From positions 1 to 64,000 of the forward strand of contig WTJI01000044.1 of NCBI GenBank assembly GCA_011524905.1: DNA of 64,000 nucleotides, read 5' to 3'. Positions 1-64,000 of this stretch are shown in pieces. Both the position numbers and the translations under genes were made by a program. The notes under the pieces are model-generated. The model did no database searches. It saw only the letters and a list, made by a program, of their open reading frames with translations, and was not told the origin of the DNA. Source of the stretch: Flavobacteriales bacterium. Its GTDB lineage: Bacteria > Bacteroidota > Bacteroidia > Flavobacteriales > Flavobacteriaceae. The first letter of the stretch is position 1. Every line of letters starts with the position of its first letter.

Positions 1-30
1 AAAAAGGGACTACATTTCTGTAATCCCTTT
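1..30 (-). terminator. Rho-independent terminator downstream of tRNA-Gln
   Basis: Minus strand reads AAAGGGATTACAGAAATGTAGTCCCTTTTT: stem GGGATTAC/GTAGTCCC (one wobble pair) followed by a T run, just 3' of the tRNA. Confidence 0.75.
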
Positions 31-39
31 GTTTACTTG

Positions 40-112
40 TTGGCCCACTAGGGCTCGAACCTAGACTCTTCTGAACCAAAATCAGACGTGTTGCCAGTTA
101 CACCATGGGCCA
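40..112 (-). tRNA. tRNA-Gln (anticodon TTG)
   Basis: Minus strand TGGCCCATGGTGTAACTGGCAACACGTCTGATTTTGGTTCAGAAGAGTCTAGGTTCGAGCCCTAGTGGGCCA(A): 7-bp acceptor stem TGGCCCA/TGGGCCA, anticodon loop TTTTGGT, T-arm GGTTCGAGCC; CCA not encoded. Confidence 0.93.
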
Positions 113-448
113 ATTGCGCTGCAAATGTAGTTCTAAAAATCAAATCGTCAAATATTTTTTACCAAAAAAGGGGTTAATCTACAGAGGTTTAACTTACCCC
201 ATTTCAAAAAAATACTGAACTTGGTATAACTTTAAATATTTTATTTTCCAGAGCTTTTGGTCAGGCATCTTCATATTAAACGCTGGGCTTTTTTTCAATT
301 TACCCCATCCACCAAAAATACATAGCTGCAAATTGGGTTTGATACCCATTGATAATGATGGGCGCATAAATAAAAAAGACAATTAATGTTTTCACAAATC
401 CATAAAAGCATAGCTGATTAATTATTACTTTCGCTCGAAAAGCAATTG

Positions 449-3400
449 ATGTCGGAAATAAACTACCATCGCTGGAACACTCTTTTTGGGTGGAGTCTGT
501 TTGCCATAGGACTTCTAACTTATGGTTTGACCGTGGAACCCACAGCAAGCTATTGGGACTGCGCAGAATATATTGCAACTTCAGCCAAATTGCAGATCGG
601 TCACCCGCCTGGAGCACCTTTGTTTCAAATGTTAGGTGCTTTTTTCGCCCTATTTGCTCCACAACCCGAACAAATTGCCCTTATGGTCAATTATATGTCC
701 GTTTTTTCATCGGCCTTCACCCTGTTATTTATGTTTTGGACGTTGACCCTACTACTCCGCAAATTACCAGTCTTCAAAACCATAACTACAAAAACAGACG
801 CCCTTCAATTTTTTGGTAGTGCTGCCATTGGTGTTTTGGCCTATTGCTTTTCGGATAGTTTTTGGTTCAATGCTGTTGAAGCTGAAGTCTATGCGATGGC
901 TACTTTTTTACTCTCCTTACTTTTTTGGTTGGGTTTGCGTTGGGAAAAAGACATGCATCAACCCAAGGGAGACCGCTGGTTAATTCTTATAGCATTTATC
1001 GTGGGACTTTCGTTTGGAGTTCATTTTATGGGCTTGTTGACACTCCCAGCCATTGGAATGCTTTATTATTTCAAGAATTACGAAAAGGTTACATTCAAAG
1101 GCTTTGTCCTTGCCAACCTAGTGTCTGTAGCCATCCTACTTTTTATCTTCAAATTACTACTCCCCTCTACGCTGGCCTTTTTTGGAAAAGCCGAGGTTTA
1201 TTTTGTCAATACCATAGGGCTGCCCTTCAATAGTGGCACCATTATAGCGGCTTTGTTGCTCATTTTTTTGTTTTACTACACATTGCGCTGGACTCGAAAG
1301 CAGGGTTATGTCCAACTCAATACAAGTTTGCTGTGTATTTTGTTTGTTTTGATTGGTTTTTCCTCATGGTTGATGATACCCATCCGATCACAAGCCAATA
1401 CGGTTATCAACGAAAATGCACCTGATAATGCACGAGCCTTATTGGCATATTACAATTTGGAGCAATACCCTGAAACCCATTTGTTTTACGGCCCTTTATT
1501 TTCAGACATCTATGCGGGCCAAGACACAACCGAGCCCTACAAAGATGGTAAACCCAAATACGAACGAAACGAAAAAACTGGTAAATATGTGATTGTTAAT
1601 CACTGGGAAAAGTCAGAAATCAATTCCAACGCGCAACACCGTGGTCTGCTTCCCAGGCTGTGGAGTCCTGAACATGCTGCAAACTACATCAATTTCACCC
1701 AACCACTTGATTTTCGATTGGCACCAGAATATCGCACCAACCAACAACTTCGTGACCGAGTGAATCAATTTCGAGAAGATGCTGCGGAGGGACTAATAAC
1801 CGGAGAAGAATACCACGATTTCTACAAAAAATTCAGTCCCTACTTAGAGATTGAAAAACCCTCTTTGCTGAGCAATATATTGTTTTTACTTGACTACCAG
1901 ATGAGCTACATGTATTGGCGCTATTTCCTGTGGAATTTTGTCGGTCGCCAAAACGACCTACAAGGTGATTACAGTATTCTCAAAGGAAACTGGATTAGCG
2001 GGATTCCGTTTGTCGATCAATTCTTTTTGGGGAATCAATCCCAGCTAGATGCTGATGCAAAAAATAACCGTGCACGGAATACCTACTTTTTCTTGCCCTT
2101 ATTGTTAGGCCTTTTTGGATTGTATTTCCTTTATCAACAGGATCCCAAACGCTTTTGGGTTCTATTGCTGTTTTTCCTTTTTACCGGCCTAGCGCTCAAA
2201 GTCTACCTCAACGAGCGACCCTTTGAACCGCGAGAAAGGGACTATGCCCTGGTAGGGTCGTTTTATGTTTTCGCCATTTGGATAGGTATGGGTGCCTATG
2301 CCTTTTCCCTTTGGGTTAGAAACCGATTTAACGCAAAGGCTTCTTTGGGAAGTTTGGTAATTTGTTTACTAGCCGTCCCTTTTTTGATGGCTTATCAAAA
2401 CTGGGATGATCACGACCGATCCAACCGCTACACGGCACAGTCCATCGCTAAATCTTACTTACAATCCGTTGAAAAAGACAAAGGCGCAATGATCTTTACT
2501 ATTGGAGACAATGACACTTTTGCCCTTTGGTATGCCCAAGAAATAGAAGGCTTTAGAACGGATGTCAAAACGATTAATACCAGCTTATTGGCTACAGATT
2601 GGTACATTGACCAAATGAAAAGAAAGACTTATGAAAGTGACCCCATCCCCTCCCAAATGAAGCATCCCGAATATGCCTATGGAATTCGTGATTATATAAA
2701 ATATGAACAATTACTCGATTCAGTGCGATGGGATATTAAAGATTTTATGGATTGGGTAGCCAGCGACAATGAAGCGACCAAATATAAAAGCTTACTCTTA
2801 CAATCAGAGGTAGACCCATCAATTTACCCTAAAAACACCCAAGAACTCATATTTTACCCTACGAATAAAATCCGAGTACCCGTAAACAAAGAAAATGTTC
2901 TGAAAAGTGGAGTCGTCAAAGCCAAAGATGCTGATCTCATTGTGCCCTACATTGATATTGATTTGCCCACTACCATTTTGACAAAAAATCAAATCATGAT
3001 GCTGGATATCTTGGCCAACAACGATTGGCAACGTCCTATTTATTTTACGGGTGGAAGCTATGAAGCGTCAGAATATATCTGGATGAAAGAATATTTACAG
3101 CTGGATGGTTTGGTGTATAAGTTGGTTCCCATTAAAACAGAGCTCAGTGCAGTCAATCCTTATCTGATGGGTCGTATCGATAGTGATAGAATGTATGATA
3201 TTGTTAAAAATTGGAGCTGGGGTAATTCCTATTTACCCAGTATCTATCACGATCCTGAAACCCGAAAAAATAGTATATCATTCCGCAGCAACATGGCGCG
3301 TTTGGCTGAACAGCTTATTGAAGAAGGGAAAAATGACAAAGCCATGGAAATCATTGACTTAGCCCTAGAAAAAATGCCTGTCGATTTTTATGGTTACTAC

Positions 3401-3988
3401 AGCCTGTTAGTACCTTTTATAGACGGTTATTATAAAATTGGAGCGCAGAAAAAAGGACAAGAGTTGGCAATAGAAGTCATGGACAAATATGCGGATCGAC
3501 TACAGTATTTTGCTTCTCTAAACCCCAATCAACAATATGCTATTGGAGAAGAAATCATTACAGAAATAGAACGTTATCGCACTTTGGTAGAGGCAGTATT
3601 GATTCACAACGATCAAGCCATTTTAGAGACGACACTGGATCAATTTATGAAAACTGCGAGGCCATTTATGTATCTCTATGGTGAATTTGATTTCTACACC
3701 CAATTAGAAGATGTCGTATTGGGCTACTATCAGGTTAATAAACCCCTGAAAGCAAGAATGTTGGCCAACGTCATTGCCGATGCCTACCGCTCACGTATGG
3801 AATTATACGGCCGTTTTCCCAAGGAAAGCCGATTACAAATCATGGATCGTATTAAAAATGGCATTTTAGACTACCGAAACTTTTTGGAATTGGTCAAATC
3901 CGAAGACAGTTTGAAATTCTACAGTCGCCTAGATTCTTTGTATCAAAACGCTATAAACGACTTAACAGAAGAGAACGTTACGGAATGA
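449..3988 (+). CDS. DUF2723 family membrane protein (protein O-mannosyltransferase-like)
   Basis: N-terminal motif TVEPTASYWDCAEYIATSAKLQIGHPPGAPLFQMLG typical of DUF2723, multiple TM segments, long soluble C-terminus. The track's start at 446 is TTG; ATG is at 449. Confidence 0.85.
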   Translation: MSEINYHRWNTLFGWSLFAIGLLTYGLTVEPTASYWDCAEYIATSAKLQIGHPPGAPLFQMLGAFFALFAPQPEQIALMVNYMSVFSSAFTLLFMFWTLTLLLRKLPVFKTITTKTDALQFFGSAAIGVLAYCFSDSFWFNAVEAEVYAMATFLLSLLFWLGLRWEKDMHQPKGDRWLILIAFIVGLSFGVHFMGLLTLPAIGMLYYFKNYEKVTFKGFVLANLVSVAILLFIFKLLLPSTLAFFGKAEVYFVNTIGLPFNSGTIIAALLLIFLFYYTLRWTRKQGYVQLNTSLLCILFVLIGFSSWLMIPIRSQANTVINENAPDNARALLAYYNLEQYPETHLFYGPLFSDIYAGQDTTEPYKDGKPKYERNEKTGKYVIVNHWEKSEINSNAQHRGLLPRLWSPEHAANYINFTQPLDFRLAPEYRTNQQLRDRVNQFREDAAEGLITGEEYHDFYKKFSPYLEIEKPSLLSNILFLLDYQMSYMYWRYFLWNFVGRQNDLQGDYSILKGNWISGIPFVDQFFLGNQSQLDADAKNNRARNTYFFLPLLLGLFGLYFLYQQDPKRFWVLLLFFLFTGLALKVYLNERPFEPRERDYALVGSFYVFAIWIGMGAYAFSLWVRNRFNAKASLGSLVICLLAVPFLMAYQNWDDHDRSNRYTAQSIAKSYLQSVEKDKGAMIFTIGDNDTFALWYAQEIEGFRTDVKTINTSLLATDWYIDQMKRKTYESDPIPSQMKHPEYAYGIRDYIKYEQLLDSVRWDIKDFMDWVASDNEATKYKSLLLQSEVDPSIYPKNTQELIFYPTNKIRVPVNKENVLKSGVVKAKDADLIVPYIDIDLPTTILTKNQIMMLDILANNDWQRPIYFTGGSYEASEYIWMKEYLQLDGLVYKLVPIKTELSAVNPYLMGRIDSDRMYDIVKNWSWGNSYLPSIYHDPETRKNSISFRSNMARLAEQLIEEGKNDKAMEIIDLALEKMPVDFYGYYSLLVPFIDGYYKIGAQKKGQELAIEVMDKYADRLQYFASLNPNQQYAIGEEIITEIERYRTLVEAVLIHNDQAILETTLDQFMKTARPFMYLYGEFDFYTQLEDVVLGYYQVNKPLKARMLANVIADAYRSRMELYGRFPKESRLQIMDRIKNGILDYRNFLELVKSEDSLKFYSRLDSLYQNAINDLTEENVTE

Positions 3989-4012
3989 CAGTTAAGAGAA
4001 AGGAAGAGGCAA

Positions 4013-4327
4013 TTATTTATGATCTTGCATGAGGCTGATGAGCGTATTTGCATCTTGCTCGCCACTTTGACGCCACAGCATTTCTCCTGATTTGTAGATC
4101 ATTAGCGTTGGAAGAACTTTAACTCGAAGGGCTTGGCAAAGCTTTTCATTTTTTTCCATATCAATTTTGATCACCTTACCACTATCCCCTACAGCTGCTG
4201 CTACGTCTTTGAGTACAGGGTGCATACTATGGGTGAGTTCATCGTCATTATCGAAAAAAAACAACAACAAAGGCTGATGGTCATCTATAAGTTCTCCAAA
4301 CTTTGACATAGCTTGCGTATTTAGCAT
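4013..4327 (-). CDS. thioredoxin-like family protein
   Basis: 104 aa; thioredoxin-like fold signatures (VIKIDMEKNEKLCQALRVKVLPTLMIYKSGEMLWRQSG) without a CxxC motif. Confidence 0.7.
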   Translation of the reverse strand: MLNTQAMSKFGELIDDHQPLLLFFFDNDDELTHSMHPVLKDVAAAVGDSGKVIKIDMEKNEKLCQALRVKVLPTLMIYKSGEMLWRQSGEQDANTLISLMQDHK

Positions 4328-4351
4328 TCAAACAAATGTAGGTTTTTTTGT

Positions 4352-5584
4352 TTAAACAGCAACTGGCTTACGTTTAAGCGTAATAAGTGAAATCTCGGGC
4401 CACATCCCAACACGACCTGGGTATGCCAAGTAGCCAAACCCACGATTTACATTAATGTATTGTTGCCCTTTATTGTATATGCCAGCCCATTGTTTATATC
4501 TCCACTTTACCGGACTCCACTTGATTATACCAGGTATGTCAATCCCAAATTGCATACCATGCGTATGCCCACTCAGAGTCAGGTGAAAAGGATAAGGATG
4601 GGGCAATACCTGAGCTTCCCAATGGGATGGGTCATGACTCAAAAGAATTTTAAAGGCATCTGGGGACACGCCATTTACAGCTTTTTCCAGGTCTCCAGCT
4701 TTCTTAAATCGACCTTTCCCCCAGTTTTCTACACCGACCAATACAATGTTTTCACCATCCTGCTCTATGGAACAGTTTTCATTAAGCAGCAAACGAAACC
4801 CCATTTCTTTTTGAAGTTGTTTCAAGTTTTCTAGATTTTGAACTTTATCTGCCTCGGTCTCCCAATATGCATAATCCCCATAATCATGGTTTCCCAAAAC
4901 TGAATAAACGCCATGTGGAGCGGACAACTTGGAAAAAATAGTACTGTAAGGAAGTAGCTCTTCAGTCTTGTTGTTTACAATATCACCTGTAAAAAGTATG
5001 ACATCTGCTTTTTGCTGGTTAATCAAATCAACCCCGTAGGCCACCTTTTTGGGATTGTCAAAGCTCCCAGAGTGTATGTCTGAAATCTGTGCCAAAGTGA
5101 ATCCATCAAATGCTTTGGGCAGATCATCGAAGGTCAATTCGTATTTTAAAACCTTATAGTTGTATTTACCTTTAAACATACCATACAGCAAAGCTGAAAA
5201 AGGAATGGCAGCCAAACCAATAGCTATTTGCGAAATGAACTTTCGCCTTTCGGGAAAAATTTGACCTGTTGATTCCGAAACAAAATAGCGGTAAATGGCA
5301 TGTGGGACTCGAATAATATCTTCCAAAAAAAGAAAAATGATTAAAAAACTCTGAAATAGAAACAACGAGAAAAACAAGCCAAGTGAATAACTCATGAAAT
5401 GAGAAAAACCCTTAGCACGATCATAAAAAAAGGCTTGCCAGTAGAATAAAAGTAGGATTACCAAAACAACTACTCCATAGATTATATGAAGGGATTTATT
5501 AGATGTTAGGGTTTTTATAGCCTGAAAAGCATACCATTGTATGAGGGCTGTAATAGAAAGGATGAATACCCAGCGAAGCAGCAT
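4352..5584 (-). CDS. metallophosphoesterase (membrane-anchored)
   Basis: N-terminal TM helices; ISDIHSGSFDN, LFTGDIVNN, VLGNHDYGDY and LSGHTHGMQ calcineurin-like phosphoesterase motifs. Confidence 0.9.
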   Translation of the reverse strand: MLLRWVFILSITALIQWYAFQAIKTLTSNKSLHIIYGVVVLVILLLFYWQAFFYDRAKGFSHFMSYSLGLFFSLFLFQSFLIIFLFLEDIIRVPHAIYRYFVSESTGQIFPERRKFISQIAIGLAAIPFSALLYGMFKGKYNYKVLKYELTFDDLPKAFDGFTLAQISDIHSGSFDNPKKVAYGVDLINQQKADVILFTGDIVNNKTEELLPYSTIFSKLSAPHGVYSVLGNHDYGDYAYWETEADKVQNLENLKQLQKEMGFRLLLNENCSIEQDGENIVLVGVENWGKGRFKKAGDLEKAVNGVSPDAFKILLSHDPSHWEAQVLPHPYPFHLTLSGHTHGMQFGIDIPGIIKWSPVKWRYKQWAGIYNKGQQYINVNRGFGYLAYPGRVGMWPEISLITLKRKPVAV

Positions 5585-5606
5585 AGCAATTTTTTGGCAA
5601 AGTTAA

Positions 5607-6923
5607 TTAATGGATTTTCTTTGCCAAATCCATAGCCTTTCTATCAGATAGGCTCGCAACAAAACAAGAGGCATTTAGTAAGGTTGCATATAGACTTTCT
5701 TCGACAAAGGGCGTTCCTTCTGGAATCAATTGCAACAATAATTTATCATAAGAATTGGCTTTTCCATGATAAGTTCTTGCAGCTGCCGTTACAAATACAT
5801 GAAGCAATTTTGACAGTACCTGATAGCCAAGAATTTCTTTCTCAACCACCTCATCCGATTGATAGACTTTATCCACACTGATGGCAATAATATCACTAAT
5901 CTGAGCTTGATAGCGGCACTTATCTAGCAAAGCTTGCCCATAGTTTCCATTTAAAATAGCTTCTTCATTTTCAAGAAATTGATGAAGTGCTTCCTGGATA
6001 AGGCTATTAATGGCCAAGGCCCGGAGGTAGCTCAAGCGCTGGGGTCGATTTTCTAAAGCAGCGTATTTTTTGGTATCGATATAATCCTGTACCAATTGTA
6101 CAAGATATTCCAAAGCGTAGGATTCAGGAATCCATCCTAAATTAATCCCATCTTCAAAATCGATAATAGTGTAACAAATGTCATCTGCTGCTTCAACAAG
6201 ATATGCCAAAGGATGGCGGATGAAATTACCCTTTTGTACCAAGCCCAATTCATTTGCTACTGCTGTAAACATGGCTTGGTCATATTGAAAATATCCAAAT
6301 TTTTTGTCAGCAACATGATTAGAAGGTCGGTGGGGTAGACTTCCTTTAGGGTATTTCATGTAGGCTCCCAGAGTAGCATAACTCAACCGCAAACCACCGG
6401 GGCTACCTGGCTGTGACTGACAGAGTATTTTGAAGCCATTGGCATTACCTTCGAACTGGCAAAGATCTTCGTATTCAGCAGCCGATAGCTTCTCTTTATA
6501 CAATTGTCCTTCGCCCTCCCTAAAATAATGTCCGATGGCTTTTTCGCCACTGTGACCAAAGGGAGGATTGCCGATGTCGTGAGCCAGAGCAGCAGCTGCT
6601 ACTATGGCACCAAAATCATTGGCTTGGTAGCCCAAACTAGCACCCAAATGGGGGTATTTTTCTAATAAAGCCTGACCGGCTAAACGTCCCAAACTACGGC
6701 CGACAACTGATACCTCAAGACTATGGGTCAAACGAGTATGAACAAAGTCTTTTTGGGAAAAAGGAATGACTTGTGTTTTATCTTGTAAACTTCTAAAAGC
6801 AGCCGAAAAAACAATTCGGTCATAATCAACTTCGAATCCTAATCGGGTATTGTCTTGCTCTTTGCGGAGACGCTTATGCTTGTCGCCATATCTTTTCAGT
6901 GATAAGAGGGTATCCCAACTCAT
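5607..6923 (-). CDS. dgt: deoxyguanosinetriphosphate triphosphohydrolase (dGTPase)
   Basis: RLRKEQDNTRLGFEVDYDRIVFSAAFRSLQDKTQVIP, TRLTHSLEVSVVGRSLG and LAHDIGNPPFGHSGE HD-domain dGTPase motifs. Confidence 0.92.
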   Translation of the reverse strand: MSWDTLLSLKRYGDKHKRLRKEQDNTRLGFEVDYDRIVFSAAFRSLQDKTQVIPFSQKDFVHTRLTHSLEVSVVGRSLGRLAGQALLEKYPHLGASLGYQANDFGAIVAAAALAHDIGNPPFGHSGEKAIGHYFREGEGQLYKEKLSAAEYEDLCQFEGNANGFKILCQSQPGSPGGLRLSYATLGAYMKYPKGSLPHRPSNHVADKKFGYFQYDQAMFTAVANELGLVQKGNFIRHPLAYLVEAADDICYTIIDFEDGINLGWIPESYALEYLVQLVQDYIDTKKYAALENRPQRLSYLRALAINSLIQEALHQFLENEEAILNGNYGQALLDKCRYQAQISDIIAISVDKVYQSDEVVEKEILGYQVLSKLLHVFVTAAARTYHGKANSYDKLLLQLIPEGTPFVEESLYATLLNASCFVASLSDRKAMDLAKKIH

Positions 6924-6988
6924 AGGGCAAATCTAATTCATTCGTCGCAAAGACTTGTGTTAAGACAAGGTTATTTCGATTTTTTAGC

Positions 6989-7038
6989 TTAACGGTTTAT
7001 TAGCTTTTGACAGTAGAAGACTTAACAATAACCTAAAA
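6989..7038 (+). promoter_or_regulatory. putative Pho-box-like direct-repeat array upstream of the lipoprotein gene
   Basis: 11-bp register: TTAACG (6989), TTAGCT (7000), CAGTAG (7011, degenerate), TTAACA (7022), CTAAAA (7033). Followed 20 bp later by TACATTTG (7059-7066). Confidence 0.45.
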
Positions 7039-7058
7039 AAAAGTGAAGATAAGCCCTA

Positions 7059-7066
7059 TACATTTG
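7059..7066 (+). promoter_or_regulatory. -7 promoter element (TAnnTTTG) for the lipoprotein gene
   Basis: TACATTTG matches the Bacteroidota -7 consensus; no -33 TTG at 17-23 bp, suggesting activator dependence. Confidence 0.5.
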
Positions 7067-7084
7067 TATAAAAATATGATTAAA

Positions 7085-8431
7085 ATGAAAAAATTAAAAG
7101 CACTTTTTATTAGCACATTCGTAGCAATTACTTTTAGTGCATGTTCTGAAGAAGAACCCATCATCGAATATGTAGAAGTACCAGGCGAAACAGTTACAGT
7201 CGTAGAAACTGTGGTAGAAACTGTTGTTGAAACACCAAATACCAATACAATTGGTTCTGATGGCGGCATTACCAAAATCACTGAAGACCAAACATGGTCA
7301 AATGATCAAATCCATATCATTCGTGGAAAAGTAGTCATCATGTCTGGTACTACCCTGACTGTCGAAGCAGGAGCAATTATCAAAGCTGGAGAAGGGCAAG
7401 ATAATGATGCTACTGCGTTGGTTGTTGCCAGAGGCGCAACCATCAATATGAATGGTACAGCAGACAACCCTATCATCATGACCGATATCAATGATAACAT
7501 AAATTACGGTTCACCATCTACCAATCGAAATGCATTGGATCGCGGTAAATGGGGTGGTTTAATCGTTTTGGGTAATGCAAAAATATCTGATGCTGTTGAC
7601 GAAAAATTGATAGAAGGTGTTTTGGCCATTGAAGGTGAAGACTGGAATTTCTATGGCGGATCTGATAATGAAGATAATTCTGGAAGTATCCAATATGTAT
7701 CTATTCGTCACTCTGGAACTCAAGTAGCTCCAGATGTTGAATTACAAGGCTTGACCCTTGGTGGTGTTGGTCGGGGTACTACTATTGAAAATATTGAAAT
7801 CGTTGCAAGTAAAGATGACGGTGTTGAATTTTTTGGCGGCACAGTCGATGTAACCAATCTTTTGGTCTGGAATCAGTTTGATGATGGTATCGATATTGAT
7901 ATGGCTTACAGTGGAACCATCAACAATGCTGTTGTTGAGTACGCTGCCGATTCTGATGGTGCTTTTGAAATTGATGGAGCCAAGGACATCAGCTATGAAG
8001 CGCAAAACACCATATCAGGATTGACTGTCTATGGTCGATATACTGATGAAGCTTCTGACAGCGACCAACTCGGGCGTGTTCGAGAAAATATTCAGATCAA
8101 AATGATGGATGTGCTTTACAAAGGAGCTGCTGCAGAGGCCTCAAAGTTTGAAAAATTTGGAGACAACAATGGTAACTATAAAAACATAACCACGCCACGT
8201 ACTTTTGGAACAGATCCCAACGGTTCAGAAGATATCATATTTAGTGATTTTTATTTCGATGGTGCATTTGTTCAAGCAACTTTGGTGGGACCCAATACCG
8301 AAAATTCTGATAGTGCTCGTGACATCAATAGTACTTTTGAAAACTGGGCTACTATTGGCACATCACCAGCGGCAGACCAAGGAGCTGATGAGTCTGTCTT
8401 TGCATGGACTTGGTGGGCTCAAAGCAACTAG
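7085..8431 (+). CDS. lipoprotein with predicted right-handed beta-helix fold
   Basis: MKKLKALFISTFVAITFSAC|SEEE lipobox plus acidic residues after Cys; repetitive beta-helix-like core (GGLIVLGNAKI, DDGVEFFGGTVDVTNLLVWNQFDDGIDID). Alternative ATG at 7076. Confidence 0.75.
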   Translation: MKKLKALFISTFVAITFSACSEEEPIIEYVEVPGETVTVVETVVETVVETPNTNTIGSDGGITKITEDQTWSNDQIHIIRGKVVIMSGTTLTVEAGAIIKAGEGQDNDATALVVARGATINMNGTADNPIIMTDINDNINYGSPSTNRNALDRGKWGGLIVLGNAKISDAVDEKLIEGVLAIEGEDWNFYGGSDNEDNSGSIQYVSIRHSGTQVAPDVELQGLTLGGVGRGTTIENIEIVASKDDGVEFFGGTVDVTNLLVWNQFDDGIDIDMAYSGTINNAVVEYAADSDGAFEIDGAKDISYEAQNTISGLTVYGRYTDEASDSDQLGRVRENIQIKMMDVLYKGAAAEASKFEKFGDNNGNYKNITTPRTFGTDPNGSEDIIFSDFYFDGAFVQATLVGPNTENSDSARDINSTFENWATIGTSPAADQGADESVFAWTWWAQSN

Positions 8432-8455
8432 TGCTTCTTAATCATATCTTAACAC

Positions 8456-8492
8456 AAGCGTTCGTTTCTATTTACATTGGAGGCGAACGCTT
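8456..8492 (+). terminator. stem-loop (terminator or attenuator) between the lipoprotein and TonB receptor genes
   Basis: Perfect 9-bp stem AAGCGTTCG (8456-8464) / CGAACGCTT (8484-8492) followed by TGTTTAATTT. Confidence 0.55.
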
Positions 8493-8508
8493 TGTTTAAT
8501 TTCGCGCC

Positions 8509-11328
8509 ATGAAAAAGCTTACCTTATTTGTTTGTTGCTTATTTACAATTGTCGGCTATGCTCAACACACTATTGAAGGCAAAGTCATCGATGGCGAATT
8601 TAGCGATATCCTCCCTTTTGCCAACATCCAATTGATTCAAATTGCCCCTGCCGAAAGTACGGACGGAACCACCTCAGATTTTGATGGAAATTTTGAGTTT
8701 GCCGACCTGGCAGATGGAGAATATGAATTGGAGGTTTCCTTTGTAGGCTACAATAAGAAAAGAATAACTGGCATCACAATAAACGATAAGAATACCACTC
8801 AAATCTTTGAAATTGTCTTAGAACCTTCTTCTTCTGAATTAGAAGAAGTAATAGTCACTTCATCTGCCAAAAATAATACGGCTAATGCCGTATTGAATAT
8901 ACAGAAAAGATCTGCTGTGCTTCTGGATGGATTGTCTCTACAATCCATACGAAAAGCTGGTGATAATGATATAGCTTCTGCCGTAAGAAGAGTCCCTGGC
9001 ATATCTATTGAAGACGGGAAATATGTTTACGTAAGAGGACTTGGTGATCGTTACTCCAAGACGACACTTAATGGGCTTGAAGTTCCTGGTCTAGACCCCG
9101 ATAAAAATACCCTTCAGCTAGATATTTTCCCAACCAATCTCATCGGAAATATCCAAGTAATTAAATCGGCTGCTGCCAAACTAGATGCTGACTTTACAGG
9201 AGGTATCGTAAATATAGAATTAAAAGACTTTGCCAATACACCCGAATATAGCTTGAGTATTGGTATGTCATACAACCCCAAAATGCACTTCCAAAGTAAC
9301 TATATTTTTGACCAACGTAGCAGTACAGATTTTTTAGGTTATGATGGTGGCTACCGAAAACTACGTATTGCCCGTCGTGCCAATATCCCAGAGCCTTCCC
9401 GGTCTAACCCCGCTACCAATTTGGCATATAATTACACCCAACTCCTCAGTCCCAATCTAGAGCCGCTGACGGGAACTAGTTTTATGAACTATAACTTTGG
9501 TTTTTCTACCAGCAATAGTTTCAGTCTTGAAAACGGAAATAAACTCGGATACATCGCTAGTGTCAACTACAGAAGTAATACCACTTTTTTAGATGATTTT
9601 CTCAACAGCACCTATATTTTCAATCAAAGAGGCTTTTCACTCAATAGCCAAAACGACGGCTTGTTGGGAAGAGAAGAAAAATTTGTCAATCTCCTCACTG
9701 GAATAACCTACAGTGGTACACAATCCAAATACAAACTCAACTTTTTGTTCATTCAAAACGGAGAATCCAATGTACGCCAAGGGGGCTTTTCCGAATTTGT
9801 ATCCGACGATTTTTTTGGTTTAGGTAACTTTATTACCTATACACAAAGAACCATCCTGTCTTTGCCGTTTTCGGCTAAATTCAATTTAAATGAAGGTGAG
9901 AGCACACTAGAACTTAAAGCCAACGCGACCAAAGCACTTGTTTACGATAAAGATTTTAAAGTTACCGTTTTTGAAATTTTAGATAATGACCGATATGCCC
10001 TATCACCCAATGGAGCTGGATTACCACAACGGATTTGGCGTGATTTGGATGAAGATGTTTACAATGCAAAAGTGGATTACAATACCAAGTATTCGATAAA
10101 TGACAGCGAAGTAAAACTAGAAGCAGGAGCTGCCTATTTGTTCAAAAATCGTGTTTTTGGTACCGACTATTACACCATTAACACTGTGGGTTCTTCACTT
10201 TATCTTAATGGGATTGCCAATAATGTTCTTGAAGAACCCAATCTTTGGTCTTATGAACGAGGACGAGGGAGTTATGTGTCAGGTAGCTTTCAAGAAGAAA
10301 ACCAATTTGACTCTGAGATCAATAAAATAAGTGCCTATGTTTCAGGAGAAGCAAATCTAAGCACTAAACTAAAAGGTGTTGTCGGGCTTAGATTTGAAAA
10401 ATATAAGTTAATCTACACTGGGCAATCGCTCAACCAAACCGTCTATGACAGAGCTACTTTTCTCGATCGCTCTGATTTCTTTCCCTCCCTAAACTTAATC
10501 TACACCCTGACAGAAGACCAAAAGATAAGGGCTTCTGCTTACCGAACTACGGCGCGTCCTTCATTTAAAGAAAACTCAACTGCTGTTATTTTAGATCCAA
10601 TCACAGGAACACGATTCTATGGCAATCCGAATGTTCAGCCTTCCCTGATTATGAATTATGATCTCCGCTTTGAGAATTATGGTAAAAATGGGGAGTTTTT
10701 TGCTGTGAGTAGCTTTGTTAAACAGTTTGATAGTCCTATTGAAATTGTCTTATTCGATCGCTCAACACCCAATGTTTTTATTGCGCGAAACAATCCAAGT
10801 GCCACTGTAATAGGGGCCGAATTCGAAGCTAGAAAAAACTTTATTGCGACAGACAAAAGAAAACTAAGTCTTAATACCAATCTTTCTATTATCGAATCTC
10901 GACAAATTATGGGGGATATCGAAAAAAATATTAGGCTGCTGCGTCAACCTGTAGATGAAGAATTTAAAAACTACCGTCAATTGCAAGGACAGGCACCCTA
11001 TATTATCAATGCAGGGTTTTCTTTCGAAGATATAGAAAACAACTACGAAATGAATTTAATATTCAATCGACAAGGAAAGTCGCTACAGATTGTAGGAAAT
11101 GACGATGTCCCCGATGTTTTCTCAATGCCTTTCAATTCTCTAAACTTTACATTTGAAAAAAAATTCAATCAAGTTGACGGAGTAAATAAAACATTACGCC
11201 TGCGGGTAAATAATATTTTAAACGACCAAAGAGAATCCCAATACGAATTTTTTGACTTCGAAACCCAGCCCTTTTCATACAGAGATTTTGGGACAACTTT
11301 CTCACTTAGTTATGGAATCAAGTTTTAA
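8509..11328 (+). CDS. TonB-dependent receptor with CarboxypepD_reg-like N-terminal domain
   Basis: Signal peptide; HTIEGKVIDGEFSDILPFANIQL; plug domain (RRVPGISIEDGKYVYVRGLGDRYSKTTLNGLEVPG); C-terminal aromatic beta-strand ending SYGIKF. Confidence 0.92.
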   Translation: MKKLTLFVCCLFTIVGYAQHTIEGKVIDGEFSDILPFANIQLIQIAPAESTDGTTSDFDGNFEFADLADGEYELEVSFVGYNKKRITGITINDKNTTQIFEIVLEPSSSELEEVIVTSSAKNNTANAVLNIQKRSAVLLDGLSLQSIRKAGDNDIASAVRRVPGISIEDGKYVYVRGLGDRYSKTTLNGLEVPGLDPDKNTLQLDIFPTNLIGNIQVIKSAAAKLDADFTGGIVNIELKDFANTPEYSLSIGMSYNPKMHFQSNYIFDQRSSTDFLGYDGGYRKLRIARRANIPEPSRSNPATNLAYNYTQLLSPNLEPLTGTSFMNYNFGFSTSNSFSLENGNKLGYIASVNYRSNTTFLDDFLNSTYIFNQRGFSLNSQNDGLLGREEKFVNLLTGITYSGTQSKYKLNFLFIQNGESNVRQGGFSEFVSDDFFGLGNFITYTQRTILSLPFSAKFNLNEGESTLELKANATKALVYDKDFKVTVFEILDNDRYALSPNGAGLPQRIWRDLDEDVYNAKVDYNTKYSINDSEVKLEAGAAYLFKNRVFGTDYYTINTVGSSLYLNGIANNVLEEPNLWSYERGRGSYVSGSFQEENQFDSEINKISAYVSGEANLSTKLKGVVGLRFEKYKLIYTGQSLNQTVYDRATFLDRSDFFPSLNLIYTLTEDQKIRASAYRTTARPSFKENSTAVILDPITGTRFYGNPNVQPSLIMNYDLRFENYGKNGEFFAVSSFVKQFDSPIEIVLFDRSTPNVFIARNNPSATVIGAEFEARKNFIATDKRKLSLNTNLSIIESRQIMGDIEKNIRLLRQPVDEEFKNYRQLQGQAPYIINAGFSFEDIENNYEMNLIFNRQGKSLQIVGNDDVPDVFSMPFNSLNFTFEKKFNQVDGVNKTLRLRVNNILNDQRESQYEFFDFETQPFSYRDFGTTFSLSYGIKF

Positions 11329-11360
11329 ATGCTAAATTTTATTTGCATTTTTGTTTTCCG

Positions 11361-13628
11361 ATGGACAATATTTATGCTTTAATAATTATCACTTTAAGTC
11401 TACTTGCCATTGGTGACTTAATCGTGGGGGTCAGTAACGATGCAGTGAATTTTTTGAACTCTGCCATCGGTTCCAAAGTATTTTCTTTCCGAAATATCAT
11501 GATTTTCGCAAGCTTGGGTATTGCTTGTGGGGCCATGTTTTCAAGTGGAATGATGGAGGTTGCGAGAAAAGGTATTTTTAATCCGCAAGCTTTTTTCTTC
11601 GACGAAATCATTTTTATTTTCATGGCTGTGATGGTAACAGACATTCTGTTGCTTGACTTTTTCAATACCTTAGGCATGCCCACCTCTACCACAGTTTCCA
11701 TTGTGTTCGAATTATTGGGCGCTGCCGTTGTCATGGCTTTGATCAAGATCTTTGATAATGGAGAGAGCTTAGCAGATTTACCCAACTACATCAATACCGC
11801 AAAAGCTGTACAAATTATTTTGGGTATTTTACTCTCCGTTGGGATTGCCTTTACTGTAGGCGCACTTGTTCAATGGCTTTCCCGTGTCATTCTTACTTAT
11901 CGATTTGATGACAAACCAGCAACCTACAACGCTTTTTTTGGAGCCCTTTCTTTGGCTGCCATTTGTAACTTTATTCTAATCAAAGGACTCAAAGGTACTG
12001 CTTTTGCCAGCACTGCTTTTGATAGCTTAGGTGGCTTGACCTTAAATCAGTTTTTAGAAACCCAGGTGCTGTTGGTCAACTTAATCAATATCACTTTTTG
12101 GTTTATCATCAGTTGGTCCTTGATCAAAGTTTTTAAGATTGATATTTACAAACTCATCATTGGCATTGGAACATTTGCTTTGGCACTTGCCTTTGCGGGA
12201 AATGATTTGGTAAATTTCATTGGGGTACCGATCGCTGCTTATCAATCTTATTTGGCTTGGATCGATTCTGGAGTGGCTGCTGAAGCTTTTGGAATGGGTG
12301 TTTTACAGAAAAAAGTACCTACACCTACCTTCTTTTTGTTGGCCTCGGGTGTCATTATGATTTTGACACTATGGTTTTCATCCAAAGCCCGAAGGGTTGT
12401 CAAAACCTCATTAGATCTATCAGATCAAAATACAACTAGAGAGCGTTTTCGCCCAAATTTTTTAGCACGCGCTATGGTGCGCCTGTTCGCAAACACCAAT
12501 GCCCTTTTGACCCATTATATTCCAGCCAATACAAGAAATAAAATCAGTCAAGCTTTTGCTTTTGATGCAGTAATAGACTTGTCAGACAAAAATCGGCCTG
12601 CTTTTGACCGTTTACGGGCTTGTATCAACCTTGTTGTTGCGGCTGTACTGATTTCTATCGCCACCTCTCTAAAATTGCCCTTATCGACTACCTATGTTAC
12701 ATTTATGGTGGCTATGGGTACTTCATTGGCCGACAGGGCTTGGGGTACGGATAGTGCTGTTTATCGCGTTGCGGGGGTTTTAAATGTTATTGGCGGTTGG
12801 TTTTTTACGGCCATTAGTGCGTTTGTGGTCTGCGGATCGATTCTCTATTTGATCAACTTAGGTGGCCCAATTACCATTGCCATCATTGTTTTTTTAATTC
12901 TGATTATTGTAGGACGCAACTTCATTAAAACAAATAAAACGGCGCAAATCGCCAGAAAACGTTTTCAAGTCAAGTCAGAAAGTAAATCACTACAAGGAGT
13001 AATTCAAGAATCTGGCGATAATATTACTGGGATTTTTGAGCAAAGTATTTCCCTGTACAAGGATATGGTAGAGGGACTCGCAGCAGATGATTTCAGAAAG
13101 TTACTTCGTATTAGAAAAAAAGCAGAAGACTTAAAGGTAGCTGTAGAAGAATTGCGCAATTCACTATTTTTCTTTATCAAGTCTATGGAAGAAACCAGTT
13201 TTGTAGCGAGTAACTACTATATCAACTTACTAGGATTGCTACACGACTTGACCGAGGATATCCAGTACATGACTAAAATTAGTCACCGACACTCCTACAA
13301 TAATCATAAAAAAATCAGTGATTTTCAACACGACGATTTACTAACATTACTCTTCCAGTTGGAATTTGTTTTTACCATTTCAATTGAAGCCTTTCATGAA
13401 AGAATAAGTGAAGAAGAATTTCAAAAAGTAGTAAACCAAAAAGAAACGACTTTTAGTTTGATCCAGAATAAAATTGAGCGGCAAATAATTCGGACCAGAG
13501 AAGCTGAAACAAGCTCAAAAAATACGGTTTTATATTTCAACTTGTTGACGCGAACCAAGGATTTGATTCAGCACAAATTCGAAATCGTAGAGGAATTTTA
13601 TGAATTAATACAAGTAGGAAAAAACTAG
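11361..13628 (+). CDS. inorganic phosphate transporter, PiT family, with C-terminal PhoU-like helical domain
   Basis: GVSNDAVNFLNSAIGS and AFAGNDLVNFIGVPIAA are PiT signature repeats; the C-terminal ~200 aa are helical and PhoU-like. The ORF-track start at 11343 is TTG; ATG at 11361. Confidence 0.9.
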   Translation: MDNIYALIIITLSLLAIGDLIVGVSNDAVNFLNSAIGSKVFSFRNIMIFASLGIACGAMFSSGMMEVARKGIFNPQAFFFDEIIFIFMAVMVTDILLLDFFNTLGMPTSTTVSIVFELLGAAVVMALIKIFDNGESLADLPNYINTAKAVQIILGILLSVGIAFTVGALVQWLSRVILTYRFDDKPATYNAFFGALSLAAICNFILIKGLKGTAFASTAFDSLGGLTLNQFLETQVLLVNLINITFWFIISWSLIKVFKIDIYKLIIGIGTFALALAFAGNDLVNFIGVPIAAYQSYLAWIDSGVAAEAFGMGVLQKKVPTPTFFLLASGVIMILTLWFSSKARRVVKTSLDLSDQNTTRERFRPNFLARAMVRLFANTNALLTHYIPANTRNKISQAFAFDAVIDLSDKNRPAFDRLRACINLVVAAVLISIATSLKLPLSTTYVTFMVAMGTSLADRAWGTDSAVYRVAGVLNVIGGWFFTAISAFVVCGSILYLINLGGPITIAIIVFLILIIVGRNFIKTNKTAQIARKRFQVKSESKSLQGVIQESGDNITGIFEQSISLYKDMVEGLAADDFRKLLRIRKKAEDLKVAVEELRNSLFFFIKSMEETSFVASNYYINLLGLLHDLTEDIQYMTKISHRHSYNNHKKISDFQHDDLLTLLFQLEFVFTISIEAFHERISEEEFQKVVNQKETTFSLIQNKIERQIIRTREAETSSKNTVLYFNLLTRTKDLIQHKFEIVEEFYELIQVGKN

Positions 13629-13975
13629 TTGACGGCTACCAACGCACCTTTTTCCCACACAACTGCACCAGTAGCTTTATTATCTTTAAACGTTACTTCG
13701 GTCATTTTACTCATATGCCAAAAAAACCATTTACCCGTTTTTTTTCCATTCAAAAATTGACCCTGAGCTAGTTTGCTTCCTGTTTCAGAGTAGCTCACCC
13801 AGTCACCGTGTAGTTTACTATTTTTAAAGTACCCTTTTTCAGCAATTTGTCCATTGTCATAATACTTTACGACACGAATCAGATTGCGTTCTTTTTTGTA
13901 CTCTGTTCTATTTTGTGCATATCCAGAATGAAGTCCAAGACCTAATACTACTAAAGAAATCAAAAACTTTTTCAT
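13625..13975 (-). CDS. YwqK/MORN-repeat-like exported protein
   Basis: 116 aa with signal peptide; YYDNGQIAEKGYFKNSKLHGDWVSYSETGSKLAQGQFLNGKKTGKWFFWH repeats. Confidence 0.8.
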   Translation of the reverse strand: MKKFLISLVVLGLGLHSGYAQNRTEYKKERNLIRVVKYYDNGQIAEKGYFKNSKLHGDWVSYSETGSKLAQGQFLNGKKTGKWFFWHMSKMTEVTFKDNKATGAVVWEKGALVAVN

Positions 13976-13997
13976 AAATGTTGGTTTTGAATTTAAT

Positions 13998-14005
13998 CAA
14001 AGATA
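13998..14005 (-). promoter_or_regulatory. -7 promoter element for the YwqK-like gene
   Basis: Minus strand TATCTTTG, an exact TAnnTTTG match 22 bp upstream of the ATG. Confidence 0.55.
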
Positions 14006-14024
14006 ACAATTATTTCATTTCTGC

Positions 14025-14052
14025 ATAACTTTTACGTAACATTATCTTAACA
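14025..14052 (-). promoter_or_regulatory. putative Pho-box-like array upstream of the YwqK-like gene
   Basis: Plus strand ATAACT-N5-GTAACA-N5-TTAACA (14025, 14036, 14047): three half-sites in exact 11-bp register, 19 bp upstream of the -7 motif. Confidence 0.5.
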
Positions 14053-14062
14053 TAAGGAGTCA

Positions 14063-14098
14063 GAAAAAACCCTCTAAATATATAGAGGGTTGTTTTTC
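14063..14098 (-). terminator. Rho-independent terminator of nrdBA
   Basis: Minus strand AACCCTCTATATATTTAGAGGGTTTTTTC: stem ACCCTCTA/TAGAGGGT plus a T run. Confidence 0.85.
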
Positions 14099-14104
14099 AG
14101 GGGT

Positions 14105-16549
14105 TTAAGATCCGCACATTAAGCAATCATCGTCCTCGCTATTCTTGGACTGCGCTAACATTTGCTTAAGTTCCTCAGGGCTTAATGGCTCAACAGGTAC
14201 TTGCTGAGGCGTCGTACTTGCGTCTGAAGCTGGAGCACTTGTTGTCGATAAAGCCGAAACAGATTCTACCTTTTCTTTATTGTCTATGGTGAATTTAATG
14301 GCATCTACAGCCGATTTTGTTCGCAAGTAATACATACCTGTCTTGAGACCCGACTTCCAGGCATAAAAATGCATGGAAGTCAATTTGGCCATAGTTGCAC
14401 CTTCCATAAATAAATTCAAAGATTGTGATTGATCAATGAAATATCCACGATGGCGTGACATATCTATAATGTCCTTCATACTCATCTCCCACACGGTACG
14501 ATATAGCTCTTTTATATCCTCTGGAATGCCTTCAATATGCTGGATAGATCCGTTAGCACGCATCAATTCCTGTTTCATGTCTTCATTCCAAAGACCTAGA
14601 CTAACTAAATCCTCAAGTAAATGTTTATTAACAACGATAAACTCGCCCGACAATACACGACGGGTATAAATATTTGAAGTGTAGGGCTCAAAGCACTCGT
14701 TATTGCCTAGAATCTGTGAGGTAGAAGCGGTTGGCATAGGTGCTACCAGCAGTGAGTTACGCACCCCATGCTTTTTAATATCTTTTCGAAGCTGCCCCCA
14801 ATCCCAACGTCCACTTAATTCCTCGTCTTTAATACCCCAAAGATTGTGCTGGAATTCGCCTTTAGAGATCGGAGAACCCTTGTAGGTTTCATAGGGGCCA
14901 TCTTTCTTAGCTTCTTCAAGTGAGGCTGTCAGTGCAGCATAATAAAGCGTCTCAAAAATCTCTTGATTGAGTTCCTTGGCTTTTTCTGAAGTAAAAGGCA
15001 AACGCAATAAAATGAATGCGTCGGCTAATCCTTGTACACCTAAACCTACTGGTCGGTGTCTAAAATTTGAGTTTTCCGCTTCTGGAACGGGGTAGTAATT
15101 TCTGTCAATTACTCGGTTTAGGTTTTTGGTTACCTGAACCGTCACTTCAAAAAGCTTTTGGTGGTTAAATGCCTCATCCTCAATAAACATTGGAAGGGCA
15201 ATGGAAGCTAAATTACATACGGCGACCTCATCGGGGGCAGTGTACTCTAAAATCTCGGTACAAAGATTAGAGGAACGAATGGTGCCTAAATTTTGCTGAT
15301 TAGATTTGCGATTGGCCGAATCCTTGTAGAGCATGTAGGGCGTTCCCGTTTCGATTTGGGATTCCAATATTTTTTCCCAAAGTTCACGTGCTTTTACAGT
15401 CTTCCGACCTTTACCTTCTTTTTCATATTGGATGTAAAGTTTGTCAAAAGTTTCGCCATGGCAATCAAATAAACCTGGGCATTCGTTGGGACACATCAGG
15501 GTCCATTCCGCATCTTGTTCTACTCGCTTCATAAACAAGTCGGGCACCCACATTGCATAAAACAAATCACGAGCACGCATTTCTTCCTTACCATGGTTTT
15601 TCTTCAGTTCCAAAAAATCGAAGATATCAGCATGCCAGGGTTCTACGTAGATGGCAAATGATCCTTTTCTTTTCCCACCACCTTGGTCGACATAACGGGC
15701 GGTATCATTAAAAACCCGCAACATGGGGACAATACCATTTGATGTGCCATTAGTCCCAGAAATGTAGGAACCTGTAGCACGAATGTTGTGAATAGACAAG
15801 CCGATACCGCCTGCCGACTGTGAAATTTTTGCAGTTTGTTTTAGTGTATCATAAATACCATCAATACTGTCATCTTTCATTGTAAGTAAAAAACATGATG
15901 ACATTTGTGGTTTGGGCGTCCCAGAATTAAACAAGGTTGGCGTGGCGTGTGTAAAATATTTTTTGGACATCAGATGGTAAGTCTCCAGTACGGAGTCAAT
16001 ATCATCTAGATGAATTCCTATAGCCACACGCATCAGCATATGCTGCGGTCGCTCTGCAATGACACCATTGAGTTTTAGTAGATAAGAGCGCTCCAGCGTT
16101 TTAAAACCAAAGAAGTCGTAACCAAAATCGCGATTATAAATGATACTGGAGTCGAATAATTCAGCATTTTTTTGGATTATGGCATACACTTCATCCGATA
16201 ACAATGGAGCCTTTTTACCGGTACGAGGGTTGACATATTCATACAAGTCTTTCATGGTTTCCGAGAAAGACTTTTTTGTTTTTTTGTGAAGGTTAGAAAC
16301 CGATATCCTTGCTGCCAACTGTGCGTAGTCGGGGTGTGTGGTTGTCATGGTAGCAGCAATTTCTGAAGCCAGATTATCCAGCTCTGAAGTAGTCACTCCA
16401 TCATAGAGTCCTTCAATCACGCGCATGGCAACACGAACAGGATCGACCAAATCATTCAAACCGTAACACAATTTACGGATGCGTGCGGTGATTTTATCGA
16501 AAATTACAGGCTCTTTACGACCATCTCTTTTTACTACGTACATGCTCAT
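14105..16549 (-). CDS. nrdA: ribonucleoside-diphosphate reductase subunit alpha (class Ia)
   Basis: N-terminal ATP-cone; [74 protein letters not shown]-terminal CLMCGS. Confidence 0.97.
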
Positions 16550-16599
16550 GGGAATTGGAATAATATGGTTAAATAAATATAGTTTTGACTGCCATGGGC

Positions 16600-17577
16600 C
16601 TAGAAATCTGCATCAAAAGATATCTTGGTCTCCTTTTCTTCTTTATTCAATACCCCGGCTTTTTGATATTCCGAAACGCGTTTTTCAAAGAAGTTTGTTT
16701 TTCCTTGTAAGGAAATCATATCCATAAAATCAAATGGATTTGTCACATTAAATTGTTTTTCACAACCCAACTCCACCAACAAACGATCAGTAACAAATTC
16801 TAAATATTGGGTCATTAGTTTGGCATTCATACCAATCAAACTAACAGGAAGTGACTCAGTAACAAATTCACGCTCAATATTTAGAGCGTCTAGTATGATC
16901 TCTTCAATGCGCTCTTTGGGCACTTTATTCACCAGGTGATTGTTGTGTAAATGCACAGCAAAGTCGCAGTGAACTCCCTCATCTCTCGAGATCAACTCAT
17001 TAGAAAAAGTTAGTCCTGGCATCAAGCCCCGCTTTTTTAACCAAAAAATCGAACAAAAAGCGCCTGAAAAGAATATTCCTTCCACAGCTGCAAAGGCAAT
17101 CAAACGCTCGGCAAATGATTCTGACTCAATCCAACGCAAAGCCCAATCTGCTTTTCTTTTGATTGCTGGAAATACTTCAATCGCCTTGAATAACTTGTTT
17201 TTCTCTTTTTCATCTTTGACATAAGTGTCAATCAAAAGAGAGTAGGTCTCAGAGTGGATGTTTTCCATCATGATTTGGAAACCGTAAAAGAACTTGGCTT
17301 CAGAATACTGGACTTCATTGACAAAATTCTCAGCTAAATTCTCATTGACAATTCCATCGGAGGCAGCGAAAAAGGCAAGAATATGTTTGATGAAATATTT
17401 TTCATCTTCGTTGAGCTTATTGTTCCAGTCGGTTAGATCTTGATGGAGGTCTATTTCTTCTGCTGTCCAAAAGCTAGCTTCCATTTTTTTATACCATTCC
17501 CATATATCATGATGCTGAATAGGAAAAATTACAAATCGATTGTTATTCTCTGCTAATATCGGTTCCACTGCTGCCAT
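16600..17577 (-). CDS. nrdB: ribonucleoside-diphosphate reductase subunit beta
   Basis: [85 protein letters not shown] diiron ligand motifs. Confidence 0.97.
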
Positions 17578-17653
17578 AATCGTTTTTTGCTTTATTTGAT
17601 TGTTTTCGAGACAAACAAAGATTTAAAAATGTGTGCAAAGTTGAAAGGGCTAC

Positions 17654-17662
17654 TTATCCACA
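17654..17662 (+). promoter_or_regulatory. DnaA box upstream of nrdB
   Basis: TTATCCACA, an exact match to the TTATNCACA consensus, about 77 bp upstream of the nrdB start. Confidence 0.55.
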
Positions 17663-17733
17663 AACAAGCTTAGTTTTTAACAAAAAGTAGCTGTCTGAAG
17701 ATTTTTTGGGTTGTAAGGTGTTTTTTTACGGTA

Positions 17734-17765
17734 TTGATTTACAGGTTTTTAAAAAAATATTTTTG
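17734..17765 (+). promoter_or_regulatory. orphan Bacteroidota-type promoter (plus strand)
   Basis: TTG (17734-17736)-N21-TATTTTTG (17758-17765); the downstream annotated gene is on the opposite strand. Confidence 0.4.
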
Positions 17766-17792
17766 CCTTAGACCCTGTAATTACTGAAAACG

Positions 17793-18365
17793 TCAATTGG
17801 AGAGTTCCTCGGCCGCTGTAACTAATTCCGCATACCAAGCTTCACCAAATTTTCTAATTAGTGCGTCTTTAACAAACTCGTGAACACGAATTTTGTTTTG
17901 CTTCCCGAGCGTGCAAGCTGCGTTACAAATAGACCATTGATGGTAATTAACGGCTGTCATTTCGCGATACTTTTTTACACGAACAGGATACAAATGACAA
18001 GAAATGGGCTTATTTTCAGCAATAGCTCCTGCTTTATAAGCTTTTTCAATACCACATTGCGCGCTTCCATCAGAACCAAAAACAGTGTAAGCACATTCCT
18101 TTCCCGCCACCAAGGGAGTCTCTAAATCTCCGTCAAAACCAACAATGGCTGGTCCTTGGGCTTCAATTGCCGATTGGCCAGCTTGCGGAAGGAAAGGCTT
18201 GATCGCAGGCCAAGCAGTAGCTAAATATTGTGCCTCTTTTTTCTCCAATGGCGCACCAGCTTCTCCAGCAACACAACAAGCGCCTTTGCACTGACTCAAA
18301 TCACACGCAAATACTTCTTGTACGACTGACTCTGATACCAATGTGTCTTGAACCTGTATAATCAT
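17793..18365 (-). CDS. DUF3109 family protein (Cys-rich)
   Basis: 190 aa; CDLSQCKGACCVAGEAGAPL, CHLYPVRVKKY, CNAACTLGKQ Cys motifs. Confidence 0.85.
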   Translation of the reverse strand: MIIQVQDTLVSESVVQEVFACDLSQCKGACCVAGEAGAPLEKKEAQYLATAWPAIKPFLPQAGQSAIEAQGPAIVGFDGDLETPLVAGKECAYTVFGSDGSAQCGIEKAYKAGAIAENKPISCHLYPVRVKKYREMTAVNYHQWSICNAACTLGKQNKIRVHEFVKDALIRKFGEAWYAELVTAAEELSN

Positions 18366-18375
18366 AGTAACAATA

Positions 18376-18409
18376 TTGGGTAAAAATAAAGAGAATAACG
18401 CTAATTTTG
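18376..18409 (+). promoter_or_regulatory. promoter of the marC-like gene
   Basis: TTG (18376-18378)-N23-TAATTTTG (18402-18409), 31 bp upstream of the ATG at 18440. Confidence 0.55.
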
Positions 18410-18439
18410 CAGCAATTTTAAACCCCTAACACATACCTT

Positions 18440-19009
18440 ATGTTTGATTTTAAAGAATTCTTTACGGCCGGTATGATCCTATTTGCTGTCATCGATATTA
18501 TCGGGAATATCCCTGTCATTATCAGTTTACGTGAAAAAGTGGGACATATTCAATCCGAGAAAGCGGCTCTCGTATCAGCGCTATTAATGATTGCTTTTTT
18601 ATTTTTAGGAGAGGAAATTTTGAATCTCATAGGGATTGATGTCAGTTCATTTGCTGTGGCTGGTTCTTTTGTAATTTTTCTTCTAGCCGTAGAAATGGTA
18701 TTGGGCATCAGTTTATTTAAAGGGGATGTTCCTGCATCGGCATCGGTTGTGCCATTGGCTTTTCCCATTATCGCTGGTGCTGGTACGCTAACGTCCATTT
18801 TATCCCTACGTGCCGAATATCATGTGATCAATATCATTTGTGCTATCGTTGTTAATGTGCTGGTCGTCTATGCCATTCTAAAGTCCTCTTCAATAATTGG
18901 TCGTTTCCTTGGGGAATCTGGTATTCAAATCATACGTAAAGTGTTTGGGATTGTTTTACTTGCCATTGCTGTTAAACTATTTGCCACCAACGTAGGGCAA
19001 TTGGTTTAA
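18440..19009 (+). CDS. MarC family integral membrane protein (UPF0056)
   Basis: FTAGMILFAVIDIIGNIPVIISL; VPLAFPIIAGAGTLTSILSL; multiple TM helices. Confidence 0.9.
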   Translation: MFDFKEFFTAGMILFAVIDIIGNIPVIISLREKVGHIQSEKAALVSALLMIAFLFLGEEILNLIGIDVSSFAVAGSFVIFLLAVEMVLGISLFKGDVPASASVVPLAFPIIAGAGTLTSILSLRAEYHVINIICAIVVNVLVVYAILKSSSIIGRFLGESGIQIIRKVFGIVLLAIAVKLFATNVGQLV

Positions 19010-19038
19010 GCCATTTTTGTTTCATACTTTTACCCGAG

Positions 19039-19236
19039 ATGAAAAACTGGATTTATATATTTATGATAGCTGCTCTAGGCATGCTTGTGTTCAATCTTTT
19101 TCAAGTCAACTGGGAAGCGCCATTTGTCGGTAAAAGTGTGGTTGCTTGTATTGGAGTTTTGGCGGCTAGCTGCGCCTTGCTGCTATTGGTCCTGCTTCAA
19201 CGTTCTATTTTGATAGCCAAAAAACTAAAAAAGTAA
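19039..19236 (+). CDS. small two-TM hypothetical membrane protein
   Basis: 65 aa, two hydrophobic helices, 29 bp downstream of the marC-like gene on the same strand. Confidence 0.6.
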   Translation: MKNWIYIFMIAALGMLVFNLFQVNWEAPFVGKSVVACIGVLAASCALLLLVLLQRSILIAKKLKK

Positions 19237-19241
19237 GCTAT

Positions 19242-20825
19242 TTATTCGTCTGTGTTTTTTTGATGATTTAATGCCTTCTTCAAAAATGAGTCTTGCTGCA
19301 TTAATATCTTGATATGACAATTTTCGCCATATAATTGTAAACCCAAATAGGCTTTTATAGCATTTACGATGCGTTCTTTATTGGAAACTTGTAACGGAAT
19401 GCCATTGTTTTTGCAATAGGTCTTAAAGTCTTGTAGCCATCGTTTTTGATTGGCTAATGGCGTTTCCATAAACTCTTTTTCCTCAGGAAATTCAAAGTCT
19501 CCCCTATCTTGATCTAAAGTTGTGAATACAAAATGATTCATGAGATTGGAACGCAGCAAATAGTCATCCCATTGCTGATCCCGAGTGTTGGTGTTGGGCA
19601 CGTAAATATCAGGGTAAATACCCCCTCCGCCATAGACCTTTCGTCCCTTCGGTGTAAGAAAAGCTAATGAATCATTATAAGGTACATTTTCTTCGTCTGC
19701 CATCTCACCACTGTCGTAACGTTGGGTGATTTCATCATAATAAGCCGCCTTATTTTGGGTGTAGGGCCTTTGAATAGAACGACCCGTTGGAGTATAATAG
19801 CGGGCCGTTGTTAACCGTATGGCATCGCCATCACCCAGTGGTAGCTGTTGTTGTACCAGACCTTTGCCAAAGGTTCTCCTTCCGACTATCCAAGCACGGT
19901 CGTTATCTTGTAATGCTCCTGCAAGTACTTCGGCTGCAGAGGCAGATTGTTCATTGACTAATACATAAACCCCGCCTGTCTCAAATCCGCCGGTATCTGA
20001 CGCTACTGTGCGTTGACGCACCCCTTTGTTACTCTCTGTAATGACTATCGGTAGATTTTCTTCCAAAAAAACATCTGCTATCCGTTGTGCTTGTATCAAA
20101 TAACCACCTGGATTGTCTCGTAAATCTAAAATCAAATTTTCCGTTTCGTATAGATCAAACGATTTTAATGCAGCAATAAATTCATCATAGGTAGTACTGG
20201 CAAAGCGATTTATCTTGATGTATCCTGTGCTTTGACTAACAGAAAAAGCTGCATTGACACTTTTAATTGGAACTTCACCTCTTTGGATGGGTAAAACAAA
20301 AAGCGAGTCTGTTTGTGGCCTGTAAAACTCAAGGGCCACTTCGCTCTCTGGGACTCCTTTGAGCTTAGAAACAATTTGGTTGCTATTCAGCCCTTGGCTG
20401 TATAAAGTATCTTGATCGGCTTTAAGAATTCGATCTCCAGGCAAAACTCCAGCAGCTTCACTGGGGCCCCCTTCTAGCACGCGAACCACCGAAACAGTAT
20501 CGCCTACCATGTAGAAACTCACACCAATACCAACAAAGTTTCCCTGCATAGTTTCTGCTATAGATTGGCGCTCTTCGTTTGGTATAAATACGGTGTGGGG
20601 ATCTAAACGACCAATAATTTCTTGAATAACTTCTGTTGACAAACTATCAATGTCAACTTTATCTACATAACGCTCTCCCACATATCGCATCAATCGGTTT
20701 AATTTGGCTTGAGCCTTTCCATTTTCAGAAGAAAACCAAATGTTTTTTTCCCAACGGGTACCCCAAAAAAAACCTGTAATTAATGCTAAGATTAGGATAC
20801 ATAGCATATAAAGCGTATTTCTCAT
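19242..20825 (-). CDS. S41 family C-terminal processing peptidase
   Basis: Signal/TM N-terminus, PDZ domain (GDRILKADQDTLY), LDLRDNPGG, VLVNEQSASAAEVLAGALQDNDRAWIVGRRTFGKGLVQ catalytic motifs. Confidence 0.93.
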   Translation of the reverse strand: MRNTLYMLCILILALITGFFWGTRWEKNIWFSSENGKAQAKLNRLMRYVGERYVDKVDIDSLSTEVIQEIIGRLDPHTVFIPNEERQSIAETMQGNFVGIGVSFYMVGDTVSVVRVLEGGPSEAAGVLPGDRILKADQDTLYSQGLNSNQIVSKLKGVPESEVALEFYRPQTDSLFVLPIQRGEVPIKSVNAAFSVSQSTGYIKINRFASTTYDEFIAALKSFDLYETENLILDLRDNPGGYLIQAQRIADVFLEENLPIVITESNKGVRQRTVASDTGGFETGGVYVLVNEQSASAAEVLAGALQDNDRAWIVGRRTFGKGLVQQQLPLGDGDAIRLTTARYYTPTGRSIQRPYTQNKAAYYDEITQRYDSGEMADEENVPYNDSLAFLTPKGRKVYGGGGIYPDIYVPNTNTRDQQWDDYLLRSNLMNHFVFTTLDQDRGDFEFPEEKEFMETPLANQKRWLQDFKTYCKNNGIPLQVSNKERIVNAIKAYLGLQLYGENCHIKILMQQDSFLKKALNHQKNTDE

Positions 20826-21268
20826 GAGCTACTTTTGGTTTCGTTTGGTGTAACCACAAGTTGCTCGACGAGAACACCAGCACGTTGTAAAAAATCGACC
20901 CCAGAAAGGTCTCTGTAAGCTTTTGAATAAACCACTCTTGTGATACCGGATTGATGAATCAACTTACTGCATTCTCTACAGGGTGACAAGGTAATATAAA
21001 GTGTTGCGCCCGCACATGATTGTGTAGATGCAGCTACCTTTAAAATCGCATTGGCTTCTGCATGCAAAACATACCATTTGGTATAGTGATCTTCATCTTC
21101 ACAAACGTTTTCAAATCCCGAGGGAGTTCCATTATATCCATCCGAAATTATCATACGATCTTTTACAATCAAGGCACCCACTTTTTTACGCTCACAATAG
21201 GAAAGTTGCCCCCATGTTTGAGCCATTTCAAGGTAGGCCTGATCATATTTTCGCTGCTTGTTCGTCAT
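20822..21268 (-). CDS. dCMP/deoxycytidylate deaminase family protein
   Basis: YNGTPSGFENVCEDED, LHAEANAI, TLSPCRECSKLIHQSGI zinc-deaminase motifs; overlaps the S41 peptidase start by 4 bp (ATGA). Confidence 0.9.
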   Translation of the reverse strand: MTNKQRKYDQAYLEMAQTWGQLSYCERKKVGALIVKDRMIISDGYNGTPSGFENVCEDEDHYTKWYVLHAEANAILKVAASTQSCAGATLYITLSPCRECSKLIHQSGITRVVYSKAYRDLSGVDFLQRAGVLVEQLVVTPNETKSSS

Positions 21269-21312
21269 GGGTGGCTAAGATACAAGTATTTGAACTGTCA
21301 ATTTTTAAAATT

Positions 21313-21885
21313 TTAGAGGGGCCAATTTTGCAATGTCATTTCCAATGCCTGCGAAGCGATCATGGCGCCAGCCACGAGTTTCCATTTTTCCTTTGGCATT
21401 GAAAAAACCGCAACCAAAAGCCAAGCTACACATAGCACACCAATAATAATAACTATTTGTGCACCTTCCACACCCAATGCAAAAGAAAGAAGTGCCGTAG
21501 TGGCTTGTTCCTCAGGAACAATCATACCAAAATATCGACTAAAACCAAATCCATGAACAATCCCAAAAATAAAAATCAAACCACTTAAATATCGCTGTGA
21601 ACGCGCTGCTGAGGTTCCTGTAATCAAAGGCACGCAGGCTATCAATATGGATAGTGGAATGAAAAATTCTATCCATCTGGCAGATGGATTGATCTCAAAA
21701 TAATAATTGCCAACCAAGGAAAGGGTATGCCCTACAGTAAATAATGTTGTCCACCACAATAACTGGCGGGCATCTTTAAATTGAAATGGGATCGTAAATG
21801 CCGAAATAAAAAATAGGTGATCCAAGGCCTGGGGGTCTAACACATGCCCGAATCCTAACTTAAAAAACAATTCAATCGATTCCAT
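21313..21885 (-). CDS. HupE/UreJ family membrane protein
   Basis: GFGHVLDPQALDHLFFISAF and LFTVGHTLSL His-containing TM motifs; VHGFGFSRYFG. Confidence 0.85.
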   Translation of the reverse strand: MESIELFFKLGFGHVLDPQALDHLFFISAFTIPFQFKDARQLLWWTTLFTVGHTLSLVGNYYFEINPSARWIEFFIPLSILIACVPLITGTSAARSQRYLSGLIFIFGIVHGFGFSRYFGMIVPEEQATTALLSFALGVEGAQIVIIIGVLCVAWLLVAVFSMPKEKWKLVAGAMIASQALEMTLQNWPL

Positions 21886-21896
21886 AGTAAATCAAA

Positions 21897-22613
21897 TTAA
21901 AATCCCCGCTTTTTTTTGAGTGCCTCGTAGGCTTCTTGAATTTGGATAAATTTTTGTTGCGCACCTTTTTTTAATGCTTCATCCTCTGTCTTGATTCGAT
22001 CGGGGTGATACTTTTTTACTTTATCACGATAGGCTTTTTTAATCTGACTATCTGTAGCATCAGAAGGGATTTCTAAAATCTTGTAAGCTTGGTCTGTTTC
22101 TTTAATAAACATCGCTTTGATACTGCTAAAATCTTGAGAACGCAAACGAAGAGCAGCAGCAATTTGTTTCAATATCTCCAACTCACTTTCAGATATTTGA
22201 CCATCTGCTTGGGCAATGCCAAATAAAAAATGTAAAATTTGAACCCGTGTTGGGTAAACGGTTGCGCGCGCTAATGTCATAGCAAGCTCGCTTAGACTTT
22301 GTGTTTCTTTTTTAATCTCTTGATTGAAAATCTGAAAGATTTCGCTGGCACGATCTGCACCGTATTGGCCAATAAAATAATTGCGAACATAGCGAAGCTC
22401 TTCTGACCGAATGGCACCATCAGCTTTTATGACTAAAGCGGCTAATGACAGCAGTTTGAGCTCGAAGGAACCCTTGTCCAAACTACTTCCTGGTCTGCGG
22501 AGTATTTCTGCTTGAAAGGAAGTTTGTTCGAGTAAACTCCCTAAAAAAAATCCCATCAGGGCTCCAGGAAACCGATAAAACATATACCCAACCAGGGCAG
22601 CAATCCATTTCAT
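21897..22613 (-). CDS. TerB-like / DnaJ-domain (DjlA-like) co-chaperone
   Basis: Glycine-rich N-terminal TM, TerB-like helical domain, C-terminal J-domain AYKILEIPSDATDSQIKKAYRDKVKKYHPDR. Confidence 0.88.
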   Translation of the reverse strand: MKWIAALVGYMFYRFPGALMGFFLGSLLEQTSFQAEILRRPGSSLDKGSFELKLLSLAALVIKADGAIRSEELRYVRNYFIGQYGADRASEIFQIFNQEIKKETQSLSELAMTLARATVYPTRVQILHFLFGIAQADGQISESELEILKQIAAALRLRSQDFSSIKAMFIKETDQAYKILEIPSDATDSQIKKAYRDKVKKYHPDRIKTEDEALKKGAQQKFIQIQEAYEALKKKRGF

Positions 22614-22734
22614 AAAATGATTGTTAGGTGTTACAAAGGAATAATTTAATTAAGCAATAGCCCTAGAATTTCAAAAAAAAATGAAGAAGCAAATCCCAAC
22701 CTAACTTTATATATTTGCCAAAAAAATAATAGAT

Positions 22735-23145
22735 ATGTATCCAGCAGAAATTGTAAAGCCCATGCGCGAAGAATTAACAGCCATAGGGTTTGAAGAATTG
22801 TGTGAAGTTGCCGATGTTGACCAGGCCCTAGCTAAAAAGGGAACCAGCTTGGTTGTTGTAAATTCTGTTTGTGGTTGTGCGGCTGCCAATGCTCGGCCTG
22901 CGGTTCGTTTGTCGCTTGGTCAGGACAAAAAACCCGATCACTTATTTACTGTTTTTGCAGGTGTTGATCGCGAAGCAACAGATGCGGCTCGCTCTAAAAT
23001 GATTCCTTTTCCGCCCTCCTCTCCCAGCATTGCCTTGTTCAAAGATGGAGAGTTAGTGCACATGATTGAAAGACACCATATAGAGGGAAGACCAGCCGAA
23101 ATGATTGCCGATAACCTGCAATCTGCCTACAGCGAACACTGCTAA
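22735..23145 (+). CDS. BrxA/BrxB family bacilliredoxin
   Basis: SVCGCAAANARPAV CGC active site; YphP/YqiW-like sequence. TATATTTG -7-like element at 22710-22717. Confidence 0.92.
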   Translation: MYPAEIVKPMREELTAIGFEELCEVADVDQALAKKGTSLVVVNSVCGCAAANARPAVRLSLGQDKKPDHLFTVFAGVDREATDAARSKMIPFPPSSPSIALFKDGELVHMIERHHIEGRPAEMIADNLQSAYSEHC

Positions 23146-23155
23146 ACTTATTGCT

Positions 23156-23905
23156 TTGAAAAAAGCACTTGCCCTCCCCTTTTCTATACTGTACTACGGT
23201 TGCTTTGGTTTGGCTTTGTTTCTTTTTCACGGTATTCAAGTAATCAGTCTTCGCATATTTGGGTATCAGGCTCACAAAACGAGTGTGGATGTATTAAACT
23301 GGGTGCTGCTGCGATGTTTAAACTTACTGGGGACACGCATTCACTTACACAACCTCCCTAAACTCAATCCGAGCCAGCCTTACATTATTGTTGCCAATCA
23401 CCAAAGTACCTATGATATTCCACCACTAATATGGTATTTACGCCAATGTCACCCAAAATTTATAAGTAAAATAGAACTTGGAAGTGGTATTCCCAGTATT
23501 TCCTACAATCTCAAAAATGGAGGTTCAGTATTGATCAACAGAAAAGAAAAAACCAAGGCCCTGGATGCTATCAAAAAATTTGCGCAAAATGTTAGAAAAA
23601 ATAACTGGTCTGTGGTCATATTTGCTGAAGGGACAAGAAGTAGGGATGGGCAACCAAAAGCCTTTCAAAAAGGGGGGCTTTTGACACTTTTTGAGCAAAT
23701 TCCAGAAGCGAAAATTCTACCAGTAAGTATTGGTAATTCTTGGAAACTGAGCCGATACAATTATTTTCCTATGCCCTTGGCTGTATCCTTGGATATTATG
23801 TTTCATCCCATTACAGCCATCAATACGCAAAATCCTGAAGCAACGGTAACAGAATTAGAAAGTGTAATACATGAGGGTGTGCATCAACTTCAAACATCTG
23901 CTTAA
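23156..23905 (+). CDS. 1-acyl-sn-glycerol-3-phosphate acyltransferase (PlsC family)
   Basis: VANHQSTYDI and FAEGTRSRDGQPKAFQKGG acyltransferase motifs. TTG start inferred at 23156, 10 bp after the bacilliredoxin stop. Confidence 0.87.
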   Translation: MKKALALPFSILYYGCFGLALFLFHGIQVISLRIFGYQAHKTSVDVLNWVLLRCLNLLGTRIHLHNLPKLNPSQPYIIVANHQSTYDIPPLIWYLRQCHPKFISKIELGSGIPSISYNLKNGGSVLINRKEKTKALDAIKKFAQNVRKNNWSVVIFAEGTRSRDGQPKAFQKGGLLTLFEQIPEAKILPVSIGNSWKLSRYNYFPMPLAVSLDIMFHPITAINTQNPEATVTELESVIHEGVHQLQTSA

Positions 23906-25377
23906 CTCTTTTTTGTTACTGGCAAAGCAATAATGAAAGTGGTACCTTTTTTAGGATTGGGCCGGTAGTTGATCGTTCCATTGTGAGACTGTATGATATT
24001 ACTAACAATACCAAGCCCCAAGCCCATACCTTTTGACTTGGTTGTGAATTTAGGTTCAAAAATCTTGTCTCTATTTTCTTCTGCAATGCCTTGACCGTTA
24101 TCTGAAATACGAACAATAGCTTTTTCTTGTTGTGCAAGAATCTGGACTTTGATAATAGGGTTTAGATCTGCTTCAACAGACTGAATACCGTTTTGAATCA
24201 AATTGGTCATCACCCGAATCCATTGCGTTCGATCTAATTCAACATCAAGTGATTCTTTATCGCTTTCAAAACGAATATCAACTTGCTCAAAAACAGCAAT
24301 TGCTCGCTGTGTTAGGGCTACAATATCATTGGTTTGCAGTTGGGCCTTAGGAAGTGTTGCATAATCTGAAAAAGCACTAGCTACCTGACTCATAGTATCA
24401 ATCTGATTTATGAGCATTGCAGAAAATTCATCGATTTTAGTCTTAAAATTAGGATCATTAGGATCAATTCGACGTTGGAAACTTTGCACAGTAAGACGCA
24501 TGGGGGTAAGTGGATTTTTAATTTCATGGGCAACTTGTCGGGCCATTTCTTGCCATGCCTGCTCCCGCTCGGTTTTGGCCAATCGTTCTGCACTTTCCTC
24601 CAAATCATCAATCATTTTGTTGTAAGAATTTACCAAACCTTCTATTTCACGGGTGGCGTGTTCTAGATGGATTTTTTTGTTCCTGGTCAAAAAACCTGTC
24701 TGACCAATTAGCGTCCGTAGTTGATCCAATGAACGGGTAACGTAGCGAGAAATGAAATACGCAAAAAAAATAGCGACCACTAACATAATCAAATAGACTT
24801 GATACAGTCGCTGCAAAAATGTATTCAATTCATTTTCAGCAAAAGACACATCTTCAAAGTATGGAAAAAACAATAGCGCGTAGGGAAGTCCACTTTCTGT
24901 CTTTAAAACACTGTAAGATGACTGGAATTTCCCTATCTCTTCGTTACTGTCTTCTAAGATTCTAGCGCCGTCTTTTTCTCGTATACGAGACACCAAGTTG
25001 GGACTGATTTTATAATCATTAGCTATGATTTTCAGCGGGGTGAAGGTCACAAAAAGCGGGTCGCCTTTTAAGTCAAATAATGAAAATTCAACTTTATGAA
25101 TCTTGGTAATTGCAGACAAATCGGCTTCGTATTGACTCCACACTGAATCTGTAGCTGTTTCCAAACGATATTTTTTTACTAAAAAATTGAGTTGGCGACG
25201 GATTTGGTTTTCCTTGCGGTCCAATCGAAATCGGTTGTAATCATCTGCTTTGGCTTGGTACTGAATATAGGTAGCTCCCAAAATGAGCATACAGGCAACA
25301 AAAACCAATAATATCATCGACAAGAACAAACGTGTTCGTAGCGATAGACGTTGGTTTAAGACTGCACGCATGTTCAT
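23902..25377 (-). CDS. two-component sensor histidine kinase (NtrY-like architecture)
   Basis: Two TM segments, HAMP-like linker, H-box ARQVAHEIKNPLTPMRLTVQ, N-box LIQNGIQSV, G-boxes DNGQGIAEENRDKIFEPKFTTKSKGMGLGLGIV. Confidence 0.9.
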   Translation of the reverse strand: MNMRAVLNQRLSLRTRLFLSMILLVFVACMLILGATYIQYQAKADDYNRFRLDRKENQIRRQLNFLVKKYRLETATDSVWSQYEADLSAITKIHKVEFSLFDLKGDPLFVTFTPLKIIANDYKISPNLVSRIREKDGARILEDSNEEIGKFQSSYSVLKTESGLPYALLFFPYFEDVSFAENELNTFLQRLYQVYLIMLVVAIFFAYFISRYVTRSLDQLRTLIGQTGFLTRNKKIHLEHATREIEGLVNSYNKMIDDLEESAERLAKTEREQAWQEMARQVAHEIKNPLTPMRLTVQSFQRRIDPNDPNFKTKIDEFSAMLINQIDTMSQVASAFSDYATLPKAQLQTNDIVALTQRAIAVFEQVDIRFESDKESLDVELDRTQWIRVMTNLIQNGIQSVEADLNPIIKVQILAQQEKAIVRISDNGQGIAEENRDKIFEPKFTTKSKGMGLGLGIVSNIIQSHNGTINYRPNPKKGTTFIIALPVTKKS

Positions 25378-25380
25378 AGT

Positions 25381-25917
25381 CTAGTCTTTTCGGTACTTTT
25401 TATAAACTCGAATACCTAACATCAAAAGCATGGCTAATATTAGTAATCCCGCTATTCCAAAAATCCAATGAAAACTGCTTTTCAGAATCACCAAAAAAAC
25501 GACAGCAAACAAGATCAATGTTGCCCCCTCATTCCAAACACGCATGAAAGTGGCTGAATAACGAAACTTTAGATTCTGCATCTGTTGAAACATTTGGTGG
25601 GTCTTTAAATGGTAGGCAAACAACAACAAGACAAAACTCAATTTAATCCACATCCAAGACTGAGTCAGCCAGCTGGGCATTAAATACAATAAACCCAACG
25701 CAAAAAAAGTGGCCAACACTGCCGAGGGCCAGGTAATTATGTACCAAAGCCGATAAGCCATTAATCGCATTTGTTGACTCAAAATATCCTTCTCTGGCTG
25801 TGACTTATTCTGCGCTTCTATCCAATATATTAATAGCCGAGGCATATAAAAAAGCCCTGCGAACCAAGTTGTTACAAAGATCAAATGCAGGGCTTTTATA
25901 TAGTTGTAATAGGTCAC
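25381..25917 (-). CDS. HemJ/CopD-like membrane protein (possible protoporphyrinogen oxidase)
   Basis: YIKALHLIFVTTWFAGLFYMPRLLIY; ITWPSAVLAT; HLKTHQMFQQM; 4-TM HemJ-like pattern. Confidence 0.75.
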   Translation of the reverse strand: MTYYNYIKALHLIFVTTWFAGLFYMPRLLIYWIEAQNKSQPEKDILSQQMRLMAYRLWYIITWPSAVLATFFALGLLYLMPSWLTQSWMWIKLSFVLLLFAYHLKTHQMFQQMQNLKFRYSATFMRVWNEGATLILFAVVFLVILKSSFHWIFGIAGLLILAMLLMLGIRVYKKYRKD

Positions 25918-25918
25918 T

Positions 25919-28900
25919 TTATTCTTCGATAATCAGATAATTCAATGCTTTCTCTGAAAACTCTAAATTAAAGGATTTTATATCATTCCCTATTATTTTT
26001 TCATAAGCGCTCAATTGAACTTCAACTGCTTCTGTCAATTCTTTACGTACAGCCTCATCTTGTGCTGTTGGCCCAAAATCATCTATAGTTACCAAACGAT
26101 TGAGATGACCCAACTTATTGGTCAATTTGATAGGAAAATTAAGTGGGTCTTGGTTGCTTTTGTTCTGGGTTTGATACAGTGCTTTTTCTATAGAAGAAAG
26201 CTTTTCTTGAAGGGTTTTAGCTTGGGCTAGCAGTGCTTCCAAAGAATCGTCTTTACCATAGTTAGAAATAAATTCTGCTAACTTTTTGTCATACGATCGG
26301 ATTGACTTAATCGCTTGATGCGCTTTATCTACAGTTGTATTGACTTTTTGAACAAATTCAAACTGCTTTTGCATGTCTGCCAACTGGGCTTCTCCAGCAG
26401 GATTAGCTTTGATTTTAAATGGGACGCTTTGTTTTTGTCCATTGAAGTTCATTTGCAATTGATACTGGCCAGGTATTGCTTTAGCACCGCTAAATACAGC
26501 ACTCCAAAAAATCATGTCATCAAGGGTTTCAGCACCTTTATAGCGGGTATCCCATATGAATTGATTTCCTCCAGATTCTGGCAGTAAAGGATTTTCGTCT
26601 GCATAAGAAGAAAAACTTTTAATCAGTTTTTGTTCTGCATCGTAAAACGAGAGTGATATGCTGTCTGTATCTGCGTTCCACTGAGGTAGATAATAATGAA
26701 CAATCACGCCATTAGGAAGATTGGTTCCTTTCGTTTTCGATGCCTTACCACCGCGCCCCCGCATGCGATAGGTGTCTTTGGGTGCGAACAACTGCGCTTT
26801 CTGTTTGGATGTGTTTTCTGAAAGTTGGTGTAGTACACCCAAATCGTCTATCATCCATAAACTGCGCCCTTGGGTTGCTACGATTAAACTTTTGTCTTTA
26901 ATAGTCAAGTCTGTAATGGGTACGATGGGGAGATTTTGTTGGAAAGGGCGCCAGTTTCGGCCATCGTCAAATGAAATGTACATACCTGCCTCTGTGCCTG
27001 CATACAACAAGCCTTCTCTATCTGGATCAGAGCGCAGTACGCGGGTAAAATGTTCTTTAGGAATACCTTGTGTTATCTTTATCCAAGTTTGTCCATAATC
27101 CGTTGTTTTGTATAGATAGGGTTGATAATCCCCCATTTTGTATCGGGTTCCAGCGATATAACAAACAGCAGGGTTTTCGTAAGAGGGTTCTATACTATTG
27201 ATCATCGTCCATTCTGGCATTTGGACTGGGGTAACGTTATTCCAGGTTTTTCCTCCATCTTTGGTCAAGTGGATCAACCCGTCATCACTACCAACCCACA
27301 TAAGCCCTTCTTGTATGGGAGACTCGTTGGCAGCAAAAATGGTACAATAATATTCAACGCCTGTATTATCTTGGGTTATTGGTCCGCCGGAAGATTTCAA
27401 TTTATTTGGATCATTCCGTGTCAAATCGGGGCTGATGATTTCCCAAGACTGCCCTTCATTTTCTGATACATGGACATGATTTGAAAATGTGTACAGTTTT
27501 TTCGGATTGTGACGACTGAATTGGATAGGAAAATTCCACTGAAATCGATAACGCATTCCTTCTGCACCATACCCCATGGGGTTGTCTGGCCATACATTGA
27601 TGCCCCTGGCAGTATTTTTCTTGTGATTGATTCGTGTCAGATAACCGCCATAGCTTCCCCCATAAACAATATCATTATTAAGCGGATCTATGGCAATATG
27701 AGCAGATTCACCACCTGCAGTAGGTTCCCAATTGGTCTCATCCAAAGCAGATCCAGTGGATCGGTGTTGGATACGGATGGTTGAATTGTCCTGCTGTGCC
27801 GCATAGATTCGATAGGGAAAAGCGTTGTCTGTGGTGACCCGATAAAACTGTGCCGTAGGTTGATTGTGGTAAGTACTCCATGTGGTCCCACCGTCATAAC
27901 TGACTTGTGCACCTCCATCATCAGCAATAATCATACGTTGATTGTCTTCTGGGGCAATCCACAAATCGTGGTGATCTCCATGCGGTGCTCTTCGGGACTG
28001 AAATGTTTTCCCTCCGTCTGTAGATTTGTGGTAAGACACATTCATGACATACACTATGGATTCATCTTGGGTGTCTGCATAAATTTTAGAATAATACCAA
28101 GCCCGTTGGCGCAATGCACGGCTTTTATTGATATGCTTCCAAGTGGCACCAGCATCTTGGGAATGATAGACCCCGCCTGCATCTTTATTTTCTACAATGG
28201 CCCATAATTTATTGGAATTTAGTGGCGAAACAGTTACGCCAATGATCCCCAAAGTACCTTTTGCAAAACCAGAGTTTTCACTGATTTTCTCCCAGCTTTC
28301 ACCCGAATCTGTACTTTTCCAAAGTGCCGAACCAGTACCGCCACTGCTTAAGCTATATGGTGTCCTTTGGACGCGCCAAGTGGCAGCATACAAAACACGC
28401 GGATTGTTTGGGTCTAGCTGTAGTTCGACGGCGCCCGCTTGCTGGTTGACATACAGAACTTTTTTCCAAGTTTTGCCACCGTCAATACTTTTATACACCC
28501 CTCTGTCTGTGGTTGGCTTGTACAAATCTCCTAAAACTGCTGCATAAACTATATTAGCGTCATTGGGGTCAACAACCATTCTGGGTATGTGCCTTGAGTT
28601 GGGTAAACCACTAAATTGCCAAGTTTTCCCAGCGTCTTTAGATTTCCATACTCCATAGCCCGATGAAACATTCCCTCTAACTGTGACTTCTCCACCACCC
28701 ACATAAAGAACATTGTGGTCGCTTGGGGCAACTACGACCGAACCAATACTACCACCAAAATAACCATCAGAAATATTTTCGTAAGTGATGCCACCATCGG
28801 TTGTTTTCCAAACACCTCCCCCAGTAGCTCCCATGTAAAATAGCTTTGGTGCACCAGGAACACCCGTTACGGCAGCAGAACGACCCCCTCTAAAAGGGCC

Positions 28901-29047
28901 TAACTCGCGGTATTTCAAACTGCTGTATAGTGTATTAGCAATTTCTACTTGCTGCTTTTTTCTTTTGCGCTGTGCTATCGACGCATTGGGCCAAATCATG
29001 ACTCCTAATAAAAATAGTGCGACTGCTTTTAATCCAAATCCATTCAT
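25919..29047 (-). CDS. BNR/VPS10 (sortilin)-like beta-propeller exported protein
   Basis: Signal peptide, repeated SxDxGxxW Asp-box motifs (KTTDGGITYEN, KSKDAGKTWQF, KSIDGGKTWKK, HSQDAGATWKH). Confidence 0.88.
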   Translation of the reverse strand: MNGFGLKAVALFLLGVMIWPNASIAQRKRKKQQVEIANTLYSSLKYRELGPFRGGRSAAVTGVPGAPKLFYMGATGGGVWKTTDGGITYENISDGYFGGSIGSVVVAPSDHNVLYVGGGEVTVRGNVSSGYGVWKSKDAGKTWQFSGLPNSRHIPRMVVDPNDANIVYAAVLGDLYKPTTDRGVYKSIDGGKTWKKVLYVNQQAGAVELQLDPNNPRVLYAATWRVQRTPYSLSSGGTGSALWKSTDSGESWEKISENSGFAKGTLGIIGVTVSPLNSNKLWAIVENKDAGGVYHSQDAGATWKHINKSRALRQRAWYYSKIYADTQDESIVYVMNVSYHKSTDGGKTFQSRRAPHGDHHDLWIAPEDNQRMIIADDGGAQVSYDGGTTWSTYHNQPTAQFYRVTTDNAFPYRIYAAQQDNSTIRIQHRSTGSALDETNWEPTAGGESAHIAIDPLNNDIVYGGSYGGYLTRINHKKNTARGINVWPDNPMGYGAEGMRYRFQWNFPIQFSRHNPKKLYTFSNHVHVSENEGQSWEIISPDLTRNDPNKLKSSGGPITQDNTGVEYYCTIFAANESPIQEGLMWVGSDDGLIHLTKDGGKTWNNVTPVQMPEWTMINSIEPSYENPAVCYIAGTRYKMGDYQPYLYKTTDYGQTWIKITQGIPKEHFTRVLRSDPDREGLLYAGTEAGMYISFDDGRNWRPFQQNLPIVPITDLTIKDKSLIVATQGRSLWMIDDLGVLHQLSENTSKQKAQLFAPKDTYRMRGRGGKASKTKGTNLPNGVIVHYYLPQWNADTDSISLSFYDAEQKLIKSFSSYADENPLLPESGGNQFIWDTRYKGAETLDDMIFWSAVFSGAKAIPGQYQLQMNFNGQKQSVPFKIKANPAGEAQLADMQKQFEFVQKVNTTVDKAHQAIKSIRSYDKKLAEFISNYGKDDSLEALLAQAKTLQEKLSSIEKALYQTQNKSNQDPLNFPIKLTNKLGHLNRLVTIDDFGPTAQDEAVRKELTEAVEVQLSAYEKIIGNDIKSFNLEFSEKALNYLIIEE

Positions 29048-29110
29048 CTTTTTTCAAATTTTGAATGCAAAATGTACAAAAAGAATCTGGAACTGATAGG
29101 GTAAAACTTT

Positions 29111-30451
29111 CTAAGCTAATTTATAATTCTTCAATTCTCTAAAAAGGAAAAAGGCAGTTACTATTGTTGCTAAACCTTCGCCCAAAGGAAAAGCCATCCA
29201 AATGCCATCAATACCGAAATACGAGGGTAGGATAAAGACCAGCGGAATGAAGAAAAATCCTTGTCGGGTTAAAGTCAACAATAAGGCTGGAATGGCTTTC
29301 CCAATAGCTTGGAAATAAGCAGCGCCAATGAGTTGTATGCCCAATATTGGCGTTGCAGCAAAAACAATTCGAAGTGCATATGGGGTTTGAGCAATCACAT
29401 CCGTATCTGAGGTGAAAAGTTGTGCTATTGGGTCTGCCCAGGTAAAAATAGCAGCAAAAACAAAACTGGCCATTACAGTAACGACCAGTAGTGTTAACCG
29501 GATGAGCGCTAATACCCTTTCTTTGTTATGAGCCCCATAATTGTATCCTGCAATCGGAAGAAAACCTTGTGTCACGCCCAACACAGGAAACAATGCAAAC
29601 ATCAGCATACGACTGATAATAGCATAAACGGCCAACTGTGCTTCGCCTCCATACTCAAACAATAGGTTATTGACCACTAAAACGACCACACTCACTACCG
29701 CTTGACGGGACAAAGTGACCATCCCCAGACCGCCAATCTCTTTGACAATCTCAAGCTTGAGTAATAGTTGCTGCCAATGGAGCCGAAGTTCGCTACGAAC
29801 CACAAAAAAATACACCAAATAAGACCCACAAACAACATAGGAGAGCGTCGTTGCCCAGGCGGCACCCATCATTCCCCAGCCAAAAAATTTGATAAAAATA
29901 ATGTCCAAAGTAATATTCGACATGGAGGGTAACAGCATGGCATACATAGCATATTTGGGTTTTCCCTCTGCTCGGACAACATTGTTCCCCATCATACAAA
30001 ATCCCAATACTGGAACCCCATAAAGAACTATGACATAGTAGATTTTAGCTAAAGGAAAAATACGCCCCTGCCCACCAAATAAGGGAATTAGTTGATCAAC
30101 AAAAAACAATCCTATCAAGACAAAACTTACTGTACATAAGACTGTCATGGTTAATTGATTTCCGAAAGTCCGTTGTGCTTTACCAAGATTGGCTTCACCT
30201 AAGGCGCGAGAAATAATTGAACTCCCCCCAATTCCGATAGCCATACCAACAGCCCCAATAAAAAAAGAAACAGGTAAAACCACATTAATCGCAGCAATGG
30301 CATCGGGACCTATCCATTGTCCAACAAAAATGGTATCAATTAGGATATTGATAGACATGGCCAGAATACCAATCGAGGCTGGTACCGATTGTTGTAAAAG
30401 TAATGTAGCTATTGGTAACTGACCTAGTTTGGTTGCTTTTGGGGTTGCCAT
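29111..30451 (-). CDS. MATE family efflux transporter
   Basis: 12-TM MATE sequence; start MATPKATKLGQL, ATG at 30451 overlapping the hemH TAA stop (TAATG). Confidence 0.9.
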   Translation of the reverse strand: MATPKATKLGQLPIATLLLQQSVPASIGILAMSINILIDTIFVGQWIGPDAIAAINVVLPVSFFIGAVGMAIGIGGSSIISRALGEANLGKAQRTFGNQLTMTVLCTVSFVLIGLFFVDQLIPLFGGQGRIFPLAKIYYVIVLYGVPVLGFCMMGNNVVRAEGKPKYAMYAMLLPSMSNITLDIIFIKFFGWGMMGAAWATTLSYVVCGSYLVYFFVVRSELRLHWQQLLLKLEIVKEIGGLGMVTLSRQAVVSVVVLVVNNLLFEYGGEAQLAVYAIISRMLMFALFPVLGVTQGFLPIAGYNYGAHNKERVLALIRLTLLVVTVMASFVFAAIFTWADPIAQLFTSDTDVIAQTPYALRIVFAATPILGIQLIGAAYFQAIGKAIPALLLTLTRQGFFFIPLVFILPSYFGIDGIWMAFPLGEGLATIVTAFFLFRELKNYKLA

Positions 30452-31482
30452 TATGCAGAGACAGCTTGTGACGTGGCCCATTCGTCCACCCAACGACTCA
30501 TAACTTTAACCCAATCTGCTCGATCGTTAATACAAGGAATCACGTGTAAATGATCACCCCCTTTTTCTTCAAAATCTTCAACGGCTTCCATTCCAATTTC
30601 TTCGAGGGTTTCTAGGCAATCTGAAACAAAAGCTGGCGTAACTATAGCCATATTTTTAGTACCATTTTTTGCCATTTTGGCGACTGTTTTATCTGTATAA
30701 GGTTGCAGCCATGGGTCTAAACCTAGACGTGATTGGAAAGTAGTCGTGTATTGGTCGGGTTTAAGCTCCAAATACTCGGCCACCAAGCGGGTGGTTTCAA
30801 AGCACTGGTGTCGATAGCAGTATGCATGAGCTGGCGAATTGGTTTGACAACAACGCCCATCAATCTTACAATGTGAACGGGTCACATCTGATTTGCGAAT
30901 ATGTCTTTCTGGAACACCGTGGTAAGAAAACAACAAATGTTCCCATTCCTTTCCCTGAAGCGATTCCTGTATGGATTGAGACAAGACCTTGACATAATCT
31001 GGATGATTATAAAATGAGGGAAGTGTCGTAAACTCAATTTGTGGAAAGTGGGCCTTACGAAGATTTTCGGCTAACACTAAGATGGTTTCCGTTGTTGCCA
31101 TAGCAAATTGTGGATATAAAGGCACTAAGAGCACTTCGGTCACGCCCTTGTCAGCCAACTCTTGTAAACCCGATTGTATGGAAGGATTTCCGTAACGCAT
31201 ACCCAAGGCTAGAGGCAGTTGAACCTGACTTTCCATTTTCTGGATCAATCTTTTTGATAAAACGATTAAAGGCGACCCCTCTTCCCACCATATTTTTTGG
31301 TAAGCTTTAGCCGATTTCTTGGGGCGGGTATTCAAGATTATACCCTTTACCAAAATAGTTCTTAAAAAAGAGGGCAAGTCAATGACGCGCTCGTCCATTA
31401 AGAATTCTTCTAAATATACCTTCACATCTTTGGGATTCGGACTATCTGGAGATCCCAAGTTCACCAACAATACGCCTTTCAT
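30451..31482 (-). CDS. hemH: ferrochelatase
   Basis: KGVLLVNLGSPDSP; LFSYHGVPERHIRKSD; YTTTFQSRLGLDPWLQPYTD; TPAFVSDCLETLEEI. Confidence 0.96.
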   Translation of the reverse strand: MKGVLLVNLGSPDSPNPKDVKVYLEEFLMDERVIDLPSFLRTILVKGIILNTRPKKSAKAYQKIWWEEGSPLIVLSKRLIQKMESQVQLPLALGMRYGNPSIQSGLQELADKGVTEVLLVPLYPQFAMATTETILVLAENLRKAHFPQIEFTTLPSFYNHPDYVKVLSQSIQESLQGKEWEHLLFSYHGVPERHIRKSDVTRSHCKIDGRCCQTNSPAHAYCYRHQCFETTRLVAEYLELKPDQYTTTFQSRLGLDPWLQPYTDKTVAKMAKNGTKNMAIVTPAFVSDCLETLEEIGMEAVEDFEEKGGDHLHVIPCINDRADWVKVMSRWVDEWATSQAVSA

Positions 31483-31491
31483 TGCATTTTT

Positions 31492-32346
31492 TTACGAAGA
31501 TACTGATAGTAAATATTTTTTAGGAGTCGTACCAAATTTCTTTTTAAAAGCAGCAATAAAATGACTTGAAGTACTGTAGCCTAATTTTAAACCCACTTCA
31601 TTGACATTGAATTGTTGCGAATCGAGCATGCGACGTGCTTCTTCCATTTTATGGTCCAGGAGATAAGCAAAAACACTTTGCCCATAGAGCTGCTTAAATC
31701 CTTCTTTGAGTTTTTTAGTATTGAGCCCAATTTCAGCAGACAAAGCTGCTAGTGAGGGAGGGTTAGTCATACGTTCCAATATTATTTTTTTCGCTAAGTG
31801 AATTTTTCCAGCCTGAACCTCATCTACCAAAAAAGGGCAACTTTCCAAATCTTCTTCCCCGTCTTTGTTAAAATACAAACTCAGTAACTCAAAAACTTTT
31901 CCTTTAAAATAAAGAGAACGTATACTATCGTGTACTTTGGACTGCATAATTTGGCTTAACACCACTGCCATGGCTGGGGTAAATGGTTTGTTATCATAAA
32001 ATTTCTTTGTGATGTTATCTGGACTTAAAAAATGGATATGATCTGCATCTTCTGAAAACAAGCCGTGAAATTTTTTTATAGGAAGAATTAAACTGACCAA
32101 CCAACTGCCAGATGCCAGATCAACTGAAATCGGTAAGGCTTTTTCTGGATTGTACAGCAACATGCTTTGTGATTCACTAACACTAAATTGGTAGCTGTTA
32201 TCGTTGTATGAGAATACACAGCTTCCCTTCAAACAAAAATGAAATTGAAGGTCTTTCTGGCTGAGTTGCCTGTTAATATATTGGGATTCAGCTCCTTCAT
32301 TCTGATACCTAAGTACATATATTCCCCCTTCTACTGCTGTTTCCAT
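31492..32346 (-). CDS. AraC family transcriptional regulator (PchR-like)
   Basis: C-terminal HTH_18: SLAALSAEIGLNTKKLKEGFKQLYGQSVFAYLLDHKMEEARRMLDSQQFNVNEVGLKLGYSTSSHFIAAFKKKFGTTPKKY. Confidence 0.92.
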   Translation of the reverse strand: METAVEGGIYVLRYQNEGAESQYINRQLSQKDLQFHFCLKGSCVFSYNDNSYQFSVSESQSMLLYNPEKALPISVDLASGSWLVSLILPIKKFHGLFSEDADHIHFLSPDNITKKFYDNKPFTPAMAVVLSQIMQSKVHDSIRSLYFKGKVFELLSLYFNKDGEEDLESCPFLVDEVQAGKIHLAKKIILERMTNPPSLAALSAEIGLNTKKLKEGFKQLYGQSVFAYLLDHKMEEARRMLDSQQFNVNEVGLKLGYSTSSHFIAAFKKKFGTTPKKYLLSVSS

Positions 32347-32413
32347 TAGCGTACTTTTGTCGTTGTTTTTAAATTGTCAAATATTGTTTATTTGGACTGC
32401 TTCTAAATAAAAA

Positions 32414-32427
32414 TTGATTTAAATCAC
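32414..32427. promoter_or_regulatory. FNR/CRP-like inverted-repeat site in the araC-hemA intergenic region
   Basis: TTGATTTAAATCAC; perfect 12-bp palindrome TGATTTAAATCA, 9/10 match to TTGAT-N4-ATCAA. Confidence 0.4.
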
Positions 32428-32506
32428 AATAAACACGGCTTATTTGCCTTTTTTTTATGGTTTAAGTACAAAATTACACAATTTGATAATTTTAGTCCTT
32501 TTAGCG

Positions 32507-32538
32507 TTGTTTTTTCCCTAGACTAGCCATTATTTTTG
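32507..32538 (+). promoter_or_regulatory. hemA promoter
   Basis: TTG (32507-32509)-N21-TATTTTTG (32531-32538), 21 bp upstream of the ATG at 32560. Confidence 0.65.
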
Positions 32539-32559
32539 CACTGGATATTTAGAATTCGC

Positions 32560-33765
32560 ATGAAACAACCCGCATCAGCTGTAAATTTTTATGCCGTAGG
32601 GATTAGCTATAAAAATGCCGATGCTGCCACCCGTGGTCAGTTTAGTCCAAGTCCACAGCAAGCAGAAGCACTCATTGCTCAAGCGAAAGCTAGGGGGCTC
32701 GAAGAAGTCATGCTAAATACCACTTGCAATCGAACGGAACTCTACGGATTTGCCTCATCCGACTCAAGCCTCTGCGAACTTCTTATAGAACACAGCGAGG
32801 GAAGTGCTGAAATTTTTGATCAACATGGCTATCGATTAGAAAAAGAAGAGGCCATTGAACACCTTTTCAAGGTAGGTACTGGACTTGACAGTCAAATACT
32901 TGGAGATTTTGAAGTCATTGGTCAATTGAAAAAAAGCTTTTACCAATCCAAAAAACAGGGCATGGTCAATGGCCGTTCAGAGCGCCTAATGAATGCTGTG
33001 ATTCAAGCCAGTAAGCGGGTTAAAACGGAAACCAAGCTTTCAAGCGGGGCCACTTCTGTCGCTTTCGCTGCGGTGCGCTATATTCTTCAACAACAAATGA
33101 CTGCTCCGAAGATCTTACTTTTTGGGGCAGGGAAAATCGGTCGAAATACTTGCGAAAATCTAGTTAAACACACACCACAAAGTGAAATTACACTAATCAA
33201 TAGAACGGCAGAAAAAGCAAATAAGGTTGCGGGTAAATTTGATCTTACAGTCAAGCCTCTGGGTGAATTGGCTGCCGAAATGCGACAGGCCGACGTCCTA
33301 ATCGTTGCAACAGGTGCTTCACGATTTACTATCAATGATGAATTACTTCATCTTACAAAACCACTGCTAATTTTAGACCTATCCATACCTCGGAATGTTG
33401 ACCCAGATGTAATCAACCATCCTCTGGTAACCCTAGTACATTTGGACGAATTGTCTCAATTGACGGATGCTGCTTTGGATGAAAGAAAAAAATATATCCC
33501 CCAAGCTGAAGCCATTATTGCAGAAGTAAAAGAAGAATATTTAGAATGGACGCGACTACGGAAATTTGCGCCCCTCCTGCAAGCCTTAAAAGAAAAGTGG
33601 GGAATAAAGCAAATAACAGGTGACCCCAATCCACAACAACAAAATCTGCTTAAAGTAACTGGACAAATAGCCACCTACTTAAGAGAACAGCCCGAAAAAG
33701 CGGATCATACAGCTGAAGTTTTACGAGAGCTTTTTGATCTGAAAATCCCACCTTATGTCAGCTGA
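32560..33765 (+). CDS. hemA: glutamyl-tRNA reductase
   Basis: VNFYAVGISYKNA; MLNTTCNRTELYG; LGDFEVIGQLK; LFGAGKIGRNTCENL. Confidence 0.95.
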   Translation: MKQPASAVNFYAVGISYKNADAATRGQFSPSPQQAEALIAQAKARGLEEVMLNTTCNRTELYGFASSDSSLCELLIEHSEGSAEIFDQHGYRLEKEEAIEHLFKVGTGLDSQILGDFEVIGQLKKSFYQSKKQGMVNGRSERLMNAVIQASKRVKTETKLSSGATSVAFAAVRYILQQQMTAPKILLFGAGKIGRNTCENLVKHTPQSEITLINRTAEKANKVAGKFDLTVKPLGELAAEMRQADVLIVATGASRFTINDELLHLTKPLLILDLSIPRNVDPDVINHPLVTLVHLDELSQLTDAALDERKKYIPQAEAIIAEVKEEYLEWTRLRKFAPLLQALKEKWGIKQITGDPNPQQQNLLKVTGQIATYLREQPEKADHTAEVLRELFDLKIPPYVS

Positions 33766-34663
33766 TCCAGTCCGTATTGGGACTCGTTCCAGCCCTTTGG
33801 CCCTCTGGCAAGCACGATGGGTAGCACGCTTAATTGAATCCCAAGGGCGTGCCACAACCTTAGTAAAGATCAATAGCACAGGTGACCAAGATGGTACCCA
33901 GCCACTCTATGCTATGAATATCCAAGGTATCTTCACCAAAGCCTTAGATCAAGCCTTGCTAAACAAAAGCATAGATATAGCTGTTCACAGCTACAAAGAT
34001 GTACCCACTCAACTTCCGCAAGGAATTGAATTGGCTGCCGTATTGGAAAGAGGCGCTGTTGCTGATATTTTAGTTTACAAAAAGCTACCCAAGCAATGGC
34101 CAGAAGCAGCAGTTGTTGGCACCTCAAGTCTACGCCGAAGTGCCCAATGGAAAAACCGCTACCCAAAGCACCAAACAGAAAACCTAAGGGGAAATGTTCA
34201 AAAGCGCATGCAAACACTATCAGAAAAAAACTGGGTAGGGGCATTATTTGCCCAAGCTGGCCTTGAACGTGTAGACCTTTGCCCCCACAATCATCTCGTT
34301 TTGGATTGGATGATTCCTGCTCCAGCACAAGGTGCAGTTTGTATTGTCATTGATGCTGATCACACCCAACTCAAGTCTCAATTGGCAAAAATTGGATGTA
34401 CAGCAACTCAATTAGCAACTGAACAAGAAAGACTATTCATGCGATTACTTGAAGGAGGTTGCACAGCCCCCATTGGCGCTTGGGCAAAACCCATCAACAA
34501 CGGTTGGCGATTTAAAGCTGGGGTTTTTTCCTTAGACGGAACCCAAAAGTGCACATTTGATCAGACTTTTTCTCAGGAAGAATCCAAATATATGGGCGAA
34601 ATTGCTGCAGAAACTGTCCTTAAAAGTGGAGGTGCTGAATTGATGAAGAGTTTTCGAAATTAA
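33755..34663 (+). CDS. hemC: hydroxymethylbilane synthase
   Basis: RIGTRSSPLALWQARWVA; DIAVHSYKDVPTQLP; TSSLRRSAQWKNRYP; ENLRGNVQKRM; LLEGGCTAPIGAWA. 11-bp overlap with hemA. Confidence 0.96.
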   Translation: MSADPVRIGTRSSPLALWQARWVARLIESQGRATTLVKINSTGDQDGTQPLYAMNIQGIFTKALDQALLNKSIDIAVHSYKDVPTQLPQGIELAAVLERGAVADILVYKKLPKQWPEAAVVGTSSLRRSAQWKNRYPKHQTENLRGNVQKRMQTLSEKNWVGALFAQAGLERVDLCPHNHLVLDWMIPAPAQGAVCIVIDADHTQLKSQLAKIGCTATQLATEQERLFMRLLEGGCTAPIGAWAKPINNGWRFKAGVFSLDGTQKCTFDQTFSQEESKYMGEIAAETVLKSGGAELMKSFRN

Positions 34664-34668
34664 TTCCT

Positions 34669-35328
34669 ATGCGACTGTTGGCAACCAAAATATTAGACTT
34701 TCATTTCAAGCAGCGACTCCTTCATCACAATTTTTCCTTGCTTGAAGTCCCCTTTATTCAAATAGAACCCATCCCCTACACGCCTATGTTGCCAGAAAAA
34801 AATATTATAGTAACAAGCCAAAACGCAGCCCAGTTGTTTTTACAACATCACCCTTTGGACACCTTCTCCCACAAACCTCATTTTTTTTGTGTAGGAAAAA
34901 AAACGGCTCAATTTTTAACAACTCAACAAGCCAGCATTATTGAAATAGCAGATAATGCCAAGTCACTTGCTGAACGAATACAAAGCCAATACACCTCCCT
35001 AAAATTTAGCTTTGCCTGTGGCAAAAAAAGACTGCCTACATTGGAAAACAAGTTATGTAATAATGGGATTGAGCTCACTTTACATGAACTCTATGACACC
35101 AAGCCCACATCCAAAAAAATTGCACCAGCTATAGATGGCATTCTATTTTATAGCCCTTCGGCTGTAGGCTCTTACTTGCTCAATAACACAATAAAAAAAG
35201 CACACTGCTTTTGTATTGGTCCAACAACAGCAGCAGCAGTACAGCCCCATACCAACCGCTTTAGCATTGCTAAAAAACCAGATAATAATTACCTATTTCT
35301 CGAGATACGAAAGCACTATGCAGCCTAA
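34669..35328 (+). CDS. hemD: uroporphyrinogen-III synthase
   Basis: [49 protein letters not shown]; position between hemC and hemE. Confidence 0.88.
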
Positions 35329-36346
35329 AAACAATCTTTTTTTGCAAGCCTTAGCTGGCCAATCAGTAAACAGGCCTCCAGTTTGGATGATGCGCCAAGC
35401 GGGTCGCTATTTGCCTGATTTTATGAAACTCAAAGCCAAATACGATTTTTTTACCCGTTGTCAAACCCCCGAACTGGCGGCTGAAATCACAGTTATGCCT
35501 ATTGATCAAATTGGGCCAGATGCAGCGATTTTATTTAGTGATATCCTGGTTGTGCTTCAAGCCATGAATATTCAAGTGGAGATGAAAGACGGAATTGGAC
35601 CGTGGCTACCCAAACCCATTCAAAGCCAGGCAGATCTGCAACAAGTTATTGTTCCCGAAGTCGAAGAAGCATTAGATTATGTTTTTGGAGGAATTGACAT
35701 AACACTCGAAAAACTGGAAAATCGTGTGCCATTGATTGGTTTTGCTGGTTCGCCTTGGACACTGCTGTGCTATGCTGTTCAAGGGCAAGGGTCAAAAACT
35801 TTTGACAAAGCCAAGGCTTTCTGTTTTGAACAACCCACTTTAGCGCATGAACTTTTACAAAAAATCACAGACACCACCATTGCTTATCTAAAAAAGAAAG
35901 CGAAACATGGCGTTCATGCTGTTCAGATTTTTGATTCATGGGGTGGTTTGCTTTCCCCTGATGACTACCAAAATTTCTCCTGGCCCTACATACAGCAAAT
36001 TGTCAACGCCCTGAAAGAACAGATATCTGTCATTGTTTTTGGAAAAGGTTGCTGGTTTGCACTGAGAGAAATGAGTCAATCAGGAGCTGCTGCGCTGGGA
36101 ATAGATTGGACTTGTTCGGCAGAAAACGCCCGCTATTTATCAGGTGGAAACATTACTCTACAAGGCAACTATGACCCCTCCCGTCTACTTGCACCCATCC
36201 CAACTATCACTCAAGATGTTCACAAAATGATCCGAGCCTTTGGAAAAGATCGCTATATTGTAAATTTAGGTCATGGGATACTTCCCAATATCCCAGTTTC
36301 ACATGCGAAGGCATTCGTGGAGGCTGTTAAAAATTATAAAGAATAA
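35318..36346 (+). CDS. hemE: uroporphyrinogen decarboxylase
   Basis: [58 protein letters not shown]. Start set at MQPKNN, inside the hemD 3' end. Confidence 0.96.
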
Positions 36347-36348
36347 AG

Positions 36349-37251
36349 TTGAAAGAACAATTTTACCCCTACATCCAGCGATTACAAGACCAAATAACAC
36401 AAAAATTAGAATCGCTAGACCATTTAGGCTCATTTATGGAGGAAAAATGGGAGCGTCCTGGTGGTGGTGGTGGGCAAACTCGCATTCTAGAAGGAGGTAG
36501 TATTTTTGAAAAAGCAGGCGTCAACATCTCTGCCGTACACGGAGACCTACCACCCAGTATGCAGGCCTATTTTGGTGTTGATCAGGCTACTTTTTACGCC
36601 TGCGGTCTGAGTCTAGTCATCCACCCTAAAAGCCCTATGGTGCCAACTGTTCACGCTAATTTTCGTTATTTCGAAATGTATGAACCTGATGGCAAACGCA
36701 AAGATCAATGGTTCGGTGGTGGACTCGATTTGACTCCTTATTACTTGTTTGAAGAAGATGTTCAGCATTTTCACCAATGTTGTAAAAATAGCTGCGATGC
36801 TTTTGATATTAATTTTTATACAACGTTTAAAAAAGCCTGTGACACCTATTTCTGGAATGCCCACCGGAATGAAGCCAGAGGCGTTGGTGGGCTCTTTTTT
36901 GATTACCTCAGACCCACAGAAAACATCAGTTTGCAAGACCGCTATGATTTTGTAACAGCAATAGGCAATACATTCCTTAATGCTTACATTCCGATCGTTC
37001 AAAAAAGAAAAGACTATCGCTATACCCCCCAACAGCGTAACTGGCAAGAAATCAGGAGAGGGCGATACGTTGAGTTCAATCTTATTCACGATAAAGGCAC
37101 CCTTTTTGGCTTAAAAACCAATGGCCGCATCGAAAGTATTTTGATGAGTCTGCCTGCACACGTTCAATGGAAATACAATTATCATCCAGAAGCTGGAAGT
37201 GATGAGGCAGCACTACTTGAAGTGCTCAAAACCCCTAAAGACTGGGTGTAA
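36349..37251 (+). CDS. hemF: oxygen-dependent coproporphyrinogen-III oxidase
   Basis: WERPGGGGGQTRILEGGSIFEKAGVN; FRYFEMYEPDGKRKDQWFGGGLDLTPYYLFEEDVQHFH; RGRYVEFNLIHDKGTLFGL. TTG start. Confidence 0.95.
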   Translation: MKEQFYPYIQRLQDQITQKLESLDHLGSFMEEKWERPGGGGGQTRILEGGSIFEKAGVNISAVHGDLPPSMQAYFGVDQATFYACGLSLVIHPKSPMVPTVHANFRYFEMYEPDGKRKDQWFGGGLDLTPYYLFEEDVQHFHQCCKNSCDAFDINFYTTFKKACDTYFWNAHRNEARGVGGLFFDYLRPTENISLQDRYDFVTAIGNTFLNAYIPIVQKRKDYRYTPQQRNWQEIRRGRYVEFNLIHDKGTLFGLKTNGRIESILMSLPAHVQWKYNYHPEAGSDEAALLEVLKTPKDWV

Positions 37252-37268
37252 TTATTAAATAACGGGAA

Positions 37269-38579
37269 ATGGGAACCAAACAAATCTTAATCATTATTCC
37301 AGTATTGATCATTTTTTCATACTTGTTTGATGCCTTTTCTCGTAAAACTAAATTCCCTTCTGTACTTCTACTCATAGGTACTGGCATGGTATCGCGCGCC
37401 ATTGCAGACTGGTATGGCTTTGCTGGACTGGAAATGCTAACAGCTCTTATCGCTGTTTTGGGAACCATTGGTTTGATTCTTATTGTGCTAGAGGGAGCAC
37501 TGGAATTGCAAATCAAAAAAGAAAGCATGGGTACTTTATTCTCAGGCTTTACCGCTGCTTTGGTTATTCTGGTCGTTAATATTTGGGTTGTTGGACAACT
37601 AATTACCTTATTTACTGATATTTCGCCTTCACTATCAATTGTGTTAGCAGTACCATTATCGATCATCAGCAGCGCAGTCGCTATTCCTTCTGCTGCGGGT
37701 TTACTTCAGCAGGATCGAGAATTTGTAGTCTATGAATCAACATTTTCGGACATCCTAGGAATTCTTATATTCAACTATGCTCTGGGTCAATATCATAAAG
37801 AGGAAGTGCTATTTGCCGCTTCCCCACTACTGCAATTGGGTGCCCAGCTTATAGGTATCGTACTTTTGTCTTTGGCTATAGCTTTTGCTCTCTTTCAATT
37901 ACTGAAGCGCATCACCCATCATGTCAAGTTTTTTCTGATTTTAGCACTGTTAATTCTTTTGTACGCTCTAGGAAAATTCCTGCACCTGCCTGCCCTGGTC
38001 ACCATTTTTATTTTTGGACTGTTCTTGGGTAATATCAAAACCTTATTTCCTAAATTTTTATCTCAATACGTCAATCCTGAAAAAATCGAAAAAGACCTAC
38101 ACGAATTTCATGTACTGACAGGAGAGTCCACATTTTTAGTTCGGACTTTTTTCTTTTTATTCTTTGGTTTTTCAATTACACTTGACACCTTTTTAGGCGT
38201 AGAACCCTATTTCTATGGATTACTCATTTTGGGTGCAATGTTGGGGGTCCGTTATGCTTATTTTGGAATTACCCAATGGCAATTACAACCCAGTACTCGT
38301 GTTTTTTTATCCCCACGAGGATTGATCAGTATCTTGCTTTTCTTTCAATTACAAGAGAGCCAAATACCTGAACTCCAAAATCAAATCATCGATGAAAGAG
38401 TTTTATTGATCATCATAATTTTTTCCATGCTAGTTATGTTGTTGGGAACAATTCGTTCCCCCATTTCATCATCAACAGACGAACTAGAACTTACTATCAC
38501 CAACCCTGAAATCGAGCTGCCTACGCCAAACGATTCCCTTAACGAAAATAACAGCGATGTACCCGATACAGAGAAATAG
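37269..38579 (+). CDS. cation:proton antiporter (CPA-type membrane protein)
   Basis: Multi-TM protein with VLLLIGTGMVSRAIADW, GLILIVLEGALELQ, LSIISSAVAIPSAAGL antiporter features. Confidence 0.8.
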   Translation: MGTKQILIIIPVLIIFSYLFDAFSRKTKFPSVLLLIGTGMVSRAIADWYGFAGLEMLTALIAVLGTIGLILIVLEGALELQIKKESMGTLFSGFTAALVILVVNIWVVGQLITLFTDISPSLSIVLAVPLSIISSAVAIPSAAGLLQQDREFVVYESTFSDILGILIFNYALGQYHKEEVLFAASPLLQLGAQLIGIVLLSLAIAFALFQLLKRITHHVKFFLILALLILLYALGKFLHLPALVTIFIFGLFLGNIKTLFPKFLSQYVNPEKIEKDLHEFHVLTGESTFLVRTFFFLFFGFSITLDTFLGVEPYFYGLLILGAMLGVRYAYFGITQWQLQPSTRVFLSPRGLISILLFFQLQESQIPELQNQIIDERVLLIIIIFSMLVMLLGTIRSPISSSTDELELTITNPEIELPTPNDSLNENNSDVPDTEK

Positions 38580-39531
38580 ACGCTTGCGAAGTAGCGAAAG
38601 TATACGTCAAATGGTGCGCGAACACCACTTGCGCCCTCAAGATTTTATTGTACCCTTATTTGTTATAGAAGGTCATAACACCAAAGAACAAATTCCTTCA
38701 ATGCCTGGTTATTTTCGGATGACTCTTGACCTTCTAACCGATGAAGTCAATGAACTTTGGAACCTTGGGCTTCGTTCGGTACTGATATTTGTCAAGGTTC
38801 CAGATGCAAAAAAGGACAACAAAGGGACAGAAGCTCTCAACCCAGAGGGACTCATGCAACAAGCCGTTCAAACGATTAAATCCATAACTCCAAATATGGT
38901 CGTTATGACTGATGTCGCTTTGGATCCCTATTCAAATTACGGTCATGACGGCATCGTTGAAAATGGGAAGATTCTCAATGATGAAACGGTGGCTGTTCTT
39001 GGTGAAATGGCTTTGAGTCACGCCCAAGCAGGTGCCGATATCGTAGCGCCCAGCGATATGATGGATGGTCGCATTGGGCACATCCGCCAACGCTTGGAAG
39101 ACGAAAACTTTCCCGATACGGGTATCATGAGTTATAGTGCTAAGTATGCTTCTTCATTTTACGGGCCTTTCAGAGATGCTTTGGACTCAGCCCCAGGATT
39201 TGGTGACAAGAAAACGTACCAAATGGATTTTGCCAATCGCTTTGACGCCCTAACAGAAAGTGAAAAAGATATAGCCGAAGGAGCAGATATTTTAATGGTT
39301 AAGCCAGGTATCGCTTATTTGGATATCGTTTATGAACTTAGTCAAAAACTCCCTATCCCTATTGCAGTTTATCAAGTCAGTGGTGAATATGCTATGCTTA
39401 AAGCCGCTGCCGAAAAAGGATGGCTGGATTATGAAAATGTAATGCTGGAACAATTGATAGCTTTCAAACGAAGCGGTGCACGGTTAATTGCGTCTTACTT
39501 TGCCAAAGAAGCTGTTTCTCTGATACAATAG
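38557..39531 (+). CDS. hemB: delta-aminolevulinic acid dehydratase (porphobilinogen synthase)
   Basis: RNRRLRSSESIRQMVREHHLRPQDFIVPLFV; MTDVALDPYSNYGHDG; VAPSDMMDGRIG; ILMVKPGIAYLDI; YQVSGEYAML. 23-bp overlap with the antiporter. Confidence 0.96.
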   Translation: MYPIQRNRRLRSSESIRQMVREHHLRPQDFIVPLFVIEGHNTKEQIPSMPGYFRMTLDLLTDEVNELWNLGLRSVLIFVKVPDAKKDNKGTEALNPEGLMQQAVQTIKSITPNMVVMTDVALDPYSNYGHDGIVENGKILNDETVAVLGEMALSHAQAGADIVAPSDMMDGRIGHIRQRLEDENFPDTGIMSYSAKYASSFYGPFRDALDSAPGFGDKKTYQMDFANRFDALTESEKDIAEGADILMVKPGIAYLDIVYELSQKLPIPIAVYQVSGEYAMLKAAAEKGWLDYENVMLEQLIAFKRSGARLIASYFAKEAVSLIQ

Positions 39532-39627
39532 TGTTAGATTTATTGGCATCAAGCAGCAAATCAAGGGTTGCCCAAAAATAGCAATCTCATTCTTTCCTAT
39601 TAAAAAGGTTAATTATCGCCTCCATCT

Positions 39628-40353
39628 TTATTCTATCCAACCTTTTTGATGAAGCTCGGTGTAAATAGCTTTGGCTTTATTTTTTGGCAACTGATAATAA
39701 AATGGAACTTCTCCTTTAGAGCGAAATACAATAAAAGCTCCGGATCTTGAAGATATAAGTACTTTGATTTTTTTACGTGATACAGTTGAGAAATAACCTT
39801 TTTTAAGCCTTTGTGTTGCAATACCGTTGATTCTCCTCCGCAACTTCGGTATACTATCAACCCATTGGACTTGGGTGGTTTTTCGATCTAAATGGGCACC
39901 ATAAGCACCTGTGATTTCTATACTATCTGGCGAAATGTGCAATTGATTGGGCTGATGGGCATAAAACAACCCACCAGCAATTCCTAAAATACTTAAACCC
40001 AAAACTGCCATACCCACATACAAGTTGAAGGGCTTATTACCATTATCTGGATAAAACTTTTGACTTCGCCACAAAATATAGCAATAGAATACTAGTGGGT
40101 AAAATACCAGCCAATAAACAACAGCATCACCTGGAAAAGTGAAATGAAGGAAAAGTCCAACAAAAAAGGTGCTAAAAGCTAAAAAAATGTGCACTTTTTT
40201 GAAGAATTTTAAATATGGAATTAGTGCAAACCTGGCCTGCTTTTCTGGCGTAAGTGTATTGTAACCAGCAAGTAGATAGGTTGCATTCGAAGGGTTTATC
40301 AGTAATCCTATACCTAAAAAGACAACACTTAAAAACAACAAAATCACAATCAT
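39628..40353 (-). CDS. DUF3784-like membrane protein
   Basis: GLLINPSNATYLLAGYNTLTPEKQARFALIPYLKFFKKVH resembles the DUF3784 N-terminus; several TM helices. Confidence 0.65.
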   Translation of the reverse strand: MIVILLFLSVVFLGIGLLINPSNATYLLAGYNTLTPEKQARFALIPYLKFFKKVHIFLAFSTFFVGLFLHFTFPGDAVVYWLVFYPLVFYCYILWRSQKFYPDNGNKPFNLYVGMAVLGLSILGIAGGLFYAHQPNQLHISPDSIEITGAYGAHLDRKTTQVQWVDSIPKLRRRINGIATQRLKKGYFSTVSRKKIKVLISSRSGAFIVFRSKGEVPFYYQLPKNKAKAIYTELHQKGWIE

Positions 40354-40406
40354 ATACTATTTTTGTTTAACTTTGGTCTATAACCGTCAGCTTAAAATTT
40401 CTGAAA

Positions 40407-40880
40407 ATGAATACCGCCTACTACAATAGTCCGTTGGGTTGGTTGGAAGTTATCGCAAACAATGGAGGCGTAGCCCATATTCATTTTTTAGCGGAGCCCC
40501 CAAAAGAAAAGTCAATTGCTTCGCCCTTCTTAAATCTTGTTGTTCAACAACTTGACGATTACTTTACCGGTAAAAATAAAATATTTTCTTTTCCCATCAA
40601 TCCAGATGGAACCGAATTTCAATTGCATGTTTGGGAATTATTGGGAAACATACCCTATGGCACCACGCTACCCTATTTGAAAGTTGCTCAAAAAATGGGA
40701 GATACGAAAAAGGTGCGCGCCATTGCTGGTGCCATTGCAAAAAATCCAATTCTTATCGCCATTCCGTGTCACAGAATTATTGGTAGTGACCGAAGCCTGG
40801 TAGGTTATTCAGGTGGATTAGAACGAAAAAGGGGGCTGCTAGAGCTCGAGGGGTTTCCAAAACAAAAAACCTTATTTTAG
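40407..40880 (+). CDS. ogt: methylated-DNA--[protein]-cysteine S-methyltransferase
   Basis: KVRAIAGAIAKNPILIAIPCHRIIGSDRSLVGYSGGLERKRGLLELEG active site. Confidence 0.93.
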   Translation: MNTAYYNSPLGWLEVIANNGGVAHIHFLAEPPKEKSIASPFLNLVVQQLDDYFTGKNKIFSFPINPDGTEFQLHVWELLGNIPYGTTLPYLKVAQKMGDTKKVRAIAGAIAKNPILIAIPCHRIIGSDRSLVGYSGGLERKRGLLELEGFPKQKTLF

Positions 40881-40901
40881 GCACTAATTAAAATTCTGAA
40901 A

Positions 40902-42059
40902 ATGCGAAAAAATATCATGACCCTATTGGTGGGCTTGGCTTTCGCCTATGGCTTACTTTTTGTCACGGGCTACGACTGGTTTTTAAAGGGCCTTTCTGTT
41001 ATTTATTTAACAGGTCACAATACAGCCTTTTTAGACGATTACAAGCACTTTGACAACCGAAAAGTCAAATCGGCAAATATAGCCCAACCCTGGGCCAGAC
41101 ACAGAAATTACAACCAAACAAAATCGCCAGCATCCTTAGAGGCCTATCACAAGGCAACTAAAACTGTTGCTTTTTTGGTTATCCAAAATGATAGTGTACT
41201 ACATGAAAAATATTATAATGGTTACAGCTCGGTTTCCAAGTCTAATTCTTTTTCAGTAGTCAAGAGTATGGTTTCTGCCTTGCTGGGTAAGGCTATAATG
41301 GACGGCCATGTAAAGAGCCTAGATCAAAAAGTAAAGGACTTTGTCCCAGAACTCCAAGGCCCATATGCAGATCAGGTTACCCTCGGCGATCTTTCTTCTA
41401 TGGCATCAGGCATGCAATGGGATGAAAAGTACTACAATCCTTTTTCTGTGACGGCTGCCGCTTATTTTGTGGAAGACATTACCCAATTGATCATTGATCA
41501 ACCCATAAATATAGAACCTGGTCAGGCCTTTCGATATAAAAGTGGTGCAACACAATTATTGGGTATTGCCTTGACTCGCGCCATTCAAAAAGAATTAAGC
41601 ACCTACTTGTCCGAAAGCTTCTGGCAACCCATGGGTGCAGAACAAGATGCCTTATGGGAGCTAGATTCACAAGCCAGCGGTATGGAAAAGGCCTATTGCT
41701 GTTTTGCCAGTAACGCCCGTGATTTTGCCCGTTTCGGTAAACTTTACAAAGATCATGGGAAGTGGCAAGGAGAAGTTTTGCTTGATTCAAGCTTTGTGGC
41801 TACCTCTGTTAAACCCCGTTTCGAAGCAAGCCCAGAATACGGCTATGGTTGGTGGTTAGAAACTTACAAAGGCCATAGGGTATATATGGAGAGGGGTCAT
41901 TTGGGACAATATATCATCGTATTTCCAGACCTAGATTTAATTACAGTTCGCCTTGGTGAATTAAAAGGAAAATCTCTGGAAGGTAAGCCCTACACAGAAG
42001 ATATTTATATTTACATGGATGCCGCATTAGAAATGGCTGGTCATGTTACAAAAAATTAA
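40902..42059 (+). CDS. serine hydrolase (class C beta-lactamase-like)
   Basis: SFSVVKSMVSALLGKAI (SxxK) and RYKSGATQLLG (YxS-like) motifs; N-terminal TM. Confidence 0.87.
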   Translation: MRKNIMTLLVGLAFAYGLLFVTGYDWFLKGLSVIYLTGHNTAFLDDYKHFDNRKVKSANIAQPWARHRNYNQTKSPASLEAYHKATKTVAFLVIQNDSVLHEKYYNGYSSVSKSNSFSVVKSMVSALLGKAIMDGHVKSLDQKVKDFVPELQGPYADQVTLGDLSSMASGMQWDEKYYNPFSVTAAAYFVEDITQLIIDQPINIEPGQAFRYKSGATQLLGIALTRAIQKELSTYLSESFWQPMGAEQDALWELDSQASGMEKAYCCFASNARDFARFGKLYKDHGKWQGEVLLDSSFVATSVKPRFEASPEYGYGWWLETYKGHRVYMERGHLGQYIIVFPDLDLITVRLGELKGKSLEGKPYTEDIYIYMDAALEMAGHVTKN

Positions 42060-42762
42060 CCTGCATAACGTACTTTTCTTGGACATCGAAACGGTGCCAA
42101 TCGCACCAGAATATGATCAACTTACCGAGGAAGAACAATTGTTGTATGCCGAAAAAACAGCCTATCAAAGAGGTGAAGATATCACTCCAGAAGAACATTA
42201 CCAAAGAGCTGGCATTTGGGCTGAGTTTGGTAAAATTATTTGCTTATCCGTAGGCTATTTTGCACCCAACAGTCCTGCTAGAAATTATCGAATTAAAAGC
42301 TTTACTGGTAACGAAAAAGATCTTTTAGTTGCCTTTAAATCCTTACTCGAGAAATATTTCAATCTGAATAAACATTTACTTTGTGCCCACAATGGCAAAG
42401 AATTCGACTTTCCCTACATCGCACGACGTATGATTATTCACGGCATTAGCTTACCAAAAATCCTCAATCACCATGGTAAAAAGCCTTGGGAGATACCCCA
42501 TTTGGATACGCTCCAATTGTGGCGTTTTGGTGATTATAAGCATTATACTTCACTCAAATTATTAGCGCACATTTTAGGGATTCCATCTCCCAAAGATGAT
42601 ATAGACGGCAGTCAAGTAGCACGAGTTTATTATGAAGATCAACAATTAGATCGTATTGTGAGTTACTGTGAAAAGGATGTTGTAACCATTGCACAAATTC
42701 TATTGAAAATGCGTCAGGAGCCATTACTAGAACCCGATGAAATTATTCATAGCAAATCATGA
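42043..42762 (+). CDS. 3'-5' exonuclease, DEDD RNase H-like (predicted PolB-like)
   Basis: VLFLDIETVP; LCAHNGKEFDFPYIARRMIIHGI; YCEKDVVTIAQIL. Confidence 0.87.
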   Translation: MLQKINLHNVLFLDIETVPIAPEYDQLTEEEQLLYAEKTAYQRGEDITPEEHYQRAGIWAEFGKIICLSVGYFAPNSPARNYRIKSFTGNEKDLLVAFKSLLEKYFNLNKHLLCAHNGKEFDFPYIARRMIIHGISLPKILNHHGKKPWEIPHLDTLQLWRFGDYKHYTSLKLLAHILGIPSPKDDIDGSQVARVYYEDQQLDRIVSYCEKDVVTIAQILLKMRQEPLLEPDEIIHSKS

Positions 42763-44405
42763 AAAAACTTTTCGTTGCCAGTAACTTATCAATACAAATT
42801 GGAAACCAAATTCTGGTAGATGGGCTAGATTTTTCAATTGATGAGAATGAGACCTTGGCTGTGGTGGGCGAATCAGGGAGTGGTAAATCATTGACAGCCT
42901 TGTCTTTATTGGGCCTTCTTCCGCCACTAGCCATAGTTAAAGCTGATCAACTTTGTTTTGACCAGCAATCTTTACTGGAACTCGATCAACGGAAGTGGAG
43001 CCAGCTAAGAGGCCAACAAATTGGTATGGTCTTTCAAGAGCCCCAGTCGAGTTTGAATCCAACTATGCGCTGTGGTCATCAGGTTGCAGAAGTCGTTAAG
43101 CGACATTTTCCAAGTGAAAAAAACATCAAACTCAAAGTACTAAACACCTTTGAAAAGGTACTACTCCCCCAAGTTAATCGCATTTACACTGCTTATCCGC
43201 ACGAACTCAGTGGTGGACAAAAACAACGGGTCATGATTGCCATGGCATTAATTTGCGAACCAAAACTTCTCATCTGTGACGAACCCACCACTGCCCTTGA
43301 TGTCACTGTGCAAAAAGAAATTTTGACACTACTCCAGAATCTGCAAGTAGAAAATAAGATGAGTATCCTATTTATTTCTCATGATTTGGGCTTAGTCAAA
43401 AGCTTTGCCGACACTGTTTTGGTCATGCGTAGAGGAAAAATTATTGAACAAGCTAAAATTAAAGCGCTTTTTGACAATCCTAAAAATGATTATACCAAAG
43501 GACTCCTTCAGGCACGCCCACCTTTAAATATTCGTCCCAAAAGATTAATTACTTTAGTCGATTATGAGCAAAGAAATACCCGAATTGAAGAGGAAACTCA
43601 AGAAGAAAGAAGCCAACGACACCAAGCTTTGTATAAACAAAAACCCCTGCTTACAGCACGAAATTTAAGTAAGTCCTATACTGCAAAACAATTTTTTTGG
43701 GAAAAGAAAACAAGTTTGGAAGTATTGGCACCTTTGGATTTTGAAATTTATCCTGGTGAAACGCTTGGCTTGGTCGGAGAGTCTGGAAGTGGAAAATCCA
43801 CCTTGGCAAGATGTCTAAGTTTTCTTACCACACCAACCACAGGCAGTGTATTCTTCGAAGGAGAGGCCTTATCCATTAACTCAGCTGCTGCACAAAATAA
43901 ATTGAGAAAAAATATACAATATATCTTTCAAGACCCCTTTGCTGCCCTCCATCCTAAAATAACGATTGGAAATATGCTTACCGAGGTATTACAACAATAC
44001 GATCATCCTGCTATTGAGGAGCGTATCGATGAACTATTAAACCAAGTAGGACTGACCCTCGATATGAAAAAACGCTACCCCCATCAGCTTTCAGGAGGAC
44101 AACGTCAACGAGCTGTGATTGCACGTGCACTAGCGCCCAGCCCCAAGCTAATTATCTGTGATGAAGCAGTGGCTGCACTTGACATTTCTGTACAAGCACA
44201 GGTTTTAAATTTACTTAATGACCTGAAAAATAAGCTCGGTTTGTCTTATCTATTTATATCTCATGATATGGCTGTTGTGCGTTATATGTCGGATCGGATT
44301 TTGGTTCTAAATCAAGGTCAAAAAGAAACACTTCAGGATGCCGATGTCTTATACAAGCATCCCGAAACGCCCTATACATCAAAACTGATTGAGGCAATCT
44401 TGTAA
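42759..44405 (+). CDS. ABC transporter ATP-binding protein with two fused NBDs (oligopeptide/dipeptide type)
   Basis: Two Walker A (GESGSGKSLT, GESGSGKSTL), two signatures (LSGGQKQRV, LSGGQRQRAV), two Walker B sites; DppD-DppF-like arrangement. Confidence 0.93.
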   Translation: MKKLFVASNLSIQIGNQILVDGLDFSIDENETLAVVGESGSGKSLTALSLLGLLPPLAIVKADQLCFDQQSLLELDQRKWSQLRGQQIGMVFQEPQSSLNPTMRCGHQVAEVVKRHFPSEKNIKLKVLNTFEKVLLPQVNRIYTAYPHELSGGQKQRVMIAMALICEPKLLICDEPTTALDVTVQKEILTLLQNLQVENKMSILFISHDLGLVKSFADTVLVMRRGKIIEQAKIKALFDNPKNDYTKGLLQARPPLNIRPKRLITLVDYEQRNTRIEEETQEERSQRHQALYKQKPLLTARNLSKSYTAKQFFWEKKTSLEVLAPLDFEIYPGETLGLVGESGSGKSTLARCLSFLTTPTTGSVFFEGEALSINSAAAQNKLRKNIQYIFQDPFAALHPKITIGNMLTEVLQQYDHPAIEERIDELLNQVGLTLDMKKRYPHQLSGGQRQRAVIARALAPSPKLIICDEAVAALDISVQAQVLNLLNDLKNKLGLSYLFISHDMAVVRYMSDRILVLNQGQKETLQDADVLYKHPETPYTSKLIEAIL

Positions 44406-44473
44406 TTGAAAATCGATAAACAGCACCTATCCCTATAGCAGTAGAAATAAGCATTCAGTCGAGAATGATTCTT

Positions 44474-45511
44474 TTAAACCGCTGGATCGGGAATTTCTGC
44501 ATGAATACGATCAATCTCGAGGAGTATGTCATCCGAGAGTTGAATATATGCAGATTCGATATTCTCTTTGAGTTGATCTAAATTGGTGGCACCTATGATA
44601 TTAGAAGTTACAAACGGACGATCATTGACAAAAGCCAATGCCATTTGCGTAATCGATAAACCGTGTTTAGCGGCCAATTTTTGATATCTCTTCGTAGCTG
44701 CTTCACTTTGCGGGCTGCTATAACGATCAAAACGCGGAAATAATCTTAAGCGTGCATTGTCTGCTGCTGAGTCGTCCAAGTACTTTCCCGTTAAGACACC
44801 AAAGCCCAACGGTGAATAGGCCAGTAAACCTACATTTTCGTAGTGGCATACTTCTGCATTTCCCACTTCAAAAGGGCGACACAAAAGCGAATATGGGTTT
44901 TGAATGGTAATCATTCGGGGTCTGTTTTCATTGGAAGCCTGCAAAAATCGCATCATCCCCCAAGGCGTTTCGTTGGACAAACCAACATAACGAATCCGAC
45001 CTGCTTTGACATGATCGTGTAGGGCGTCTAAAACTGCCTCAAAATTTTCAACCCAAGGATTGTTGGGATTGTTTACAAAGCCCCTTTGGCCAAATCTGTT
45101 GTTGTCGCGTTCGGGCCAGTGAAGTTGGTATAGATCAATATAATCGGTTTGAAGGCGTTTCAGACTTTTGAAAACAGCATCGTCAATATGAGCTTTACTA
45201 AAACTGAGGTTTTCACGAATATGCTTGGTGTAGTCGCCAGGACCAGCCACTTTTGAAGCCAAAAAGATTTTATCACGATGACCTGTTTTCTGTAACCAAC
45301 TCCCAATAATTCGTTCCGTTTCGCCCTGAGTAGCTGCTGTTGCAGGAACCGGGTATAGCTCAGCTGTGTCAAAAAAATTCACCCCCTGTTCAAGGGCATA
45401 ATCCATTTGTTGATGGCCTTCTGATTCTGTATTTTGGTTGCCAAAAGTCATCGTTCCTAAACAGATTTTACTGACCTTCACATCTGTGTGGGGCAATAGT
45501 CGATACTCCAT
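44474..45511 (-). CDS. aldo/keto reductase
   Basis: VSKICLGTMTFGNQ; NFFDTAELYPVPA; YIDLYQLHWPERD; TSNIIGATNLDQLKENI. Confidence 0.92.
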   Translation of the reverse strand: MEYRLLPHTDVKVSKICLGTMTFGNQNTESEGHQQMDYALEQGVNFFDTAELYPVPATAATQGETERIIGSWLQKTGHRDKIFLASKVAGPGDYTKHIRENLSFSKAHIDDAVFKSLKRLQTDYIDLYQLHWPERDNNRFGQRGFVNNPNNPWVENFEAVLDALHDHVKAGRIRYVGLSNETPWGMMRFLQASNENRPRMITIQNPYSLLCRPFEVGNAEVCHYENVGLLAYSPLGFGVLTGKYLDDSAADNARLRLFPRFDRYSSPQSEAATKRYQKLAAKHGLSITQMALAFVNDRPFVTSNIIGATNLDQLKENIESAYIQLSDDILLEIDRIHAEIPDPAV

Positions 45512-45516
45512 ATACT

Positions 45517-46416
45517 TTATTGATTATTGAGCAAGTCTGTTATGGCATCGAGATTGGGGCTCAAAATCACTTCAATTCTGCGGTTGGCCGCTCGACCTTC
45601 GGCAGTGGTATTGGGAGCAATGGGTAGATATTCACCACGCCCAGCAGCTGTTAAGTTTTGTAATAGAATCTCAGAATTGGCTTCCAAAAGTTTGACAATA
45701 GCCGTCGCTCGTTTTGCAGACAAATCCCAATTGCCAGAGAGCAACCCTTTGCCTTTGTAAGGTACATCGTCTGTATGGCCTTCAATTAACACTCCTATAT
45801 CTGGATTTTCAGCTAAAACAGTCCCCAGTTGTGCGATCGCTTCTTGACCTGCTTCGCCTACTTCCCAACTTCCTGACCGAAATAGCAACTTGTTTTCCAT
45901 AGAAACATAAACTTTCCCATTGCGCTGCTCAACAGTAAGGCCTTTGCCTTTAAAATTAAGTAATGCATCGCTTAAACGTTGTTTGAGTTCGCTCATTGCT
46001 CTCTCCTTATCAGCAATTAAATTTTCCAATTCGTTAAGTCGGGCTTCACGCTGGGTCAATAATTTTTCTTTTTCTGATATATCAGCTAACAACTCATTGT
46101 TTTTGGCTATACTATTTTGCAATGCAGCATCAGAATTCGTCTCTAATGCATTGTAGGCTGCTTGTAAATTGGCAAAATCTTTTTGGCTTTGCGACAAGCT
46201 GTCCATGGTTTTCCCCAACAGTTTGCGTTTTTTTTCTAAACGTCCCTCCAATGCGATATATTTTGACTGGAGTGTGTCATAGGCTTTTTGCAAAACTACA
46301 TTATCAGACTTTAGCTGGGCATAACGACTTTCTAAACCAGCAAAAACTTTATTGGACACACAACCGCTAAGTGTGAAAACTATCGCGATTAACAAGAAAA
46401 ATATTTTTAGTTTCAT
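45517..46416 (-). CDS. OmpA family lipoprotein with coiled-coil
   Basis: LSGC lipobox; coiled coil; C-terminal OmpA domain LLFRSGSWEVGEAGQEAIAQLGTVLAENPDIGVLIEGHTDDVPYKG...AANRRIEVILSP. Confidence 0.92.
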   Translation of the reverse strand: MKLKIFFLLIAIVFTLSGCVSNKVFAGLESRYAQLKSDNVVLQKAYDTLQSKYIALEGRLEKKRKLLGKTMDSLSQSQKDFANLQAAYNALETNSDAALQNSIAKNNELLADISEKEKLLTQREARLNELENLIADKERAMSELKQRLSDALLNFKGKGLTVEQRNGKVYVSMENKLLFRSGSWEVGEAGQEAIAQLGTVLAENPDIGVLIEGHTDDVPYKGKGLLSGNWDLSAKRATAIVKLLEANSEILLQNLTAAGRGEYLPIAPNTTAEGRAANRRIEVILSPNLDAITDLLNNQ

Positions 46417-46419
46417 ACG

Positions 46420-47181
46420 TTAGAATTTTAGTTCAACCCCAACAGGGCAATGATCAGAATGATGGGCTTCAGGTAAAATATAAGAACTGGTAATGTTCTT
46501 CTCTAATGTTTCACTTACTAGGGCATAATCAATGCGCCAGCCCTTATTATTGGCACGAGCATTAGCACGATAACTCCACCAACTATAGTGATGCGGATCT
46601 GGGTTTAAATACCTGAAAGAATCAATAAACCCATGCTTTAAAAAAGCATCAAGCCAAGCGCGTTCTTCTGGCAAAAACCCCGAAATATTTTTATTCCTAA
46701 CAGGGTCGTGAATATCTATGGCTTGGTGACAAATGTTATAATCACCACAAATGACCAACTTAGCATGGTCTTTTTTTAAATCATCAACATAAGCTTGAAA
46801 ATCATCCATAAACATAAACTTGTGTTCCAGTCGGGCAGCGTTGGTCCCCGAGGGCAGATATAAGCTCATTATAGAACATTGATCAAAATCTACACGAATT
46901 ATCCTGCCTTCTTTATCCATGTGATCTATACCTGTGCCATAAACCACTTGATTGGGTTTATTTTTACACAATATCGCTACCCCACTGTATCCTTTTTTCT
47001 CTGCAGAAAACCAATAATGGTGATAACCAGCATCTTCAAATAGGTGTGTATCCACCTGCTCTTTTAGTGCCTTCGTTTCTTGCAAACAAAGTACATCAGG
47101 GGCAGCAGCAACTAACCAATTTATAAAGTCTTTTTTCAAAGCGGCTCTGATGCCATTTACGTTATAGGATAAGATTTTCAT
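46420..47181 (-). CDS. xth: exodeoxyribonuclease III
   Basis: KILSYNVNGIRAALKKDFINWL; LCLQETKA; VICGDYNICHQAIDIHDP; GWRIDYALVS; HSDHCPVGVEL. Confidence 0.94.
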   Translation of the reverse strand: MKILSYNVNGIRAALKKDFINWLVAAAPDVLCLQETKALKEQVDTHLFEDAGYHHYWFSAEKKGYSGVAILCKNKPNQVVYGTGIDHMDKEGRIIRVDFDQCSIMSLYLPSGTNAARLEHKFMFMDDFQAYVDDLKKDHAKLVICGDYNICHQAIDIHDPVRNKNISGFLPEERAWLDAFLKHGFIDSFRYLNPDPHHYSWWSYRANARANNKGWRIDYALVSETLEKNITSSYILPEAHHSDHCPVGVELKF

Positions 47182-47247
47182 TGATCACTAAAATAAATTA
47201 ACTCTGCGTTAAATGATGACAGAATTTCAAATCTTTATCTTCAAAAT

Positions 47248-47442
47248 ATGAACAGGAAAAACTGTGATTTTCAAATCCATGTAGGTAAATCCACTTCGTG
47301 CTTGGTCTTTGACAAAGATTTGAAAAAACTAAAATATTACCCCTCCGCTGATAAACGTTTGCAAACAATAGCGTTATCTGATGTATATACTTTGAATGAA
47401 AGCTACTTTTTGAGTGCAGTAGAAATTTATTGTAAAACCTAG
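47248..47442 (+). CDS. small hypothetical protein (64 aa)
   Basis: Complete ORF occupying an otherwise empty intergenic gap; stop interlocks with glyS stop (CTAG). Confidence 0.4.
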   Translation: MNRKNCDFQIHVGKSTSCLVFDKDLKKLKYYPSADKRLQTIALSDVYTLNESYFLSAVEIYCKT

Positions 47443-48980
47443 ATCTTTTGCAACCAATGCTTGATATTCAAGCTTTGATCTAAGCGGGAGTTGAGTCCTG
47501 CAATAGGTATTCGTTCTTGCTTCATGGTGTCTCGATCTCGTAATGTAACTGTTTGATCTTCCAAAGACTGATGGTCAACAGTAATGCAAAAGGGGGTTCC
47601 CAGGGCGTCTTGCCGGCGATATCGTCGACCCACTGCGTCTTTTTCATCGTAGTTCACAGCATAATCCCATTTGAGTTTGTCTTTTATATTTCGGGCCAAA
47701 TCGGGCAAACCATCTTTTTTGACCAAGGGTAAAACAGCAATTTGCGTTGGGGCCAAAATACCAGGGAGCTTGAGCACGGTTCGGCTAGATCCATCTTCCA
47801 AGGTTTCCTCTCGAAGTGCATGAGAAAATACTGCCAAGAACATTCGATCCAATCCAATAGAAGTCTCTACCACATAGGGTACATAGTTTTCATTGCGCTC
47901 AGGATCAAAGTATTGTAGCCTTTTCCCTGAAAATTCTTCATGACTTCCCAAATCAAAATCAGTACGAGAATGGATTCCTTCTAATTCCTTAAAACCAAAA
48001 GGAAATTTGAATTCAATATCGGCAGCAGCGTCGGCATAATGTGCTAATTTTTCATGGTCATGGAATCGATAATTATCGGCACCCATACCAAGAGATAAAT
48101 GCCAATTCAAACGGGTTTGCTTCCACTGTTCATACCACTGTTTTTGGGTGCCTGGAGGAACAAAAAACTGCATTTCCATCTGCTCAAATTCCCGCATCCG
48201 AAATATAAATTGACGGGCAACGATTTCATTTCTGAATGCTTTGCCTATTTGTGCAATACCAAAGGGAATCTTCATTCTTCCTGTTTTTTGGACATTCATA
48301 AAATTGACAAAAATTCCTTGTGCTGTCTCTGGTCGAAGGAATAGATCCATTGCCGAGTCAGCAGATGCACCCAGTTTGGTGCCAAACATTAGGTTGAATT
48401 GTTTGACTTCGGTCCAGTTTCTAGAACCCGACTCGGGACAGGCAATCTCCAATTCTTCAATCAAATTTTTGACATCAGCTAGGTCTTCTTTCTCCAATGA
48501 TTGCCCCATTCTTTTTAATATACCCTCAATCTTTTGCTGATAACCCAGCACACGAGAGTTGGTTGTTAAAAACTGTTCTTTATCAAAATCTTCCCCAAAT
48601 CTTTTGGCAGCTTTGGCAACTTCCTTTTCGATTTTAGTTTCGATTTTAGCACAATAGTCTTCAATTAAAACATCGGCACGGTAGCGTTTTTTTGAGTCTT
48701 TGTTGTCAATCAAAGGGTCATTAAAAGCATCGACATGACCTGATGCTTTCCAAGTAGTGGGATGCATAAAAATAGCTGCATCAATACCAACTATATTTTC
48801 GTGCAACTGTACCATAGCACGCCACCAGTAGTTTTTGATATTATTTTTTAGGGTGGAGCCGTTTTGACCATAGTCATAAACTGCACTAAGTCCATCATAA
48901 ATTTCACTAGAAGGAAAGACAAATCCATACTCTTTGGCATGGGAAATGACTTTTTTGAAGGTTTCGTTTTGTGTTGCCAT
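47439..48980 (-). CDS. glyS: glycine--tRNA ligase
   Basis: SRNWTEVKQFNLMFGTKLG; LRPETAQGIFVNFMNVQKTGRMKIPFGIAQIGKAFRNEIVARQFIFRMREFEQMEMQFFVPP; VVETSIGLDRMFLA. Confidence 0.97.
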   Translation of the reverse strand: MATQNETFKKVISHAKEYGFVFPSSEIYDGLSAVYDYGQNGSTLKNNIKNYWWRAMVQLHENIVGIDAAIFMHPTTWKASGHVDAFNDPLIDNKDSKKRYRADVLIEDYCAKIETKIEKEVAKAAKRFGEDFDKEQFLTTNSRVLGYQQKIEGILKRMGQSLEKEDLADVKNLIEELEIACPESGSRNWTEVKQFNLMFGTKLGASADSAMDLFLRPETAQGIFVNFMNVQKTGRMKIPFGIAQIGKAFRNEIVARQFIFRMREFEQMEMQFFVPPGTQKQWYEQWKQTRLNWHLSLGMGADNYRFHDHEKLAHYADAAADIEFKFPFGFKELEGIHSRTDFDLGSHEEFSGKRLQYFDPERNENYVPYVVETSIGLDRMFLAVFSHALREETLEDGSSRTVLKLPGILAPTQIAVLPLVKKDGLPDLARNIKDKLKWDYAVNYDEKDAVGRRYRRQDALGTPFCITVDHQSLEDQTVTLRDRDTMKQERIPIAGLNSRLDQSLNIKHWLQKI

Positions 48981-49035
48981 GCCGCAAAAATAATCGCTTT
49001 TTTAGCTATCTTAAACAAACCTGAATACTTTTTCC

Positions 49036-49734
49036 ATGATCCTGACATTGACCCGCTTATTAAATGCCATTTGGTCTTTTTGTTTTCCTCGCTTCTGCCC
49101 TGGCTGTGCTGTTGAAATGACTCCTTATGAAGATCCATGTTGCCTGAGTTGTCAGAGTCAACTGGCATTCACCCACTTTGAAAAATACCCTATTAATCCA
49201 GTATTCCAAAAAATGCAGCTACTGCTTCCTGTTGAATATGCTGCGACCATGATTTATTGGGAGGACGATGCTGTCATTCAAAAAATAATACATCAACTGA
49301 AATTTGGAGGACAAGAGTCGCTTGGCAGTTGGCTGGGTTCCCTGTTGGGGCAGCGACTCCAAAAAAGCCCTTTCAAAAGCTGCACAGCTATTGTCCCCCT
49401 TCCTTTACATGTTAAAAAACAAAAAATAAGAGGGTACAATCAAAATCAAAAAGTGTGCGAACAACTAGCGGAATGGCTCAACATACCGCTACTTGAAAAT
49501 GCGGTTTTTCGTTCTAAAAACACCGTACAGCTGTCCAATCATTACCATATTGATCGCTTCAAAGAAATGAAAAGTGCCTTTCAATTAAATCTAGATTTAG
49601 ATCTAAAGGCACCCCATTGGCTGCTGGTAGATGATGTGTTAACAACAGGCGCTACTTTGCAAAGTTGTGGTCAGGCATTACTCCAATACCCCAATGCCAA
49701 GCTGAGTATCGTCACGCTGGCTAGTAGGATGTAA
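49036..49734 (+). CDS. ComF family phosphoribosyltransferase-like protein
   Basis: N-terminal CxxC zinc-finger (CPGCAVEMTPYEDPCCLSC); RGYNQNQKVCEQLAEWL; LLVDDVLTTGATLQSC. Confidence 0.9.
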   Translation: MILTLTRLLNAIWSFCFPRFCPGCAVEMTPYEDPCCLSCQSQLAFTHFEKYPINPVFQKMQLLLPVEYAATMIYWEDDAVIQKIIHQLKFGGQESLGSWLGSLLGQRLQKSPFKSCTAIVPLPLHVKKQKIRGYNQNQKVCEQLAEWLNIPLLENAVFRSKNTVQLSNHYHIDRFKEMKSAFQLNLDLDLKAPHWLLVDDVLTTGATLQSCGQALLQYPNAKLSIVTLASRM

Positions 49735-49762
49735 CGGGAATATGTTGTTATTTTGTTGTCGT

Positions 49763-51445
49763 ATGAAACACCCCATTTTCCATTTTGGATTTTTGATTTT
49801 ATTGGCAGGTTTAACTATGCAATGCGCCAAAAGGGGTGCGCCTACAGGTGGACCCATTGATAGCCTACCACCCGTTTTGGTCAACGCCAGTCCAAAAATG
49901 AATACCACCTTTTTTGATAAAGAGAAATTCGTGTTGACTTTTGATGAATTTGTTACCTTAAAAGAAATTCGAAAGCAACTGATTGTTTCACCTCCTGTGG
50001 AAAGTAGTAGTTACAGTGTCTATCCGCAGACAGGAGTGTCAAAAAAAGTAATCATTGAGTTTAAAGACAGTCTCCAACCCGAAACGACTTATACCTTTAA
50101 TTTTGGCGAAAGCATCCGAGACAACAACGAGGGTAATATTCTTTCATACTTCAATTACACACTTTCTACTGGCGCCACAATTGATTCACTTACATTTAAA
50201 GGTCGTGTAACTGATGCTTTTGAAGCAGAAACCCCACCCTATGTTTCACTTCAACTTTATCCCATTGATAGTACATTTAATGACTCTACCGTTTACCTAG
50301 ACAAACCCCTTTATGTTGCCAGTACCCTAGACACTACAGTTTTCCAATTTCAAAATCTAAAGGCAGGAAAGTATGAAATCATAGCACTGCTGGATAATGG
50401 ATCCAACTATTTTTTTGATCAGAACATTGACAAAATAGGATTTATCAATCAACCAATTGAGCTACCTGGTGATAGCCTTGTAGAGCTACGCATCTTCAAT
50501 GAAATTCCCAATTTTTCTTGGGATAGACCTTTTTATATCAATGATCATCATATTGGCTTACCCTATTTTGGACGTTATCAAGAGCAAGATATAGAAATGA
50601 TTTCTTCGGTTGGTTCGGCATTTGAAAGCTTGATTACTCGCAATCGTGAGGCAGATACCCTCAATTTTTGGTTTAAAAATGGGCCCAAAGACTCACTTCA
50701 ATTTCGATATCCCTACAAGGACAGCCTCCGAGTACAAACCGTCAGATTCAGTGAACCCGTACTCGATTCGTTGGTAATAAAAAAATCAAGTCCACGGGTT
50801 TTATTATTGCAAGATTCGGTTGTGTTATCGACCAATCGGCCTGTCATAAAAACTGACGTCACCAAAATGCGGGTAAGAAATGCTGATTCAGTTTTTCTAC
50901 CGATCAGTGCACATATTCACCCTAATAAAGATGAAATCAGGTTGAAAATTCCCATCGAACCCAACGACACCTATTCATTTAATCTCTACCCTGGCGCACT
51001 GACTGATTTTTTTGAGGCGACTAATGATACTATCAATTTCGAGGTACTTACGAAAAAATACGAAGACTATGGAAATCTTATGGTGCAATTCAAAAATCTA
51101 GATGAAACGCCCTTGATTATTGACTTGCTTGATACGCGCTACAAGTTGAAAAAACGTGTTGTTGCGCCTTTAGAAAACAATCAATATACCTTTGCCTATT
51201 TACCACCAGCCAAATATATCCTTAGGGTTATTAAAGACAATAACGATAATAACCAGTGGGATACAGGGAATTATTTGAAAAAAATACAGCCTGAGGAAGT
51301 TATTTACCTTCCTGAAGAAGTAGAAGTTCGAGCCAATTGGGATGTCAATCAGACTTTCGACCCAGTACAAATTCGTCTCGATCAGCTAAAAAGCGCAACT
51401 GCTTCCGAATCGATTGCAACGAATCCCGATCTAAAACAGCCGTAA
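49763..51445 (+). CDS. lipoprotein with Ig-like (Big_5/SbsA-like) domain
   Basis: MKHPIFHFGFLILLAGLTMQC lipobox; CAKRGAPTGGPIDSLPPVLVNASPKMNTTFFDKEKFVLTFDEFVTLK. Confidence 0.82.
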   Translation: MKHPIFHFGFLILLAGLTMQCAKRGAPTGGPIDSLPPVLVNASPKMNTTFFDKEKFVLTFDEFVTLKEIRKQLIVSPPVESSSYSVYPQTGVSKKVIIEFKDSLQPETTYTFNFGESIRDNNEGNILSYFNYTLSTGATIDSLTFKGRVTDAFEAETPPYVSLQLYPIDSTFNDSTVYLDKPLYVASTLDTTVFQFQNLKAGKYEIIALLDNGSNYFFDQNIDKIGFINQPIELPGDSLVELRIFNEIPNFSWDRPFYINDHHIGLPYFGRYQEQDIEMISSVGSAFESLITRNREADTLNFWFKNGPKDSLQFRYPYKDSLRVQTVRFSEPVLDSLVIKKSSPRVLLLQDSVVLSTNRPVIKTDVTKMRVRNADSVFLPISAHIHPNKDEIRLKIPIEPNDTYSFNLYPGALTDFFEATNDTINFEVLTKKYEDYGNLMVQFKNLDETPLIIDLLDTRYKLKKRVVAPLENNQYTFAYLPPAKYILRVIKDNNDNNQWDTGNYLKKIQPEEVIYLPEEVEVRANWDVNQTFDPVQIRLDQLKSATASESIATNPDLKQP

Positions 51446-52136
51446 CAAGCCCCTCGTTGCTTTGTAAATCATCAGAGATGGCTTCTCCAAGGGCAGTATA
51501 TGCAGCCGTATGACCAGGATAGGTATTCCCTTTGGGATCAATTCCTACTCGGTTAACACCTACGCAATAGCTCATGTTTTCTATGGCCCTAGCTTGAAGA
51601 AGCGTATCCCAAGCAGTAATCCGTGGCGCTGGCCAGTTGGCCACATACAACAATAAATCATAGTCCTCGGTATTACGCGACCAGACAGGAAAGCGTAAAT
51701 CATAGCAAATACGTGGACAAATACGCCAGCCTTTGTAAGTAAAGACAGCAGAATCTGTACCTGCCTTGTAAATCTTATCTTCCCCTGCTAAAGAAAAGCC
51801 ATGTCTTTTGTCATAAGAGTATATTTCGCCTGTCGGTGTTACCCATAAAAAACGATTGTAGTATTGACCTTTATCGGCAATGGCAAGGCTACCTGCCAGA
51901 GCACAGTTCTGGTCAGCAGCCCACTGTTGCATCCATGTAATGGTGGGTCCGTCCATTGTTTCGGCTACAGTAACAGGAGACATACTAAAACCCGTCGCAA
52001 ACATCTCGGGTAACAAGACAGCGTCAACGTGGGCAGGAGTTTTGCTCAGAAAGTGGGTTAAATGTGCTCTGTTGGCTGCTGGATTTTCCCAAACACAATC
52101 GGATTGTACCAATGCCAAAGTCAATGTGGATTGCAT
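51345..52136 (-). CDS. nitrilase/omega-amidase family carbon-nitrogen hydrolase
   Basis: VLLPEMFATGFSM (Glu), YDKRHGFSL (Lys), RICPRICYDLRFPVW (Cys) catalytic residues. Confidence 0.92.
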   Translation of the reverse strand: MQSTLTLALVQSDCVWENPAANRAHLTHFLSKTPAHVDAVLLPEMFATGFSMSPVTVAETMDGPTITWMQQWAADQNCALAGSLAIADKGQYYNRFLWVTPTGEIYSYDKRHGFSLAGEDKIYKAGTDSAVFTYKGWRICPRICYDLRFPVWSRNTEDYDLLLYVANWPAPRITAWDTLLQARAIENMSYCVGVNRVGIDPKGNTYPGHTAAYTALGEAISDDLQSNEGLVTAVLDRDSLQSIRKQLRFLADRDEFVLGRKSD

Positions 52137-52178
52137 ACCTTTGTTTTAAACCCAAAAGTTAGTTTTTTCACAGCAACT

Positions 52179-52832
52179 ATGAAACCCCTATTCCAATACC
52201 AAGCTTTTATTTTTGATATGGATGGCACGCTTGTAGATAGTATGCCCTACCACGAAAAGTCATGGGATCTATTCTTTGAAGAACATCAAATAGAGTTGGA
52301 TAAGGAAACTTTTGAAAGAGACTACCACCGGGGCACGTTGGAAGAAGTTATGGGGCGGTTATTTCCACATCTTACGAAAGTAGCAGATCGAAAGGCGATT
52401 GGCCAACGCAAAGAAGAATTGTTTCGGGAGTTATATGCCCCACACTTAGATTGTCTTTCAGGATTACGAGATTTTTTAAATTCAATATTGGTACAGAATA
52501 TCCCAATGGGGCTCGCTACTATGGGAGACCAGAACAACATCGACTTTACCCTAGGGGGATTGGAACTTACTCACTTTTTCCAAGCCACCACAGGCGGTGA
52601 TCAAGTGAATCATGGCAAACCCCATCCTGAAATTTTCTTGCAAACCGCCAAAAAACTCGATGTTGATGCGAAGCATTGCTTAGCCTTTGAAGATACCCGA
52701 TCAGGAATTGCGAGTGCCCAAGCTGCCGGTATGGATGTGGTAGGTATAGCCACCATGTTTTCCAAAATAGAATTGCTGGAGCTGGGATGTGTACAGGCAG
52801 TAAGGGATTATAATGAACTTGTTCTTGTCTGA
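52179..52832 (+). CDS. HAD family phosphatase (beta-phosphoglucomutase-like)
   Basis: FIFDMDGTLVDSMPYHEKSW; GLATMGDQNNIDF; KPHPEIFLQTAKKL; AFEDTRSGIASAQAAGM. Start reset from 52062. Confidence 0.9.
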   Translation: MKPLFQYQAFIFDMDGTLVDSMPYHEKSWDLFFEEHQIELDKETFERDYHRGTLEEVMGRLFPHLTKVADRKAIGQRKEELFRELYAPHLDCLSGLRDFLNSILVQNIPMGLATMGDQNNIDFTLGGLELTHFFQATTGGDQVNHGKPHPEIFLQTAKKLDVDAKHCLAFEDTRSGIASAQAAGMDVVGIATMFSKIELLELGCVQAVRDYNELVLV

Positions 52833-52853
52833 ATCTCGTTTTTATTCAAAATA

Positions 52854-52878
52854 AAAACCCACCAATAGGGCGGGTTTT
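52854..52878. terminator. bidirectional terminator between the HAD gene and sdhB
   Basis: AAAACCCACCAATAGGGCGGGTTTT hairpin between convergent genes, T-rich on both sides. Confidence 0.75.
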
Positions 52879-52903
52879 ATACATTCTAAATAGGGTTGAA
52901 TTC

Positions 52904-53650
52904 TTATACCTTTAGACTGGCAGAAAGGTATTCCCTATTCATACGGGCAATATTTTCCAACGAAATACCTTTGGGACATTCTACTTCACAAGCCCCGGTA
53001 TTGGTACAATTCCCAAAGCCTTCTTCGTCCATTTGCTTGACCATATTCAAAACGCGATCTGTTGCTTCGACTTTTCCCTGTGGTAAAAGGGCGTATTGAG
53101 ATACTTTGGCAGAAACGAATAGCATTGCAGATGCATTTTTACAGGTGGCCACACAGGCACCACAACCAATACAAGTTGCAGCATCAAAGGCCCGATCCGC
53201 GTCGTGTTTTTCAATGGGAATGGCGTTGGCATCCTGGGTATTTCCAGAAGTATTGACACTGACAAATCCACCGGCATGTTGCACGCGATCGAAAGCCGAT
53301 CGGTCCACGGCCAAATCTTTGACAACCGGAAAAGCCTTGGCTCGAAAGGGTTCTATGGTAATGGTGTCACCATCTTTAAATTTACGCATGTGTAATTGGC
53401 AGGTCGTAACCAATCGGTCAGGCCCGTGTGCTTCACCGTTGATAAACATAGAACACATTCCACAGATACCTTCTCTACAATCGTGGTCAAATGCTACTGG
53501 ATCAATACCTTGTTGAATCAATTGTTCATTGAGAACGTCCATCATTTCTAAAAAAGACATATCTGGGGATACGTTTTCGATGGGGTAGGTCTCCATACTA
53601 CCTGTTGCTTGTGCATTGGCTTGACGCCATATTTTTAATGTTAAATTCAT
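52904..53650 (-). CDS. sdhB: succinate dehydrogenase/fumarate reductase iron-sulfur subunit
   Basis: [66 protein letters not shown]. Confidence 0.96.
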
Positions 53651-53712
53651 ACAACTAATTTAAATGGCCAAAAGGCGTCTAACATTTAATTTTTTGTCAT
53701 TCATCCTTAGTC

Positions 53713-55716
53713 CTATTTATAGGATCGTGTTTTGACTTCAATTTCTTCATAATTCAGGGCTTCTTTGTGCAACTTGGCCTTTGCGGGTTCGCCTTGGTAT
53801 TCCCAAGCAGAAACAAAAGTAAAGTTCTCATCATCGCGAAGGGCTTCTCCTTCGGGGGTTTGTGACTCTTCACGGAAATGACCACCACATGACTCAGTGC
53901 GCTCTAAGGCGTCTTTGGCAAAGAGCTCGCCCAGTTCAAGGAAATCGGCAACACGCCCTGCTTTAGCTAGTTGCTCGTTAAATTCGTGAAGCCCCCCTGG
54001 AACATTTACATTTTTGTAAAAATCTTCACGAAGTTCCTTAATTTCTTTCATGGCTTCTTTAAGCTCTTTTCCATTACGTGACATACCACATTTGTTCCAC
54101 ATAATTTTACCGAGCTTTTTGTGATAGTAATCGACAGAATGTGTGCCTTTGTTATTGATAAAGGCTTCTAATTGCTTTTGCACATCTTTTTCTGCGGCTT
54201 CAAACTCCGGTGTATCTGTATTGATGGAACCCGTGCGAATATCATCTGAGAGGTAATCTCCTATAGTATAGGGTAAAACAAAATACCCATCGGCCAAGCC
54301 TTGCATCAGTGCCGAGGCACCAAGTCGATTGGCACCATGATCGGAAAAATTGGCCTCACCTATGGCATAACATCCAGGAATAGCAGTCATTAGGTTATAA
54401 TCAACCCAAACGCCACCCATGGTATAGTGCACCGCTGGGTAAATCATCATGGGGGTTTCGTAAGGATTTTGATCTACAATTTTTTCATACATCTGGAACA
54501 GATTGCCGTACTTAGAACGAACCACATCCTGCCCCAGCTTTTTTACCAATTGCATATCATTTTCATCTAACCCTTTGACATGGGCCTGCTCTTTACCATA
54601 GCGTATAATAGCCGATGCAAAGTCAAGATAAACTGCCTCACCAGTTTTGTTGACACCGAAACCTGCATCACAGCGCTCTTTGGCAGCACGGGACGCAACA
54701 TCTCGAGGCACTAAGTTTCCAAAGGCAGGATAGCGACGCTCTAAATAATAATCTCGATCTTCTTCAGCCAAATCAGTGGGTTTTAGCTTTCCTTCCCGAA
54801 TGGCTTGGGCATCTTCTAACTTTTTTGGTACCCAAATACGGCCATCGTTTCGAAGGGATTCTGACATTAGGGTGAGTTTAGACTGGTGATCACCCGAAAC
54901 AGGAATACATGTAGGGTGAATTTGTGTGAAGCATGGGTTGGCAAAGTGAGCACCTTTTTTATGGATTTTCCAAGCGGCAGAAACATTACTTCCCATGGCA
55001 TTGGTAGAAAGGAAAAAGACATTACCGTAACCTCCTGAAGCAATAACTACAGCATGGGCACCATGTCGTTCTAACTCACCTGTAACTAAATTTCGTGCAA
55101 TGATACCACGGGCTTTACCGTCTACGACAACCAAATCCATCATTTCATGGCGGTTATACATTTTTATTTTACCACGACCAATTTGTCGATTCATAGCCGA
55201 ATAAGCGCCAAGAAGAAGCTGCTGCCCAGTTTGGCCTTTGGCATAGAAAGTTCTCGAAACCAACACCCCACCAAAAGAGCGATTATCTAAAAGTCCGCCA
55301 TAGTCTCTAGCAAAAGGAACCCCTTGTGCTACACATTGGTCAATGATATTTGCTGACACCTCCGCCAAACGATGAACGTTGGCCTCGCGTGAGCGGTAAT
55401 CACCCCCTTTAATGGTGTCGTAAAATAAGCGATAAGTAGAGTCCCCATCACCTTGATAGTTTTTAGCTGCATTGATTCCTCCTTGAGCGGCGATAGAGTG
55501 TGCCCTTCGGGGGGAATCTTGAAAACAAAAAGTTTTAACATTGTAGCCCAACTCAGCCAAAGTTGCCGAAGCCGAAGCGCCAGCGAGGCCCGTCCCTACA
55601 ACAATTACGTCAATCAAGCGTTTGTTGGCAGGGCTCACAAGGTTAATTCTGCTTTTGTGGTTGGTCCACTTATCTGAAAGTGGTCCTTTGGGTATTTTTG
55701 AATCTAAAGTTGCCAT
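53713..55716 (-). CDS. sdhA: succinate dehydrogenase/fumarate reductase flavoprotein subunit
   Basis: [94 protein letters not shown]. Confidence 0.97.
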
Positions 55717-55719
55717 GGA

Positions 55720-56373
55720 TTAAAATGCATTTAGATGGTGGAAAAGCGCAATAAAAACAAACCCAACTGGAATGGCTATTGCGTAGATTTTTGTGAATGT
55801 TTTGATCGCTGGGGTGTATTTATTGTTCAACCCCATTGATTGAAAAGAAGAACCGAAGCCGTGGAGTAAATGAAGGGCTAGAAAAACAAAAGATAGGGTA
55901 TATAAGCCCACACGAACGGGGCTAACGAATTTGTGAACCAATTCTTCATAGTAGCGGTTGGGATCTTCTGGAAGCACTTCTATGTATTTATAATTCATTT
56001 CTGGTAGCCAAAAATCATAAAAATGTAATCCCAAAAAAGATAAAACTACTGCGCCAGACAAAATCATGTTTCTTGACATCCAATTCGCATTGGCGCTACC
56101 TTTGTAGGTGCTGTACTTATTATTCCGTGCCGCTCTGTTTTGGAGTTCCAAAACAAAACCCATTACGAAATGAAAAACAACACCAAATATCAAGATCGGC
56201 TGTAGTATAAACTGGACCAATGGATTGGTTCCCATAAAATGGGAGAGCTCATTAAAAACAGACCTGCTAAATACCGATGTTAGATTGATGGTAAAGTGCT
56301 GCCCAAGAAAAACGACTAAAAAAAGTCCCGAAAGCGCCATGGCTACTTTTCTAGCAATGGAAGATGGTATCAT
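55720..56373 (-). CDS. sdhC: succinate dehydrogenase cytochrome b subunit
   Basis: IARKVAMALSGLFLVVFLGQH; 5 TM helices; ALHLLHGFGSSFQSMG; operon position upstream of sdhA. Confidence 0.94.
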   Translation of the reverse strand: MIPSSIARKVAMALSGLFLVVFLGQHFTINLTSVFSRSVFNELSHFMGTNPLVQFILQPILIFGVVFHFVMGFVLELQNRAARNNKYSTYKGSANANWMSRNMILSGAVVLSFLGLHFYDFWLPEMNYKYIEVLPEDPNRYYEELVHKFVSPVRVGLYTLSFVFLALHLLHGFGSSFQSMGLNNKYTPAIKTFTKIYAIAIPVGFVFIALFHHLNAF

Positions 56374-56400
56374 AAGTTTTGTTTCGATTCAATTAGTATT

Positions 56401-56432
56401 CAAAATTACTTCATAAAGGGTTCTGTTCCCAA
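56401..56432 (-). promoter_or_regulatory. promoter of the sdhCAB operon
   Basis: Minus strand TTG (56432-56430)-N21-TAATTTTG (56408-56401), 27 bp upstream of the sdhC start. Confidence 0.65.
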
Positions 56433-56815
56433 TACCACAGGACTTTTTTCGTTGCTTTAAGAGATTTATAACATTTCTTCGAACTTGTTTAAAGGTTTTT
56501 GGCGTTTGGTAAGTTAATACTTAAAAAAATTAGACAATTTTGATAAGGGTGTACGATGGCTGTGTCTAAAACTTGTCGAATTGATAATTTACTCAAAGTT
56601 TTATGCTCAAAAACCTCTTATATTTCAAATAAAGCAGTCCTATTTTTTGGGCTCTTATGCCTAAAAGCTGGAGAATAAATCCAATTCACCATTCATTTTT
56701 AATACCAACAGAAATTTGTGTTGTTCTTTATTCGGGCTGTTTATTGATTCCGATATCAGTATGTAACCCTTTTAAGTTGACGTTTTACAGCCTATCAAAT
56801 GCATTTGTGAAATAT

Positions 56816-59674
56816 TTACTCAATACTAAAACGATGTTTTTGAATAGCATTGGTAGTTGAAATTTCTAAGATATAATCCCCTGGGGTGAGATAATAATTG
56901 CCATCTTCAGCTGCCTTGAGTGGATTTTTCTTCCTGGCTTTGGGCAGTAATGCTCGATCGTAGGTCAGTGGATATGTCAACGAAACAAAACCTTTATCCA
57001 GACTCCCTTTCGAAGTATATACTTTTTTACCTTTTGAAGTAGTAACCGCCAGGGTATAGTCAGCGACGGATTTTGAAAATACAGTAAAATCATAGCTGGG
57101 TTGTCTCCAAGAATTCCATGATGATCGTCGAGTTCCCCAATACTTTGAATGCTTTTTACTTTTGGGCGCAAAAAGCTGTAAATCTTCTTTTGAGCTCCAG
57201 CTTTGAAGGGGTTTGATGTTGGCCTTATAAATCGATCTACCATGGGTACCAACCAATAAATCTTGTGCCTCTTTTTGGATAACCAAATCATGCACAGCCA
57301 CCGTATTGAGTCCTTCAGCAAAAGCCTGCCAAAATTGACCATGATCGAAAGAAACATAAACCCCACGATCCGTTCCTACATAAAGAATCTCCTCGTTAAC
57401 TGTATCTTCAATAATAACATTTACGGGTGCTGCTGGGAGATTTCCTGCAATAGGCTCCCAATGAAGCCCCTTGTCATGACTGACGTACAAATATGGGTTA
57501 AAGTCATCGTTTCGGTAGCCATTTAAGGCAGCATAAACTCTGTCTTTTTTGTGCTGTGAAGCAACAACACGACTTACCCAAAGATCAGCAGGTAGATTGG
57601 CCGATAACAATTGCCAATCAACACCCCCGTTGGGTGTAGCATAGATTTGACCATCGTCGCTCCCCGTGTAGATTAAACCAAACTGGAAAGGTGATTCACT
57701 AAAGGTTGTAATCGTACCAAAAGTTACATTTCCTTTTCTACCACCTTGAGTCAAATCAGGTGAAATAGGCGTCCAGTCACGCCCTTGATTAAATGATCGA
57801 TGTAGCTTGTTACTCCCCAGGTACAAAATATCCTGATTGTGATGGGACAAGGCAATGGGAGTTTGCCAATTAAATCGCAATGGCGCTTCCCCCAATTCAT
57901 GCTTGGGCTGAATGGCATCTCGAGTGCCTTTTTTTAGATCAAGACGGTAGTAATTACCAAATTGGAAGCCCGTATAAACAGTGTTAGCATCGCGTTGGTC
58001 AATGGCAACTTGCATTCCATCACCACCTAAAATACGGGCCCATGGGTAGCGTCCCGAAGCGTGCCAGTCTCTATTTTCGACTGCGTTGTGAGGACCTTTC
58101 CAAACCCCATTATCTTGCAATCCACCATATACATTGTAGGGTGTTTGATTGTCAACATTAATGGCATAAAACTGTCCTACTTGTGGGGTGTTGTTTTTGC
58201 TCCAATATTCTCCATCTGTGTAGGTGATATTTACACCACCATCATTGCCATTAATCAAATGTCCTGGCTGATTGGGGTTGATCCACAACGCATGGTGATC
58301 TGAGTGTACATTGGGTTTGGATAAACTTTTAAATGACTTACCTCCATCTTCTGAACTTAAAAACGGTACGCCATAGATATAGATTTTATCAGCGTTAAAG
58401 GGTGCTACATGAATGTGTCCAAAATAATAGCCATAGCTGTAATACACCCCATCCAGGTAGTCTGTATGGGTCTTTATCCAGCTTTTTCCACCGTCTTCGC
58501 TTTTGTATACCTCTGCTCCAATAACGGGCGTATCAAATAATTGTGCGTTGGCATTCTCTAGATAAGTTGCCAGGTCAATGGGCTTGATTTCTCCTGCACG
58601 AACTTGATTTTTCAAATTTTCAGCCCGGTATTTTTCATGAAAACCGTTGCGCTTGAGGTACGTATTGATTTGTTTGTTGGGCAAAGACAAAAATTCAGAG
58701 GTGGACATTTTTTTAAAGGCCTCTTTGGTCAAATTATCAGAAGCTTTCGGTTTTTCTTTTTCCCGGCGAAATTGACTGTCGTGGATAGCGTAGATGGTTT
58801 GGTGGTCATATACGGCGATCCCGATGCGACCAACGCCTTGACCCGTAGGAAAACCGCTAGAAGGGGTATTGATTTTTCGCCAACTTTGCCCAGCATCCTC
58901 ACTTTTATAAATACCCGAATGGGTTCCACTCCCAGAAAAATTCCAGGCTTTGCGGTCTTTTTCCCAAGCAGCAGCATAGAGGGTTGAAAAATCGTTGGGT
59001 ACTTGTGCCAGGTCGATTATACCTGTTTGCTCATTGATAAACAGACTTTGTTGCCAAGTGGAGCCAGCGTCATTTGTAATATAGATGCCACGCTCTTTGT
59101 TAGGTGTGTATAAATGACCAGTCACCCCAACAACCAAATGATCTGGATTTTCTGGATTGATGAGAATTTTACCAATATGGTGGCTATCAGCTAAGCCGTG
59201 ATGGGTCCAAGTGGCGCCATTGTCTTGCGTCCGTAAAATACCAATTCCAGCGTATGAAGAACGTGAGGCGTTGTTCTCACCAGTCCCTACCCAAAGTGTT
59301 CGACTGGGCCAATGCATTGCCATTTCCCCAATATTTTGAGTGGGAGCATTTTCCATTATGGGGCTAAAACTAATCCCGTTGTCCTTCGTGTGCCAAATAC
59401 CACCAGAGGCATAAGCCACGTAAAATTCTGTCGGCTGTTTTGGGTTGACAGCTAAGGCAACCACCCGGCCACTCATGATGGCGGGGCCTATATTTTCGAA
59501 AGGAAGATTTTTGACCCAAGAGTCTTGGATCAATTGATCATGATCTGAAACTGATTTAAGCCAAGCCGTACCCGTTGTAGGTTGTGCTAAAGCCAAAAAT
59601 CCAATGAGAAAAAACACACTAGTATACCTGGTATACTTCATACTTAAAATTTGAATCATGCTTAAAAAGTACAA
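56816..59674 (-). CDS. BNR/VPS10 (sortilin)-like beta-propeller exported protein (second copy)
   Basis: Signal peptide; HTKDNGISFSP, RTQDNGATWTH, ITNDAGSTWQQ, KSEDAGQSWRK Asp-box repeats; same overall architecture as 25919..29047. Confidence 0.87.
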   Translation of the reverse strand: MYFLSMIQILSMKYTRYTSVFFLIGFLALAQPTTGTAWLKSVSDHDQLIQDSWVKNLPFENIGPAIMSGRVVALAVNPKQPTEFYVAYASGGIWHTKDNGISFSPIMENAPTQNIGEMAMHWPSRTLWVGTGENNASRSSYAGIGILRTQDNGATWTHHGLADSHHIGKILINPENPDHLVVGVTGHLYTPNKERGIYITNDAGSTWQQSLFINEQTGIIDLAQVPNDFSTLYAAAWEKDRKAWNFSGSGTHSGIYKSEDAGQSWRKINTPSSGFPTGQGVGRIGIAVYDHQTIYAIHDSQFRREKEKPKASDNLTKEAFKKMSTSEFLSLPNKQINTYLKRNGFHEKYRAENLKNQVRAGEIKPIDLATYLENANAQLFDTPVIGAEVYKSEDGGKSWIKTHTDYLDGVYYSYGYYFGHIHVAPFNADKIYIYGVPFLSSEDGGKSFKSLSKPNVHSDHHALWINPNQPGHLINGNDGGVNITYTDGEYWSKNNTPQVGQFYAINVDNQTPYNVYGGLQDNGVWKGPHNAVENRDWHASGRYPWARILGGDGMQVAIDQRDANTVYTGFQFGNYYRLDLKKGTRDAIQPKHELGEAPLRFNWQTPIALSHHNQDILYLGSNKLHRSFNQGRDWTPISPDLTQGGRKGNVTFGTITTFSESPFQFGLIYTGSDDGQIYATPNGGVDWQLLSANLPADLWVSRVVASQHKKDRVYAALNGYRNDDFNPYLYVSHDKGLHWEPIAGNLPAAPVNVIIEDTVNEEILYVGTDRGVYVSFDHGQFWQAFAEGLNTVAVHDLVIQKEAQDLLVGTHGRSIYKANIKPLQSWSSKEDLQLFAPKSKKHSKYWGTRRSSWNSWRQPSYDFTVFSKSVADYTLAVTTSKGKKVYTSKGSLDKGFVSLTYPLTYDRALLPKARKKNPLKAAEDGNYYLTPGDYILEISTTNAIQKHRFSIE

Positions 59675-59752
59675 ATTTTATGAAACAATTTTAGTTTTTA
59701 ATTCCGTTTAAGAAGCTATCAAATTGATGTAAAATCAATTACATTCGTATGC

Positions 59753-61045
59753 ATGAAATATAAATCTCTACCCGCTTCATTTTACCAACAAGTCCGAAAG
59801 CAGTTTATGCAAAAAATGAAGCCTCAAAGCTTGGCCATATTCAATTCTAATGACGTTTATCCCATTAGTGCAGACTCAACCTTGCCTTTTGCGCAACACC
59901 GAGATATTTTTTACCTCAGCGGTGTGGATCAGGAAGAAAGTATTTTAGTTTTATTTCCCGATGCCTACGAAGCAAAACATCGCGAAATCCTTTTTTTGCG
60001 AGAGACCAATGCACACATCGCAGTTTGGGAAGGGGCCAAACTCAGCAAAAAAGCAGCTTCAGCCTTGACCGGTATTGAAACAGTTTATTGGTTAAAAGAC
60101 TTCGATCGGGTTTTTCAAGAGCTTAGTACGCAGTGTGAAACTTTTTATTTTAATACCAATGAACATTATCGTCAGGCCGTTGAAACAGAAACTCGTGAAG
60201 ATCGGTTTATTAAGCAGTGTAAATTAAATTACCCTGCGCATCAAGTTGCCAAGAGCAACCCTATATTGCAGCAACTGCGGTCGATAAAGGCGGAAGAAGA
60301 AATTCAACAAATTCAACAGGCTTGCGACATAACGGAAGAAGGGTTTCGTCGAATATTAGATTTTGTTCGGCCAGGAGTTTGGGAATTTGAAATAGAAGCG
60401 GAACTAGCGCATGAATTCCTTCGCAATCGTTCAAAGGGGTTTGCCTATCAACCCATCATTGCTTCGGGGAAGAACAGCAATGTTCTCCACTATACAGACA
60501 ATAACCAACAATGTCAGTCTGGCGACTTATTGCTTATGGATGTGGCTGCCGAATATGGAAATTATTCCAGTGATATGACCCGAACTATTCCTGTATCTGG
60601 AAAATTTAGCCCCCGTCAACGCGCTGTGTATGATGCAGTTCTCCGAGTAAAAAAACAGGCAACAGCAATGCTTAAGCCTGGTGTTCTTTGGAAATCCTAT
60701 CATGAAGAAGTAGGAAAAATAATGACTGGTGAACTCATAGACCTGGGGCTTTTAGATAAAGCTGATGTTCAAAATGAAGACCCAAAAATGCCTGCTTATA
60801 AAAAATATTTCATGCACGGCACCTCCCACCATTTGGGACTCGACACGCACGATTATGGATTATTACATTTGCCCATGGCGGCCAATATGGTCTTTACGGT
60901 TGAACCTGGTATTTATCTTCCCGAAGAGGGTTTTGGTGTTCGATTAGAAGACAATGTCGTGATTCAAGAACAAGGAGAACCCATCAATCTTATGAAAAAT
61001 ATTCCCATAGCCCCTGAGGCCATTGAGGAATTAATGCACTCTTAA
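59753..61045 (+). CDS. pepP: aminopeptidase P family metallopeptidase
   Basis: FYLSGVDQEESILVLFPD; LLLMDVAAEYGNYSSDMTRTIPVSG; HGTSHHLGLDTHDYG; FTVEPGIYLPEEGFGVRLEDNVVI. Confidence 0.94.
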   Translation: MKYKSLPASFYQQVRKQFMQKMKPQSLAIFNSNDVYPISADSTLPFAQHRDIFYLSGVDQEESILVLFPDAYEAKHREILFLRETNAHIAVWEGAKLSKKAASALTGIETVYWLKDFDRVFQELSTQCETFYFNTNEHYRQAVETETREDRFIKQCKLNYPAHQVAKSNPILQQLRSIKAEEEIQQIQQACDITEEGFRRILDFVRPGVWEFEIEAELAHEFLRNRSKGFAYQPIIASGKNSNVLHYTDNNQQCQSGDLLLMDVAAEYGNYSSDMTRTIPVSGKFSPRQRAVYDAVLRVKKQATAMLKPGVLWKSYHEEVGKIMTGELIDLGLLDKADVQNEDPKMPAYKKYFMHGTSHHLGLDTHDYGLLHLPMAANMVFTVEPGIYLPEEGFGVRLEDNVVIQEQGEPINLMKNIPIAPEAIEELMHS

Positions 61046-61974
61046 TCCTTAGCAGGGAAAAGAATTTCACTTTTCAGCTCTAACTCTGGGGTGTCTTTTG
61101 GACTATTCCAATAAACTTCAAACGGCGCTTGCTTTTTGATGGGTTTAAATTTTTTGTTGCGCATGTGCATCATACCAGCCGACCATGCATTGCCAACATG
61201 GCGATAGGGACCTTGATGTAAGACCGAATACACAGCCATTTCAGGTAGTTTGCCTTGAATAAAATCGGCCGGTAAATCTTCTGGAATTGCTGTAAGCGGT
61301 ACAGCTGATGTGTATTTGACTTTTTTACCTACCATGTCCCATTTGTGATACAAGGTAAAAGCAGGCCCTGCTTGGTATGATTTCCATTGATTGTGATACA
61401 ATGTCATTAGTTTTTCGAAATCTTTGCTCATGTAGGTGTCAATTTCTTGGGTCGCTACTTCTCTTTTAATCCCTACATAAAGTTTTGCTTTTTGCTTTTT
61501 AAGTCCCTGAAAAGTTATTTCTGAATTGGTTTTACCTGTTTCTATTAAATCTTTTAGCATACGAAGACCACGCCGATAGTCTTCACTTATAAATGCCATC
61601 ATGGATTTCTTCATCCAAAATAAAAAAATAGGCAAACTACTTTCCATCGTCCATTTTAGTAGCGTTTTGTCATCTTTTTTTTCGAGATAGAACGCCACCT
61701 TTGCAAAAGATTTCCATGGTTTTAGAAACTGTAGGTCCATAGTCAAAAAATCAAAGTGCTTGGAGGTTTCTGTAATTGTCATTTCCCCCGAACCAACAAT
61801 AGAACCGTCCCAAGAGTATAAGTCACCTTTCTCAGATACCTTAACGTGACAATCTGGTTCGGCCAATAACCAAGGAGACCACTGCTGCCAATTATGGTAA
61901 TCACTTAAAAATTTATAAATTTTTTCTGCTTTTTGATTGATGAGGATACTTTCCTCAATGTGTATTTTAGGCAT
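61042..61974 (-). CDS. SRPBCC-domain / GyrI-like small-molecule-binding protein
   Basis: N-terminal SRPBCC (IHIEESILINQKAEKIYKFLSDYHNWQQWSPWLLAEPD), C-terminal GyrI-like (MAVYSVLHQGPYRHVGNAWSAGM...EVYWNSPKDTP). Confidence 0.82.
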   Translation of the reverse strand: MPKIHIEESILINQKAEKIYKFLSDYHNWQQWSPWLLAEPDCHVKVSEKGDLYSWDGSIVGSGEMTITETSKHFDFLTMDLQFLKPWKSFAKVAFYLEKKDDKTLLKWTMESSLPIFLFWMKKSMMAFISEDYRRGLRMLKDLIETGKTNSEITFQGLKKQKAKLYVGIKREVATQEIDTYMSKDFEKLMTLYHNQWKSYQAGPAFTLYHKWDMVGKKVKYTSAVPLTAIPEDLPADFIQGKLPEMAVYSVLHQGPYRHVGNAWSAGMMHMRNKKFKPIKKQAPFEVYWNSPKDTPELELKSEILFPAKD

Positions 61975-62048
61975 AGCATAAGATGTTTAGATTCAATTTG
62001 GCGGCGGTAAAAAATACTTTACCCCATTCGTGAAATTAATAAATAAAA

Positions 62049-62171
62049 CTAGCAATTGCAGTCTTTGCCACAGGATTTGTCAGATTTAGAAGGACTAAAA
62101 AAGCGACGGTACAAAGAGCGTACGGCAAAAACAGCAGCCAAAGCGACGAGAAGGATTTGCAGGGTTTCCAT
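62049..62171 (-). CDS. FeoB-associated Cys-rich membrane protein (40 aa)
   Basis: My translation: METLQILLVALAAVFAVRSLYRRFFSPSKSDKSCGKDCNC. ATG overlaps the feoB TGA (TGATG). Absent from the supplied ORF track (below length cutoff). Confidence 0.88.
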   Translation of the reverse strand: METLQILLVALAAVFAVRSLYRRFFSPSKSDKSCGKDCNC

Positions 62172-64000
62172 CAGCTCAGAAATTGATAAGCGCCAAAAGC
62201 CGATACATAGGCGATGATGGTCATCAACCCTAGTTGAAGCATGGGCCAGCGCCAGCTATTGGTTTCTTTTTTTACAATGGCAAGGGTACTCATACACTGC
62301 ATCGCAAAAGCATAAAACAACATTAAGGAGATACCCGTTGGCAAATCAAAAATTAAACTACCATCGGCTCGTGTTTCTTGCGCCATCTTATTTTTAATTG
62401 GGGTTTCTTCTTCACTGCCCACACTGTAAATAGTAGCAAGACTGCCCACAAAAACTTCGCGAGCAGCAAAAGAACTTATCAATGCAATGCCAATTTTCCA
62501 ATCATATCCCAAAGGACGAATGACTGGCTCAATGGCCTTGCCCAGTATGCCCATATAAGAATGCTCTAAACGATAGGCAGCAATTTTGGCTTCCAAAACT
62601 GCAGGAGATAGCTGTTTGGTGGCTTGTTGCTTTACTATAGCCTCTGCGTCAGAAAAATCTTTCCCTGGACCAAAAGATGCCATCAGCCATAAAAGTATAG
62701 AAATTGCTAAAATGACCTTTCCTGCTTCAGTTACAAATGATTTTGTTTTTTCTAAGACCGTAATCCCTACGTTTTTCAGTAGTGGCATTTTATAATTGGG
62801 CATTTCCACAACAAAATAACTTTTATGGGTCGTTTTGAAGTATTTTTTAAGTATCCAAGAAGATAAAAGTGCCATGACAAAACCCAAAAGATAGAGCCCC
62901 ATGAGGGTCAATCCTTGGATATTAATGCCTAAAAATGTTTTTTCAGGAATGACTAAACTAATCAAAATGAGATAAACGGGTAATCGCGCGGAACAAGTTG
63001 TAAATGGAGTCACCAAAATTGTTAATAAACGCTCTTTCCAATTTTCAATGTTTCTTGTAGCCATTACGGCTGGAATAGCACAAGCTGTTCCTGAAATTAG
63101 GGGAATAACACTTTTACCACTTAATCCAAATCGGCGGAGTCCTCGGTCCATTAAAAAAACAACACGACTCATATAACCCGATTCTTCGAGTAATGATATA
63201 AACAAGAATAAAAAGGCAATTTGCGGAATGAATATTACAATCCCGCCTAGACCAGGAATAATACCTTCAGCCAACAAACTGGTAAACAGACCTGGGGGGA
63301 GTTTTGTATTGACCCATTCGCTAAGTTGTGCAAAGCTGCTATCTATCAAATCCATAGGAACACTACTCCAATCGTAAATGGACTGGAAAATCAAAAGGAG
63401 TAGGGCAAAAAAGAAAACATAACCCCAAACTTTATGAATCAAAACACGATCTAAGCGACTGCGCCAATCCGAAGCAGCATTTTGATCAACATGGTAGGAT
63501 TGTTTCAGAGTATCATTGATGATTTGATACCGTCTGATAGTTTCTTTTTGTTGTAGTCTCTTTAGGGCTGCATCACTTTCAATCTTAAAGTCTGGTGATT
63601 TTTGAATTCTATTTCGTTCGACTTTTGAGAAATTTACATCTTGGGTAATCACCAGCCAAAGCTTGTAGATGGATTCTGTTGGAAATGCCTTTTTAAGTTG
63701 CTGAAAATAGTCTTTGTCTATGGATTCTAATTCCAGTAGCGGTGTGGACGGTAATTTTCTGTAATCAATAATGGCTTTTTTGAGGGTTGCTATACCCTCT
63801 TGATTACGCATACTTGTCAAGATTACCTGCGTACCCAATTTTTCTTGAAGCTTTTCAATATCTATCTGAATTCCCTTTCGCTTCATTTGATCTGCCATAT
63901 TGACGACCAAAAGGGTGGGAATTCCCAAATCCTTGATTTGGGTAAACAAAAGTAAGTTGCGTTTTAAATTTTCAATATCTGTGATGACGACGACTAGATC
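62171..64000 (-). CDS. feoB: ferrous iron transport protein B, 5'-truncated at the window edge
   Basis: G-domain remnant LLVVNMADQMKRKG; VFLMDRGLRRFGLSGKSVIPLISGTACAIPAVMATR; FTTCSARLPVYLILI. Frame stays open to 64000 (DLVVVITDIENLKRNLLLFTQIK). Confidence 0.95.
   Translation of the reverse strand, partial: DLVVVITDIENLKRNLLLFTQIKDLGIPTLLVVNMADQMKRKGIQIDIEKLQEKLGTQVILTSMRNQEGIATLKKAIIDYRKLPSTPLLELESIDKDYFQQLKKAFPTESIYKLWLVITQDVNFSKVERNRIQKSPDFKIESDAALKRLQQKETIRRYQIINDTLKQSYHVDQNAASDWRSRLDRVLIHKVWGYVFFFALLLLIFQSIYDWSSVPMDLIDSSFAQLSEWVNTKLPPGLFTSLLAEGIIPGLGGIVIFIPQIAFLFLFISLLEESGYMSRVVFLMDRGLRRFGLSGKSVIPLISGTACAIPAVMATRNIENWKERLLTILVTPFTTCSARLPVYLILISLVIPEKTFLGINIQGLTLMGLYLLGFVMALLSSWILKKYFKTTHKSYFVVEMPNYKMPLLKNVGITVLEKTKSFVTEAGKVILAISILLWLMASFGPGKDFSDAEAIVKQQATKQLSPAVLEAKIAAYRLEHSYMGILGKAIEPVIRPLGYDWKIGIALISSFAAREVFVGSLATIYSVGSEEETPIKNKMAQETRADGSLIFDLPTGISLMLFYAFAMQCMSTLAIVKKETNSWRWPMLQLGLMTIIAYVSAFGAYQFLS

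Follow-up and report, generated by a model that had tools for sequence, protein, structure and literature searches.

How Bacteroidota lacking PstSABC take up phosphorus at the outer membrane is an open question, which we address here through a compact flavobacterial locus that pairs a surface lipoprotein with a TonB-dependent receptor (TBDR) next to a phosphate transporter gene. An earlier note on this DNA had read the locus as a Pho-regulated system for phosphorus capture at the outer membrane, in which a beta-helix lipoprotein may, by analogy, stand in place of SusD. Linkage to phoBR and PiT genes, a shared motif of 11-bp period, and the published phosphate (Pi) starvation induction of homologues support this reading as largely right. 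Since this type of pair has already been described (ElpS/CC0171, and FI to FIII with TBDTs), the idea was correct in substance and not new as a kind; what is new here is the promoter code, the widely conserved linkage of the pair to phosphate-control genes, the PhoU-fused PiT as sole importer detected, and the acidic ladder of the lipoprotein.

Gene content of the locus

The window, i.e., the whole 64-kb stretch of DNA analyzed, is contig C48 of a 1.98-Mb Flavobacteriaceae metagenome-assembled genome (MAG) that is about 90% complete. The nearest named relatives of the host, a marine flavobacterium, are uncultured Flavobacteriaceae MAGs, one of them from the North Sea. All four open reading frames (ORFs) named earlier, for a lipoprotein, a TonB receptor, PiT, and a YwqK/MORN-like protein, were found at the positions given for them, and profile hits agree (Table 1). 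The lipoprotein and TBDR genes adjoin each other in the same direction, and a gap of only 32 bp separates the TBDR gene from PiT. These three genes are probably cotranscribed as one operon ending in PiT-PhoU.

Table 1. Genes and predicted promoter elements of the locus (window coordinates)
Feature	Position	Strand	Remarks
HD-domain dGTP triphosphohydrolase-like (dGTPase-like) gene	5607..6923	-	Divergent; conserved left border; 5' Pho-box-like region common to this gene and the lipoprotein gene
Strong Pho-box-like site	6957..6974	-	ATAACCTTGTCTTAACAC; GTGTTAAGACAAGGTTAT in lipoprotein direction; 17.4 bits with the matrix trained without the genus
Weaker TTAAC-type half-sites	6989..7027	+	TTAACG at 6989, TTAGCT at 7000, TTAACA at 7022; matrix scores 10.4 bits or less
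Putative Bacteroidota-type -7 element	7059..7066	+	TACATTTG; TAnATTTGT conserved in genus alignment
Surface beta-helix lipoprotein (predicted), 448 aa	7085..8431	+	Lipobox Cys20, then SEEE
TBDR, 939 aa	8509..11328	+	CarbopepD_reg_2 N-terminal domain, plug, and barrel
PiT phosphate transporter fused to PhoU-like C-terminal domain, 755 aa	11361..13628	+	
MORN_2/YwqK-like small exported protein, 116 aa	13625..13975	-	Convergent to PiT
Putative -7 element of YwqK-like gene	13998..14005	-	TATCTTTG; from sequence and congeners
Strong Pho-box-like site, three half-sites in 11-bp register	14025..14053	+	Upstream of YwqK-like gene; ATGTTAAGATAATGTTACGTAAAAGTTAT in its direction

The PiT-PhoU protein and phosphate import in the host genome

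The transporter carries a PHO4 domain (PF01384, 83 bits in the Pfam profile search), and its predicted fold matches the solved PiT structure 6l85 (TM 0.71). The C-terminal third of the model, a domain spanning about residues 544-754 (12990-13622), matches PhoU 4q25 (TM 0.79), which bears out the earlier PiT/PhoU assignment; the Pfam PhoU cut-off (PF01895) is passed by the C-terminus of a homologue and missed by the window protein itself. A sequence search of the PDB with PiT returned no match. The draft genome, about 90% complete, holds one PiT and one PhoBR pair, with PhoB encoded at G000:C14:63801-64481; no NptA-type transporter was found in it, nor any PstB over the cut-off, which 13 of 14 control genomes pass. 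Therefore, the PiT of this module is the only phosphate importer detected, although another may sit outside a draft of this completeness. Such a single-importer genome agrees with the report of plant-associated Bacteroidetes without PstSABC (PMC8115612). In a relative, a PiT-like ORF of 429 aa next to a porin gene (L087, G002:C23:3943-5145) matches the window PiT over residues 1-162 and 506-747 alone; it is either a PiT that has lost an internal part or an artefact of assembly.

A predicted beta-helix lipoprotein with a conserved acidic ladder

Profile searches with the lipoprotein returned no Pfam or NCBIfam family, a PG1828 match spanning the N-terminus only, and the PDB sequence search gave no match. 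The AlphaFold2 model is a parallel right-handed beta-helix (pLDDT 79, pTM 0.82), and in Foldseek it comes closest to AlgG, pectate lyase, and other enzymes of the right-handed beta-helix type, although all of these matches are weak (best E 0.008, none at E 0.001). Model and fold neighbors alike uphold the beta-helix predicted earlier. Cys20 of the lipobox is invariant, and the SEEE that follows it comes close to the surface-export signals of Bacteroidetes, in which polar and then acidic residues are found (PMC5080379).

Nine acidic residues (E219, D244, D245, E248, D266, D267, D270, E295, and D297) show 96-100% conservation across 108 lipoproteins paired with a TBDR and recur in 3/3 proteobacterial homologues. 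They return every 20-30 residues; since this is about one beta-helix coil, this acidic ladder probably stacks on one face of the modeled protein. Two readings of the face may be entertained, namely a cation-bridged site for phosphate or its esters, or a hydrolase site. An acidic surface would be unexpected for anion binding unless a cation were bound, a point against the mechanism proposed below. A solitary paralogue, conserved in the genus (L033:9177-10346 in G000:C20; also L038 and L040), has neither a TBDR nor a Pho-box-like site and was set aside as a part of the system. The ladder is not cleanly exclusive to TBDR-paired proteins, as the solitary paralogue of the genus itself keeps most of it.

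The ligand would more likely be a phosphate ester or a metal phosphate than free Pi. That the TBDR instead moves free inorganic phosphate, and that the lipoprotein scavenges Pi with high affinity, is unlikely in our judgment: the module does feed the only Pi importer detected and contains no phosphatase gene, but the usual route of free Pi is diffusion through porins, an OprP-like porin gene accompanies PiT in related loci, and the conserved lipoprotein residues are acidic rather than basic.

Linkage of the lipoprotein-TBDR pair to phosphate genes

The lipoprotein family is present in 50 of 60 related genomes. Two layouts recur across Flavobacteriales in the 20-kb stretches fetched from relatives: layout A, dGTPase-like < pair > YwqK < Porin_O_P > PiT > nrdA < nrdB; and layout B, phoR < phoB < pair >. 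The window corresponds to layout A without the porin. Cultivable relatives that share this locus include Winogradskyella, Aequorivita, and Lacinutrix. The phoBR genes of the host lie elsewhere in the genome with no pair beside them, in a setting whose flanking genes look the same as those of layout B by size and order. One genome (G005) combines both slots, with phoBR, pair, porin, and PiT in a single cluster. In another MAG, two versions of the dGTPase-lipoprotein-TBDR arrangement occur on different contigs (L036 and L037, in G002:C35 and C36); these duplicates probably reflect a strain mixture or a duplication.

A survey of gene neighborhoods, as the earlier note had proposed, covered 46 relatives that gave a strong match and found the pair within 12 kb of phoB in 19 of them, of PiT in 18, and of either in 35, against a chance expectation of about 1.5% per genome. 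This linkage, together with the motif statistics given below, led us to reject a chance neighborhood. Among 80 named Bacteroidota loci, a TBDR lies alongside the lipoprotein gene in 77, phoBR in about 20, and PiT in 16. The near-constant adjacency of the pair, with an order that flips without separation, suggests that lipoprotein and TBDR are partners. A tree of 119 lipoproteins requires at least seven changes between phoB and PiT slots (loci whose sole link is to the dGTPase-like gene being counted under PiT), and the pair therefore seems to have moved repeatedly between phosphate loci.

A Pho-box-like motif across Flavobacteriales

An unbiased scan for identical 5-mers repeated at fixed spacing compared the upstream regions of 45 pairs with those of 211 other genes; among periods of 8-14, a clear excess appears at 11, where the words that repeat are TAACA/TTAAC. 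EM refinement of the repeat gave TTAAC[A/C]TTAAcTTAACAT, and starts from wrong spacings returned the same motif. The repeat, TTAAC[A/C]-N5-TTAACA with an 11-bp period, lies upstream of the lipoprotein-TBDR pair in 41 of 45 cases. A matrix trained without the genus of the window, at a threshold of 12 bits or more, found matches upstream of YwqK (20/20), porin (12/13), phoB (18/23), and PiT (12/20), as opposed to 18/351 other genes, 0/16 nrdA/nrdB, and 0/7 solitary lipoproteins; p-values for these counts overstate independence because YwqK and porin (divergent), and likewise the pair and phoB or the dGTPase-like gene, share intergenic regions, and because the sequences are related. The top matches among the other genes include ORFs that resemble PstS and NptA by their sequences. 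With the same matrix, the phoB promoter in the window's genus reaches only 9-12 bits.

Motif scoring in the host genome covered the fetched stretches. We dropped as evidence a genome-wide pattern scan that allowed two mismatches (31 matches versus 64 in the reversed control), and its two exact matches were circular because the pattern had been written from them.

Within the 64-kb window, the matrix trained without the genus places only two sites above 13 bits, 6957-6974 and 14036-14053, and these flank the module; with the genus included in the matrix, a Markov model predicts 0.05 sites of at least 17 bits per 64 kb. The first is kept in congeners (two at 20.0 bits, a third at 18.1), as is the second, which scores 18.2 bits with an in-register addition of 12.7 bits at 14025. 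The -7 element of Bacteroidota promoters has the consensus TAnnTTTG. Both strong sites have the same orientation with respect to the gene that follows, lipoprotein or YwqK, and each is followed by a putative -7 element of this type. The TTAACA-like half-sites in 11-bp register described earlier for both flanks are thus real and above chance. Those meant at the 5' end are probably the half-sites at 6989, 7000, and 7022, whose scores are weak but whose TTAAC elements, upstream of the -7 element, are conserved in the genus; the strongest 5' site falls about 15-30 bp outside the start given for the locus.

Like the E. coli Pho box and the Riemerella PhoP motif (PMC9603813), the repeat is an 11-bp-period direct repeat upstream of phosphate genes. 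It differs from the E. coli box in its half-site (TTAACA here, CTGTCAT there) and in that the sites here are predicted from sequence. DAP-seq of Riemerella PhoP, a possible counterpart of the PhoB in this genome, found TTTAACA to be the most conserved bases (PMC9603813), which resemble TTAACA. The locus thereby yields a testable Pho-box consensus for Flavobacteriales.

Further Pho-box-like sites were seen in L211 (G000:C33) at 7553-7570 (19.7 bits) and 8758-8786 (13.8 and 14.8 bits, in 11-bp register). They surround two genes, whose products are a secreted protein of 273 aa and a lipoprotein of 160 aa, and overlap predicted ORFs; the two genes are possible further members of the regulon. Directly upstream of the pair, four loci encode small secreted CarboxypepD_reg-like proteins of 118-136 aa (L041:10521-10901, L044:8823-9188, L060:14161-14517, and L091:15977-16384), each with a strong Pho-box-like site. 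The encoded product looks like a stand-alone version of the TBDR N-terminal extension domain.

The YwqK-like and dGTPase-like genes

The YwqK-like protein scores 29.3 bits against a curated MORN_2 cut-off of 29.6, and its gene is kept at the locus in most layout A genomes. The motif upstream of it, present in every one of the 20 loci, is as consistent as that of any gene examined.

At the other border, the strong 5' site lies 34 bp upstream of the start of the dGTPase-like gene, which may itself be phosphate regulated; the 6957-6974 site could serve this gene instead of, or besides, the lipoprotein gene. Most TBDRs import iron, cobalamin, or glycans, and the fold neighbors of the lipoprotein are glycan enzymes. 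It is thus conceivable that the pair imports a siderophore, cobalamin, a glycan, or another substrate without phosphorus, that its adjacency to PiT is incidental, and that the half-sites occur by chance or belong to the dGTPase-like gene. We regard this as very improbable given the phoB/PiT linkage in 35/46 relatives, the motif statistics, and the behavior of the F. johnsoniae homologues, which are induced specifically by low Pi and not by Fe or N limitation (PMC8115612).

Proposed mechanism

The module is real and, with high probability, Pho regulated, and we consider it quite likely to be an operon of the ElpS/FII-TBDR kind that serves phosphorus acquisition under PhoB control. The genes, predicted folds, linkage, motif, and absence of other detected importers have been established computationally, and induction by Pi starvation has been reported for homologous lipoproteins and for F. 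johnsoniae TBDTs. When phosphate is scarce, phospho-PhoB would bind the TTAACA half-sites at their 11-bp period, predicted occupancy including those of the locus, and switch on the three genes from lipoprotein to PiT and, as a separate unit, the YwqK-like gene. At the cell surface, the beta-helix lipoprotein would capture a phosphorus-containing ligand, probably via its invariant acidic face and perhaps a bound divalent cation, and hand it to the TonB-driven TBDR, acting like a lid as SusD and BtuG do; phosphate would then reach the cytoplasm through the PiT-PhoU protein.

A broader proposal, which we advance tentatively and with more doubt than confidence, is that these lipoproteins are a new type of TonB-receptor capture protein for phosphorus. 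The acidic ladder would bind divalent cations, which would in turn bridge to phosphate esters or metal phosphates, and the protein would cap its TBDR as SusD does for sugars and BtuG for B12, in Bacteroidota and Proteobacteria alike; the YwqK-like protein would be a further, so far unrecognized, member of the core phosphate regulon in Flavobacteriales.

Relation to known systems

In F. johnsoniae, the genes that Pi starvation strongly induces include those for the lipoproteins FI, FII, and FIII and for the TBDTs Fjoh_0545 and Fjoh_3857; Fjoh_0545 and the lipoprotein Fjoh_0546 (FII) lie in the PhoBR operon and, like Fjoh_3856/3857, respond strongly to low Pi (PMC8115612). The authors of that study relate FI to FIII to ElpS, a low-Pi lipoprotein of Caulobacter. 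In Caulobacter crescentus, phosphate starvation-induced ElpS (CC0170) is followed by the TBDR CC0171 and then by a type II secretion system (T2SS) (PMC2996285). Homologues of the window lipoprotein recur in such settings: those with phoB and a TBDR gene as neighbors are arranged like Fjoh_0544-0546, one on a Sphingomonas plasmid (E 5e-18) occupies the ElpS position in a lipoprotein-TBDR-T2SS arrangement, and one in Alteromonas adjoins phoB, phoR, and a phosphate-binding protein gene. Indirect but consistent evidence thus suggests that the module belongs with ElpS/CC0171 and FII/TBDT (PUSIV), pairs already known from Caulobacter and Flavobacterium, with the lipoprotein placed there by its homologues' gene positions and layouts.

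PUSIV (phoBR, Fjoh_0545, and Fjoh_0546) and PUSIII (FI) share with the window a TBDR, a lipoprotein of pectate-lyase fold (IPR011050), a phosphate-regulon context, and the absence of SusD. In PUSIV, the TBDT precedes the lipoprotein next to phoBR, whereas in the window the lipoprotein comes first, in a probable operon with PiT-PhoU, and phoBR lies elsewhere; PUSIII has sigma/FecR regulators and T9SS-linked proteins that the window module lacks. The ElpS/CC0171 pair resembles the window in gene order and in its surface lipoprotein, with the Sphingomonas homologue in the same position, but has no PiT in the cluster and is followed by the T2SS that releases ElpS. SusCD/PusCD and BtuB-BtuG likewise partner a TBDR with a surface-exposed lipoprotein, yet the lipoproteins there have other folds, helical in SusD and PusD (RagB/SusD Pfam families) and a beta-propeller in BtuG. 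The window lipoprotein, a predicted beta-helix with no SusD/RagB Pfam match, falls outside the SusCD/PusCD class.

The Caulobacter system also points to another way of working, in which the induced lipoprotein is released and boosts an extracellular phosphatase or hydrolase, or is itself the enzyme, while the TBDR imports the product independently and no lidded complex forms. ElpS is cleaved and released, its overproduction raises phosphatase activity in the supernatant, and cc0171 is expressed constitutively (PMC2996285), which speaks against our main reading, ElpS having been linked to phosphatase activity rather than demonstrated to be a lid. FI, a member of the family on which the acidic face is conserved, exceeds all other exoproteins of F. 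johnsoniae in abundance under Pi depletion (PMC8115612). The nearest folds of the window lipoprotein are beta-helix polysaccharide enzymes, and its conserved acidic residues could be catalytic. Release of ElpS depends on the T2SS, however, and the protein itself gave no sign of phosphatase activity (PMC2996285); moreover, the pair is nearly always adjacent, and its order flips without separation, which suggests a partnership. A shed cofactor is therefore possible but doubtful, and we favor the PhoB-controlled operon with capture at the receptor. An apparent mention of ElpS in papers on Riemerella was discarded, as the match was a journal code.
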